In this document: piece after piece, positions 1 through 44,975 of the stretch
Numbering within the stretch: position 1 is the first letter of the stretch
How the letters are laid out: each line of letters starts with the position of its first letter
DNA from: Rhodothermaceae bacterium
Lineage (GTDB): Bacteria; Bacteroidota; Rhodothermia; Balneolales; Cyclonatronaceae
DNA: 44,975 bases
Direction of reading: 5' to 3'
NCBI GenBank assembly: GCA_020201275.1
Contig: JAIVHB010000130.1
Location: 1 to 44,975, forward strand
The notes under the pieces: generated by a model
Told to the model about the DNA's origin: nothing
Seen by the model: the letters and a program-made list of their open reading frames with translations, nothing else
The model's database searches: none
Program-made: the position numbers and the translations under genes

Positions 1-154
1 CAACATCACCGCGCTTAACGAATTCTGCCTCTACCGGGATTGTGGGTTCAACTTCCTCTTTAGCAGGATTCTTGGATTGACTCTCGGTTGTGCAGCCCGT
101 CTGGCTGATGCTTACCGCGATTAAAAAGACGAACAGAATTGGATAGGTGTTCAT
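1..154 (-). CDS. RND-type efflux periplasmic adaptor lipoprotein (membrane fusion protein), N-terminal part only
   Basis: Only the first 51 codons lie in the window; the gene runs off the left edge. It starts at the ATG at 154-152. The product has a hydrophobic signal sequence followed by a Cys at about residue 21 in the context QTGC, which fits a loose lipoprotein lipobox. A short linker rich in Glu, Lys and Pro follows, then the motif PVEAEFVKRGDV. That motif is typical of the first beta strand of HlyD/AcrA-type adaptors of RND efflux pumps. The family bridges an inner-membrane transporter and a TolC-like outer-membrane channel. A perfect 7-9-7 inverted repeat lies 28 bases upstream, consistent with TetR-type control. 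The family call rests on a short N-terminus, so the substrate is unknown and the call is moderate. Confidence 0.6.
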   Translation of the reverse strand, partial: MNTYPILFVFLIAVSISQTGCTTESQSKNPAKEEVEPTIPVEAEFVKRGDV

Positions 155-181
155 GCTAACTTGGCCTTGGGTGGGTACTTA

Positions 182-204
182 CGTTTCGAACTGTTTACGA
201 AACG
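182..204. promoter_or_regulatory. Perfect inverted repeat, candidate TetR-type operator
   Basis: CGTTTCG and CGAAACG form a perfect 7-base inverted repeat separated by 9 bases. It sits 28 bases upstream of the efflux adaptor start at 154 and about 155 bases upstream of the divergent lipoprotein gene. A second palindrome, TTACATGTAA, occurs at 218-227. Efflux operons headed by membrane fusion proteins are commonly repressed by TetR-family proteins binding such palindromes. No regulator gene is visible in the window. Confidence 0.4.
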
Positions 205-358
205 CTTGCCAATTATGTTACATGTAAATGTTCAATACGGCATTTGATGTTAGTATTTTGAAATAAAAATCATCCATAATTATCAGGATTTCATTAAACT
301 GACCCCCGGTCTGGCAATAAAATCAATGTTAAATAAACAAAACCCGAATCCTGAAAAA

Positions 359-1156
359 ATGAAATATCCTGCACTTTTGATATTACTTGCTGCAATGATA
401 ACGGTATCCTGCGGTTCCGAACAATCCGATACAGCCCGGCAGGTACAGCCGGCCGACGGGCCCAATCCTGCACAACCAGGATTTGATCATGAGGGCTCAG
501 ATACCCAGGCTATTGCCATCGCCGACAGGGTTATGGCGGCCATGGGCGGCAGACAAGCCTGGGATAACACCCGCCACCTGCGCTGGAACTTCTTCGGGGT
601 CCGAACCTTGTACTGGGATAAGTGGAGTGGCGATGTACGCGTGGAAATACCGTCAACTGATACGCGTATCCTTCTCAATATCAACGACAACACGGGTCGT
701 TACTGGAGGGATGGAGAAGAAATAACGCAACCCGATTCCGTTGCAAAATACATTCAGCAGGGCAAATCGATTTGGATCAATGATTCTTACTGGCTGGTGA
801 TGCCATTTAAATTAAAAGACTCAGGAGTAACACTTATTTATCTTGGAACGGATGAAATCAACAGTGGTGTGGAAGCAGATCTCATTGAGCTCAGATTCAG
901 TAATGTCGGCAATACACCCGATAACAAATACAACGTCTGGGTCGACAAAGAGACCAACCTCGTTTCACAATGGGCTTATTTCAGAGAATACGATATGGAA
1001 ACGCCCAATTTTACCGGATCCTGGACAGATTACACCAGTCATGGTGAAATAATGCTGTCAGGCGGCCGGGGCGACAGGGAAATTTCGGATATTGCCGTCT
1101 TCAGAGAACTTCCCGGAAGTGTGTATACTTCTTTTGATGATGTCGATGTGAAATAG
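359..1156 (+). CDS. Outer-membrane-type lipoprotein, DUF6503-like, function unknown
   Basis: The product is a 265-residue secreted lipoprotein. An in-frame ATG exists at 326, but 359 is preferred because the protein then begins with a Lys-containing n-region, a hydrophobic stretch and the lipobox VSCGS. The mature part has a helix with the phrase ADRVMAAMGG, followed by alternating beta strands rich in Trp and Tyr. This resembles the Bacteroidota DUF6503/LolA-like fold (half-barrels that bind lipid or lipoprotein). No catalytic motif was seen. The stop codon at 1154-1156 is followed almost at once by the damaged queG reading frame, so downstream sequence may have been lost here. The family name is from recall and is uncertain; the lipoprotein call is firmer. 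Confidence 0.7.
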   Translation: MKYPALLILLAAMITVSCGSEQSDTARQVQPADGPNPAQPGFDHEGSDTQAIAIADRVMAAMGGRQAWDNTRHLRWNFFGVRTLYWDKWSGDVRVEIPSTDTRILLNINDNTGRYWRDGEEITQPDSVAKYIQQGKSIWINDSYWLVMPFKLKDSGVTLIYLGTDEINSGVEADLIELRFSNVGNTPDNKYNVWVDKETNLVSQWAYFREYDMETPNFTGSWTDYTSHGEIMLSGGRGDREISDIAVFRELPGSVYTSFDDVDVK

Positions 1157-1159
1157 ACC

Positions 1160-1857
1160 CGGCTTTACCCAGGAAAGAGTGTACGTGTTCGCCCTGGTAT
1201 AAAGGATATCCAATTGACAGACACTGAACGCACATATAAGGTGAACTTTACCAGCTGTTCGAATACACAAGGGAGCTTAACGGTGGTCTGGAGGGTCGCG
1301 TATTTGTAGATTCGGCCCCGGTTATGGATAAAGCCTGGGCAACACGTTCTGGTCTGGGATGGCTCGGGAAAAATACCAATGTTCTCAGAAAAGGTATGGG
1401 ATCATGGTTTTTTATTGGCGAGATGATAGTGGATGCCACTTTTAACTACGACGGACCTGCGGCTGATCATTGCGGCAGCTGCACAAGATGCATAGATGCC
1501 TGCCCGACCGACGCATTGTATGAACCCTACAAGCTCGATGCCGCCAAATGCATCTCATACCTGACAATAGAATTGAGGGATGCGATTCCGGTACAGTTTC
1601 GTGAAAATATGGACAGCTGGATGTTCGGTTGCGATATTTGCCAGGATGTTTGTCCATGGAACAGACGGGCACCCGACACACACATCGACAGACTGAAACC
1701 TACGGGTGAGTTGACGGGCAGAACTTATGATTTCTGGGAAGAATTAAACCTGGATTTGTACCGTGAGCTGTTCAGGCGAAGTGCTGTTAAAAGAACAAAG
1801 TTTGAAGGTTTAAAGCGGAATATTTCGTTTCTTAAACCGAAAACTCCAGATTTATGA
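1160..1857 (+). pseudogene. queG: Epoxyqueuosine reductase QueG, 5'-truncated and frameshifted remnant
   Basis: The open part (ATG at 1324, 177 codons) is the C-terminal half of QueG, an iron-sulfur and cobalamin enzyme that makes queuosine in tRNA. It contains two ferredoxin-like 4Fe-4S motifs, CGSCTRCIDACP and CDICQDVCP. QueG normally has about 310-350 residues. Homology continues in frame upstream of 1324 (about 1240-1323, ending VFVDSAPV just before the ATG) until a TAA at 1237-1239. Further back, QueG-like fragments appear in other frames: LYPGKSV near 1163-1183, then VYVFALV near 1179-1199. The N-terminal cobalamin region, perhaps 60 residues, is missing and at least two frameshifts are needed to join the rest. 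The C-terminus is intact. Either the gene is decaying or the assembly is damaged here. The product is unlikely to be active. Confidence 0.75.
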
Positions 1858-2635
1858 TTTTCAATCAGACACAAGAATCGGTCTCCAGCTTTGGTCAACT
1901 CGCCGGCTTGCAAGAACTAAACCCCAATTATTAAACTACAATGACATCTTCATGGAAATAAAAAAAAATGTATCTGCACGATTTCAAAATAAGTTTTTTT
2001 ACCAATATAATCGGGCATTTTAAATCAAAATAACGGTATCAATTTTATCTCATATTATTGACTAAAATATTCTCTATTCTTTCACAGTGATACTTTTCTG
2101 GTTACTATTTTCGAATAAGACTATGTAGTGGTATAGGTCAAAATACCTATTCCAAATTTATATGGTCAGTGAAAAAAAGTACTATTGCCAATGTTGCTTT
2201 TATGATTAATTAATTATATTAGTATTAGAATTAAATAACACTGTTAACCGTTATCTACTGATCATAATGTGCAGTTTTTATACAAGGGCAAACGTAAAGA
2301 ATTATTAAATTTTTTGACTAATGCACTTTTTTTACTGAATAAGAGTTATATTTTAAGACATACCTACTATCATGTTTACCTAACCCCCAAGGCCACGCTT
2401 CTGATCAGGCGCGGCCTTTTTTTTGTTTAATAATTCTGTACAATATTTGGCAAATCTTAAATACAGACAGTTCAATTAAAAGCAACTGAATTTTAATGAT
2501 GATAATGAGTTTTGCGTATTCGCATTGAATGGTGGGAAAAAGGCTGGTAATTTCCATAGATTTTGAAAAACCGGAACGCAATGCCTGTTTACATGATTAT
2601 TTCCAGGTACTCTCAATGCTAATTTTTAATGCTTA
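1858..2635. other. AT-rich gene-free region between queG and mfd
   Basis: These 778 bases hold no credible open reading frame in any frame and are clearly richer in A and T than the flanking genes. Two structured elements are visible. One is the inverted repeat ATAGGT-N6-ACCTAT at 2133-2150. The other is a strong rho-independent terminator at 2389-2424. The terminator lies more than 500 bases beyond the queG stop and on the plus strand, so it may end an unannotated short transcript that begins within this region. No tRNA, 6S or other known RNA structure was recognised. The mfd promoter must lie in the last 200 bases, but no clear TTTG / TAnnTTTG pair was found. Confidence 0.6.
2389..2424 (+). 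terminator. Strong rho-independent terminator
   Basis: AAGGCCACGC pairs with GCGCGGCCTT with one A/C mismatch, enclosing a short loop, and is followed directly by an uninterrupted run of T on the plus strand. It is the clearest terminator in the window. No coding gene ends within 500 bases upstream, so it points either to a long queG 3' UTR or to a small RNA. Confidence 0.8.
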
Positions 2636-5600
2636 ATGGCCGTAAAAGAACTAAAGAATCGAATAGTCAGTAATTTTCCCCTGCCTGAGATAGTGGCTCA
2701 CCTGAACAGTAAAAGTTCAGTCCGGCTTGATCACTATCACGGGTCGCTTCAGGCTTTCCTGGTTCATGAGCTGTTGAAAACAGATGGCAGAAACCTACTG
2801 GTATTATTCCCGGATCATGAAAGCGCTCAATTTTTCAAATCGGATATTGATGCACTGAACGGCAGGGAGTCTTTATTGCTCCCCCCCTATTTTCACAAAC
2901 CATACGACCAGAATCAGCCGTTCAACACTCAGATACTGGTTCAAAGGTCAGAAATACTTGAACAGCTCACCAGGGTAAAAAGTACTTTTCTTATCTCTTC
3001 GGTCGAGTCTGTATTTGAAAAAATTGCTCCACCATCCATTTTCTCCGAGTCGACCATACTGGTTAAAAAGGGAGACGAGATGGAACCTGCATGGCTTATT
3101 GAAAAACTCGTCGGACAGCAATACGATTCAGTCAGTTTCGTTGAGAGGCCCGGTGAATTTGCTTCCAGGGGTGGAATTCTTGATGTGTTTCCGTTCACCG
3201 GCGATTACCCGGTCAGGCTTGAATTTTTCGGAAATGAGATAGATTCTATACGGGAATTTGATCCTGACAGTCAGCGATCGGTTTCATTTTGCGACGAAGT
3301 GAGGCTTGTTCCCAATATTAATGCGCTTGCCATTGCCGGTCGACAGAGCTTGTTTGAGTATTTGCCGACCGACACATCCGTGGTGCTGGTTAACGATGCC
3401 CTTATAGCTGCAAACTTACGGAATCTGATAGACGAGGCGGCTGAAGCCTATACCCTTTCCGGAAGTTCTGAGCCCCCTGAGTCCCTGTTTATTTCCAACA
3501 CCGATTACGAAAACTGGATTAACAACCGAGGTAAACTCTATCTGGGCGGTATCACGAACCGGGACGACTTTGCGTACCGCCACTCTGCGGGTGCGAAACC
3601 GCAGCCTGGCTTTAACGGATCGGTAAAACTGCTTCGTGAGCACATACTTCAGCTCAGCAAAAAGGATGTATCCACCTACATACTGTGCGACAACGACGGA
3701 CAGCTTGAACGGTTCGAAGAGTTACTCGGGGAGAGCAACAATGATCTTAATTACCACCTTGCTGTTGACACACTTCATGAAGGATTTCTGCTTGAACAGT
3801 CAGGAATTGCGGTGTATACCGATCATCAGATATTCAACCGATACCACCGCCCAAAGTTAAAGCAAAAAAAAAGGACTGGCGGAATCAGCCTCAAAGAGCT
3901 TAAAGACCTTAAGACTGGCGACTATGTAGTCCACGTCGATTACGGCATCGGCCGGTTTTCCGGATTCAGGAACATTGAGGTTATAGGGAGTATGCAGGAG
4001 GCCATCGTAATTAAATACCAGGAGGGCTCCACACTCTATGTAAATGTTTCCAGCCTGCACAAAGTGCAGAAGTTTTCCGGAAAGGATGGACACCAGCCCA
4101 GGGTTACCAAACTCGGAAGTGGTGAATGGGCCCGAAAAAAAGCAAAAACAAAAAGCAGGGTCAAAGACATCGCCCGCGAACTCATACGGCTCTATGCAGT
4201 CCGAAGGACCCAGAAAGCGTTTGCATTCAGTCCCGACAATGCCATGCTTACCGAACTCGAAGCCTCATTTATATATGAAGAGACCCCGGATCAGATGCAG
4301 GCTATAGATGATGTTAAAACGGATATGATGAGTGAGATGCCCATGGATCGGCTGGTATGTGGTGATGTAGGCTTTGGTAAAACTGAAGTAGCTGTAAGGG
4401 CTGCTTTTAAAGCGGTTCTCGATGGGAAACAGGTTGCTGTACTTGTTCCAACCACCATACTTGCCGATCAGCACTATAAAACTTTCCGGAACAGAATGTC
4501 GCATTTTCCGGTCAATGTTGAAGCCATTTCGCGGTTCCGTACCAAAGCCGAGCAGACCGATATTCTGAAGCGAACGGTTAATGGTGAAGTCGATATTCTG
4601 ATCGGGACCCACCGCCTGACATCCAAAGATGTAAAATTCAAAGACCTCGGGCTCCTGATTATTGATGAAGAACAGAGGTTTGGTGTTGCCACTAAGGAGA
4701 AGATAAAGGAGTTCAGGGCTACGGTTGATGTACTTACGCTAACAGCTACTCCCATACCCAGAACCCTTCAGTTCTCGCTGATGGGTGCCCGCGACCTGAG
4801 TATTATCAATACCCCGCCCCCAAACCGGCAGCCGGTAAGAACGGAGATCCACAGTTTTGATACAAAGTTAGTACAGGATGTGATCAGGCAGGAAATCAGC
4901 CGTGGCGGTCAGGTTTTCTTTATTCATAACCGGGTATCCAACATTGAGGAGATGAGTTCCATGATCATCGATCTCATACCCGAAGCAAGGGTTCGGTTTG
5001 CACACGGACAGATGAAAGGGCCACAACTCGAAAAAATCATCCTCGATTTTTATCATCACAAATACGATGTACTCGTTTCTACAAACATCGTGGAAAATGG
5101 TATCGACATTGCCAATGCCAATACCATAATTATCAATCATTCACATCAGTTTGGCCTGTCGGAACTCCATCAGCTGCGGGGACGCGTAGGCAGAAGTAAC
5201 CGCAAGGCCTACTGTTATCTTATCGCTCCCCCATTCCAGAGCCTCCCCATGGACTCAAGGAAACGTTTAATGGCTCTTGTGGAATACTCAGACCTGGGAG
5301 CCGGACTCAATATCGCCATGCGCGATCTTGATATCCGCGGGGCCGGCGATATACTGGGTGGCGAACAAAGCGGCTTCATCAACGATATCGGTTTCGATCT
5401 TTACAACAAAATTCTGAATGAAGCAGTGAATGAACTTAAGGAAACAGAGTTCAGCGATATCTTCAAAGATGTGAAGATTGAAGTAACACTGCCCGAAACG
5501 TCTGTAGAGTTTGACTTGCCGGCAATGCTTCCCTCCTCTTACGTCAGCGATAGTGTTGAGCGCCTGAACCTTTACCGGAAGCTGGCCCAGGCCTCTGAGC

Positions 5601-5977
5601 GTAAGCATGTAATGGAATGGAAAGACGAAATTTCAGATCGCTTCGGCAGTGTTCCCGACAGCGGTATGAATCTCATTTACGCATCATTGATTAAAATTTT
5701 TGCATCCCGAAATTTCTTCGATAAAATCACAGTTAGAGATGGCCGCATGTGGATATCCTGTCCGGCACATAACTCCGACCACGGCAGGGAGTTCTATGAC
5801 AGCGGGAAATTCCAGAACATCGTTAAGCAGGTTGAGCAGAAAACACGCGGTGATTTTAAATTACTCCAAAAGAATGATGCCGTCAGGATAGTTATTCATA
5901 ATATCCCTAAATTAGAGTCTGCAGCATTATTTTTGGAATCACTAACAGAAGACCAACCTGTTGAAACCCTCGCTTGA
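2636..5977 (+). CDS. mfd: Transcription-repair coupling factor Mfd
   Basis: This 1113-residue protein is close to the family's usual length of about 1150. Mfd displaces RNA polymerase stalled at lesions and recruits UvrA. The UvrB-like N-terminal domains occupy about residues 1-350. The CarD-like RNA-polymerase-interaction domain is near residues 420-485 (motif GDYVVHVDYGIGRF). The superfamily 2 helicase core follows, with Walker A GDVGFGKTE near residue 576, motif II DEEQ near 676, TATPIPRT, and motif VI QLRGRVGRS. The C-terminal TRCF domain is near 940-1040. The ATG at 2636 is the first in a frame that starts with plausible family sequence; no strong Shine-Dalgarno site precedes it. The stop overlaps the next gene by 17 bases, so the two are probably co-transcribed. 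No disruption was seen. Confidence 0.97.
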   Translation: MAVKELKNRIVSNFPLPEIVAHLNSKSSVRLDHYHGSLQAFLVHELLKTDGRNLLVLFPDHESAQFFKSDIDALNGRESLLLPPYFHKPYDQNQPFNTQILVQRSEILEQLTRVKSTFLISSVESVFEKIAPPSIFSESTILVKKGDEMEPAWLIEKLVGQQYDSVSFVERPGEFASRGGILDVFPFTGDYPVRLEFFGNEIDSIREFDPDSQRSVSFCDEVRLVPNINALAIAGRQSLFEYLPTDTSVVLVNDALIAANLRNLIDEAAEAYTLSGSSEPPESLFISNTDYENWINNRGKLYLGGITNRDDFAYRHSAGAKPQPGFNGSVKLLREHILQLSKKDVSTYILCDNDGQLERFEELLGESNNDLNYHLAVDTLHEGFLLEQSGIAVYTDHQIFNRYHRPKLKQKKRTGGISLKELKDLKTGDYVVHVDYGIGRFSGFRNIEVIGSMQEAIVIKYQEGSTLYVNVSSLHKVQKFSGKDGHQPRVTKLGSGEWARKKAKTKSRVKDIARELIRLYAVRRTQKAFAFSPDNAMLTELEASFIYEETPDQMQAIDDVKTDMMSEMPMDRLVCGDVGFGKTEVAVRAAFKAVLDGKQVAVLVPTTILADQHYKTFRNRMSHFPVNVEAISRFRTKAEQTDILKRTVNGEVDILIGTHRLTSKDVKFKDLGLLIIDEEQRFGVATKEKIKEFRATVDVLTLTATPIPRTLQFSLMGARDLSIINTPPPNRQPVRTEIHSFDTKLVQDVIRQEISRGGQVFFIHNRVSNIEEMSSMIIDLIPEARVRFAHGQMKGPQLEKIILDFYHHKYDVLVSTNIVENGIDIANANTIIINHSHQFGLSELHQLRGRVGRSNRKAYCYLIAPPFQSLPMDSRKRLMALVEYSDLGAGLNIAMRDLDIRGAGDILGGEQSGFINDIGFDLYNKILNEAVNELKETEFSDIFKDVKIEVTLPETSVEFDLPAMLPSSYVSDSVERLNLYRKLAQASERKHVMEWKDEISDRFGSVPDSGMNLIYASLIKIFASRNFFDKITVRDGRMWISCPAHNSDHGREFYDSGKFQNIVKQVEQKTRGDFKLLQKNDAVRIVIHNIPKLESAALFLESLTEDQPVETLA

Positions 5978-6911
5978 TACGTATGCAGAGCTCCTGAAAC
6001 AAGGCAGCATTGTTGCATTTCCCACAGAAACGGTTTACGGCCTGGGGGCATCTGCATGGAACCCCATGGCCATTGGCAGGGTATTTGAAGCAAAAAAGCG
6101 CCCGGCAGATAATCCGCTCATCGTGCATGTAAGTTCGATCGCCATGCTCAACGAATTCGTTGAGGAAATTCCTGACAATGCCCGGCTGCTGATGCAGAAA
6201 TTCTGGCCCGGGCCTCTTACCCTCATTTTCAGGAAGAAGAAAAAGGTTCTCGACCTGATTACCGGCGGACTCGATACAGTTGCCATCCGTATGCCCGCTC
6301 ACCCTGTGGCACTCCGTCTGATAGATCTGGCGGGCCCGCTGGTGGCTCCCAGCGCCAATACATCGGGCAGACCATCACCAACTCACCCTGACCATGTGAG
6401 ACACGATTTCGGGAACAGTTTACCGGTTATTGAGGGAGGCCAATGTGAAATCGGTCTGGAATCAACAGTGCTGGATCTTACAGCGGTTGTACCTGAAATT
6501 CTGCGCCCTGGTTTTATAACACCAAAAGCCATAGCGCAACAGACCGGAATTCATGTTGTGATGGCAGAATACAAACCTGATGAAGCACCGAAAAGTCCCG
6601 GTGTTAAATATTCGCACTATTCCCCCAATGCTGCTGTACGGTGGATGAAGGCAGATGAATCTGCATTTAATCGCGATACACTCTACCTGCTGCATGACAA
6701 TAAGCCAGGTTCGGGTGCAAGTGCTGCAAGAATGATTCATTTCTACGGTGATTACAGGAGAATGGGCCGCGAGCTGTATGACTGGTTCCGAAAAGCAGAT
6801 CATGAAGGATATTCACATATAGCAATTGAACCATTTAATGATGAAAATCCGGATGAACTTATTGCAACCCTAAGAAACAGGATAGACAAGGCGACCTCAA
6901 CACCACGGTAA
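5961..6911 (+). CDS. sua5: L-threonylcarbamoyladenylate synthase, Sua5-type (TsaC/YrdC plus Sua5 domain)
   Basis: This 316-residue enzyme makes threonylcarbamoyl-AMP from threonine, bicarbonate and ATP, the first step of the t6A modification of tRNA. The YrdC domain spans about residues 5-190 with GSIVAFPTETVYGLG near the N-terminus, the KKRPADNPLI segment, and SANTSGRPSPT. The linker motif SPGVKYSHYSP leads into a C-terminal Sua5 domain, giving the long Sua5 form rather than the short TsaC. The start is a TTG at 5961, inside the last codons of mfd. No in-frame ATG exists before the YrdC core, so the TTG is needed. The 17-base overlap suggests translational coupling. Domain identification is secure; the exact start is likely but not proven. 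Confidence 0.93.
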   Translation: MKPSLDTYAELLKQGSIVAFPTETVYGLGASAWNPMAIGRVFEAKKRPADNPLIVHVSSIAMLNEFVEEIPDNARLLMQKFWPGPLTLIFRKKKKVLDLITGGLDTVAIRMPAHPVALRLIDLAGPLVAPSANTSGRPSPTHPDHVRHDFGNSLPVIEGGQCEIGLESTVLDLTAVVPEILRPGFITPKAIAQQTGIHVVMAEYKPDEAPKSPGVKYSHYSPNAAVRWMKADESAFNRDTLYLLHDNKPGSGASAARMIHFYGDYRRMGRELYDWFRKADHEGYSHIAIEPFNDENPDELIATLRNRIDKATSTPR

Positions 6912-6955
6912 GGCCGCCCGTCTGCCCCTGAGCCCCTCGAACCTTGAAAAGGTGA

Positions 6956-7627
6956 CTACAAACTGAATCCCATCAGAAAAAATGTATCATTAGCGTAGGG
7001 ATTTACCGCAATTTGGCCGAGCAGGGTGAGCGTAAAATATTCGCTGAACCTGATCTCTCTTGATGTACCAATACCTGTATTGATCACTCCAGCCTTTCCT
7101 GTTCCGTAAAGTGCCGACTTTGCGGGTGTGAATCCCATAAAAAAGTCAAGCCCCCCGACCGAATATCCAAGTTCAGAGTAAATGGAATAATCATCATCGT
7201 TGGTTACAAAAATTCCGCTCATAACAGAGACCGGAAACGACTCTGAACCCTGGTATGCAAAGGCCGTTTCGACGAAATGAGATGACTCACTGAAATAATT
7301 TCCATTTGAGGCTTCAGGGAAAGTGTAGTCGGTAACCATCAGTGACAATGTGCCGGAACCAACACTGATATCATATGATGCGTACCAGTCAATTTCAGAG
7401 CCGTCAGGATTCCCGTTTGTAGCGATGGCAGCCCAGGTACCAATAGTGAAATTTCCTGAACTGAGACTAATGTCGGGCTGGATACTTGGTGAATTTCCAA
7501 AATCGGTGCCTCTCCAAACATAACGGCTCATTATGTCAACACCAAGGCTTACCTGGGCCTCAGCTTCCTGAATTGCCGTACCGGCAACGATGAGAAATGC
7601 AACAAATGCTTTATAAATAGGTTTCAT
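6956..7627 (-). CDS. TorF-like putative porin (Gcw_chp family)
   Basis: This 223-residue outer-membrane protein has an N-terminal signal peptide that ends near AEAQ. It then shows alternating strands with many Gly, Ser, Tyr and Trp, and a C-terminus ending in an aromatic-containing strand (MGFSL). The opening SLGVDIMSRYVWRGTDFG is characteristic of the Gcw_chp / TorF family of small putative porins. These genes often sit beside ammonium transporter genes, as here: amt lies directly upstream on the same strand. A role in passing ammonium or other small solutes through the outer membrane is inferred from that neighbourhood only. A stable hairpin separates it from amt. The ATG at 7627 is supported by the signal peptide. 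Confidence 0.82.
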   Translation of the reverse strand: MKPIYKAFVAFLIVAGTAIQEAEAQVSLGVDIMSRYVWRGTDFGNSPSIQPDISLSSGNFTIGTWAAIATNGNPDGSEIDWYASYDISVGSGTLSLMVTDYTFPEASNGNYFSESSHFVETAFAYQGSESFPVSVMSGIFVTNDDDYSIYSELGYSVGGLDFFMGFTPAKSALYGTGKAGVINTGIGTSREIRFSEYFTLTLLGQIAVNPYANDTFFLMGFSL

Positions 7628-7677
7628 GATTGTATTTTCCTGTTGGTTTCTATTGATGTCCTTTGATAGATACTACC

Positions 7678-7710
7678 GGAAGCAGACCGGAGCCACCCGG
7701 TTCTGCTTCC
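7678..7710. other. Intergenic hairpin between amt and the TorF-like porin
   Basis: GGAAGCAGACCGG and CCGGTTCTGCTTCC can form a stem of about 13 pairs with a one-base bulge and a loop of about 6 bases. In the minus direction, in which both flanking genes read, no T-run follows, so it is not a standard terminator. It could stabilise the upstream amt message or reduce read-through into the porin gene. A T-run does follow on the plus strand, but no plus-strand gene is positioned to use it. Confidence 0.5.
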
Positions 7711-7716
7711 TTTTTA

Positions 7717-9095
7717 TTATAGTGATACCGGAGCAAGCTTTTCAGCCGGCTTTCCGTTGAATACCTCGGCCCCGGCGAAATTCGGATAGGCTTCATTCCC
7801 GTGTTCGGCCATATCCAGCCCGCCAAATTCTATTTCACTGGAAACACGGACTCCCATGAGGGAATCTATTGCCCAGAATACACCAAGTGAAAACAGAAAT
7901 GTGAACAGAAGAATGCTCGATGTACCAATCAACTGGGTGATAAAGCTAGCTTCTGTCGAGAAAAGTCCTACGGCAAGTGTTCCCCAGATGTGATCGACAC
8001 AACAACCAGTAAGCCGGCGATGGCCCCAATTGCAATTGCACTCAACGGAGATACAACATTGGCTCCTGCTGTAATGCCAACAAGGCCGGCAAGAATGCCG
8101 TTCAGGGCCATAGGAGCATCGAGATGCTTCATGAAGAGGCTGGTGGCCGCCATTGCTGAAAGTGCACCTGCACAAGCCGCGAGCGCTGTTGTCACAAATA
8201 CAAAAGATACCTCGGCAGGTTCCGCGCTGAGTACCGATCCGCCATTAAATCCGAACCAGCCGAACCAAAGCAGGAAAACACCCATTGTGGCAAGAGGAAT
8301 ATTGTGTCCCGGAATCGTAAATATCTTGCCATCCGCATATTTGCCTTTTCGTGCTCCAAGAATAATGACACAGGCAAGTCCCGCAATGCCGCCAACACCA
8401 TGAACAAGTGTTGATCCGGCAAAATCATAAAAGCCGAGTTCATCAAGCCATCCGCCACCCCATAACCAGCTTCCCGTTATCGGGTATGATATGCCGACCA
8501 GTAATGTGCCGAATATCATAAAGGCGGGAAGTTTTATTCTTCCGGTAACTGCACCCGATACGATGGTGGCAGCAGTGGCTGCAAACATGGCCTGGAAAAT
8601 AAAATCAGTCCAAATAGTCATTTCTGCGCCGTATGCTGGTGTGAGCATACCTGCCGGGTCAGCTCCATCGAAACCGATGCCGAATCCGGCGAATCCGAAA
8701 AAGCCGTTAAAATCGCCCGGATACATAAGCTTAAACCCGATCAGCGCATACATCAGTATACCCGCACTCAGAATGAATACATTTTTGTAAATCACATTTA
8801 TAGAATTCTTCCTCTGTGTGAAACCGCTCTCCACCGTTGCAAAACCAAGGTGCATAATGAACACCATAGCGGCCGCCAGTAGAATCCAGAGATTGTCGAT
8901 AATAAACTTTACATACTCTGGCGACTGTAAAAATGCCTCATATGCAGCCTGACTATCGGTTGTTGCCGAAACTTCTTCAGCAATTGCTACCGCTGAAGAT
9001 TCTGTTGCGACTGTTTCAGATCCCGCATAAACAGCGGTATAGAAAGCAAGGCCAATTATGGCAAGGATCACCATTATGTTTACTGTTTTTTTCAT
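7717..9095 (-). pseudogene. amt: Ammonium transporter Amt, interrupted by an internal deletion and frameshift
   Basis: The first frame (9095 to 7968, 375 codons) begins with a signal-like segment and runs through about nine membrane helices of an Amt/AmtB channel. The first pore histidine is visible at residue 232 in STLVHGVGG. The frame then breaks after GLLVVVS near 7990-8000. The remainder continues in another frame from HIWGTLAVGLF near 7990 to the stop at 7717. Family members have roughly 23 residues between these two motifs, including the conserved VHG segment that carries the second pore histidine (His318 in E. coli AmtB). About 60-65 bases therefore appear to be missing. The last helix and a cytoplasmic tail are intact in the shifted frame. 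A candidate promoter lies at 9137-9167. The product should not conduct ammonium unless this is an assembly artefact. Confidence 0.85.
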
Positions 9096-9136
9096 ACTCC
9101 GTTAATTTATTAGTCGATAAGTGTTTTATGAACGAC

Positions 9137-9167
9137 ATAAATTAGGTTAACAAACGATAAAGACAAA
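9137..9167 (-). promoter_or_regulatory. Bacteroidota-type promoter of amt
   Basis: Read on the minus strand, TTTG is followed by exactly 19 bases and then TAATTTAT. This matches the Bacteroidota housekeeping consensus TTTG-N19-TAnnTTTG except at the last two bases. Transcription would begin near 9130, giving a 5' UTR of about 35 bases before the amt ATG. GGAG lies just before that start codon. Both element and spacing fit, though no experiment supports it. Confidence 0.5.
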
Positions 9168-9358
9168 TAAATTTATTATTAGTAATGATTTGGCCTTAAT
9201 TATTAATATCGAATAGAAAAAGCGCTTTTATTTTTCAGAGTTCACAATGCGGAATGTTCAGTGCATATTGTTTGTTTAAACATGCATCGGCGTTGTATAG
9301 CTGCCACACAATATTTCTTTATCTCTGCATCTGATTAATACACACAAAACCCCAAAAA

Positions 9359-9925
9359 ATGAATTCAATGAAACGAATCGTACTACTGAGTGCTACCGAC
9401 AGGCCCTCATCCAAAGCACTTGAAATAGCCGGCTACCTGAAAAAAAAATTTGAACAAACGGGCACATCCCCCGAAATTGTTTCGCTTGAAGAGTATCCGC
9501 TTGAATTAGTGGCCGGTGGCAGATATGGAGCCGACATTCCCGAGGTAGCTGCGTTTAACGAAAGAGTGATAAATGCAGATGGAGTAGTATTCATTGTACC
9601 CGAATACAACGGGTCGTTTCCCGGCATTCTGAAAATGTTTATCGACTATCTCCCCTTTCCGGAAGCATTCCAAAACCTTCCCCTGGCATTCGTGGGGGAA
9701 GCAGCAGGTGCATTCGGAGCCCTCAGAGCAGTTGAACATCTGCAGCAAATCTGCGGGTACAGAAATGCCCTTATGTTCCCCGAGCGGGTATTTATCCAGA
9801 GAGTAAATCAGAATTTCGACAAGGACTCAGGTATTGCCGACGCGAAGGCAAATGAATTTCTAGACAGCATGATCCGCAATTTCTCAGATTTTGTCTCAGA
9901 GTACAGGCATACTGAACTTGTATAA
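9359..9925 (+). CDS. NADPH-dependent FMN reductase family protein
   Basis: This 188-residue flavodoxin-fold protein belongs to the NAD(P)H-dependent FMN reductase / quinone reductase group. The N-terminal strand is followed by a phosphate-binding loop (LSATDRPSSKA). The conserved FMN-contacting motif PEYNGSFPG lies near residue 80, and a second loop GEAAGAFGA follows near 110. Family members reduce free flavin, quinones or azo compounds; the substrate cannot be told from sequence. Two start codons, 9359 and 9368, are possible, and neither has a clear Shine-Dalgarno site. The gene is divergent from amt across a 263-base gap and convergent with ald. Confidence 0.85.
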   Translation: MNSMKRIVLLSATDRPSSKALEIAGYLKKKFEQTGTSPEIVSLEEYPLELVAGGRYGADIPEVAAFNERVINADGVVFIVPEYNGSFPGILKMFIDYLPFPEAFQNLPLAFVGEAAGAFGALRAVEHLQQICGYRNALMFPERVFIQRVNQNFDKDSGIADAKANEFLDSMIRNFSDFVSEYRHTELV

Positions 9926-9990
9926 TCCTGCCTTCAGTGCCTAATAATTATACTTTCAGACGGGCTGTTACTGGTCAGATTACCTGTTGC

Positions 9991-11103
9991 CTATAGAACC
10001 TCAGCTACTGTAACCGAACTCATGCCGAAAGCTTCAGCAACATCTCTGTAAGTAATCTTTCCTTCGGCAATATTCAGGCCCAGTTCAAGTTCTTTGCTTT
10101 CTTTTACAGCTTTCTTCCACCCTTTGTCTGCAATTTGTACTGCATAGGGCAAGGTCACATTGGTCAGACCGAGTGTTGATGTGTGAGGAACAGCTCCCGG
10201 CATATTGGCTACGCAGTAATGCACTACACCGTCGATGATATAGATGGGATCATCGTGGGTAGTAGGCCTTGCTGTTTCTATACATCCACCCTGATCGATC
10301 GCTACATCCACAAGTACCGATCCCGGCTTCATTAACGGCAGCATATCCCTGCGGATCAGCCGGGGGGCCTTGGCTCCTGGTATGAGAATTGCACCGACCA
10401 CAAGATCCATGAGCGGCAGCATTTCCCTAATGTTGGCTTCGGATGAAAACAAGGTGGTTACATTTTTGGGCATTATATCATCCAGATGACGCAGACGTGG
10501 TACGTTAATATCAAGAATGAACACGTTTGCACCCATTCCTGCAGCGATTTTTGCCGCGTTTACACCAACTATACCACCGCCGAGAATCATAACGTTAGCA
10601 GGCTTAACACCCGGAATACCGCCTAGAAGTACACCGCGTCCGCCTGTTACGCGTTCGAGGTATTTGGCACCCTCCTGTACGGCCATCCTGCCGGCAACCT
10701 CACTCATTGGTATGAGCAGGGGGAGCGAACGATCGGCTTTTTCAACGGTTTCATAGGCAATGGCGATACATTTTGAATCGATTACAGCCTGTGTGAGTTC
10801 TTCGCTTGCAGCAAAATGGAAATAGGTAAATATGACCTGCCCTGATCGCATCCTTGGATATTCCACCGCGATAGGCTCCTTCACTTTCATGATCATATCG
10901 GCGCGTCTCCATACTTCATCTGCCGTGTTGAGCATTTCTGCACCGGCTTCAACATACAGTTCATCCGGAAAACCGCTTCCGTGACCGGCATCCTTTTCCA
11001 CTAATACGGTATGACCCCGTCGTTTGAATTCCAATACTCCGCCGGGCAGAAGTGCCACCCGGTTTTCATGTGTTTTAATTTCTTTTGGTACACCAATAAT
11101 CAT
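9991..11103 (-). CDS. ald: Alanine dehydrogenase
   Basis: This 370-residue enzyme is the usual length for NAD-dependent L-alanine dehydrogenase, which interconverts alanine with pyruvate and ammonia. The N-terminal domain opens MIIGVPKEIK and carries the substrate-binding residues Arg15 and Lys74 (KVKEP) and the catalytic His95 (YFHFA). The Rossmann domain has the nucleotide loop ILGGGIVGVNAA near residues 170-182. The conserved VDVAIDQGGC segment and C-terminal MPGAVPHTST are present. A candidate promoter with TATCTTTG lies about 66 bases upstream. Together with the ammonium transporter it suggests a nitrogen-assimilation neighbourhood, although the FMN reductase between them reads the other way. 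Confidence 0.97.
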   Translation of the reverse strand: MIIGVPKEIKTHENRVALLPGGVLEFKRRGHTVLVEKDAGHGSGFPDELYVEAGAEMLNTADEVWRRADMIMKVKEPIAVEYPRMRSGQVIFTYFHFAASEELTQAVIDSKCIAIAYETVEKADRSLPLLIPMSEVAGRMAVQEGAKYLERVTGGRGVLLGGIPGVKPANVMILGGGIVGVNAAKIAAGMGANVFILDINVPRLRHLDDIMPKNVTTLFSSEANIREMLPLMDLVVGAILIPGAKAPRLIRRDMLPLMKPGSVLVDVAIDQGGCIETARPTTHDDPIYIIDGVVHYCVANMPGAVPHTSTLGLTNVTLPYAVQIADKGWKKAVKESKELELGLNIAEGKITYRDVAEAFGMSSVTVAEVL

Positions 11104-11168
11104 CGAAATATCCTTGTATAAATAAATGGTGGATTACATGCGTCTTTAACGCGCTATAAAAATGTGCT

Positions 11169-11201
11169 CAAAGATAGCAAGAAGTAGCAAGATGTTGCAA
11201 T
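11169..11201 (-). promoter_or_regulatory. Candidate promoter of ald
   Basis: On the minus strand, a perfect Bacteroidota -7 element TATCTTTG (11176-11169) is preceded by ATTG at a spacing of 21 bases. The -33 element is one base off TTTG and the spacing is slightly long. The predicted 5' UTR is about 60 bases. Confidence 0.35.
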
Positions 11202-11276
11202 TTATGACTACCATTCCCGTTTTCCACGCTTATTGCCTATTTTAGCGAGCCCTAAAACATCGCGCAGTTTTTTTTC

Positions 11277-12152
11277 ATGATATCAAAAGAGATTTTCAGA
11301 AAAGTCCGCAAGCTCGAAATACGGACCAAAGGCCTTGTTAACAACCTCTTCGGCGGTGAATATCAGTCTGCCTTCAAAGGCCGCGGTATGGCTTTCTCGG
11401 AAGTGCGTCCCTATCAGTTTGGCGACGACATTCGTCAGATAGACTGGAATGTAACGGCCCGCAACGAGGAACCCTATGTAAAAATATTCGAAGAGGAACG
11501 TGAGCAAACCCTGATGCTGCTGGTCGACATTTCGCCAAGCGGGTTTTTCGGGAGCAAAAATCAGAGCAAGATGGACCTGGCAACTGAAATTTCTGCCGTT
11601 CTTGCCTTCAGCGCCATCAAGAATAACGACAAGGTTGGTTTGATTCTCTTTACTGACAAGATTGAAAAGGTGGTAATTCCCCGGAAAGGACGCCTTCATG
11701 TTCTCAGGCTTATCCGTGAACTGTACGCTACCAGGCCATCCAGCACAGGAACGGATATCGGTATGGCCGTTACCTATGCCAGTAAAATCCTCAACAGACG
11801 TTCAATTGTTGTACTGGCCAGCGATTATCAGGCACACGGTTATGAAAAAGTGATCAAGATCATGAACAGGAAGCACGATCTGGTTGGTATCCGCATCGAT
11901 GATCCGCTTGAAAATGAGTTACCAAACCTGGGCATTATCCCCTTTCTGGATGCCGAAACCGGTACAATATCGGTGGTGGATACATCCAGCAGCAAGGTCA
12001 GAAAAGCATTTAAGGCCAGACGGTTGAAACGCAGGAAAGAGCTTGACGATTTTTTCCTGAAACTTCATGTCGATACCGTGACTGTTAATACCAATCAGTC
12101 GTACATTGAACCCCTTATGAAATTTTTTCAGAGAAGGATCAACCGATACTGA
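11277..12152 (+). CDS. DUF58 domain protein with a degenerate von Willebrand A fold
   Basis: The 291-residue cytoplasmic protein contains the DUF58 signature VRPYQFGDDIRQIDWNVTAR at about residues 43-62. This is followed by a vWA-like segment with a MIDAS-type DISPS at 84-88. DUF58 proteins normally accompany a MoxR AAA+ ATPase and Bat proteins in membrane-stress or protein-maturation systems. No MoxR gene is present: the sequence upstream belongs to the oppositely oriented ald. Its TGA overlaps the ATG of the next gene by one base, indicating translational coupling. The ATG at 11277 is the first that includes the conserved N-terminus. Confidence 0.92.
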   Translation: MISKEIFRKVRKLEIRTKGLVNNLFGGEYQSAFKGRGMAFSEVRPYQFGDDIRQIDWNVTARNEEPYVKIFEEEREQTLMLLVDISPSGFFGSKNQSKMDLATEISAVLAFSAIKNNDKVGLILFTDKIEKVVIPRKGRLHVLRLIRELYATRPSSTGTDIGMAVTYASKILNRRSIVVLASDYQAHGYEKVIKIMNRKHDLVGIRIDDPLENELPNLGIIPFLDAETGTISVVDTSSSKVRKAFKARRLKRRKELDDFFLKLHVDTVTVNTNQSYIEPLMKFFQRRINRY

Positions 12153-13162
12153 TGCGCTTTATTATCTCTTTGTGCATATTTTATCTGTCTGCCTGCACTG
12201 CGGTTTTTTCACAGCAGGTCTACACCTTCAGCGATAAAGACACCCTCAGGGTCGGCGAACTGTTTGAATACAGTATTGTAATCGACAATCCGGGAGCAAC
12301 GCGCACGGCCGCTTCCCCCGATACATCATTTTTCTCATCGGTCTTTGAACTTCGTGATGTGAGGGTTTTTAAACCCGCCCCCAACAGAGACAGCCTCGCG
12401 ATCACTATACAATTTTTTGGCACCGCCGATACCTCACTTTCCTATATGCCGATTCGCTACAGTGCCGACAGTGACTCGGCACTGCTTCGTACCGGCACCT
12501 TTCCTATCGTTTACAGGCCAACTGCAGAAGATGCGGATGAATCTGAGTTCAGGCCGCTTAAGCCCATATTCGAGTTTGCATTAAACTGGTGGCCATGGAT
12601 AATTCTTGCACTTCTCGTTCTTGTGGCCGGTTTCCTTCTGTACCGCTATTTAAAAAACAGGCCAAAACCAGTTGGAAAACCTGTTCCCACGCCGGTAAAG
12701 ATACCACCGTTTGTGAATCCGATTGAAAACCTTGAAAATAGACTCATCAGCATTAAATCCGATTCAGAACTCTATAACCGTGATCCGAAAGGCTTTTATA
12801 TGAGTCTGGGTGATGCATTGAGGGCTTATTTTGAAGAACTCTATACTATTCCGGCCCTTGAATCAACAACACGTGATCTTGGAAGGGAACTCGTTGCCCA
12901 AATGGTCGATTCACACCTCACCCAGATTGTGATCGGAATTCTTCGGGAAGCAGATATGGTCAAATTCGCGAAATACATTCCATGGCCGGATGAGGCTGAA
13001 AAATCTCTTGCTGCTGGATTTTTATTCCTGGAGCGTGCAAAAACCATGGACCGCCACAAGGTTGTGAAGATGCAGCACGACTATAACCGAAAGTATTTCC
13101 CCGAAGACAACAAAACCGAACCGAATAACCCACACACCAGTCAGGAGAATATACAGGTATGA
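12152..13162 (+). CDS. DUF4381-like membrane protein of the Bat operon
   Basis: The 336-residue protein has an N-terminal signal peptide ending near VFSQ and a periplasmic beta-rich domain of about 125 residues. One transmembrane helix follows near 148-165 (WWPWIILALLVLVAGFLL). The cytoplasmic part has the phrase FYMSLGDALRAYFEE, typical of the DUF4381-like partner found in Bat operons. The periplasmic half resembles the immunoglobulin-like regions of BatD proteins. The function is unknown; association with DUF58 and vWA proteins suggests a shared membrane complex. It overlaps DUF58 by one base and batA by four bases. Family assignment is by pattern and position rather than by a unique motif. 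Confidence 0.75.
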   Translation: MRFIISLCIFYLSACTAVFSQQVYTFSDKDTLRVGELFEYSIVIDNPGATRTAASPDTSFFSSVFELRDVRVFKPAPNRDSLAITIQFFGTADTSLSYMPIRYSADSDSALLRTGTFPIVYRPTAEDADESEFRPLKPIFEFALNWWPWIILALLVLVAGFLLYRYLKNRPKPVGKPVPTPVKIPPFVNPIENLENRLISIKSDSELYNRDPKGFYMSLGDALRAYFEELYTIPALESTTRDLGRELVAQMVDSHLTQIVIGILREADMVKFAKYIPWPDEAEKSLAAGFLFLERAKTMDRHKVVKMQHDYNRKYFPEDNKTEPNNPHTSQENIQV

Positions 13163-14151
13163 CATGGGTTAATCCTGAATGGTTCTGGGCACTTGCATTT
13201 CTGCCAATACTGGCATTGCTGCAATACTGGCATTATAAAAAACGCCGGCTGGCACAGGTTGTCTACTCCGATGTTTCCGACTTGAAAAAATTGCCCGGCA
13301 ACTGGCGGTCTGTTGGTAACTGGCTCACCTATCTCACCCAGCTTTTATCGATAATACTGATAGTTATTGCCCTTGCGCGGCCTCAGATGCGAAATACGGT
13401 GATTGAGAGGTATGCCGAGGGTATCGATATCATGCTGATCATTGACATATCCAGTTCTATGCTGGCAGAGGATCTTAAGCCAAACCGGCTGCTGGCTGTT
13501 AAGAATGTTGCTGAAGAGTTTGTGAACCGGCGCCAGAACGACCGTATAGGCCTATCGGTATTTGCCAGGGAATCCATAACGCTTGTACCCCCGACACTCG
13601 ACTACAGGTTGGTCAGACAACAGCTGCGGACTCTTGATCTGGGAATAGTTAAAGACGGTACAGCAATTGGGGTAGGTGTGGCCACCGCTGTGAACAGACT
13701 TCGTAACAGTGAAGCAGATTCAAAAGTCATTGTCCTGCTCACTGACGGAGAAAACAATGCCGGTGAAATAGATCCCATTACATCGGCTCAGTTAGCCCGC
13801 ACCTACAACATCAGGATGTACACTATCGGCGCCAGTACAGAGGGCACAGCCCCCTACCCTGTCGAAGACCCTGTATTTGGCCGGCGTTACTATAACATCA
13901 GAGTGGACATTGATGAACCCATGCTCACTGAAATGGCGGAAATGACCGGAGGTCAGTATTTCAGGGCCCTGGATACAGAGGGCTTGAGAAGGGTATACAG
14001 CGATATTGATGAACTCGAACGGACAGATATTGAAGAAATCATCTATATCGACCGCGAAGAGCTGTACTATCAGTTCCTGTTTCCGGGTATACTACTCCTC
14101 ACACTTTCTATATTTTTTGACCGCTTCCTGTTCAGAATGGATCTGGCATAG
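13159..14151 (+). CDS. batA: BatA-type von Willebrand factor A membrane protein
   Basis: This 330-residue protein starts with two N-terminal hydrophobic helices (about 9-21 and 58-74). A vWA domain follows with a complete MIDAS metal site: DISSS at residues 96-100, the Thr in DGTAIG, and the Asp in LTDGEN. A C-terminal helix near 300-325 anchors it. This is the BatA arrangement from Bacteroides aerotolerance operons, in which the vWA domain is thought to bind partner proteins with a metal ion. BatB, BatC, BatD and BatE would normally follow; here the next gene is an unrelated NRDE protein. It overlaps the preceding gene by four bases. Confidence 0.9.
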   Translation: MTWVNPEWFWALAFLPILALLQYWHYKKRRLAQVVYSDVSDLKKLPGNWRSVGNWLTYLTQLLSIILIVIALARPQMRNTVIERYAEGIDIMLIIDISSSMLAEDLKPNRLLAVKNVAEEFVNRRQNDRIGLSVFARESITLVPPTLDYRLVRQQLRTLDLGIVKDGTAIGVGVATAVNRLRNSEADSKVIVLLTDGENNAGEIDPITSAQLARTYNIRMYTIGASTEGTAPYPVEDPVFGRRYYNIRVDIDEPMLTEMAEMTGGQYFRALDTEGLRRVYSDIDELERTDIEEIIYIDREELYYQFLFPGILLLTLSIFFDRFLFRMDLA

Positions 14152-14200
14152 GGATAAGACAGTTCCGGTTTTTGATACTGTAAAAAAAATAATTGCTGCT

Positions 14201-14971
14201 ATGTGCCTGCTGGTATTTGCCTGGAAGGTTCACCCCGATTATGATCTCATTCTTGCTGCTAACAGGGATGAATTTTTAAACCGGCCGGCGCGGTCAGCAA
14301 CGTTCTGGGATGATGAACCCGAACTGCTGGCAGGCATGGATCTTGAGGGGGGTGGCACATGGCTTGGTGTTACACTCGACGGTAAATTCAGTGCCATTAC
14401 CAATTACCGCGACATGAAACTGCATAAAGAAAATGCTCCGTCGCGGGGCAAACTTCCCCTGAATTACCTGAACGGCAGAAAGCCCCCTTCCACATATATA
14501 GAATCCATCAGATCCGGTGCGGACAGTTTTAACGGCTTCAATCTTATTACCGGCAACAGAAATGCTATTTGGTACTACTCAAATATCCGGGATATGCCCA
14601 AAGAATTAGGCCCTGGCATTTATGGACTGAGTAATCACCTGCTTGATACACCCTGGCCAAAGGTTGTAAAAGCTAAAGAAGCACTGGCAGCAATAGTCGC
14701 AAGCCATGAACCAAACCACGAAAAATTGTTCCGATTGCTGCACGACAGAACACCAGCACCGGAGAATCAGCTTCCAGATACCGGACTTGACAGGGCTGCC
14801 GAAAAAAAGCTGTCATCAGCATTCATAGAAATGGACGGATATGGTACAAGGGCATCAACCGTGATCATGCTGAAAAAAAACGGGCAACTCGAATTCCGCG
14901 AGCGAGTTCATCAGAACAGCGATCAAGAGACTCCGGGAGATTCCTGTTTCCGGTTTCTGATACATGGCTGA
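14201..14971 (+). CDS. NRDE family protein (TANGO2-like)
   Basis: The 256-residue protein begins MCLLVFAW and contains the name-giving motif AANRDEF at residues 19-25. The family is conserved from bacteria to the human TANGO2 protein and is predicted to be an N-terminal-nucleophile-type hydrolase fold with Cys2 in the nucleophile position. Its biochemical role is not settled. The reading frame stays open back to 14006 inside batA, but the start is placed at the ATG at 14201 because it puts the conserved Cys at position 2. The gap to batA is 49 bases, so co-transcription is possible. The C-terminus is intact. Confidence 0.9.
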   Translation: MCLLVFAWKVHPDYDLILAANRDEFLNRPARSATFWDDEPELLAGMDLEGGGTWLGVTLDGKFSAITNYRDMKLHKENAPSRGKLPLNYLNGRKPPSTYIESIRSGADSFNGFNLITGNRNAIWYYSNIRDMPKELGPGIYGLSNHLLDTPWPKVVKAKEALAAIVASHEPNHEKLFRLLHDRTPAPENQLPDTGLDRAAEKKLSSAFIEMDGYGTRASTVIMLKKNGQLEFRERVHQNSDQETPGDSCFRFLIHG

Positions 14972-15022
14972 TAGAAAAAAATGCTGTAAATAAGATGGAT
15001 CTGATCCGATAAGTGATCGATT

Positions 15023-15865
15023 TCATTTGCCATTCTCAAGCTGTTTTCTTACCCAAAAACAGATCTCACCGAGAACCATATCTTTTTCTGGTTCATTCAT
15101 AATCTCATGGAAAAGGCCATCGTATAGTTTCAGGGTTTTATCATGCGATTTCGCAAGTCTGTAAAGCATTTTGGAACCTTCCGGACTGGTTATCCGGTCG
15201 AGAGTTCCGTGACCGACCCAGAAGGGCAGTTCAATTTTACTGACCAGGTCTGGCATTTCGCTGTTAATTTTGCTGAAATGAACAGCCATTTTCGCCCGCA
15301 CCCGTCCTGTATATACAAGCGGGTCGTTCAGATAATTCCTGACAACTTCCGGGTCGCGGCTAATCGCTTCAGACTCAAGCTTAACAACCGGAACGGTGGA
15401 TGCAACAGCGGCTACGTACCTGGCCATATCCTGGATCACTTTTGGCACTTGTGTTGCAAGTTCAATCATCGGCCCGGTTAGGATCATCCCTTTTAGCTCA
15501 TTCTGGTGCCTGAGGGCCATTTTGAGTGCGATCGCTCCTCCCATGCTGTGACCGAGAATAAACCATTTTTTCAGATCTGTTTCTTTTCTGAGGTTGTCAA
15601 AATAAAGAGACAAGTCATCAATATAGTGTTCAAAATCGCTTATATAGCACCTAATCCCGCCACTTTTGCCATGACCCTGATGGTCGATTGCATACACCGC
15701 AAGACCGGTAGCTGTCAGTTCCCGTATTACATGTCGGTAGCGCCCGGTATGCTCGGCATATCCATGAACAAGCAGTATACCGGCCCTGGCAACCTCACGG
15801 GGCAATGCTTCATAAGCGGCAATCGTTACGCCTCTTTCGTTAACAAAAGCAGATTCCTTAATCAT
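15023..15865 (-). CDS. Alpha/beta hydrolase, monoacylglycerol lipase-like
   Basis: This 280-residue cytoplasmic enzyme has the oxyanion motif HGYAEHTGRY near residues 34-43. It also has the DHQGHGKSGG loop and the nucleophile elbow GHSMGG with Ser107. A likely catalytic Asp lies in GTLDRIT and the His in LFHEIMNEP. The combination of HGYAEHTGRY, GHG.S and FHEIMNEP is characteristic of the monoacylglycerol lipase / lysophospholipase group (Hydrolase_4). The physiological ester is unknown. The gene is convergent with the NRDE gene and divergent from the gene at 16005. A long palindrome lies between the divergent starts. Confidence 0.9.
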   Translation of the reverse strand: MIKESAFVNERGVTIAAYEALPREVARAGILLVHGYAEHTGRYRHVIRELTATGLAVYAIDHQGHGKSGGIRCYISDFEHYIDDLSLYFDNLRKETDLKKWFILGHSMGGAIALKMALRHQNELKGMILTGPMIELATQVPKVIQDMARYVAAVASTVPVVKLESEAISRDPEVVRNYLNDPLVYTGRVRAKMAVHFSKINSEMPDLVSKIELPFWVGHGTLDRITSPEGSKMLYRLAKSHDKTLKLYDGLFHEIMNEPEKDMVLGEICFWVRKQLENGK

Positions 15866-15905
15866 GGAATTCCCGGTAAATTAATACCTTAATGGCATCA
15901 GGATG

Positions 15906-15936
15906 CCTGTGGTTACCGTTCGGCCGAACATACAGG
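15906..15936. promoter_or_regulatory. Nested palindrome upstream of the hydrolase and beta-lactamase-fold genes
   Basis: A perfect 12-base palindrome GTTCGGCCGAAC spans 15918-15929. It is flanked by CCTGT (15906-15910) and ACAGG (15932-15936), which are also complementary. The element lies 40 bases upstream of the minus-strand hydrolase start and about 70 bases upstream of the plus-strand start at 16005. It could be an operator for a dimeric regulator. It would be coding if the downstream gene really started at 15903, which seems less likely. Confidence 0.3.
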
Positions 15937-16004
15937 TGAAAGGTCACGATGAACTGCCGTATATTATATGTTCAAACTATTTCGGAACAAATTTAGCTCA
16001 ATTA

Positions 16005-17204
16005 ATGCGATTATTAAAATTTGCCGGCATATTCCTAATTGTTGCCGGTACCATGCTCGGTTTAATTTTTTATGTAAACTGGGATGCTTTCAGAACCGTT
16101 TACGACAACAGGGACAGTATTTCAGAAGGGAGTGAATGGGTACCAAAAACCTATTCAATCGACGGTTTACTCGAATACGTACTTGTGCACCCGGAACAGG
16201 TATCAATCGTCAGTTTCCAGCCCGGAAATCCAACTGAAGGGATATTTTACGGTTCAGATATTCCGCGGGTATACGGCTCTTCCGGTATGGCACTGCATCT
16301 CGGAGAGTTTTACCGGCAGGTTTCAAAATCCATAATTAACCCCGATTCTTTGATCTCCTCAGATGCACTGGGCAGGTATGTAATAAGTGGTATTGATGAA
16401 AGCAGTTTCAGGAATGCCGTCAATGATGCAGAAAAAGCCGGCTACATTAATGAGAACGGGAAAATCAGGCTGGAAGATCTGTTCTATCTGAATCTGGTTA
16501 AGGGGAATCTGCATGTTCATGACTATATGCTGATGCTGCTGGGCAGGGACAATACAGACAGGCTGGTCAGGAATCTTGGATATGATATGGATGCACCGAT
16601 ACCATTTACCGGGTTGCACATCCTTTCTGTCGGCGGTCTTTTTAACAGGTCGCAGGAAGAACAACTTGAGTACCTTGAACGCCTTGATCCGGATAACCTT
16701 TTTGATATGGCCTGGTATTACACCGGGAAATTCCTGAATGATGGTAACTTCCGCACCCAGGTTCACACCTATACAGAACGGACGGGGCTGAATCTCAATT
16801 TTATTCAGATGAGGAGGCTATATAACCTGCTACCAAAAATAAAACCAATGGATATGGCATTAATCATGCAGTCGGTGCTATCGCGTTCCTATGTATCTTC
16901 CGAAGTATCTGCCAGGGTTCATGAAAAACTGCGGTGGCCTGAGAACCGTTCTCTTATCCGGAATTCAATGAAAACATACGCGGCTGCCTACGACAGTAGA
17001 ATGAGTATGCTTAATGGCGTCGATATGGGGAGCAGTTACGACGGGCTAACTGAGAAAATTCAGGTTGTAATGTTTCAGCAACTGCCAGTTTCAATGTGGA
17101 TGCATATGTCGAGTAACTTTATAAACCAGGAACTTCAGCGCCTGCTAATAACAGATCCTGTTTTGTGGGATAAAGCGCAGCGTATGACTGATGAAATCTT
17201 GTGA
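16005..17204 (+). CDS. Membrane-anchored protein resembling a class A beta-lactamase fold with altered active-site motifs
   Basis: From the ATG at 16005 the product has 399 residues and opens with a clean signal-anchor helix (LLKFAGIFLIVAGTMLGLIF). The frame extends upstream to 15903, but those extra 34 residues look non-coding and cross a palindrome. The extracytoplasmic region shows a pattern seen in beta-lactamase-like serine hydrolases. A beta hairpin leads to IPRVYGSSGMALHLGEF, where active enzymes have S-x-x-K; the next segment is LDPD-like (INPDSLIS). Then comes NLVKGNLHVHDYMLMLLG, where active enzymes have SDN. Lys of SxxK and SDN both appear replaced, so the protein may be non-enzymatic. 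No confident family was recognised, and this fold call is an inference from motif spacing. Confidence 0.5.
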   Translation: MRLLKFAGIFLIVAGTMLGLIFYVNWDAFRTVYDNRDSISEGSEWVPKTYSIDGLLEYVLVHPEQVSIVSFQPGNPTEGIFYGSDIPRVYGSSGMALHLGEFYRQVSKSIINPDSLISSDALGRYVISGIDESSFRNAVNDAEKAGYINENGKIRLEDLFYLNLVKGNLHVHDYMLMLLGRDNTDRLVRNLGYDMDAPIPFTGLHILSVGGLFNRSQEEQLEYLERLDPDNLFDMAWYYTGKFLNDGNFRTQVHTYTERTGLNLNFIQMRRLYNLLPKIKPMDMALIMQSVLSRSYVSSEVSARVHEKLRWPENRSLIRNSMKTYAAAYDSRMSMLNGVDMGSSYDGLTEKIQVVMFQQLPVSMWMHMSSNFINQELQRLLITDPVLWDKAQRMTDEIL

Positions 17205-17208
17205 TTTA

Positions 17209-17223
17209 TGTCAATTATTGACA
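17209..17223. promoter_or_regulatory. Inverted repeat TGTCAA-TTA-TTGACA
   Basis: A perfect 6-base inverted repeat with a 3-base spacer lies just after the stop codon of the preceding gene and 82 bases before the cytidylate-kinase-like gene. It has the form of an operator. The same half-site TGTCAA/TTGACA recurs in the repeat at 44173-44196 with a wider spacer. Chance occurrence in AT-rich sequence is possible. Confidence 0.25.
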
Positions 17224-17304
17224 ACAGGATTCGTTATTATCAGAAGAGATGCAGTGCTTTTTTACCGGTCATAGAATTTATTTCAGAAATTTGCGAGGTA
17301 TGAA

Positions 17305-18000
17305 ATGAAACCTATAATAACTCCGAAGATTGATCGGAGTATAGCTTTTCAGGTCAGAAAAATTTCCGGTGATATAAGAAAGGCAAAGGGAAAGCGTAAA
17401 CCTGCAATTACTATCTCACGTGAATTTGGATGTCAGGGATTTCCGCTTGCTAATACAATATCTGCCAGACTGAGCTCAGGTAAAACGGAGTGGTCAGTTT
17501 TAAGCAGCGACATGCTTAAGGAAATTTCAGAAAAGAATGAGTATAACAGGGAATTGATGGAATCCGTGAATGAGAGTTACCGCAGCCAGCTCCAGCAGGA
17601 TCTTGATGTGCTCATTTCTAAAAAGCCTTCCGATTATACCCGGTTCAAGATAATTGCTCAGAATCTTAAAATCATTGGCGATAAGGGCAATACGATCATC
17701 GTGGGATCTGGTGGGGCAGTTGTTGCTCAGAATCAGGAAAACTTTTTCCATGTACGGGTAACCGGAAGTCTGTCGTTTCGCGTAAACAGGGTGGCCGAGC
17801 TTTTTAACATTACAGAAGTAGAAGCTGCAAACCTTGTTGAGGAACGGAACCTGTTGAGAAGAGATTTCATTTACAGATTTACGAACAAAGACATCGCTGA
17901 CCCCTCATTTTATCACTTAATTCTGAGAAACGACTTTTTTAGCGTTGACGAGATGGCCGACATCGTGTTACATGCTATGAAAGCAAGGAAAATGCTCTGA
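17305..18000 (+). CDS. Cytidylate kinase-like family protein
   Basis: The 231-residue protein matches the cytidylate kinase-like family (Cytidylate_kin2). An N-terminal extension of about 30 residues precedes the nucleotide-binding strand and loop AITISREFGCQG near residues 35-45. Active cytidylate kinases have a GxxGxGKS P-loop, while this family uses the SREFGxxG variant. Further typical features are an Ile/Val-rich strand (TIIVGSGGA) and a lid-like Arg-rich region (VEERNLLRRDFIYRF). The substrate is unknown; members occur apart from the housekeeping cmk. GAGG just before the ATG at 17305 supports the start. Three small genes follow closely on the same strand. Confidence 0.78.
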   Translation: MKPIITPKIDRSIAFQVRKISGDIRKAKGKRKPAITISREFGCQGFPLANTISARLSSGKTEWSVLSSDMLKEISEKNEYNRELMESVNESYRSQLQQDLDVLISKKPSDYTRFKIIAQNLKIIGDKGNTIIVGSGGAVVAQNQENFFHVRVTGSLSFRVNRVAELFNITEVEAANLVEERNLLRRDFIYRFTNKDIADPSFYHLILRNDFFSVDEMADIVLHAMKARKML

Positions 18001-18012
18001 TATCACAAATAA

Positions 18013-18177
18013 ATGAAAACATACAAGGCAACTTACGTTAAAGGCGGCATAACATTCGGCACCGTACTGGCAATCACAATTTCCTGGTCGGCAAATCAGT
18101 CCCTGCTCTGGGCCATTATCCATGGTGTTCTTGGCTGGTTATATGTTATCTACTATGCCATTTTTTACCATTTTTAG
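18013..18177 (+). CDS. Small membrane protein of 54 residues, unknown function
   Basis: An ATG at 18013 opens a 54-codon frame ending in TAG at 18175-18177. The product begins MKTYKATYVKGG and has two hydrophobic helices, GTVLAITISW and LLWAIIHGVLGWLYVIYYAIF, separated by a short SANQS turn. Spacing is 12 bases after the cytidylate-kinase-like gene and 14 bases before the next gene, so it fits an operon. Its sequence is compact and uses sensible codons. I recall similar small proteins in Bacteroidota, but assign no function. Confidence 0.72.
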   Translation: MKTYKATYVKGGITFGTVLAITISWSANQSLLWAIIHGVLGWLYVIYYAIFYHF

Positions 18178-18191
18178 GACTGCTCTATTCA

Positions 18192-18680
18192 ATGAGATCC
18201 CGAAATCTACTCAACCTTGTATGGTTGATCCCTTCATACCTGCTGTTTCTGCTATTGCATCAGATTAATGTCCATATTGATGCTGTGAATACAATGGCCA
18301 ATGGAGAACTGCAGGAGGCCGTTGTAACGGATTTTAAAATCAAGCAGATTGCAGCGCAAACCAATGGTTATATCGTTGTCAGATTTACATCGGCAGCAGG
18401 CGAAGAGGTAGAGCGAAAATTGTCATTAGGCGTACAGCACGCTGCCAGACTTATGGAAACTGAAAATATTCCGGTCAGGTATCTTAAAGGATCCGGTCAG
18501 GAGGTAATACTTGTCCCGACTTTCGATATTCAGTTGCAGATAATCCGCATCAATATTGCTATCATAGCCGCATCCCTCATAGTGCTCATTGCTGTCAGTA
18601 TTGGGGTTTCACGCTACGTTATCCGGAAAAACAAAACCGGTGAACCCGATTCACCGGAATTTGAACTAATTAACACATAA
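18192..18680 (+). CDS. Two-helix membrane protein, DUF3592-like
   Basis: The 162-residue protein has a transmembrane helix near residues 8-24, an extracytoplasmic beta domain of about 90 residues and a second helix near 120-142. A short polar tail follows. The layout of helix, small beta domain containing a VxYL.GSGQEV-type strand, and helix resembles DUF3592 proteins. No catalytic motif was seen. It lies 14 bases after the small membrane protein gene and 8 bases before the RsmI-like gene, so these are probably co-transcribed. The family name is tentative. Confidence 0.65.
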   Translation: MRSRNLLNLVWLIPSYLLFLLLHQINVHIDAVNTMANGELQEAVVTDFKIKQIAAQTNGYIVVRFTSAAGEEVERKLSLGVQHAARLMETENIPVRYLKGSGQEVILVPTFDIQLQIIRINIAIIAASLIVLIAVSIGVSRYVIRKNKTGEPDSPEFELINT

Positions 18681-18688
18681 TACCAGTT

Positions 18689-19453
18689 TTGACAAACCAA
18701 CCCGGTACCCTGTACCTTATTCCCACCCCTCTCGGCAGAAATGCTGATCAAACCGGATTACCTGCAGATACGCTCAGTATAATAAAATCGGTAAGCCATT
18801 TTGCAGTGGAAAACCTTAAGAACGCCGTATCATTTCTGAAATTCTGCGAACACCCGACACCGGAGTTTGAGTTGTTTTTCTATTCCCTTGATAAAAATAC
18901 CCCGGCCAGGGAAGTACATTCCTATCTTGATGTACTCAAACAAGGCCACGACCTTGGTGTTCTGACCGATGCCGGATGCCCGGGCATTGCAGACCCCGGG
19001 GCCATGATGGCAGGTCTGGCCCATCAACAGGGCTTCAGGGTTATCCCGCTTGTGGGGCCTTCTTCAATTCTGCTGGCCCTGATGGCATCCGGGCTTAATG
19101 GGCAGCAATTTGCTTTCAGCGGTTACCTGCCCATTGAAATGAAAAAAAGGAGATCTGCCCTCTCTGAACTCGAAAAACGTTCTTCACGGCACAGGGAAAC
19201 GCAGATATTCATGGAAGCACCATACAGGAATCTTGAGCTTTTTAAAGATATTCTCGGGATCTGCAATGCAAGTACCCTTCTGTGTGTGGCCTCAAACCTT
19301 ACCATGCCAGACGAGTATATCGCTACAAAAACTGTGGCTGCCTGGAAATCGGATGTTCTGCCCGATATAGATAAAAAACCGGCCATATTCCTGATCCATG
19401 CAGAAAATTTAATACAGTCTGCCTCCAAATCCACAAAAAGGCGGCGCTACTGA
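18689..19453 (+). CDS. RsmI-like SAM-dependent methyltransferase (tetrapyrrole methylase fold), paralogue
   Basis: The 254-residue protein has the N-terminal motif LYLIPTPLGRNADQT, the loop LTDAGCPGIADPGA near residues 91-104, and the strand VIPLVGPSS. These belong to the tetrapyrrole methylase fold used by RsmI, which methylates the 2'-OH of C1402 in 16S rRNA. It diverges from true RsmI, with LGRNAD replacing IGNLGD and AVENLKNA replacing ACEDTRTS. A canonical rsmI lies at 29881. The paralogue is common in Bacteroidota, and its target is unknown. The start is a TTG at 18689, required because no ATG precedes the first motif. Confidence 0.85.
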   Translation: MTNQPGTLYLIPTPLGRNADQTGLPADTLSIIKSVSHFAVENLKNAVSFLKFCEHPTPEFELFFYSLDKNTPAREVHSYLDVLKQGHDLGVLTDAGCPGIADPGAMMAGLAHQQGFRVIPLVGPSSILLALMASGLNGQQFAFSGYLPIEMKKRRSALSELEKRSSRHRETQIFMEAPYRNLELFKDILGICNASTLLCVASNLTMPDEYIATKTVAAWKSDVLPDIDKKPAIFLIHAENLIQSASKSTKRRRY

Positions 19454-19567
19454 TCGACAGACCAGTATATAACTGATGGTGAATAACTCTGAACTTTTTT
19501 ACCGGAAGATTATATTAAAAGTCAATCCTGACCGTATTAATGAGCAGTATACCGGCAATAATGTCTA

Positions 19568-20944
19568 ATGAAATATGCCGGCCGATTCCGTATTTTGCCA
19601 CTTATTCCTATGATCCCTTCTCAACAATCGTTTCGCGAACAATTGAAGTTATCTTACAGACAGGCAGGTTCTATTCAGCGCAGATTCAATAGATTCTGGT
19701 GTATTCTGTCTGCCATTTTTATCTCTACTCTTTTTCTGTCGGATGATGTGTTTTCACAGGTTAGCCTTGACAGGATTTCCGTAGCAACAAGAAGTGATGG
19801 CAGAGGTTACGTAATCAGGTTACACCTGAATACTGCTCCGGCCAGGTTTTCAGTAGTTCAACCGGAAACAAACCTGCTGCAGTTCACTTTCGATGGAACC
19901 ACGGTGACCTATACCGATCTGATACCCCAACCTGTCTTCCCGTTAAGCGACATCCTTATAACCGATTCACCCGACGGAACAGGCATCGACTTTCAGCTCC
20001 ACGACGGTGAATACTACCAGGCCCGTACCTATCTCGATGCCAATAAACGGCATGTTCTTATAGCCCTGACCAGAACAAGTGCTGATGAAGCCAGGGCACT
20101 CGCGGCTAAAACTGATTTGATCAGGCGGGGTAATCAACCGGTGAATGATATAACTGCAGTTATTGATTCTGTATTAACACCCGATCCTGAAGATACATTC
20201 GACAGACTATTCAACCAGCGCCAGACTCTGAAATTCGAGGTTATTGTAATTGATCCGGGTCATGGCGGAAAGGATCCGGGATCGATCGGAACAAGGGGCA
20301 CAAAGGAGAAGGATGTAGCCCTGCAGTTAGCCAAAAGGATCGGTGCTTATATCAACGAATTCCTGCCTGAACTGAAAGTTGTTTATACCAGAGAAGACGA
20401 CAGATTTATTGACCTCGACGAGCGGGGCCGTATCGGTAACCGCGTTCAGGGCGATTTGTTTATTTCCATTCACGCCAATTCGGTGAGAAGCCGGAATGCC
20501 TATGGAACAGAGGTATGGATACTCGGTATGCACCGGACACAGGAAGCGTTCGAGGTAATGAAACGGGAAAACAGTGTTATCAGGTTCGAAGATAAAGACG
20601 AATCAGCCATGGAACTTTCTCAGGAACAGCTCATGATATATGAACTGGCCAACAGCGGAAATATGGCCAGCAGTGTTTATTTTGCTGAACTACTCGACCA
20701 TCAATTCTCGCAGCGTGCCGGCAGACGGTCAAGGGGTGTTAAACAGGCCGGGTTCCAGGTACTGTATCATGCTTCCATGCCGGCTGTTCTGGTGGAGCTT
20801 GGATTCATAAGCAATCCGAATGAAGAACGATTTATTACAAGCGAATATGGGCAAAGTATTCTGGCATCCGCTATCTTCAGGGCAGTACGGGATTACAAGG
20901 AACAAATTGAACGAAGTCAACAGGAACGGGATACAGTGCGTTGA
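19568..20944 (+). CDS. N-acetylmuramoyl-L-alanine amidase (Amidase_3)
   Basis: The 458-residue secreted enzyme cleaves the bond between N-acetylmuramic acid and the peptide stem of peptidoglycan. A hydrophobic segment near residues 45-60 follows an unusually long, basic N-terminal region, so translation may instead start at the ATG at 19613. An AMIN-like beta domain occupies about 65-180. The catalytic Amidase_3 domain follows, with zinc ligands in DPGHGG near 230, the Glu of TKEKDVAL near 246, and SIHAN near 300. The catalytic Glu is in LVELGFISN near 409. The stop overlaps the TTG of udk by four bases. It is AmiC-like in layout, and no LysM or SPOR domain was seen. Confidence 0.93.
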   Translation: MKYAGRFRILPLIPMIPSQQSFREQLKLSYRQAGSIQRRFNRFWCILSAIFISTLFLSDDVFSQVSLDRISVATRSDGRGYVIRLHLNTAPARFSVVQPETNLLQFTFDGTTVTYTDLIPQPVFPLSDILITDSPDGTGIDFQLHDGEYYQARTYLDANKRHVLIALTRTSADEARALAAKTDLIRRGNQPVNDITAVIDSVLTPDPEDTFDRLFNQRQTLKFEVIVIDPGHGGKDPGSIGTRGTKEKDVALQLAKRIGAYINEFLPELKVVYTREDDRFIDLDERGRIGNRVQGDLFISIHANSVRSRNAYGTEVWILGMHRTQEAFEVMKRENSVIRFEDKDESAMELSQEQLMIYELANSGNMASSVYFAELLDHQFSQRAGRRSRGVKQAGFQVLYHASMPAVLVELGFISNPNEERFITSEYGQSILASAIFRAVRDYKEQIERSQQERDTVR

Positions 20945-21573
20945 AACCTTTTGTAATAGGCGTTGCCGGCGGCAGCGGTTCAGGAAAAACAACTGTCATT
21001 AACCATATAAGACGTGGTGTAAGCGACGAAAAGATCGTATTCCTTGAACACGACGCGTATTATCGTGATCTGGTTCATCTGCCATTCGAGGAGCGCGCAA
21101 GAAATAATTTTGACCACCCCTCCTCCCTTGAAACCGAACTGCTGATCCGGCACATTGAAGCGTTGCTGGAGGGTTACAGCGTGGAAGTGCCCATCTATGA
21201 TTTTGCCAATCACATCCGGAAAAAGGAGACCCGCAAAATCACTCCCCATGAAGTAATCCTGATCGACGGTATTCTCATCTTTTCCGAAAAAGAATTGCGC
21301 GATTTAATGGACCTGAAACTGTTTGTTGATACCGATGATGATGTACGCCTGCTCAGACGCCTGAAACGCGACATAGGTGAACGTCAGCGTACGGTAGACA
21401 GCGTGCTGAGCCAGTACGAGAAGTTTGTAAGGCCTATGCACCTTGAATTCGTGGAACCATCCAAGCGCTATGCCGATATCATTATTCCCCATGGCGGTGA
21501 AAACCACGTAGCTATTGATATGGTGAATACACTCGTTAGAAATAAAATCGGCCTCGCTAACGGATTCCACTGA
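20941..21573 (+). CDS. udk: Uridine kinase
   Basis: The 210-residue protein carries the P-loop GVAGGSGSGKTT at residues 7-18, the DAYYRDL segment that contacts the nucleoside, and PIYDFANHIRK. The lid region RRLKRDIGERQR is also typical. Uridine kinase phosphorylates uridine and cytidine in pyrimidine salvage. The start is a TTG at 20941 that overlaps the amidase stop. No other in-frame start exists before the P-loop. The gene is convergent with the amidoligase operon, 33 bases from the end of the last gene there, with no clear terminator between. Confidence 0.95.
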   Translation: MKPFVIGVAGGSGSGKTTVINHIRRGVSDEKIVFLEHDAYYRDLVHLPFEERARNNFDHPSSLETELLIRHIEALLEGYSVEVPIYDFANHIRKKETRKITPHEVILIDGILIFSEKELRDLMDLKLFVDTDDDVRLLRRLKRDIGERQRTVDSVLSQYEKFVRPMHLEFVEPSKRYADIIIPHGGENHVAIDMVNTLVRNKIGLANGFH

Positions 21574-21606
21574 TCACACCACCCTGCCCGAAGGTCTTTC
21601 TGCAGG

Positions 21607-22320
21607 TTAAAAAAGTGGTATAGTAAGTGAATGTTTTATAGCACAGGCCAGGTTGTCATGAAATGCCGAAGTCCCGGCATCACTCCCCACAACCAATTGC
21701 TGGTTTATCTCAAGCTCTAAACCTGCATATTCTCCGGGGCCAAAACTTTTCCGCAGTGCTGTAGCATGCCCGTCGGCTTTTCCGGTATAGGGATAATTCA
21801 TTCTGGTTCTGATGTGAGGCGAATGTTGTTTAAGGGCTTCTGCTATTCTTACTGCCACGTCCCTTTCACTTTTTCTGGCCGGATCATATAGCAGACCTGT
21901 ATCCGCATTCCTGATCTTTCCGTCAACTTCTGGCGAGAACGTATGAACCGAAAAATGAATAACGAATCCCCCCTGCTGAATTATTCTGCTGATATGGCTG
22001 AATACCTTTTTCCGGAACGGGTAATAGTACTCTTCCAGAATGTGCTCTCTTTTTGCCTTTGGCAGGGCGTCGGTAATGTCGGAGAATAGTGCCCGGTTAT
22101 GTTCAGACCGGTTCAGCTCAACAACCAGCCGGCTGATTTCAGAAAAAAAAACCGGGTATCCCAATTTTTCAGAGAGACCCAGTGTGAGGTCAAGGGCTCC
22201 GGGATCCCAGCCCCTGTGCGACTTCAACCGTTCACTGTAACCTTCAAACAGGGATTTGAGGTCATCAGGTACCTCATACCCGCCGTGTTCACAAGTCAGT
22301 ATTACAGATGGGGCTGTCAT
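21607..22320 (-). CDS. N-formylglutamate amidohydrolase family protein
   Basis: The 237-residue protein has LTCEHGGYEVP at residues 8-18, an SRLVVELNRSEHN block, FVIHFSVHTFSP with likely metal-binding His, and GLELEINQ near the end. These are the family landmarks of N-formylglutamate amidohydrolase, a zinc enzyme that hydrolyses an amide on an acidic amino acid. Here no histidine-degradation genes are adjacent. The gene is last in a four-gene operon with two amide-forming ligases and a peptidase, and overlaps the preceding gene by four bases. It may trim or recycle the operon's product rather than act on formylglutamate. The family is secure; the role is inferred. Confidence 0.9.
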   Translation of the reverse strand: MTAPSVILTCEHGGYEVPDDLKSLFEGYSERLKSHRGWDPGALDLTLGLSEKLGYPVFFSEISRLVVELNRSEHNRALFSDITDALPKAKREHILEEYYYPFRKKVFSHISRIIQQGGFVIHFSVHTFSPEVDGKIRNADTGLLYDPARKSERDVAVRIAEALKQHSPHIRTRMNYPYTGKADGHATALRKSFGPGEYAGLELEINQQLVVGSDAGTSAFHDNLACAIKHSLTIPLF

Positions 22321-23543
22321 GACCTGAACATTTCGCCCTTACGGAGACAGGAACAGAGTTCTTCATAAACAGTAAAAATTTTTGCGCTAACGGGATCTGT
22401 TCCAAGTGCCTTAATGATCCGGCCGGACAGTGTACCTTCATTCAGGATGGTTTTCAATGCCTTCAGGTGATTCAGGTCTGAAATATGTACTGCATCCAGA
22501 AGGTGAGCCCAGAGGTCTGTTGCTCTTACCGGCCCGGAGTTCAACCCGAATAAATTAAGGTACTCCTGATCTGTTATGAGGCATTCACCGCCCTTTTCCG
22601 CTACTTCGGTGAGCAGGCTGCTCAGACGTCCGGCCGGCCATTTCTTCTGCTCAGCCAATCCGCTCCATTTTCCTTCGGTCAATGCCTTTAGTACTGCTAT
22701 TATTAGATCGGCAACCGCCAGATCTGCAACAGGGCATTCCTGGATATCCAAAATCCGTATTTCAATGGCCATCCGGTCGAAGCGTGCAATTGCACCCCGT
22801 GAATTAAGCCACTCATACTGAAGAATACCCTCCGGATCAAAGGGTCTGATATCATCGTAGATACCTTTCAGCAACTCATTCTCATATTCCACGCGTGTAT
22901 ATACAGGTTCAGGAATAACTTGACCGGTAACCGATGGTATCTTAATGGAATTTGTACGATACACAGCAAGCCGGTTATCATGCAAACCCGTTAATTTGTT
23001 GTCCATTACCGGGGATGCAGCTGTTAGGGCCGGCATTACAGGCATCAGAATTCGAATGGCGGCGTGGAGCCTTCCGAACTCTTCATCATCAGCAAACGGA
23101 AGATTGATGTGGGTACTCTGCAGATTCGACCATCCGTGGCCCCTGCAGTCGAATATTCGGTTGTAAGCCTCGTAAATTGGGTTGTATTCGTGAGGCCACA
23201 GCCTCATTTGTGAAAAAGGGTCCATCCAGGGGTGCATGGCACCGGGCATGAGCCTGCCACCAATACCGGCCAGGATGCCGTTAACACGGTTCACCTGCGA
23301 TTGGAACCTGGAAGCGAGGTCATCAAGTTTATTTGCCGGACCATTGGTTTTGAATTCGATAACATGTAATGCCAGCTCATTATTCCAGGCCATATCCCCA
23401 AACTCAACTTCAGTTTCATAGGAACCGGAAACCTCTCTGAGCAGTTCATCGGCAACAGGATAAACATCGAGGGTGTCGGACCTTACTATCATGTACTCCA
23501 GTTCTACACCGAAGCCCTGAAAAAGCCCTAATGGTTTCGGCAT
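22317..23543 (-). CDS. GCS2-family carboxylate-amine ligase (glutamate-cysteine ligase-like)
   Basis: The 408-residue protein starts with FGVELEYM, where Glu14 and Glu16 match the metal-binding glutamates of the GCS2 (YbdK / plant-type glutamate-cysteine ligase) fold. Later landmarks are the WNNELALHVIEFKT segment, the GWSNLQSTHINLPF block with conserved His, and an IEIRILDIQECP strand. These ligases join an amine to an activated side-chain or alpha carboxylate with ATP. The substrates are unknown. The ATG overlaps the stop of the ATP-grasp gene by one base. Together with that neighbour it gives the operon two different ATP-dependent amide-bond-forming chemistries. Confidence 0.88.
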   Translation of the reverse strand: MPKPLGLFQGFGVELEYMIVRSDTLDVYPVADELLREVSGSYETEVEFGDMAWNNELALHVIEFKTNGPANKLDDLASRFQSQVNRVNGILAGIGGRLMPGAMHPWMDPFSQMRLWPHEYNPIYEAYNRIFDCRGHGWSNLQSTHINLPFADDEEFGRLHAAIRILMPVMPALTAASPVMDNKLTGLHDNRLAVYRTNSIKIPSVTGQVIPEPVYTRVEYENELLKGIYDDIRPFDPEGILQYEWLNSRGAIARFDRMAIEIRILDIQECPVADLAVADLIIAVLKALTEGKWSGLAEQKKWPAGRLSSLLTEVAEKGGECLITDQEYLNLFGLNSGPVRATDLWAHLLDAVHISDLNHLKALKTILNEGTLSGRIIKALGTDPVSAKIFTVYEELCSCLRKGEMFRS

Positions 23544-25015
23544 CAGTATTTGATCCTTCCCTCTTTGCGTGCCTCAATCCGGTTCAGGAATACCTGCATA
23601 ATCTTCAGATAGAGTTCATCTTTGAGTATAAGGTCTTCAACACCCGCATCCAGATTGGGGTTGTCGTTTACCTCAATTACAACGCATTTGCTGCCCGACT
23701 CTTTAATGTCTACACCGTAGAGACCATCTCCAATCAAATTGGCAGCCTTAAGGGCGGTTCTGACCACATTGGCCGGTGCTATCTCAACAGGAACTGTCTC
23801 ATAATTACCATAACTGAAGCCACCCTTGGCATCCGTTTTTATAATCTGCCAGTGCTTTCTTGCCATGAAATAGCGGCAGGCGTATAACGGTTTTCTGTCG
23901 ATGATTCCAATCCTCCAGTCGAACTCGGTTGGCATGAACTCCTGGGCTATAACCAGTTCGGATTTATCCAGAAACCGTTCAGATTCAACCATCATCATCT
24001 GACGGTCGGTAACTTTGACCACGCCCTGTGAAAAAGAACCATCAGGCTGCTTGAGAATGAGCGGGAAACCAAGATCCGTTATCACCTTTTCGATGTTGTC
24101 TTTGTGCAGGATCATCGTTTTGGGTGTTGCCACATCGTACCGGTTGAGCAGTTCAGAAAGATAGACCTTATTGGTGCAACTGAGAATTGAGTCCGGGTCG
24201 TCGAGTACTACGAGACCCTCCGCCGATGCCCTTCGTGCAAACCGGTAGGTATAGTGATTTACATTGGTGGTTTCACGGATGAAGAGTGCGTCAAATTCAG
24301 CAAGCCGGGCGTAGTCTTCCCGGGTAATAAGCTCTGTTCCGATACCAAGCTGCTCAGCCGCCTTCATGAATTTGCCCAGGGCCTTATCATCCGATGGGGG
24401 TGCTTTCTCCTTTTTATTGTGAAGTATGGCCATATCATACCGTGTCGCAGTTTTTTTTGGGATGACCTTTCGCTTTCCGGCGAAATAATCCTTAGCCGCT
24501 GCTACAATGAAATCGCGGTGATCTTCAGGAATCTCGGCTGCGGCAACCGGTCCCAGGCTTTGCAGTTGCCAACGCTGGCCATTGTTTGTGAAATGCGCCC
24601 TTAAAAGCGGCGCCTGGAATAAGTTGAAAAGGTGCGAGCTGAGTTTATCATACTTTTTCGCAAGATTCCGACCGAAATAGATGCTCAACACAAATTTGTT
24701 CGATTTTATCGGAGTGAGATTCTGCTGTATCAGGTCGTCGAGTTCATCGGATACTATACGAACAATGGTTTGCAGCTTCATATCCTGTATGGTTGATATT
24801 CCAGGAATTGGCTTATGGCCCCTCGCCGCTGCCAATAGTGAAACATAGTAACCTGTACTTTGATACCGGTACGAACGGCAAAGGTTAAAAACCTTGGTAT
24901 TCTTCAAATCCAGATAAAAAGGATCTGTGAGATAGCTTCGTGCTGCCACAACCATCACATTGGGAAGCTCAAAAGGCCAGTCGGCTGGATTATTTACCAC
25001 AATGATTATCTGCAT
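23543..25015 (-). CDS. RimK-type ATP-grasp ligase with RLAN N-terminal domain
   Basis: The 490-residue protein has an N-terminal region (about 5-170) resembling the RimK-like ATP-grasp N-terminal domain. A PreATP-like section and an ATP-grasp domain (about 285-470) follow. Visible ATP-grasp features are the ATP-binding Lys in PLILKQPDGSFSQGV, the IAQEFMP adenine-region strand and the magnesium site VIEVNDNPNLD. RimK enzymes add amino acids, often glutamate, to a carboxylate through an acyl phosphate. The acceptor here is unknown. The ATG lies one base after the stop of the peptidase gene. The length and the extra N-terminal domain distinguish it from the ribosomal S6 modification enzyme. Confidence 0.9.
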   Translation of the reverse strand: MQIIIVVNNPADWPFELPNVMVVAARSYLTDPFYLDLKNTKVFNLCRSYRYQSTGYYVSLLAAARGHKPIPGISTIQDMKLQTIVRIVSDELDDLIQQNLTPIKSNKFVLSIYFGRNLAKKYDKLSSHLFNLFQAPLLRAHFTNNGQRWQLQSLGPVAAAEIPEDHRDFIVAAAKDYFAGKRKVIPKKTATRYDMAILHNKKEKAPPSDDKALGKFMKAAEQLGIGTELITREDYARLAEFDALFIRETTNVNHYTYRFARRASAEGLVVLDDPDSILSCTNKVYLSELLNRYDVATPKTMILHKDNIEKVITDLGFPLILKQPDGSFSQGVVKVTDRQMMMVESERFLDKSELVIAQEFMPTEFDWRIGIIDRKPLYACRYFMARKHWQIIKTDAKGGFSYGNYETVPVEIAPANVVRTALKAANLIGDGLYGVDIKESGSKCVVIEVNDNPNLDAGVEDLILKDELYLKIMQVFLNRIEARKEGRIKY

Positions 25016-25016
25016 A

Positions 25017-25730
25017 TCAAATTACAGGATTCTTCTCCAGGATTAAAAGATTTGCGTCGTACGTAATTATACCCAGTAAGATGGATGATATAAGCCGGTT
25101 CATGGTTACATCGTAGTACTGGGATTTAAATGCCGGGTTATGCTGTAGCGGATCGGCCACCGTAACTGAACGATCCGGTTGATTATATCCGGAAAGAACA
25201 ACAAAATGACCGGTAGGGTAACCTCTGATGTCATCATAATCCATATTGGGCCCGAATTCACGTGCACAATTATACAGATAGGTAGCATTGAGGCCTGTGA
25301 GAATCGGAATTGATTTCTTCAGGTACTTTCTTATCAGACCTGCAGTCAGGTCTTTCATGCGCAACCGCCCCCCCAGGCGCAGAAATTCAATGTAGGCTTC
25401 TGTGGCAAAATGCAGTTTTTCGTCTGTCTTCGCACGAAGTTGTGCCTCCAGTTTTTTCCGGATTTCTTTCCGCCTGAGATTGAACCACGTCGGGTCGAAA
25501 ACCTGAAGATTGTATGTGTAGATAGTTGCACTGTAACCTCTTTTAAGGGCATGGATGGCAAGTAAAACCGCCAGTGTACCACCTTCTTCAAGGGAAGGGA
25601 CTTCCTCCATGATTTCATCCAGATCTACATAGTCCTCGTAGAAATTGTAAACCGAGTGGAGGCAAGTGGGGCCGCAAGAGTAATCATCGGGCTGAGGGAG
25701 AATCTCCAGTTCTAATTGATTTATCATCAT
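25017..25730 (-). CDS. C39-like (papain-fold) cysteine peptidase family protein
   Basis: The 237-residue protein begins with a catalytic-Cys motif DDYSCGPTC (Cys19). The His motif GHFVVLSGYN lies near residue 174 and VADPLQHNP supplies a likely Asp. This is the C39-like / papain-like fold. No signal peptide or transporter domain is present, so it is probably cytoplasmic. Members of this fold cleave or form amide bonds. It is the first gene of the amidoligase operon, transcribed from a candidate promoter at 25770-25777. Its coupling to the ligases suggests action on their product, perhaps release or transfer. The family is well supported; the reaction is not. Confidence 0.87.
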   Translation of the reverse strand: MMINQLELEILPQPDDYSCGPTCLHSVYNFYEDYVDLDEIMEEVPSLEEGGTLAVLLAIHALKRGYSATIYTYNLQVFDPTWFNLRRKEIRKKLEAQLRAKTDEKLHFATEAYIEFLRLGGRLRMKDLTAGLIRKYLKKSIPILTGLNATYLYNCAREFGPNMDYDDIRGYPTGHFVVLSGYNQPDRSVTVADPLQHNPAFKSQYYDVTMNRLISSILLGIITYDANLLILEKNPVI

Positions 25731-25743
25731 TAAATTTAATCAG

Positions 25744-25777
25744 CGTTTACGTGCTATACAATGGGATCGCAAACGTA
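25744..25777 (-). promoter_or_regulatory. Candidate promoter and inverted repeat for the amidoligase operon
   Basis: On the minus strand, a perfect -7 element TACGTTTG occupies 25777-25770. The -33 element is weak (ATTG at a 16-base spacing). The predicted start near 25763 gives a 33-base 5' UTR. Two imperfect complementary arms, CGTTTACG at 25744-25751 and CGCAAACG at 25768-25775, flank the start site and differ by one base. The arrangement fits a repressor site, but the evidence is pattern only. Confidence 0.35.
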
Positions 25778-25860
25778 ATTAAAAACATAATTACAATCAT
25801 TCAGATACTGTGCACACCTTTATCGTTTAAGGGTTTGAAAGAAGATCAGTGCCAGCAGTA

Positions 25861-26367
25861 TTAAAAATGATCTTCAAGAAGCTTTTTGAATTTCTGATAT
25901 TCCCTCTGTTCACCGCCGCTGCCGCGGTCTGTCATGAGCAGGCTGCCATCAGGTGCAATTACCACTTTGAATGGTATACCGGTAAGGCGCAGATCGCGTG
26001 CAAGTGACCCTGCCCTGACGAATTGGAAATCATACTCGTTCTGGCTGAGGAAACGGTCAACCCTGGCTTTGTCATCCATCATTTCCGGAGTCGCGGCCAG
26101 TACAACAAATTGTTCGGGGTACTCTTCCGTAAGTCGCTGATATGCAGGAAAGCTGGCAATACAGGGCACACACCAGGTCTCCCAGAAATCGAGCAGTATG
26201 AGTTTACCCTTGTGGTCGTCTATGGTTGTTTTTTCCCCAGTCCAGTATTCAAATTCAAATGCCTGAACTGCAGCAAACTGTTCACCAGACAAAGTTTGTG
26301 CCGAAGTGATCGATGGGGTAAGGATTAGAAGCAGTAAAATTGACGGTATGAATTTAATGTAATTCAT
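25861..26367 (-). CDS. TlpA-like periplasmic thioredoxin-fold protein
   Basis: The 168-residue protein has a signal peptide ending near TSAQ and a TlpA/AhpC-type thioredoxin fold. The redox motif WCVPC has cysteines at 66 and 69. The cis-Pro lies in TGIPFKVVI, as expected. It probably transfers reducing equivalents to periplasmic thiols. It follows dnaJ on the same strand with a 23-base gap, so it may be transcribed with hrcA-grpE-dnaJ, which is an unusual placement. A 130-base gap then separates it from the amidoligase operon. Confidence 0.88.
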   Translation of the reverse strand: MNYIKFIPSILLLLILTPSITSAQTLSGEQFAAVQAFEFEYWTGEKTTIDDHKGKLILLDFWETWCVPCIASFPAYQRLTEEYPEQFVVLAATPEMMDDKARVDRFLSQNEYDFQFVRAGSLARDLRLTGIPFKVVIAPDGSLLMTDRGSGGEQREYQKFKKLLEDHF

Positions 26368-26390
26368 TGATATACAGTATATTGGATATA

Positions 26391-27548
26391 TTAGCTAAAA
26401 ACTTTCTTGATGCGTTTAAAGAAACCTTCAGAAGCATCATGCTCAGTAGCAGGATCAAAGTGTTCCGACTTTTCCAGCTCTGTAATCAGTTTTTTTTCCT
26501 GGGCAGAGAGTTTGCCGGGTATGTACACATTAACACGAACGTACTGATCGCCGGTTCCATTGCCATTGAGACTGATTATTCCTTTTTCCCGCATTCTCAG
26601 AAGTTTTCCCGGCTGCGTGCCGGCATCAATTTTGAGCTTGGCCTTACCTTTAAGTGTGGGAACCTCTACTTCTGTACCGAGAATGGCATGCGGAACACTG
26701 ATTCTTAAATCGTATATGATATTATTACCATCACGTTCAAAATATTTATGTTCTTCTTCCTCAATCAGAACTATCAGATCGCCGGCTGGTCCGCCCCGGA
26801 GACCGGCGTTACCCTGGCCGCGAAGTGTAATGTAATTTCCCGATGTTACACCGGCGGGTATTTTAACTGATACCGTTTCTTCGCCTTTTACCCTGCCCTG
26901 ACCGCTGCATTTTTTGCATTTATTCCGAATTACCCGCCCTTCGCCCATACAGGTCGGGCAGGGCTGCACATTTACAAACTGACCGAACATAGTGCGTGAT
27001 ACCTGACGAACTTCGCCCATGCCGTTACATGTGGAGCATGTCATGAAGTCGTCGTTCGACTCAGCACCCGTTCCATTGCATGAGTCGCATTTGATCTGCT
27101 TTTTTACCTTCAGCTTTTTTTCCACACCGAATGCAATTTCACTCAGGGTGAGTGTGAGGCGCATTTTCATATCTTCACCGGGTCGACCAGCTCCTCTTCT
27201 GCGTCCTCTGCCGCTGCCACCCGCCCCGCCGAAAATATCTCCACCGAATATGTCGCCGAAGCGGCTGAATATATCCTCGAAATTGATATTCTGGAAGTCA
27301 GGTTCCTGGTAACCTCCAGAATGCAGACCGGCATGCCCGAACTGATCGTATCGGGCCCTTTTGTCGGGGTCTTTCAGAACATCAAATGCTTCGGCTGCTT
27401 CTTTGAATAGTTTTTCAGAATCCGGATTGTCTTTATTCCGGTCAGGATGAAACTCCATCGCTTTCTTGCGGTAGGCCTTTTTTATCTCATCGGCCTCTGC
27501 GTTTTTGCCGACACCAAGAACTTCGTAATAATCTCTTTTTTTACTCAT
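26391..27548 (-). CDS. dnaJ: Chaperone DnaJ
   Basis: The 385-residue type I J protein has the J domain at residues 1-70 with HPD at 34-36. A Gly/Phe-rich stretch follows near 75-125, including a run of Gly and Arg. Four zinc-binding CxxCxGxG-type repeats are present: CDSCNGTG, CSTCNGMG, CPTCMGEG and CKKCSGQG. The C-terminal substrate-binding domains are complete. It stimulates DnaK ATPase activity. It starts 5 bases after grpE ends, within hrcA-grpE-dnaJ. dnaK is not in the window. Confidence 0.97.
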   Translation of the reverse strand: MSKKRDYYEVLGVGKNAEADEIKKAYRKKAMEFHPDRNKDNPDSEKLFKEAAEAFDVLKDPDKRARYDQFGHAGLHSGGYQEPDFQNINFEDIFSRFGDIFGGDIFGGAGGSGRGRRRGAGRPGEDMKMRLTLTLSEIAFGVEKKLKVKKQIKCDSCNGTGAESNDDFMTCSTCNGMGEVRQVSRTMFGQFVNVQPCPTCMGEGRVIRNKCKKCSGQGRVKGEETVSVKIPAGVTSGNYITLRGQGNAGLRGGPAGDLIVLIEEEEHKYFERDGNNIIYDLRISVPHAILGTEVEVPTLKGKAKLKIDAGTQPGKLLRMREKGIISLNGNGTGDQYVRVNVYIPGKLSAQEKKLITELEKSEHFDPATEHDASEGFFKRIKKVFS

Positions 27549-27553
27549 TGTAT

Positions 27554-28177
27554 TTATTCGCTCACGATTACTTTAGCATGGCGAATTACACGGTCGCCGA
27601 TTTTATATCCATCTTCCAATACCTGCAGAACGATGTCGCTGCCGGTATTTTTATCTTCAGGCTTCTGCCGCATGAGTGCATCGTGCAGGTTTACATCGAA
27701 TGGTACATTCACCTGATTAATAATTTCGATACCATATTGATTGAGAGTATTCGCCATTTTGTTGGCTACCAGTTCTATACCTTTGAGGTATTTCTCATCC
27801 ATGCCGGTTTCCTTCAAGGCAAGAACTGTTCGCTGAAGATCGTCGTTTACGGGTAAAAATTGCTGCAACGCGTCGATACGTGCATCCTCAAACAATTTCA
27901 TGCGTTCGTTCTGAACACGTTTCCGCATGTTTTCAAATTCGGCAACTTTTCTGAGCAGCTGATCATTCTTCTGGTCAATCTGGGCTATAAGATTCGCGAT
28001 TATTTCGTCTTTGGGATCAATTGATTCATCAGTCCTGATCTCATTCTCAATGGCTTCAGGTTGAGTATCGGTACTGTCTGTCTCCCTTTCCGCTGTGTTA
28101 GTTTCTTCTCCGGTATGATCCTTCAATGTGTCCTCTGGTTTTGGATTTGTTTTTGCAGTTCTCTTTTTCATTTTCAT
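27554..28177 (-). CDS. grpE: Nucleotide exchange factor GrpE
   Basis: The 207-residue protein has an acidic, low-complexity N-terminus of about 60 residues and a long helix near 60-130 (AEFENMRKRVQNER). The C-terminal beta domain has the conserved NPFDPNLHEA-like segment VPFDVNLHDAL. GrpE releases ADP from DnaK. The ATG at 28177 overlaps the hrcA stop by four bases (ATGA), so the two are translationally coupled. A second ATG two codons later is also possible. The length is typical of the phylum. Confidence 0.96.
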   Translation of the reverse strand: MKMKKRTAKTNPKPEDTLKDHTGEETNTAERETDSTDTQPEAIENEIRTDESIDPKDEIIANLIAQIDQKNDQLLRKVAEFENMRKRVQNERMKLFEDARIDALQQFLPVNDDLQRTVLALKETGMDEKYLKGIELVANKMANTLNQYGIEIINQVNVPFDVNLHDALMRQKPEDKNTGSDIVLQVLEDGYKIGDRVIRHAKVIVSE

Positions 28178-29223
28178 GTATCATATTTTACTCTGTTGAA
28201 ACGGTCTGCAAGCTGATCAACAAGGGCAACCATTCTTGCGTAATCCATTCTGGTAGGCCCGACAAGGCCTATGGTACCTCTTATGCTGCCGATGTTATAG
28301 TTCGCAGATACAACGCTGCACTGTTCAATTTGTTGAAGTCTGTTTTCCGTGCCGATTCGCACCCTGACGGCATCCCTTGATTCGTCCAAATTCTCTTCAA
28401 GCAAATGTACAATCAGGTCTTCTTTCTCAAGTAATTCAATAATACCCCGGTAATTGCTCAAATCGCTGAACTCTGGCTGAAGCGCTATATACTCTACGCC
28501 GCCAAAATGAAATTTGCGGACCTGGCGGTCTTCAAAAATGCTGTCGGCCCGGTCAATGAAGATCCGGATTAAACCCGTGTCATCCTCTTTCTCATACTCA
28601 GCCAGCATCTCCCCAATTTTATTGCTGATTTTGTTGAGCCTGAGCCCGCTCAGCTTTTCATTCAGTACACGGGCAACCTTTTCAAGGTTTTCACGATGTA
28701 TACTGGTCTGCGCTTCGATTGTGAGCGTGCGCATAAAGCCGCTGTCTATCGTCAGCACTATCAGGATGCGGGTGGAGCTGAGCTCGATGAGTTCCACCCG
28801 CCTGAATATGCCATCGGCCAGTTTTGGTGTAATGGTAACAGCGAGTAGATTTGATAGTCTGGCAAGCAACCTCGCAGCAGACTGAACCGCATCGTCAAAA
28901 TCACTAACAAGAGTCTCGCTGAATTCATCAAGCACCTTCTGCTCTTCGTTGGTGAGTTTCGATACCTGCATAAGGGAATTCACGTAGAACCGATAGCCCA
29001 GTTCGGTTGGTACTCTCCCGGAAGAGGTATGTGGATGGTCCAGATATCCCTTCAGCTCCAGATTGTTCATGTCGTTACGGATGGTCGCTGAACTCACATT
29101 CAGATTGTGCTTCTCAATGAGAGTTTTTGATGCAATAGGATTAGCAGTAACGATAAAATTCTGGATGATATACTGAAGAACTTCGCGCTCCCTGTTCGTA
29201 AGATCGACGTGGTCCCGCTGCAT
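28174..29223 (-). CDS. hrcA: Heat-inducible transcription repressor HrcA
   Basis: The 349-residue protein has an N-terminal winged helix (residues 1-75) with the conserved SSATIRNDMNNLE and HPHTSSGRVPTELGYRFYV segments. The central and C-terminal regions are the GAF-like HrcA core. HrcA represses chaperone operons by binding CIRCE (TTAGCACTC-N9-GAGTGCTAA). No CIRCE-like element is present in the 81 bases upstream, so this operon may not be under HrcA control. An AT-rich palindrome occurs there instead at 29272-29287. Confidence 0.96.
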   Translation of the reverse strand: MQRDHVDLTNREREVLQYIIQNFIVTANPIASKTLIEKHNLNVSSATIRNDMNNLELKGYLDHPHTSSGRVPTELGYRFYVNSLMQVSKLTNEEQKVLDEFSETLVSDFDDAVQSAARLLARLSNLLAVTITPKLADGIFRRVELIELSSTRILIVLTIDSGFMRTLTIEAQTSIHRENLEKVARVLNEKLSGLRLNKISNKIGEMLAEYEKEDDTGLIRIFIDRADSIFEDRQVRKFHFGGVEYIALQPEFSDLSNYRGIIELLEKEDLIVHLLEENLDESRDAVRVRIGTENRLQQIEQCSVVSANYNIGSIRGTIGLVGPTRMDYARMVALVDQLADRFNRVKYDT

Positions 29224-29271
29224 ATGATTAAATGTCTTTATCTTTTTGTGTACAACAGGGAAAGATAACCA

Positions 29272-29287
29272 ATTTAACCGTTTAAAT
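29272..29287. promoter_or_regulatory. Near-perfect 16-base palindrome upstream of hrcA
   Basis: ATTTAACC faces GTTTAAAT; the two arms are complementary apart from the central pair. It lies 49 bases before the hrcA ATG, near TATCTTTC (minus strand), which resembles a -7 element. It replaces the CIRCE box expected for this operon. AT-rich palindromes arise easily by chance, so this is only a candidate operator. Confidence 0.25.
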
Positions 29288-29304
29288 CATCCCCGAAGGC
29301 TGTA

Positions 29305-29688
29305 TCATGGCTTTTCATACATGAATTCAATCATGTTGCCATCAGGATCCGAAATAAAAACAAATCGCCCGGTTTTCCGGTTTGCCGGCCCGCTGAGTAT
29401 GGTTACCTCTTTTTCCCTGAAATAGGATGCCAGTTCATCAATCTTGTCGGGTTTGGTCACTGTAAAACCGAAATGATCAACCCTGTAATCCTTGGAAGAA
29501 CGGTCATAGGCTGTTTCAGCCTCAACCAGTACAATGGAGTCTGATCCCGCCTTATACACAGCCATGCTGCGGCCCATTTTTTTGTCAAGCTTAAACCCAA
29601 GTACCTCACCATAAAAATGTTCTGCTGCAGTAATATCATTCACTCGTAAAGTAATATGGTTTATACCGCTGGGTAAAAAAGGCCTCAT
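29305..29688 (-). CDS. VOC (glyoxalase/bleomycin-resistance) family protein
   Basis: The 127-residue protein has two beta-alpha-beta-beta-beta modules. The first begins INHITLRVNDITAAEHFY, with a likely metal-binding His near residue 11. The second contains DHFGFTV and ends with ISDPDGNMIEFMYE, whose Glu is the usual last metal ligand. The VOC superfamily includes lyases, dioxygenases and resistance proteins, and no specific substrate is indicated. The gene is complete and stands alone: hrcA begins 81 bases downstream on the same strand, and rsmI is divergent. Confidence 0.88.
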   Translation of the reverse strand: MRPFLPSGINHITLRVNDITAAEHFYGEVLGFKLDKKMGRSMAVYKAGSDSIVLVEAETAYDRSSKDYRVDHFGFTVTKPDKIDELASYFREKEVTILSGPANRKTGRFVFISDPDGNMIEFMYEKP

Positions 29689-29880
29689 AGCACTATATTA
29701 TTAATTGATGGTTATACTTAGATAAGCTTCCGGAGTTATGGATCCCTCTGCAATGTGATACCAAAATAGCGTATTTGCAGATAAAGTGGGAGGTCAAACA
29801 CGCATCTCTGTATGAACATTCAGAGCCGGCAAATCATCTTCGAGAATTTTGGATTTTCTGCCGTAGTTTAAGCCTCACAT

Positions 29881-30567
29881 ATGAACGGAATACTCTACAT
29901 AATACCGACCCCGATCGGCAATCTCGGAGACGTAACACGACGATCGGCCGAGGTGATGTCTGTTGTTGATGTTATCGCATGTGAAGATACGCGTACATCA
30001 TCGGTTCTGCTGAGGCATCTTGGCATAAGCAAGCCATTGATCTCTTTTCACCAGCACAATGAACACCGAAGGGTTGCAGAGCTCATTGAACGCCTCAAAA
30101 ACGGAGAACAGGTTGCACTCATATCTGATGCCGGCACCCCCGGCATATCAGATCCTGGCTTCCTGGCTGTGAGGCAGGCTCACATCGAGGGCATACAGGT
30201 TATAGCCCTGCCTGGTCCCAGCGCTGCCATTACTGCGTTGGTGGGCAGCGGACTGCCCAGCGACAGATTTGCCTTCGAGGGATTTCTCCCTCCTAAAAAA
30301 GGGAGGAAAACGCGCATGCAACAAATTGCCAGCGAAGATCGTACCACCATCCTCTTTGAAAGTCCGCACAGGATCAAGCGGCTGCTCACCGACATCGTTG
30401 AGCACTGCGGCGAAGATCGAATAGTAGCCGTTGCCCGTGAGCTCACCAAGAAATTCGAGGAAATTGTTCGTGGGAACGCAGCAGATGTGCTGGCGGAATT
30501 TTCAGGACGGGCTTCCATTAAAGGTGAAATTGTAGTCATTATTTCAGGCAACGGATACACAGAATGA
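29881..30567 (+). CDS. rsmI: 16S rRNA (cytidine(1402)-2'-O)-methyltransferase RsmI
   Basis: The 228-residue protein matches canonical RsmI: LYIIPTPIGNLGD at the N-terminus, ACEDTRTSSVLLRHL, ISDAGTPGISDPG, and FEGFLPPKKGRK. The enzyme uses SAM to methylate the ribose of C1402 in the ribosomal decoding centre. It is shorter than E. coli RsmI (about 286 residues) because the C-terminal extension is reduced. The ATG at 29881 begins directly at the conserved first strand. It overlaps lnt by four bases. A divergent paralogue lies at 18689. Confidence 0.94.
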   Translation: MNGILYIIPTPIGNLGDVTRRSAEVMSVVDVIACEDTRTSSVLLRHLGISKPLISFHQHNEHRRVAELIERLKNGEQVALISDAGTPGISDPGFLAVRQAHIEGIQVIALPGPSAAITALVGSGLPSDRFAFEGFLPPKKGRKTRMQQIASEDRTTILFESPHRIKRLLTDIVEHCGEDRIVAVARELTKKFEEIVRGNAADVLAEFSGRASIKGEIVVIISGNGYTE

Positions 30568-32108
30568 GATCGTTTGTTGCTACAATCTGGAACACGAAAT
30601 ATCACCTGGCTGTAACTGCCGGCATTCTGCTGGGCATCAGTTACCCCCCGTTTCCCTTCCCTTTCCTGATGTTTCCCGCCTTTGTACTGCTTATCCGCCT
30701 TGCCTCCCTTTCCGTTAGCGGTCGGGAGACCGCTTATTTCACTTTCATTTCGTTTGTAATCTGGAACACCATCGCCACCTACTGGCTGAGCTTTGCAACG
30801 GTTACCGGAGGTATATCGGCCATACTAGCCAACGCTGCTATAATGACAGTGCCATTTTTACTGATCCGGTATTTTGTAAGGGTGGGTCGTCATCCGCTTG
30901 CCATGGCATTATCTGTTGCTTCTGCCTGGACCATATATGAGTTCCTGCATTACCGCTGGGACCTGGCCTGGCCATGGCTGTCGGCTGCCAATGCATTTTC
31001 CAATTCAGTGATTATTGTTCAGTATATCGCATACACGGGATCTCTTGGCATTACTTTCTGGATCGTATTCTCATCGGCCCTCGTCTTTTATTTTCTGATT
31101 TCCCGGAATAAACAGGTACTTAATTATTCCCTTGCAGCAATTTTGGTACCTGTTTTAATATCGGTCGTGATCTATTACACATACACCGATAATCCGGATA
31201 ATACCATTGAGGTTGTGGTAGTACAGCCAAATCATAACTCCTACCTTGAACTGTCAGGCTTTTCAAATACATTCGATCCGCTCATTGATATTCTTGAACT
31301 TTCCGAGACGAAAATCAGCGCAGAGACACAACTCGTACTATGGCCGGAAAATGCATTGATGAGCAGTGTTCATGAGAATCGGCCGAGATCAAATGACCTG
31401 TTCATTCTGAGCAGAGTTAAAGAATGGGGTGTACCTTTGATTACCGGTGCAGCTTTAATCCGATACTACGAACCAGGAAATGAGCCTCCTTTATACAGGC
31501 AGTTTAATGGAAGTCTGCCTCACAACATCTATAACGCTGCTGTTAAATTCAGCCCCGATGGAAGCATCAGCTCTTATGGGAAAGGCAAACTGGTACCGAT
31601 CGTTGAACGCATCCCGTTTGTAGAACAGCTTCAGTATATTCCGGTACCTGGTATCAACTGGGCCGACATTTCCGGTTTTGGCAGAGGCCAGGAGACCACC
31701 ATATTTGAAATAGATAATACGAAAGTACCTGCTGTTATTTGCTACGATTCGGTCTTTCCCGATTGGGTTAGGCGATTTGTTAAACAGGGATCGGGCATGA
31801 TTACTGTGATTACAAACGACGGGTGGTGGGGAAATACGAGTGGACATATTCAGCATTACGATTTTGCCAGACTTCGCGCCATAGAAAACCGCCGGGCCGT
31901 AATACGTAGTGCCAACAACGGCATATCCGGTATGATACTTTCCAACGGAGATGTACATTCCAAAACGGAATACTGGACCCGGGATGTTCTTGCACTGGAC
32001 GTTCCGGTGTACTCAGATCTTACTTTTTATACAAGATTTGGTGACCTGATCGGCTATTTCTGTATGCTTGGACTCATCCCCGGGTTTTTTAGCAGAAAAA
32101 CTATCTGA
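30564..32108 (+). CDS. lnt: Apolipoprotein N-acyltransferase Lnt
   Basis: The 514-residue inner-membrane enzyme adds the third acyl chain to lipoproteins. About six to seven N-terminal helices cover residues 10-215, followed by a periplasmic nitrilase-like domain. The expected catalytic triad is visible: Glu in LWPENA near residue 260, Lys in GKGKLVP near 342, and Cys in VICYDS near 392. A final helix lies at the C-terminus. The ATG overlaps the rsmI stop (ATGA). The lipoproteins predicted at 1-154 and 359-1156 would be clients. The gene is convergent with sprA. Confidence 0.95.
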   Translation: MRSFVATIWNTKYHLAVTAGILLGISYPPFPFPFLMFPAFVLLIRLASLSVSGRETAYFTFISFVIWNTIATYWLSFATVTGGISAILANAAIMTVPFLLIRYFVRVGRHPLAMALSVASAWTIYEFLHYRWDLAWPWLSAANAFSNSVIIVQYIAYTGSLGITFWIVFSSALVFYFLISRNKQVLNYSLAAILVPVLISVVIYYTYTDNPDNTIEVVVVQPNHNSYLELSGFSNTFDPLIDILELSETKISAETQLVLWPENALMSSVHENRPRSNDLFILSRVKEWGVPLITGAALIRYYEPGNEPPLYRQFNGSLPHNIYNAAVKFSPDGSISSYGKGKLVPIVERIPFVEQLQYIPVPGINWADISGFGRGQETTIFEIDNTKVPAVICYDSVFPDWVRRFVKQGSGMITVITNDGWWGNTSGHIQHYDFARLRAIENRRAVIRSANNGISGMILSNGDVHSKTEYWTRDVLALDVPVYSDLTFYTRFGDLIGYFCMLGLIPGFFSRKTI

Positions 32109-32140
32109 TCACCACAGGCAAGATGACGGGTGATTGGTTT

Positions 32141-32161
32141 ATCCGGTCAGTTCGACCGGAT
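32141..32161. terminator. Hairpin between convergent lnt and sprA
   Basis: ATCCGGTC and GACCGGAT form a perfect 8-base stem with a 5-base loop. The hairpin covers the sprA stop codon and begins 33 bases after the lnt stop. No T-run follows in either direction, so it is at best a weak bidirectional terminator. Confidence 0.3.
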
Positions 32162-35100
32162 TGAGACAATAATGTTAAACCGGATATCCTGATCGGTTCT
32201 CGGGAATATATTACTGGATTTAGGCATTAGCTTGAAAAAGGTATATTCAAGATTCATTTTAACCGTCTGTGAGAATTCATAACCGATCAATGGTGCAATC
32301 TGAATTCTGTTGTCGCCCCTCACGTTGGGTTCTCCCGGGTTGTATAATGACTGGTCGGGTATGAGATCATTCTGATCGAGTTGCAGTACCTGCTGCAAAT
32401 CTGTGTTCAGAAGAAATGTGTTGGTAACATCCTCATTATATGAAACCGAGAGCCTGAGGTTCAATGTGTTCTGGAACCGGCGCATGAATGGCAGACGGAA
32501 ACCCCTCTTGCTGTAGTTGGCAGAAAAACGCACACCGCTCGAGTTTCTTTCAATCACATTAGAGTTCGACAGACTGAATGTGGTGATCTGGCTTCTGTCG
32601 TACTGCAGGCTTGTGGTTAATCCCGACTTCCAGGTAAGGCTTAGCTGTATGAACGGACTGAAGCTTCGCTCGAGGGTAATTGACGAGGCCTCAAATTCTG
32701 GTCTGGTATCAAGAACCTGGAAGTTACCTACCCTGCGGTCTATCCCGGCGCCGAAATCAGGATTAAATGCCCACTGCCGCCAAAGATGTACGAACGCCTG
32801 AAATCTTCTTCGAGAGTACGTCGACCAAGCACAGTTCGCCCATCCTGGTTGCCCGTCTGATCATCGATGATTGTACTGCCGGGACGGATGTCGTCGAAAG
32901 CAGTCTGAAGTTGTGATCTGAAAAAGCTTTCGTAACCGCCGCCAAATGCCCATACTGTGGCATTGATTCCACCAGTCTGGTTTATCTGTGTGGCAATGGA
33001 ATCTGAGAAAATTGTCTGGGTGAAATTGTTGTTTTCATTCCAGCCGGTCGACCAGTCAAGATCTATGGTGATATCGCGGAAAGGCTGCATTCTTGACCTA
33101 AGACTCAGATCATCGGTATTGTTGAAAAAACGGGTAACATTGATGGCTGATAACTCGTCTGGCCTTACAATCTGATTTATTGGAATGTTGTCCTGTATCC
33201 CGATTCTGTAAAGAAACGTTGGTGAAAAACTTGCGTCGTTTATATCGTTGAACATATTTAGCGGACTGGTTCCACCGTCGTAGCCACCCTGTCGGGATGT
33301 CTGGCCATGGGTATACGTGAAATCGAATGATTGAAAGCTGACAAGACCCAGCATGAATCGTCTTCCATAAAACATTACGTTCTCTGTCATGGTAAACGAT
33401 TCCTGTTCAGCCTGCTGGTTCTCAGTCCGGGCTGTATTCCGTGAAGCTTCTCCTCGCCCTACACCATCGCCATGCTCCTGTTCACGGTCCCTCTGTTCCC
33501 TTTCCCGTTGCTTCTGCTGCTCTCTGACCCTTTTCCTGCGTTCACGTTCACGTGTTTCCTCCTGGTCAGCCTGAAGAGACCTGTCATAAAACGGGATTTT
33601 CTTGAGCAGCTCCTGAAACCGAATATTGGATGTCTGGCTGAGATTGAGTGAATTGCTGAGGTTGGCACCAAGTCCCGACCCCTGTGCTGTATTTTGCCAG
33701 TTGAATCCCCCTCTGTATGTTGCCGAATAGGTAATCCAGTTCAGGGAACTGATCCTGTTCAGGCGTGGACGAAAACTTGCATTATAACTCTCATTATACG
33801 TGTCGAGACGGGGCTTTAGGGTGTCTCCTGTTATGATATCATTGAATACATCAAAGGTCGACCTGGTGCGAAATACCAGACTGTCAGCCGTTTCGGTTAC
33901 ACCAAGATTGGCGAGATTGTGGGAAGAATTAATATTCATCCCGAGTTGCACGGGCGGTGATATGTTGTAGGTGATCGCGAACTGTTTTGTCCAGTTGAAC
34001 GTATGCTGCTGCTGAAGCGGGAACGGATCCTGGGCGTCAAACGACCGCCTGCGCGATTCATTATACCTGCGGTTAAGGCCGGTTTGCATGGTAATATTGG
34101 AAGGAACATACGCCAGTCGAATACCTGATATGAGATTTAACACAGGCATGTCTTCCAGAAAAAAGAGCGGTCGTACCGTACTGATATTGGGAATTGACAG
34201 GTTGTAGCCAAGCCCCAAACGGTAGTTCCAGTCATCACTGAATTCCTGGGTCGGGCTGCTCCGGCTTGACGTGCTGTAATTGTAGTTGAAATTGAGATTA
34301 TCAACTGTATACTTCAGCAGGTTTGATTCGGAATTACGCTTGGTCAGATTTGAAATATTAAATGTATAGTTTTCATCTAATGTCTGAATTTCATCAAGCT
34401 TTTCATCAATAAGTCGTTCACGCTCCGTCTCATCAGGCTCGGCTGCTTCAACAGCATCACGGAAGTCGGAAAATCTGATGTCACCCTCTCTTGGAAGATA
34501 TCTCGGTGTACTAACACTTCTGCGAACCGAGAACGAAACCGGCATGTTCCATCCATAGCGTTCAGGAACCAGCTTATGCACATTAAAACTTGACGAAAAA
34601 CTGTAGCTCTCCTGATCGTTCATATTCCGCTCATTGATCCGGGATTCCAGAGCCCCGTAACCATCGGTACTTCGGTTGTACTGGGCATTTACACTGGCAA
34701 CATCAGCCATGTCAACCCGGGCGTTGAATTTGGCAGCCCAACCTTTCCGGTCATCAAATCCCGATACTCTGAGCTCATTCACCCAAACCTCGGCATCGAG
34801 CGACGGCACCCCCCGTAACGGCTGCTGGCCGGGTTGTGCCGTTTTGGCATCAAACGGGTTGCGAATACCGATTCCTATTTCAGTTATCTGACCCAGCGAC
34901 GGATTACCCCTCATGGCAAGCACTGTACCAGGTGGCGCATCAATAACGATATCCCTTCGCTCATAAATATCGTCCGGGGCTACCTCATCAAGGTTTCTGA
35001 GTTGTTTGAGCTGATTAAAACTTGAGAGAACCAGGTTCATACTATTCTCGTCGGGCAACCAGATAAGTTCGGTATCCAGGTCGATGGCAGCCTGATCATC

Positions 35101-38100
35101 TGTACTGAGCTGGGTAAAACGGTGCGTGGTATCTGTTGGAGTAAGGGGCTGGCGGTATTCGTAGTAATTGTTCTCGAGGTTGGTACCCATCCGCACCACA
35201 AGTTCAATATCTTCCCGTTTGCTGTAACCTTCACCGTGTACAAACATCCTCATATTGGAATAGTTCAGCAGGTCAAGTCCCGCTGGATAAAAACGACGCA
35301 CCAGCCTGGTGTCGCCCGGCCTGAGATCCAAAACACTCAATGCCATGGACTGTTCATTCTGTTGTATGGTTTCCTGCTGGCCCCTGACCTGTGAGCGAAT
35401 GGCACCTCTGGGAATCCGGTATGGAACTGGCTGCCTGTTGGAATTTTCCTCAATATTGATGGTTGAAACTTCAAAAAGAGTATTGATATTGGCTGCATTT
35501 CCAATCTCCTCAGCCTTCCTCCACTGGTTTCCCACGAGTTCAAGTGTTGCGAACCGTAATGTAAAAGGTTCACGGTAACCACTCATCCAGATCCGGATAT
35601 GGGTAACCTGCTGCAGATTTTCTATGTTTCCTATCTGCCTGATAATATCCCTTAAAGGAATCCGCACCTGGTACCAGGTATTCCACTGCTGTCCACCGTC
35701 AACTTTGTCAACAATGTAGCTGTTGCCGATGTCCAAAGAACTAGTGTCGGCCGGGTTCCAGTTCAGTTCATACTGGAAAAATGAATTCTCAAGGTTAACC
35801 ACCGCCGGGTTAAGAAGCCCTTCGCTGTCGGGCCTGTTCGTTACAGCCCTGGAGGCGCCGCTGGTCTGCGCATTGCCCTCATAAAAGCCGTACATCCTGT
35901 GAAAACGCTCATGTAATGGTAAATTCCTGACGGCAGGGTCATTGAAATAGACAAACCTGTCATTTGACGGGTCACTTAAAATGCGCTCAAAAGCGGCAGG
36001 ATCATCCGAGTAGACCTGTTGCATGCGGTCTATGAAATCTGCAAATAGTACCTGCTCGCCGAAACCATCGATTCCACCGGTGCTAAGCGCTCCATCAAGG
36101 CCGACATCCTCAAGTTCAATATTTGCTACCGAAAACTGTCCGTCTTGCTCAACGGGTGAAGCAATTACATACGATCTGGGTTGATCAGGCCTGTCAGGGC
36201 GCAGGTTATTGGAGCGGTCGGCCAGGCCATCTTCCGTATTATTCAGATTGTTCGGTATAACATCCTCGTTTACGGTTCCGATATCGATGTAGATCGAACC
36301 ATCATAATCAAAGATATCCTGACCGGTAGGGGCGCGTCCATCGGGCAGAATGGACTGTACCCAGAATTCCAGAAATTCGACATTGTTCTGGGTAAGGTCA
36401 CTTAGCCCGCCAGGAAGCACGGTTGTCATTCCACCCCACATCGTCTCCGGTTCATTCTCCAGCTGATCCCGCAGATCCCTGTTGTAGTTATACGGGCCAC
36501 GATCGCGGGGATTATAGTATATATCAAGCGTCTGCAGCTCCTGCTCGTCAATGCGTACCTCCCTGTTTGGAAAAACATCACGAACTGCTACCGGCAGCGA
36601 TTCTACGGTTGGGTTAGCACCTGAAGTACGTATGAGCGCACTTGAAATACTATACCACGAAAACTGGGCGCGAAGGTCCGACCTTCTTATTCGTTCGGGT
36701 ATCGATTGACCAGCCATTGTCAGGTCCATATCAATTCCCGGAAGAGCGTATGGCGCTGCAGCCAGTGACCAGCGGCCCGGACCCATCAGGCTGATACTTG
36801 TTTTGGCTCCCTCAAATTCATCAATGAAGGCGAGCCCGTTTTCTTCATCAGGAAATAACCTGTTATCATTTATTGCCCGCCTCACCGCATTGGTCTGAGA
36901 TACGCTGGGTCTGAGCTGAGCCCACTCACCAGCCAGAGATATGCGTGATGGCGACCGGGTCTGAATCAGCGGAAGCCAGTCGATGGCCCTGGTTAACCAC
37001 GGTGCTTCAAAATTTGCCGTCGCGTCGAGGCCGATGGTTGTATTGCTGATGGGTTCATCACCGATGGGGATTTTATCCTGCAATGGTCTTTCATTAAGGC
37101 GGAAATAGGTTCCCCCAACCGCGATTTGGTCCGACACATTGTACTGAGCCCGCAACCCTGTAAACGTGGTTTGCTGAATCTGCAGCAGCTGCTGACTTTC
37201 GTAATCAATCCTGATCTCCTGACCCGGTGTCAGGTATCGCCTGTTGGTAATGATGATGGATCCGGTTATAAAATCAACCTCATAATCTGTGCCTTCACCA
37301 AGCTCCACTCCATTGGCCGTAACCCTTACCGAACCCTCAACGAGTCCGATACCGAGGAAATAACTGTCGGAGACGCCGCCCCTTGTCTGACCTTTTATTC
37401 TGTAGATGCTGTTTTTTGAGTTTTGCGATGCAGTCTGAATGGTTGATGTATAGAGTTCGCTGAAAACCAGCCTGTCACGTGCCTCCTGCTTCGCTTCCTC
37501 CGAAAGAGCAGAGCTGTTGATTAAATCCGCTATTCGTTGACCGAACGGCTCCAGGTAGGGAAATATGATTCTTCCATTAGCAGGATCAAGAGTGCCTGTA
37601 TTGAAATCGACGGTATTGTCGGGCCCCGGGTCACCCTGCGGGCCTACCCTGTCGAGGCCAAGGTCACGTAACAGAATATTATTGATACCCGGCAGGTTGG
37701 ACTGATCCGTTGTGGCTCCGGTATAAAAAATGTCGAGTTCAAGCGACTCCCTGGTCAGATTGTTGGCGTTCAGGGAGTAGATGTTCCGCATAGTGAGATC
37801 CCATGCCCTTGTGCTGGGTGATTGATTCTGCGGCCTTAAAAGTTTCAGGAAAATTCGCTGATTGTCGCCCTGATTTATATCGCCAACATAGATAATATTA
37901 CCAGACGGATCCCTGTAGCTGAACGAAACAGCCAGTGCCTGCCTCGGTTCCAGCCGCCGGCCCAGCGATATATAGCCCAGATCCTGGTTTACCGTATAGT
38001 CTACACCCTCAATAAGAGGAATGAAATAACCCTGGGCCATTTCACTGGACTCAACTCCGAGCTCAGCTTCCGACACCGATGTACTTGGATCCCTGAACTG

Positions 38101-39327
38101 ATCCAGAAATACTTCGGAAAAAGGATCAAAATCTTCATCTGGCAGGAAAAAAGACCCGTCGGGCGCTGTTCGCACACCCTTATCCAGTAATGCAACACCC
38201 AGGCGTTGACCGACTTCTGATTGAGACGACACATTCAGAAGATATACTTCAATATTGATGATATTGAACAACCTTCTAAGAACAACCGGGTCTGCCATAG
38301 CATCTTCAAATTCCTGCCGTGCATAGAAATCGAGGAAAAAGTGGCGGTCGTCTTCATAGTTGTTTGGGGCAACATTCAGGTCGCGTGTCTGCGAACCGCC
38401 GCTTATGGTCTGAGACTGCCCCTTACCCTCCTGCTGCGACAGTACCGATGTAACTTCCAGTGCCCCGATCCTTGCTTTCGATTTAATTCCAAAAAGAGAG
38501 CCGCCACCCCTTATCAGGGAGTTGCCCGTTTCCATGGAAACGTTACCGAGCTCAACTGTCTGAAGAATTTCATCATCATAACCCTGGTAAACGATATTGA
38601 GACGGTTTTCAAAGTCAAATGTACGCTCCGTATCCCAGTCAGTACGGATGGTAAGTTTATCACCAATAGTACCCTGTATGTTGAGTTTAAGGTTCTGATT
38701 GAATAATGGATCAACACGCCGCTGCTGATTGGGAGGTATTGCAGGATCTTCGGTTTCCCGTATACTAGCTCCCAGATTCATATTGGCCGTACCGGTAACC
38801 CTCAAATTCACTTCGGGCTTGCCGAATATCGTGGTGAAAGCGGAGCTTCTGCCACCGGGAATTGCAATCCGAAAATCGAGCAGGCCGCGGCCCAGATCCC
38901 GTCGTCTTTCAGCTTCACGCACAAGTCTGCGCCAGTTAGCCGTTTTGGCAGACCGCATATTCAGATTCGACATGGTTTCGAAATCATAGAAAACCTGCTC
39001 ACTTGCCGGCATGTTCAGAATCCGGCGCTGAACAAGATAGTTGCCCAGTGAATCTTTTTGAATAACCATCCTGTCTTCATTCATCCTTATATGCAGCAGA
39101 GGAGAAATACGGGAGGGAAAAGGAGAAATGATCCAGTTGTGCCCAACCGAACGAAAGGGGACAATACGGGGCAGTGTATCGGCCTGGGCTGCATCTGCCT
39201 GAGAGCGGCTGACCTGGCGGTTGCGAGTACCCTGCTGGGCAACAGCAATTTCACACAGCATCATGAATGCTATTATAAGCAGGGGAAGGCCGGCCTTCGC
39301 AGATAACATTAGCTTAACGAGTTGCAC
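32147..39327 (-). pseudogene. sprA: Type IX secretion outer-membrane translocon SprA, with a frameshift near the 3' end
   Basis: The 5' frame encodes 2195 residues from a GTG at 39327, or from an ATG at 39309, which begins a better signal peptide (MLSAKAGLPLLIIAFMML). The protein shows the long SprA/Sov pattern of tandem beta-rich segments, including RNEDN-like repeats and the VNELRVSGFDDRKGWA block. SprA forms the very large beta-barrel channel of the type IX system used for gliding and adhesins. The frame stops after IFGGSGH, but homology continues in another frame (AFNPDFGAGIDRRVGNFQVLD) to the stop at 32147-32149. A single base lost near 32775-32782 would restore about 2,400 residues, the usual length. 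A charged Glu/Arg-rich insert lies near residues 1912-1970. Confidence 0.92.
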
Positions 39328-39616
39328 TGGTTAGAATACGCGCTCGGTTTACAGATCGTGATTATTTTTAGCTTTTATCAGCTTGCAACATCGTAGAAGT
39401 GATCTATAGGCAACAAGTTTGTTATAAGGAAGTGATAATATCGGTTACTGAAGGCTCTGAACACAGCCGTGTGATGAATTTGAACGACAGTTAATAGATA
39501 AAAAAGGTTAACTTCAGATCAGAAATGGCATTGTAGCGCGTTTTCTGACTGAATATGTAAAGCGTAAAGTATAGCACGATTTTAAACATGCATCAACCGA
39601 TTTTTGATCTGTGAAT
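39328..39616. other. Divergent intergenic region between sprA and the first LptF-type gene
   Basis: These 289 bases must carry promoters for both directions. TTTG-like and TA-rich blocks are present but none meets the Bacteroidota pair with convincing spacing. No RNA gene, terminator or repeat was seen. Confidence 0.5.
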
Positions 39617-41104
39617 ATGAAGTTCCGGCTCTCAAGTATACAACTTGAAGTTTTAAAACGGCATGCAGGTCCGTTTGTTTTCTGTTTTTCGATAATCATG
39701 TTCCTGCTTCTGTTGCAGTTCCTTGTTTTGCATCTCGATAAAATAGTAGGCAAAGATATCCCTTTTACAGTAATTATTGAACTCATATCTGTAAACCTGG
39801 CCTACATGGTTGTAATGGCCGTTCCTATGTCAATTCTGGTTGCATGCCTGATGACTTTCGGCAGCTTTGCCGAAACCAATGAACTGGCCGCACTCAAGGC
39901 CGCGGGAATAAGCCCGTTTTCGGTAATAAAACCAGTACTTTTTGTAGCCATTCTTTTTTCCGTTTTCCTCACCTGGTTTTCAAACGATGTGCTTCCTGAA
40001 GCAAACTACCGGGCAAGAGCACTTTTTATGGATATAAGAATGAAGAAACCAGGATTTGACCTCAAGCAGAATGTATTCTATGAAGGAATTGACGGTTATT
40101 CTTTTCTGGTGAGGCAGGTTGAAGCGGGCGGCGACAGCCTGTATAATATCACCCTCTTTCAGCAGCCTTCGTCAGAACGGGACCAGGCGGTAATCAAAGC
40201 AAAATCGGGCTATCTGAAAAGCGATGAGCGCTATAATGCACTCACCCTGTATCTGTTCAACGGAAGCGTGTTAAGAGATATTCCATCAAATGTTACCGGG
40301 AAGACTCGCGTCGAAGAAACTGATTTCTCAACCTATCGGATACAGTTTGACGTGGCTGATCTCAATTTCTCAAGAAGTGACCCTGCCCAGCACAGGCGCG
40401 ATGACCGTACGATGAGTTCACAGGCTATGAAGGCTACCGTCGATTCCCTGAACAGGGAAATTGACAGGGAGTACAAACAATTTATGAAGCGGAGTCCCAT
40501 AGAAATTATTAATGGAATCATCGCCACAAAAGATCCGCTCATGGTGAATACATCAGAAAACAGGGATACGACTTCATCCCCGGTACCCGCAGATATTCAG
40601 ATGCAGACAATGCCTGAAAATGATGTCGCCGCCAATTCCGGGTTCTCTGCAGCGCATTCTGATTCACTTATCGGCGCAAATGAATATCTGATCAGGTTTG
40701 AAACCCTCCGCCATATGCCGGATAAAACCCGTATGTTATTTGTGGCCGACAATTCCATTGCAACACTGAGGGAAATGAGTTCAGCCGCAGTGAATCTGGG
40801 CAACAGTGTTCGCTGGCGCATGGAGCGGGCTGCTCAATACATGGTTGAGGTGCACAAAAAAATATCGATACCTATAGGGTGCATCATCTTTGTGCTTTTG
40901 GGAGCCCCGCTTGGGATGCTTACCAAAAAGGGAAACATCGGTTTTAATGCAGTTGTAAGTACAATTCTGTTCACCTATTACTGGATGGGAATTATTCAGG
41001 GTGAAAAACTTGCCGACCGAATGATTATTTCAGCATTCACGGGGATGTGGTTTGCAAATATCACACTGCTCGCAGTAGGACTAATACTGATTGCAAAGCG
41101 CTGA
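39617..41104 (+). CDS. LptF/LptG-family permease (YjgP/YjgQ)
   Basis: The 495-residue inner-membrane protein has three N-terminal helices up to about residue 110, a large periplasmic beta-jellyroll-like domain and three C-terminal helices. Conserved YjgP/YjgQ phrases are ETNELAALKAAGIS near residue 92 and IPIGCIIFVLLGAPLGMLTKKG near 420. With LptB the family extracts lipopolysaccharide for transport to the outer membrane. The protein is longer than E. coli LptF (366 residues), mainly through a polar segment near 305-360 that is rich in Ser, Asp and Asn. The ATG at 39617 is preferred over the in-frame GTG at 39611. A second family member follows 40 bases downstream. Confidence 0.9.
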   Translation: MKFRLSSIQLEVLKRHAGPFVFCFSIIMFLLLLQFLVLHLDKIVGKDIPFTVIIELISVNLAYMVVMAVPMSILVACLMTFGSFAETNELAALKAAGISPFSVIKPVLFVAILFSVFLTWFSNDVLPEANYRARALFMDIRMKKPGFDLKQNVFYEGIDGYSFLVRQVEAGGDSLYNITLFQQPSSERDQAVIKAKSGYLKSDERYNALTLYLFNGSVLRDIPSNVTGKTRVEETDFSTYRIQFDVADLNFSRSDPAQHRRDDRTMSSQAMKATVDSLNREIDREYKQFMKRSPIEIINGIIATKDPLMVNTSENRDTTSSPVPADIQMQTMPENDVAANSGFSAAHSDSLIGANEYLIRFETLRHMPDKTRMLFVADNSIATLREMSSAAVNLGNSVRWRMERAAQYMVEVHKKISIPIGCIIFVLLGAPLGMLTKKGNIGFNAVVSTILFTYYWMGIIQGEKLADRMIISAFTGMWFANITLLAVGLILIAKR

Positions 41105-41144
41105 TCACTGAATTTCATTTCAATGACCTTGGAAGGAAAGCCGC

Positions 41145-42224
41145 TTGAAGTTTATAGATGCCTACATCTTCAAGCGACTGGCTGTTATTACCTCATTGGT
41201 ACTGGCACTGTTAATTTTCATTTTTGTGATTATTGACTTCTCTGAAAACAGCGACAGTTTCACCGATCGCGGTGCCACAATGCAGCAAATCTGGAATGAT
41301 TACTATCTGCACTATATTCCGGAGATGATTCGTCTGGTCACACCGGTAGCCGTTTTCATTGCTTGCCTGCTGGTAACCGGACAGATGGCTGAACGTCTTG
41401 AAATTATAGCCCTTAAAGCTGCAGGTATCAGCCTTTACAGACTTACTGTACCCTATCTTTTTTTTGCATTCATCTGTTTTACAGTAGTTGCAGTCCTCGA
41501 TGGCTTTGTAGTGCCGAAATCAACAACGCAGCGCATCGAATTTGAACGCGAATATCTGATGAAAAGAACAGACCGGATCGACAGAAATGTAGTATACAGG
41601 CAGGAATCTGATTCCACGCTTATCGTTATCAACTATTTTGACGGGCGTGAAATGGTGGGTTACCGGGTTATGATGTACCAGATTAATGAGAACCGGATCA
41701 ACAGAACCGTAGAGGCAAGCAGGATGAACTGGGACAGCGAAGCCGGGCACTGGACTTTGCATAGTGGCGAGGAACGGGTATTTAAAAACAATAGTATTGA
41801 ATCAATACGGTTCGAAGAAAGGGATACTACATTCAACCTGTTGCCCAGAGACTTTGCCAGAACAACATCCGATGTATATCAGCTAACATATCCTGAAGTT
41901 GCTGAATATATCAGTTCGCTGCAGAGAAGCGGAGCAGAAGGAATTGCAATGCCCCGGGTTCAGTTCTATACCAGGCTGGCCTACCCCTTCTCCATCCTAG
42001 TAATTACAATTATAGGGTTGTCTGTTGCATCAGAACGAAGAAAGGGTGGTAAAGGTATGTACCTTGGCATCGGGCTTGTTATTACGGTACTGTACCTCGG
42101 TTTCATGAAACTCCTTGAACCATTTGGGTACACCGGTTCAATAGATCCGCTCACTACAGCTGCTCTGCCGCATCTGTTTTTTGCGGCCATCGGTCTTTTC
42201 CTGCTGATCAGAGCAAGAAAATAG
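41145..42224 (+). CDS. LptF/LptG-family permease (YjgP/YjgQ), second member
   Basis: The 359-residue protein has the same six-helix plus periplasmic-domain plan and the phrase ERLEIIALKAAGISLYRL. Its C-terminal segment is SILVITIIGLSVASERRKGGKG. Its standard length makes it the more typical LptG-like partner of the upstream gene, with which it presumably forms a heterodimer. The start is a TTG at 41145, preceded at close range by GGAAGGAAAG, a good purine-rich ribosome site. No ATG is available before the first helix. The gene is convergent with DUF3467. Confidence 0.9.
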   Translation: MKFIDAYIFKRLAVITSLVLALLIFIFVIIDFSENSDSFTDRGATMQQIWNDYYLHYIPEMIRLVTPVAVFIACLLVTGQMAERLEIIALKAAGISLYRLTVPYLFFAFICFTVVAVLDGFVVPKSTTQRIEFEREYLMKRTDRIDRNVVYRQESDSTLIVINYFDGREMVGYRVMMYQINENRINRTVEASRMNWDSEAGHWTLHSGEERVFKNNSIESIRFEERDTTFNLLPRDFARTTSDVYQLTYPEVAEYISSLQRSGAEGIAMPRVQFYTRLAYPFSILVITIIGLSVASERRKGGKGMYLGIGLVITVLYLGFMKLLEPFGYTGSIDPLTTAALPHLFFAAIGLFLLIRARK

Positions 42225-42239
42225 AAAGGAATATGATCA

Positions 42240-42271
42240 AACCGGGAATTTGAAAAATGTATGTTCCGGTT
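42240..42271. terminator. Possible bidirectional hairpin between the LptG-like and DUF3467 genes
   Basis: AACCGGGAA pairs with TTCCGGTT, giving an 8-base stem with one bulged G and a 15-base loop. It lies in the 64-base gap between convergent genes. No T-run follows, so terminator function is uncertain. Confidence 0.25.
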
Positions 42272-42288
42272 CACCCCGTTTACTATTA

Positions 42289-42594
42289 TCAGGCCTCGGG
42301 CAAGGGTCCCCTGAAATTGAATGGCATATCCATTTTTCCTTCCGTCGAGATTGTACCGTTCTGGTCCTCAAACCGCTTTATATTGTCTGCCAGTGCTTGT
42401 GAGAAACGCTTGGCATGGTCCGGGGTCAGGATCATTCTCTTCACAACCTTGGCCTTTGGAAGCCCGGGCATCACCGTTATGAAGTCGAATACAAATTCGG
42501 AAGCCGAATGTGTAATCATCACCAGATTCGAGTAACTGCCGGTAGATTCTTCCTTTGTCAGTTCAATTTCAAGTTGTTTCTTTTTCTGGTCCAT
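42289..42594 (-). CDS. DUF3467 domain protein
   Basis: The 101-residue protein starts at the ATG at 42594, four bases after the cystathionine beta-synthase stop. An upstream in-frame extension to 42678 exists but overlaps that gene and lacks conservation. The body has the DUF3467 pattern: a first strand with SNLVMITHSASEFVFDF, followed by PGLPKAKVVKRMILTPDHAKRF and a closing helix. The family is common in Bacteroidota and has no assigned function. Spacing suggests co-transcription with the upstream gene. No signal peptide or catalytic motif was seen. Confidence 0.9.
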   Translation of the reverse strand: MDQKKKQLEIELTKEESTGSYSNLVMITHSASEFVFDFITVMPGLPKAKVVKRMILTPDHAKRFSQALADNIKRFEDQNGTISTEGKMDMPFNFRGPLPEA

Positions 42595-42598
42595 GTGT

Positions 42599-44038
42599 TC
42601 ATTTTTTAATTTCGGTTTCCGCTGTACTCGCAAGAGCATGTATAAGATCGCTTTTGGTAAGTATACCATACCGATCATCAGCCAATTTTACAATAACCGC
42701 TGGTGTGTCTTTATCCAAAAGTGATGAAATTTTATCTACCGGCATATCGGGTTTAATAATCGGAAACGGAGCGTTCATAATTTCAGAAACTTTAAGGGAT
42801 TTGGCCTGTGGATCGGCAATTAAACGATTCAAAATCCTGTTATCGCTTAAACTCCCGATAAAAGCCCCGTTTTCCATAACGGGCATCTGGGAAATTTCGG
42901 CCTGCTGCATGATCCGGATTGCGTCGCCAATTGTACTTTCCGCATCGGCGGTAAAAAAATCCTGATACTGACCTGGCTTGATGGAGGCAATGTCGAGCGC
43001 CTTGAGTTTTGAACTTGTTTCGATGAAACCATTAGACTCCATCCATTCATCATTGTATATCTTGGATACATAACGTGTACCGCTATCGGGTAGAAGAACC
43101 ACAACCACATCATTTTCGCCCAGGTTCTCCTGTCGGATGTACTGCATTGCACCCCAGACAGCCGAACCGCAGCTGCCACCAATAAAAAGGCCTTCTTTTC
43201 TGGCAAGGGCACGGGTGGTTAAAAAGGCATCCTTATCTGGACATTGTACCACCGCATCCACATACTTGAAGTCCATATTGGCCGGGATAATATCCTCACC
43301 AATACCTTCGGTGAGGTACGGACCAATTACACTTTTGTCAAATTCGCCGGTCTCGAAATATTTCTTATAAACAGAACCCACTGAATCGACTCCGATTACC
43401 TTAATCGATTCATTTTTGGATTTCAGAAATTTGGCCACACCGGTAATGGTGCCACCGGTACCCATTCCGGCAACAAAATGGGTGATCCTGCCTTCGGTCT
43501 GTTCCCATATTTCGGGACCTGTCGTTTCGAAATGTGCCTGTGTGTTACTCAGATTATCGTACTGATTAGGGTACCATGAATCCGGGATTTCTTCACTCAG
43601 CCGTTTGGCCACAGAATAATAGCTGCGCGGATCGTGAGGATCAACATTTGTGGGACAAATTCTGACTTCGGCACCCAGTGCGCGCAGAATATTTACCTTC
43701 TCCATGCTTTGCTTGTCGGTAGTGGTAAATATACATTTGTAGCCTCTTACTGCCGCAGCAAGAGCCAGACCCAGGCCTGTGTTGCCGGATGTGCCTTCGA
43801 TTATGGTGTACCCCGGTTTAAGTTTGCCCTCACTCTCTCCATCTTCTATCATCTTCAACGCTATTCTGTCTTTTACGCTCTGACCCGGATTAAAATATTC
43901 CACCTTGGCAAGAACCGTTGGCTTCAATTCTCTGGTCACCGTATTCAGTTTAATGAGCGGGGTATCGCCTATTGTATCGATTATGGAGTTGTACCACATA
44001 CTTGAGAAACTATTGGGATCTTTATAATTAGAAGGCAA
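42599..44038 (-). CDS. Cystathionine beta-synthase (PLP enzyme with CBS domain pair)
   Basis: The 479-residue protein has a fold-type II PLP domain (about 15-340). The Schiff-base Lys56 lies in NPGQSVKDR, the substrate loop is EGTSGNTGLG near 81, and the PLP phosphate loop is GTGGTITG. Two C-terminal CBS motifs follow (about 360-470). This layout is cystathionine beta-synthase, which condenses homocysteine with serine, rather than a plain cysteine synthase, but substrate choice is inferred. The start may be the ATG at 43999, which begins MWYNSIIDTIGDTP, instead of 44038. A shared palindrome and divergent promoter region lie upstream. Confidence 0.92.
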   Translation of the reverse strand: MPSNYKDPNSFSSMWYNSIIDTIGDTPLIKLNTVTRELKPTVLAKVEYFNPGQSVKDRIALKMIEDGESEGKLKPGYTIIEGTSGNTGLGLALAAAVRGYKCIFTTTDKQSMEKVNILRALGAEVRICPTNVDPHDPRSYYSVAKRLSEEIPDSWYPNQYDNLSNTQAHFETTGPEIWEQTEGRITHFVAGMGTGGTITGVAKFLKSKNESIKVIGVDSVGSVYKKYFETGEFDKSVIGPYLTEGIGEDIIPANMDFKYVDAVVQCPDKDAFLTTRALARKEGLFIGGSCGSAVWGAMQYIRQENLGENDVVVVLLPDSGTRYVSKIYNDEWMESNGFIETSSKLKALDIASIKPGQYQDFFTADAESTIGDAIRIMQQAEISQMPVMENGAFIGSLSDNRILNRLIADPQAKSLKVSEIMNAPFPIIKPDMPVDKISSLLDKDTPAVIVKLADDRYGILTKSDLIHALASTAETEIKK

Positions 44039-44172
44039 TTAAAATAGATAGAAATTCTGGGCATCACTACTTTGAATACCACTTTGCAGACAGGGTAAAG
44101 TAAATAAATAAACTATTTTATATAAAGGCCTGTCGGAACGGGTTTTAAATATATCAATATTGTGCTTGCTCA

Positions 44173-44196
44173 ATGTCAAATACCTATCTTTGACAT
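44173..44196. promoter_or_regulatory. Perfect 8-8-8 inverted repeat overlapping divergent promoter elements
   Basis: ATGTCAAA and TTTGACAT are exact complements separated by 8 bases. On the plus strand the right arm includes the perfect -7 element TATCTTTG (44185-44192), facing the DUF4290-like gene. On the minus strand the left arm reads TTTGACAT, a good -33/-35 element, with TATATTTA 23 bases further on, facing the cystathionine beta-synthase gene. A protein bound here could control both genes. The same TGTCAA half-site occurs at 17209-17223. Confidence 0.5.
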
Positions 44197-44242
44197 AATT
44201 ACTATAACACCCCACTGCTTAATCGCAAAACAAACCTGATAA

Positions 44243-44518
44243 ATGTTTTTAAAGTTACGTAAACCAAAAGATTTCGATTGTGGACTCAATCTGGATTTAA
44301 TGATTGAAGCCCTGCCACGGATTCAGGACGAGCAAAGCAGAATTGAATATGCCAACCGGATTGTTGGTCTGATAAAACAGAGCCATATCAATTGGGTTGA
44401 TGATAATGGCGAGAGTAAACTTGCCTGGGATTTTTTTTACGAAATTGCAGAATATGATCCTGAGAAATACGGAATTCTGCATCCGTATCGCCACAACAGA
44501 ATTGACGAAGCCAGATAA
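44243..44518 (+). CDS. DUF4290-like small protein
   Basis: The 91-residue protein has an N-terminal Lys-rich stretch and helices with LDLMIEALPRIQDEQSRIEYANRIVGLIKQ. It ends with a segment like KLAWDFFYEIAEYDPEKYGILHPY. This resembles DUF4290 proteins of Bacteroidota, which carry a KLWDHLFIISDF-type motif near the C-terminus, but it is shorter. Its promoter would be TATCTTTG at 44185. No function is known. The ATG at 44243 is the only reasonable start. The gene is convergent with the acetyltransferase. Confidence 0.65.
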   Translation: MFLKLRKPKDFDCGLNLDLMIEALPRIQDEQSRIEYANRIVGLIKQSHINWVDDNGESKLAWDFFYEIAEYDPEKYGILHPYRHNRIDEAR

Positions 44519-44581
44519 GCGGTCTTTCAGAAGCTGAAAATATACCGTACAGAAACTGCCGGATCAGGTAGTCCAAGCAGA

Positions 44582-44975
44582 TTATCCGGTCTTTCTGCCG
44601 TTTTGTGTATTGTAATCGTCTGATACCGCAAATGATTCTGCATATTCAGTCTCGAGCAATCCGAACAACAGTTTATTGCAATATTTGTGATTCTTGAGAG
44701 TATGCTCCCGCAGTTCACCCTCCTGTGAAAATCCCATTCTCTCAACGATATTGATCCATTTGTCGTTAAAATCAAATGCAGACGTACAGACTTTGTGCAG
44801 CTTGAGTTCCCTGAAACAATAATCCACGGCCAGGCTGAAAGCCTGCCGGCCGTATCCTTTATCCCTGTAGCTGATATCGCCTATAGTGGCCTCAACAAAA
44901 CACCTTTTATTGATCTGGTCAATATTGTGAATATCGACCACACCAATCAGCTTGCTGTCACGTATGTGATATATC
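44582..44975 (-). CDS. GNAT family N-acetyltransferase, C-terminal part
   Basis: The gene runs off the right edge; 130 codons are visible. The frame is open to the window end, with HIRDSKLIGVVDIHNID before the acetyl-CoA-binding motif GYGRQAFSLAVDYCF. A later strand and turn are KVCTSAFDFNDKWINIVERMGF, the usual RimJ/RimL-like pattern ending in GFSQEGELRE. It transfers an acetyl group from acetyl-CoA to an unidentified amine. The apparent start at 44941 (GTG) is internal, since homology continues upstream. Confidence 0.88.
   Translation of the reverse strand, partial: IYHIRDSKLIGVVDIHNIDQINKRCFVEATIGDISYRDKGYGRQAFSLAVDYCFRELKLHKVCTSAFDFNDKWINIVERMGFSQEGELREHTLKNHKYCNKLLFGLLETEYAESFAVSDDYNTQNGRKTG

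Follow-up and report, generated by a model that had tools for sequence, protein, structure and literature searches.

The window analysed here, a stretch of 44,975 nucleotides forming one contig of a Rhodothermaceae genome of 3.4 Mb, carries an operon of four open reading frames on its minus strand, in the order C39-like peptidase, RLAN-RimK ligase, GCS2 ligase and amidohydrolase of the N-formylglutamate amidohydrolase (FGase) family (Table 1). The genes are separated by +1, -1 and -4 bases, and the ORF coordinates agree in this with the initial annotation, whose end at 25777 takes in about 47 bases upstream of the start of the C39-like gene (25730). The gene identities proposed there also hold, each protein scoring above the curated Pfam cut-offs: 40.8 bits for Peptidase_C39_2, 167 bits for RLAN (residues 25-171 of the ligase), 36.7 bits for RimK (residues 282-457), 97.5 bits for GCS2 and 76 bits for FGase. 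None of the four falls into a named NCBIfam equivalog, the nearest models (YbdK, RimK family and HutG) all remaining far below cut-off. Among named relatives the nearest is a Balneolaceae MAG, whose ligase is 91% identical.

Table 1. Features of the four-gene locus, in positions of the window
Feature	Coordinates	Strand	Length	Pfam
FGase-family amidohydrolase, Atu2144 (2odf) type	21607..22320	-	237 aa	PF05013
GCS2-fold carboxylate-amine ligase	22317..23543	-	408 aa	PF04107
RLAN-RimK ATP-grasp ligase	23543..25015	-	490 aa	PF14401 + PF08443
C39-like papain-fold cysteine peptidase	25017..25730	-	237 aa	PF13529
Upstream gap, candidate promoter region	25731..25860	-	130 bases	

In the C39-like protein, Q13, C19, H175 and D193 correspond to the catalytic tetrad of the C39 domains of ComA and PCAT and are invariant in an alignment of 28 sequences; the profile match to ComA (3k8u) aligns the C, H and D. 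Foldseek matches its AF2 model (pLDDT 77) to PCAT1, ComA, PeiR and phytochelatin synthase, so that the predicted fold is papain-type and nearest to that of the ComA/PCAT peptidases, phytochelatin synthase being among the lower-ranked matches. The protein thus shares fold and Q-C-H-D tetrad with the C39 domains of the ComA/PCAT1 exporters, but stands alone, without ABC transporter domains and without a precursor peptide.

The ligase bears its RLAN domain N-terminal to a RimK/LysX-type ATP-grasp region (about 195-465) in which K283, K322, D436, E448 and N450 are conserved. Its profile matches in the PDB are RimK, LysX and other alpha-L-glutamate ligases, and its ATP-grasp half is closest to these and related enzymes. 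Members of the RimK/LysX-type families form an acyl phosphate and join amino acids. The catalytic half and the conserved residues are held in common with RimK, LysX and MptN; the operon ligase differs from them by its additional RLAN domain, by its neighbours and by scores below the subfamily cut-offs (81 bits against 143 for TIGR00768, 31 of 331 for the S6 ligase equivalog). Its predicted structure is a poor model (pLDDT 57, pTM 0.47).

GCS2 enzymes use ATP to couple a carboxylate with an amine. In the operon's GCS2 protein E14, E16, H136, H145, R249, E261 and R263 are invariant among 25 sequences, and the catalytic residues are intact in both ligases, on which the initial annotation had made its reading depend; more generally, active-site positions vary little or not at all in any of the four proteins. 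The nearest NCBIfam model is TIGR02050 of the YbdK family (49 bits against a cut-off of 176), and the distant PDB match is YbdK itself (1r8g). The genome holds a further GCS2 gene, which by eye resembles YbdK and is split across two contigs (L137 on C222 and L138 on C6); some 1 kb from its C222 fragment there is a glycosyltransferase frame that looks, again by eye, like BshA.

The FGase matches the profile of 2odf at E=1.8e-36 and keeps E11, H12, H122, H126, E202 and E204 invariant, whereas its score for the HutG equivalog TIGR02017 is 23.9 bits for a cut-off of 278.75. It is the only FGase of the window's genome, and no AstE/AspA deacylase was found in the operon carriers searched. At one other locus (L130:3138-4760, minus strand) the FGase lies in a 540-aa frame, uninterrupted by a stop, with about 310 extra residues that resemble by eye a separate exported protein; this is either a fusion or a frame error.

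The gene upstream of the operon, thioredoxin-like and 130 bases away, is outside the conserved set. Further upstream on the same strand lies a probable hrcA-grpE-dnaJ heat-shock cluster, recognised by eye (26391-29223), and beyond it a gene for a 2195-aa SprA-type protein of gliding motility and type 9 secretion (32740-39327, minus strand). The initial annotation had given the operon its own promoter. Among 37 homologous operons the upstream gene is divergent in 14 and co-directional at less than 50 bases in only 7; such mostly divergent or well separated neighbours fit an own promoter, which is plausible. On the other hand the sigma-70 scan returned no site in the upstream gap and no excess in the region, and the one match in the gap to TAnnTTTG, the Bacteroidota-type -7 motif, is not kept in the 91% relative L031.

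The search for a fifth conserved partner by neighbour clustering turned up families in at most 8 of 44 loci, at scattered positions, and no family of small ORFs occurs in more than 3 of the 44 flanks. There is thus no sign of an adjacent carrier, exporter or precursor, as had been noted for this locus alone, and the preference expressed at that time for a free metabolite, or for the modification of a distant substrate, fits this picture. A RiPP or graspetide cluster with an unseen precursor was rejected, since no small ORF is conserved beside the ATP-grasp gene in these 44 flanks. An anti-phage defence system was likewise rejected, none of the four proteins having a PADLOC match. A phage origin was rejected too: PHROGs matched the ATP-grasp protein only, and the phage matches span just its ATP-grasp half.

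Within the window's own phylum 45 of 396 genomes contain RLAN. Two further draws, taken from the phyla of a Spirochaetota MAG and of a Thermodesulfobacteriota (Desulfovibrionaceae) MAG, gave it in 23 of 149 and in 7 of 198 genomes respectively, the phylum labels outside the window's own group resting on named MAGs (L033, L034) as centres of the draws. The domain also occurs on plasmids of Proteobacteria, including one of Legionella adelaidensis with RLAN, GCS2 and FGase in order. The complete order C39, RLAN-RimK, GCS2, FGase is found at 29 loci, the window included, in at least three phyla; C39-RLAN-GCS2 is found at 11 and RLAN-GCS2-FGase at 5. The conservation of gene order in relatives is thereby established, and with it the four-gene operon is confirmed as real, its recurrence in 29 loci of several phyla being far beyond chance.

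All four genes are under purifying selection: between the window and L031 the dN/dS values are 0.05, 0.04, 0.09 and 0.16, dS being near saturation for the first genes. The tree distances of the four proteins are correlated (Mantel r 0.54-0.73, with none of 999 permutations as high), which is expected under vertical descent as well as under joint transfer. In the RLAN tree sequences of different phyla are intermixed, which makes some horizontal transfer likely; two sequences from the Thermodesulfobacteriota-centred draw (G519 and G544), for example, fall with the window in a set of seven with a support of 97. This points to the horizontal transfer of a self-sufficient unit.

The composition of the neighbourhood was then counted over 69 non-duplicate RLAN-RimK loci. 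GCS2 adjoins the ligase in 45 of them and a GNAT in 18, fused to the ligase in 10 and adjacent in the others; 6 loci have neither and none has both. C39 accompanies the ligase in 40 of the 45 GCS2 loci, so that a second amide-forming enzyme and a peptidase are both linked to RLAN-RimK. FGase occurs in 34 of these 45 loci and in none of the 24 others. On the RLAN tree the GCS2/GNAT label changes about 3 times, the presence of C39 twice, and that of FGase is gained or lost about 9 times. As the switch between GCS2 and GNAT needs so few changes, and related loci are counted as independent, the Fisher p-values for these associations overstate independence and are descriptive only. Three loci of the Spirochaetota-centred draw (L125, L126 and L127) carry RLAN-RimK with no GCS2, FGase, GNAT or C39 nearby. 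In two others (L115 and L116) RLAN-RimK adjoins a GNAT, with a same-strand ketoacyl synthase III gene nearby (called in L115); these are possibly a lipid- or polyketide-linked variant.

These counts qualify the claim that the four genes form one coupled unit. Their order is indeed conserved across phyla, but FGase is an accessory part of the operon, C39 is sometimes absent and GCS2 is replaceable by a GNAT. FGase is missing genome-wide in 12 of the 13 other genomes checked that lack it in the operon, the exception (G146) having one unlinked copy, and the four genomes with RLAN-GCS2-FGase have no C39 relative anywhere. As C39 goes with both the GCS2 and the GNAT types (six loci of the latter type carry it as a DUF3335/C39-like peptidase fused to the GNAT), we assign it to the product of the ligase. 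FGase, restricted to GCS2 loci, is assigned to GCS2, which suggests that it cleaves the bond made by GCS2. Since GCS2 and GNAT stand in for one another next to this ligase, their common target would seem to be the amino group of its substrate or product, and we infer that the two may be alternative amine-capping modules for a peptide-like product of RLAN-RimK. GNATs acylate amines from acyl-CoA, not from a carboxylate and ATP as GCS2 enzymes do, so that the equivalence of their roles is deduced from position only.

Iyer and co-workers reportedly introduced RLAN in 2009 and predicted amidoligase neighbourhoods of this sort. The operon has in common with these reported neighbourhoods a RimK-like ATP-grasp enzyme with RLAN, and linked GCS2/COOH-NH2 ligases, GNATs and peptidases. 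A passage of a later paper from the same group (PMC4431377) refers to earlier reports of ATP-grasp ligases operonically linked to COOH-NH2 ligase or GNAT families. On these two grounds we file the operon under a known, uncharacterised kind: it belongs to the already predicted amidoligase operons and is not a new kind. What is new here, as far as the accessible literature could be searched, is the modular structure, i.e. the mutual exclusion of GCS2 and GNAT and the dependence of FGase on GCS2, of which we found no discussion in that literature. Nor did the same search return a functional study of RLAN, or of RimK with GCS2, C39 or FGase.

We propose, with a confidence that we would put at about even, that the operon encodes a self-contained pathway which, independently of ribosome and tRNA, turns common metabolites into a small capped peptide or amide and recycles this product. 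RLAN-RimK would activate a carboxylate as acyl phosphate and join it to an amine. GCS2 would form a further amide bond, this one at an amino group, giving an aminoacyl, possibly gamma-glutamyl, cap; in the sister systems a GNAT domain would take its place, acylating from acyl-CoA. The C39-like peptidase would process or hydrolyse the product of RLAN-RimK, and FGase would hydrolyse the cap put on by GCS2. The functions attributed to the four proteins are predictions; in the same way we infer the substrates, the order of the steps, the preference for a free metabolite over a tag and the recycling direction of C39 and FGase.

The same genomic picture would result if the operon tagged a widely conserved protein. 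RLAN-RimK and GCS2 might attach amino acids to one of the cell's proteins, much as RimK modifies ribosomal protein S6, and C39 and FGase remove them: the nearest solved relatives of the ATP-grasp half include RimK S6-glutamate ligases, a cysteine peptidase is linked nearly always and no substrate gene is adjacent. We nevertheless find tagging unlikely, as the scores for TIGR00768 and for the S6 ligase equivalog are well below cut-off, GCS2 families are generally known to act on small amines, and the unit appears to cross phyla without a partner protein. The product could also be a compatible solute made under salt stress, like the free dipeptide of the NAGGN pathway (asnO, ngg and an M42 peptidase; TIGR03103), with GCS2 or GNAT as the N-capping enzyme. 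N-acetylglutaminylglutamine synthetase combines a GNAT and an ATP-grasp ligase in one protein, the linked peptidase gives both systems a ligase-plus-peptidase logic, and the Balneolaceae MAGs that are nearest among the named relatives probably have a saline origin. However, the NAGGN pathway has no full-length RLAN homology, no GCS2 and no FGase; the window's genome has no match to TIGR03103, a model also absent from the best 25 families of the GNAT-RLAN-RimK protein; the matches on Sinorhizobium/Ensifer plasmids are about 26% identical and do not extend beyond the ATP-grasp half; and no amidotransferase is linked. We regard a solute of this type as quite improbable.

The same two enzyme folds, GCS2 for GshA and ATP-grasp for GshB, make glutathione in some bacteria and plants, and the C39 model also matches the phytochelatin synthase Alr0975, so that a glutathione-like thiol with C39 as a transpeptidase might be imagined. 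Yet of the phylum's 396 genomes 385, that of the window included, have bshC; bacillithiol is probably already made, and on this near-universal presence a substitute thiol was rejected as the main reading. The operon enzymes are moreover far below the GshA and GshB equivalog cut-offs (37 of 249 bits for gshA_cyano, 27 of 272 for the glutathione synthase PRK05246), and the best structure matches of C39 are the ComA/PCAT peptidases, which leaves the thiol with very little probability. That the C39-like protein is a synthase, forming an amide by transpeptidation as has been proposed for CtaG in closthioamide assembly, would be permitted by papain-like acyl-enzyme chemistry, which allows transfer to amines, and CtaG variants are among its structure matches; but the similarity to these is weak (E values near 2e-3 and 7e-3, TM 0.31-0.33) and no carrier protein is linked, and we consider such a role very unlikely. 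At last, the FGase might be a histidine-pathway N-formylglutamate deformylase that sits in the operon by chance, for the genome has a urocanase and no FGase but the operon's. Its linkage to GCS2 in 34 loci and its score for HutG, less than a tenth of the cut-off, make this very improbable, the more so as FGase is wholly missing from three relatives in the same family that have the other three genes.

For the capped peptide or amide that we prefer, a more precise form can be put forward, with distinctly less assurance than the pathway itself: the product may be an N-capped di- or tripeptide, previously unknown and widespread, with either an amino acid as cap, added by GCS2 and removable by FGase, or an acyl group added by a GNAT. 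One ligase backbone would then serve with two exchangeable cappings across phyla. A four-enzyme pathway whose gene order persists in several phyla may well represent a bacterial metabolite or modification that is common yet so far unseen, and from the exchange of GCS2, with or without FGase, for GNAT the chemistry of one step can be predicted.
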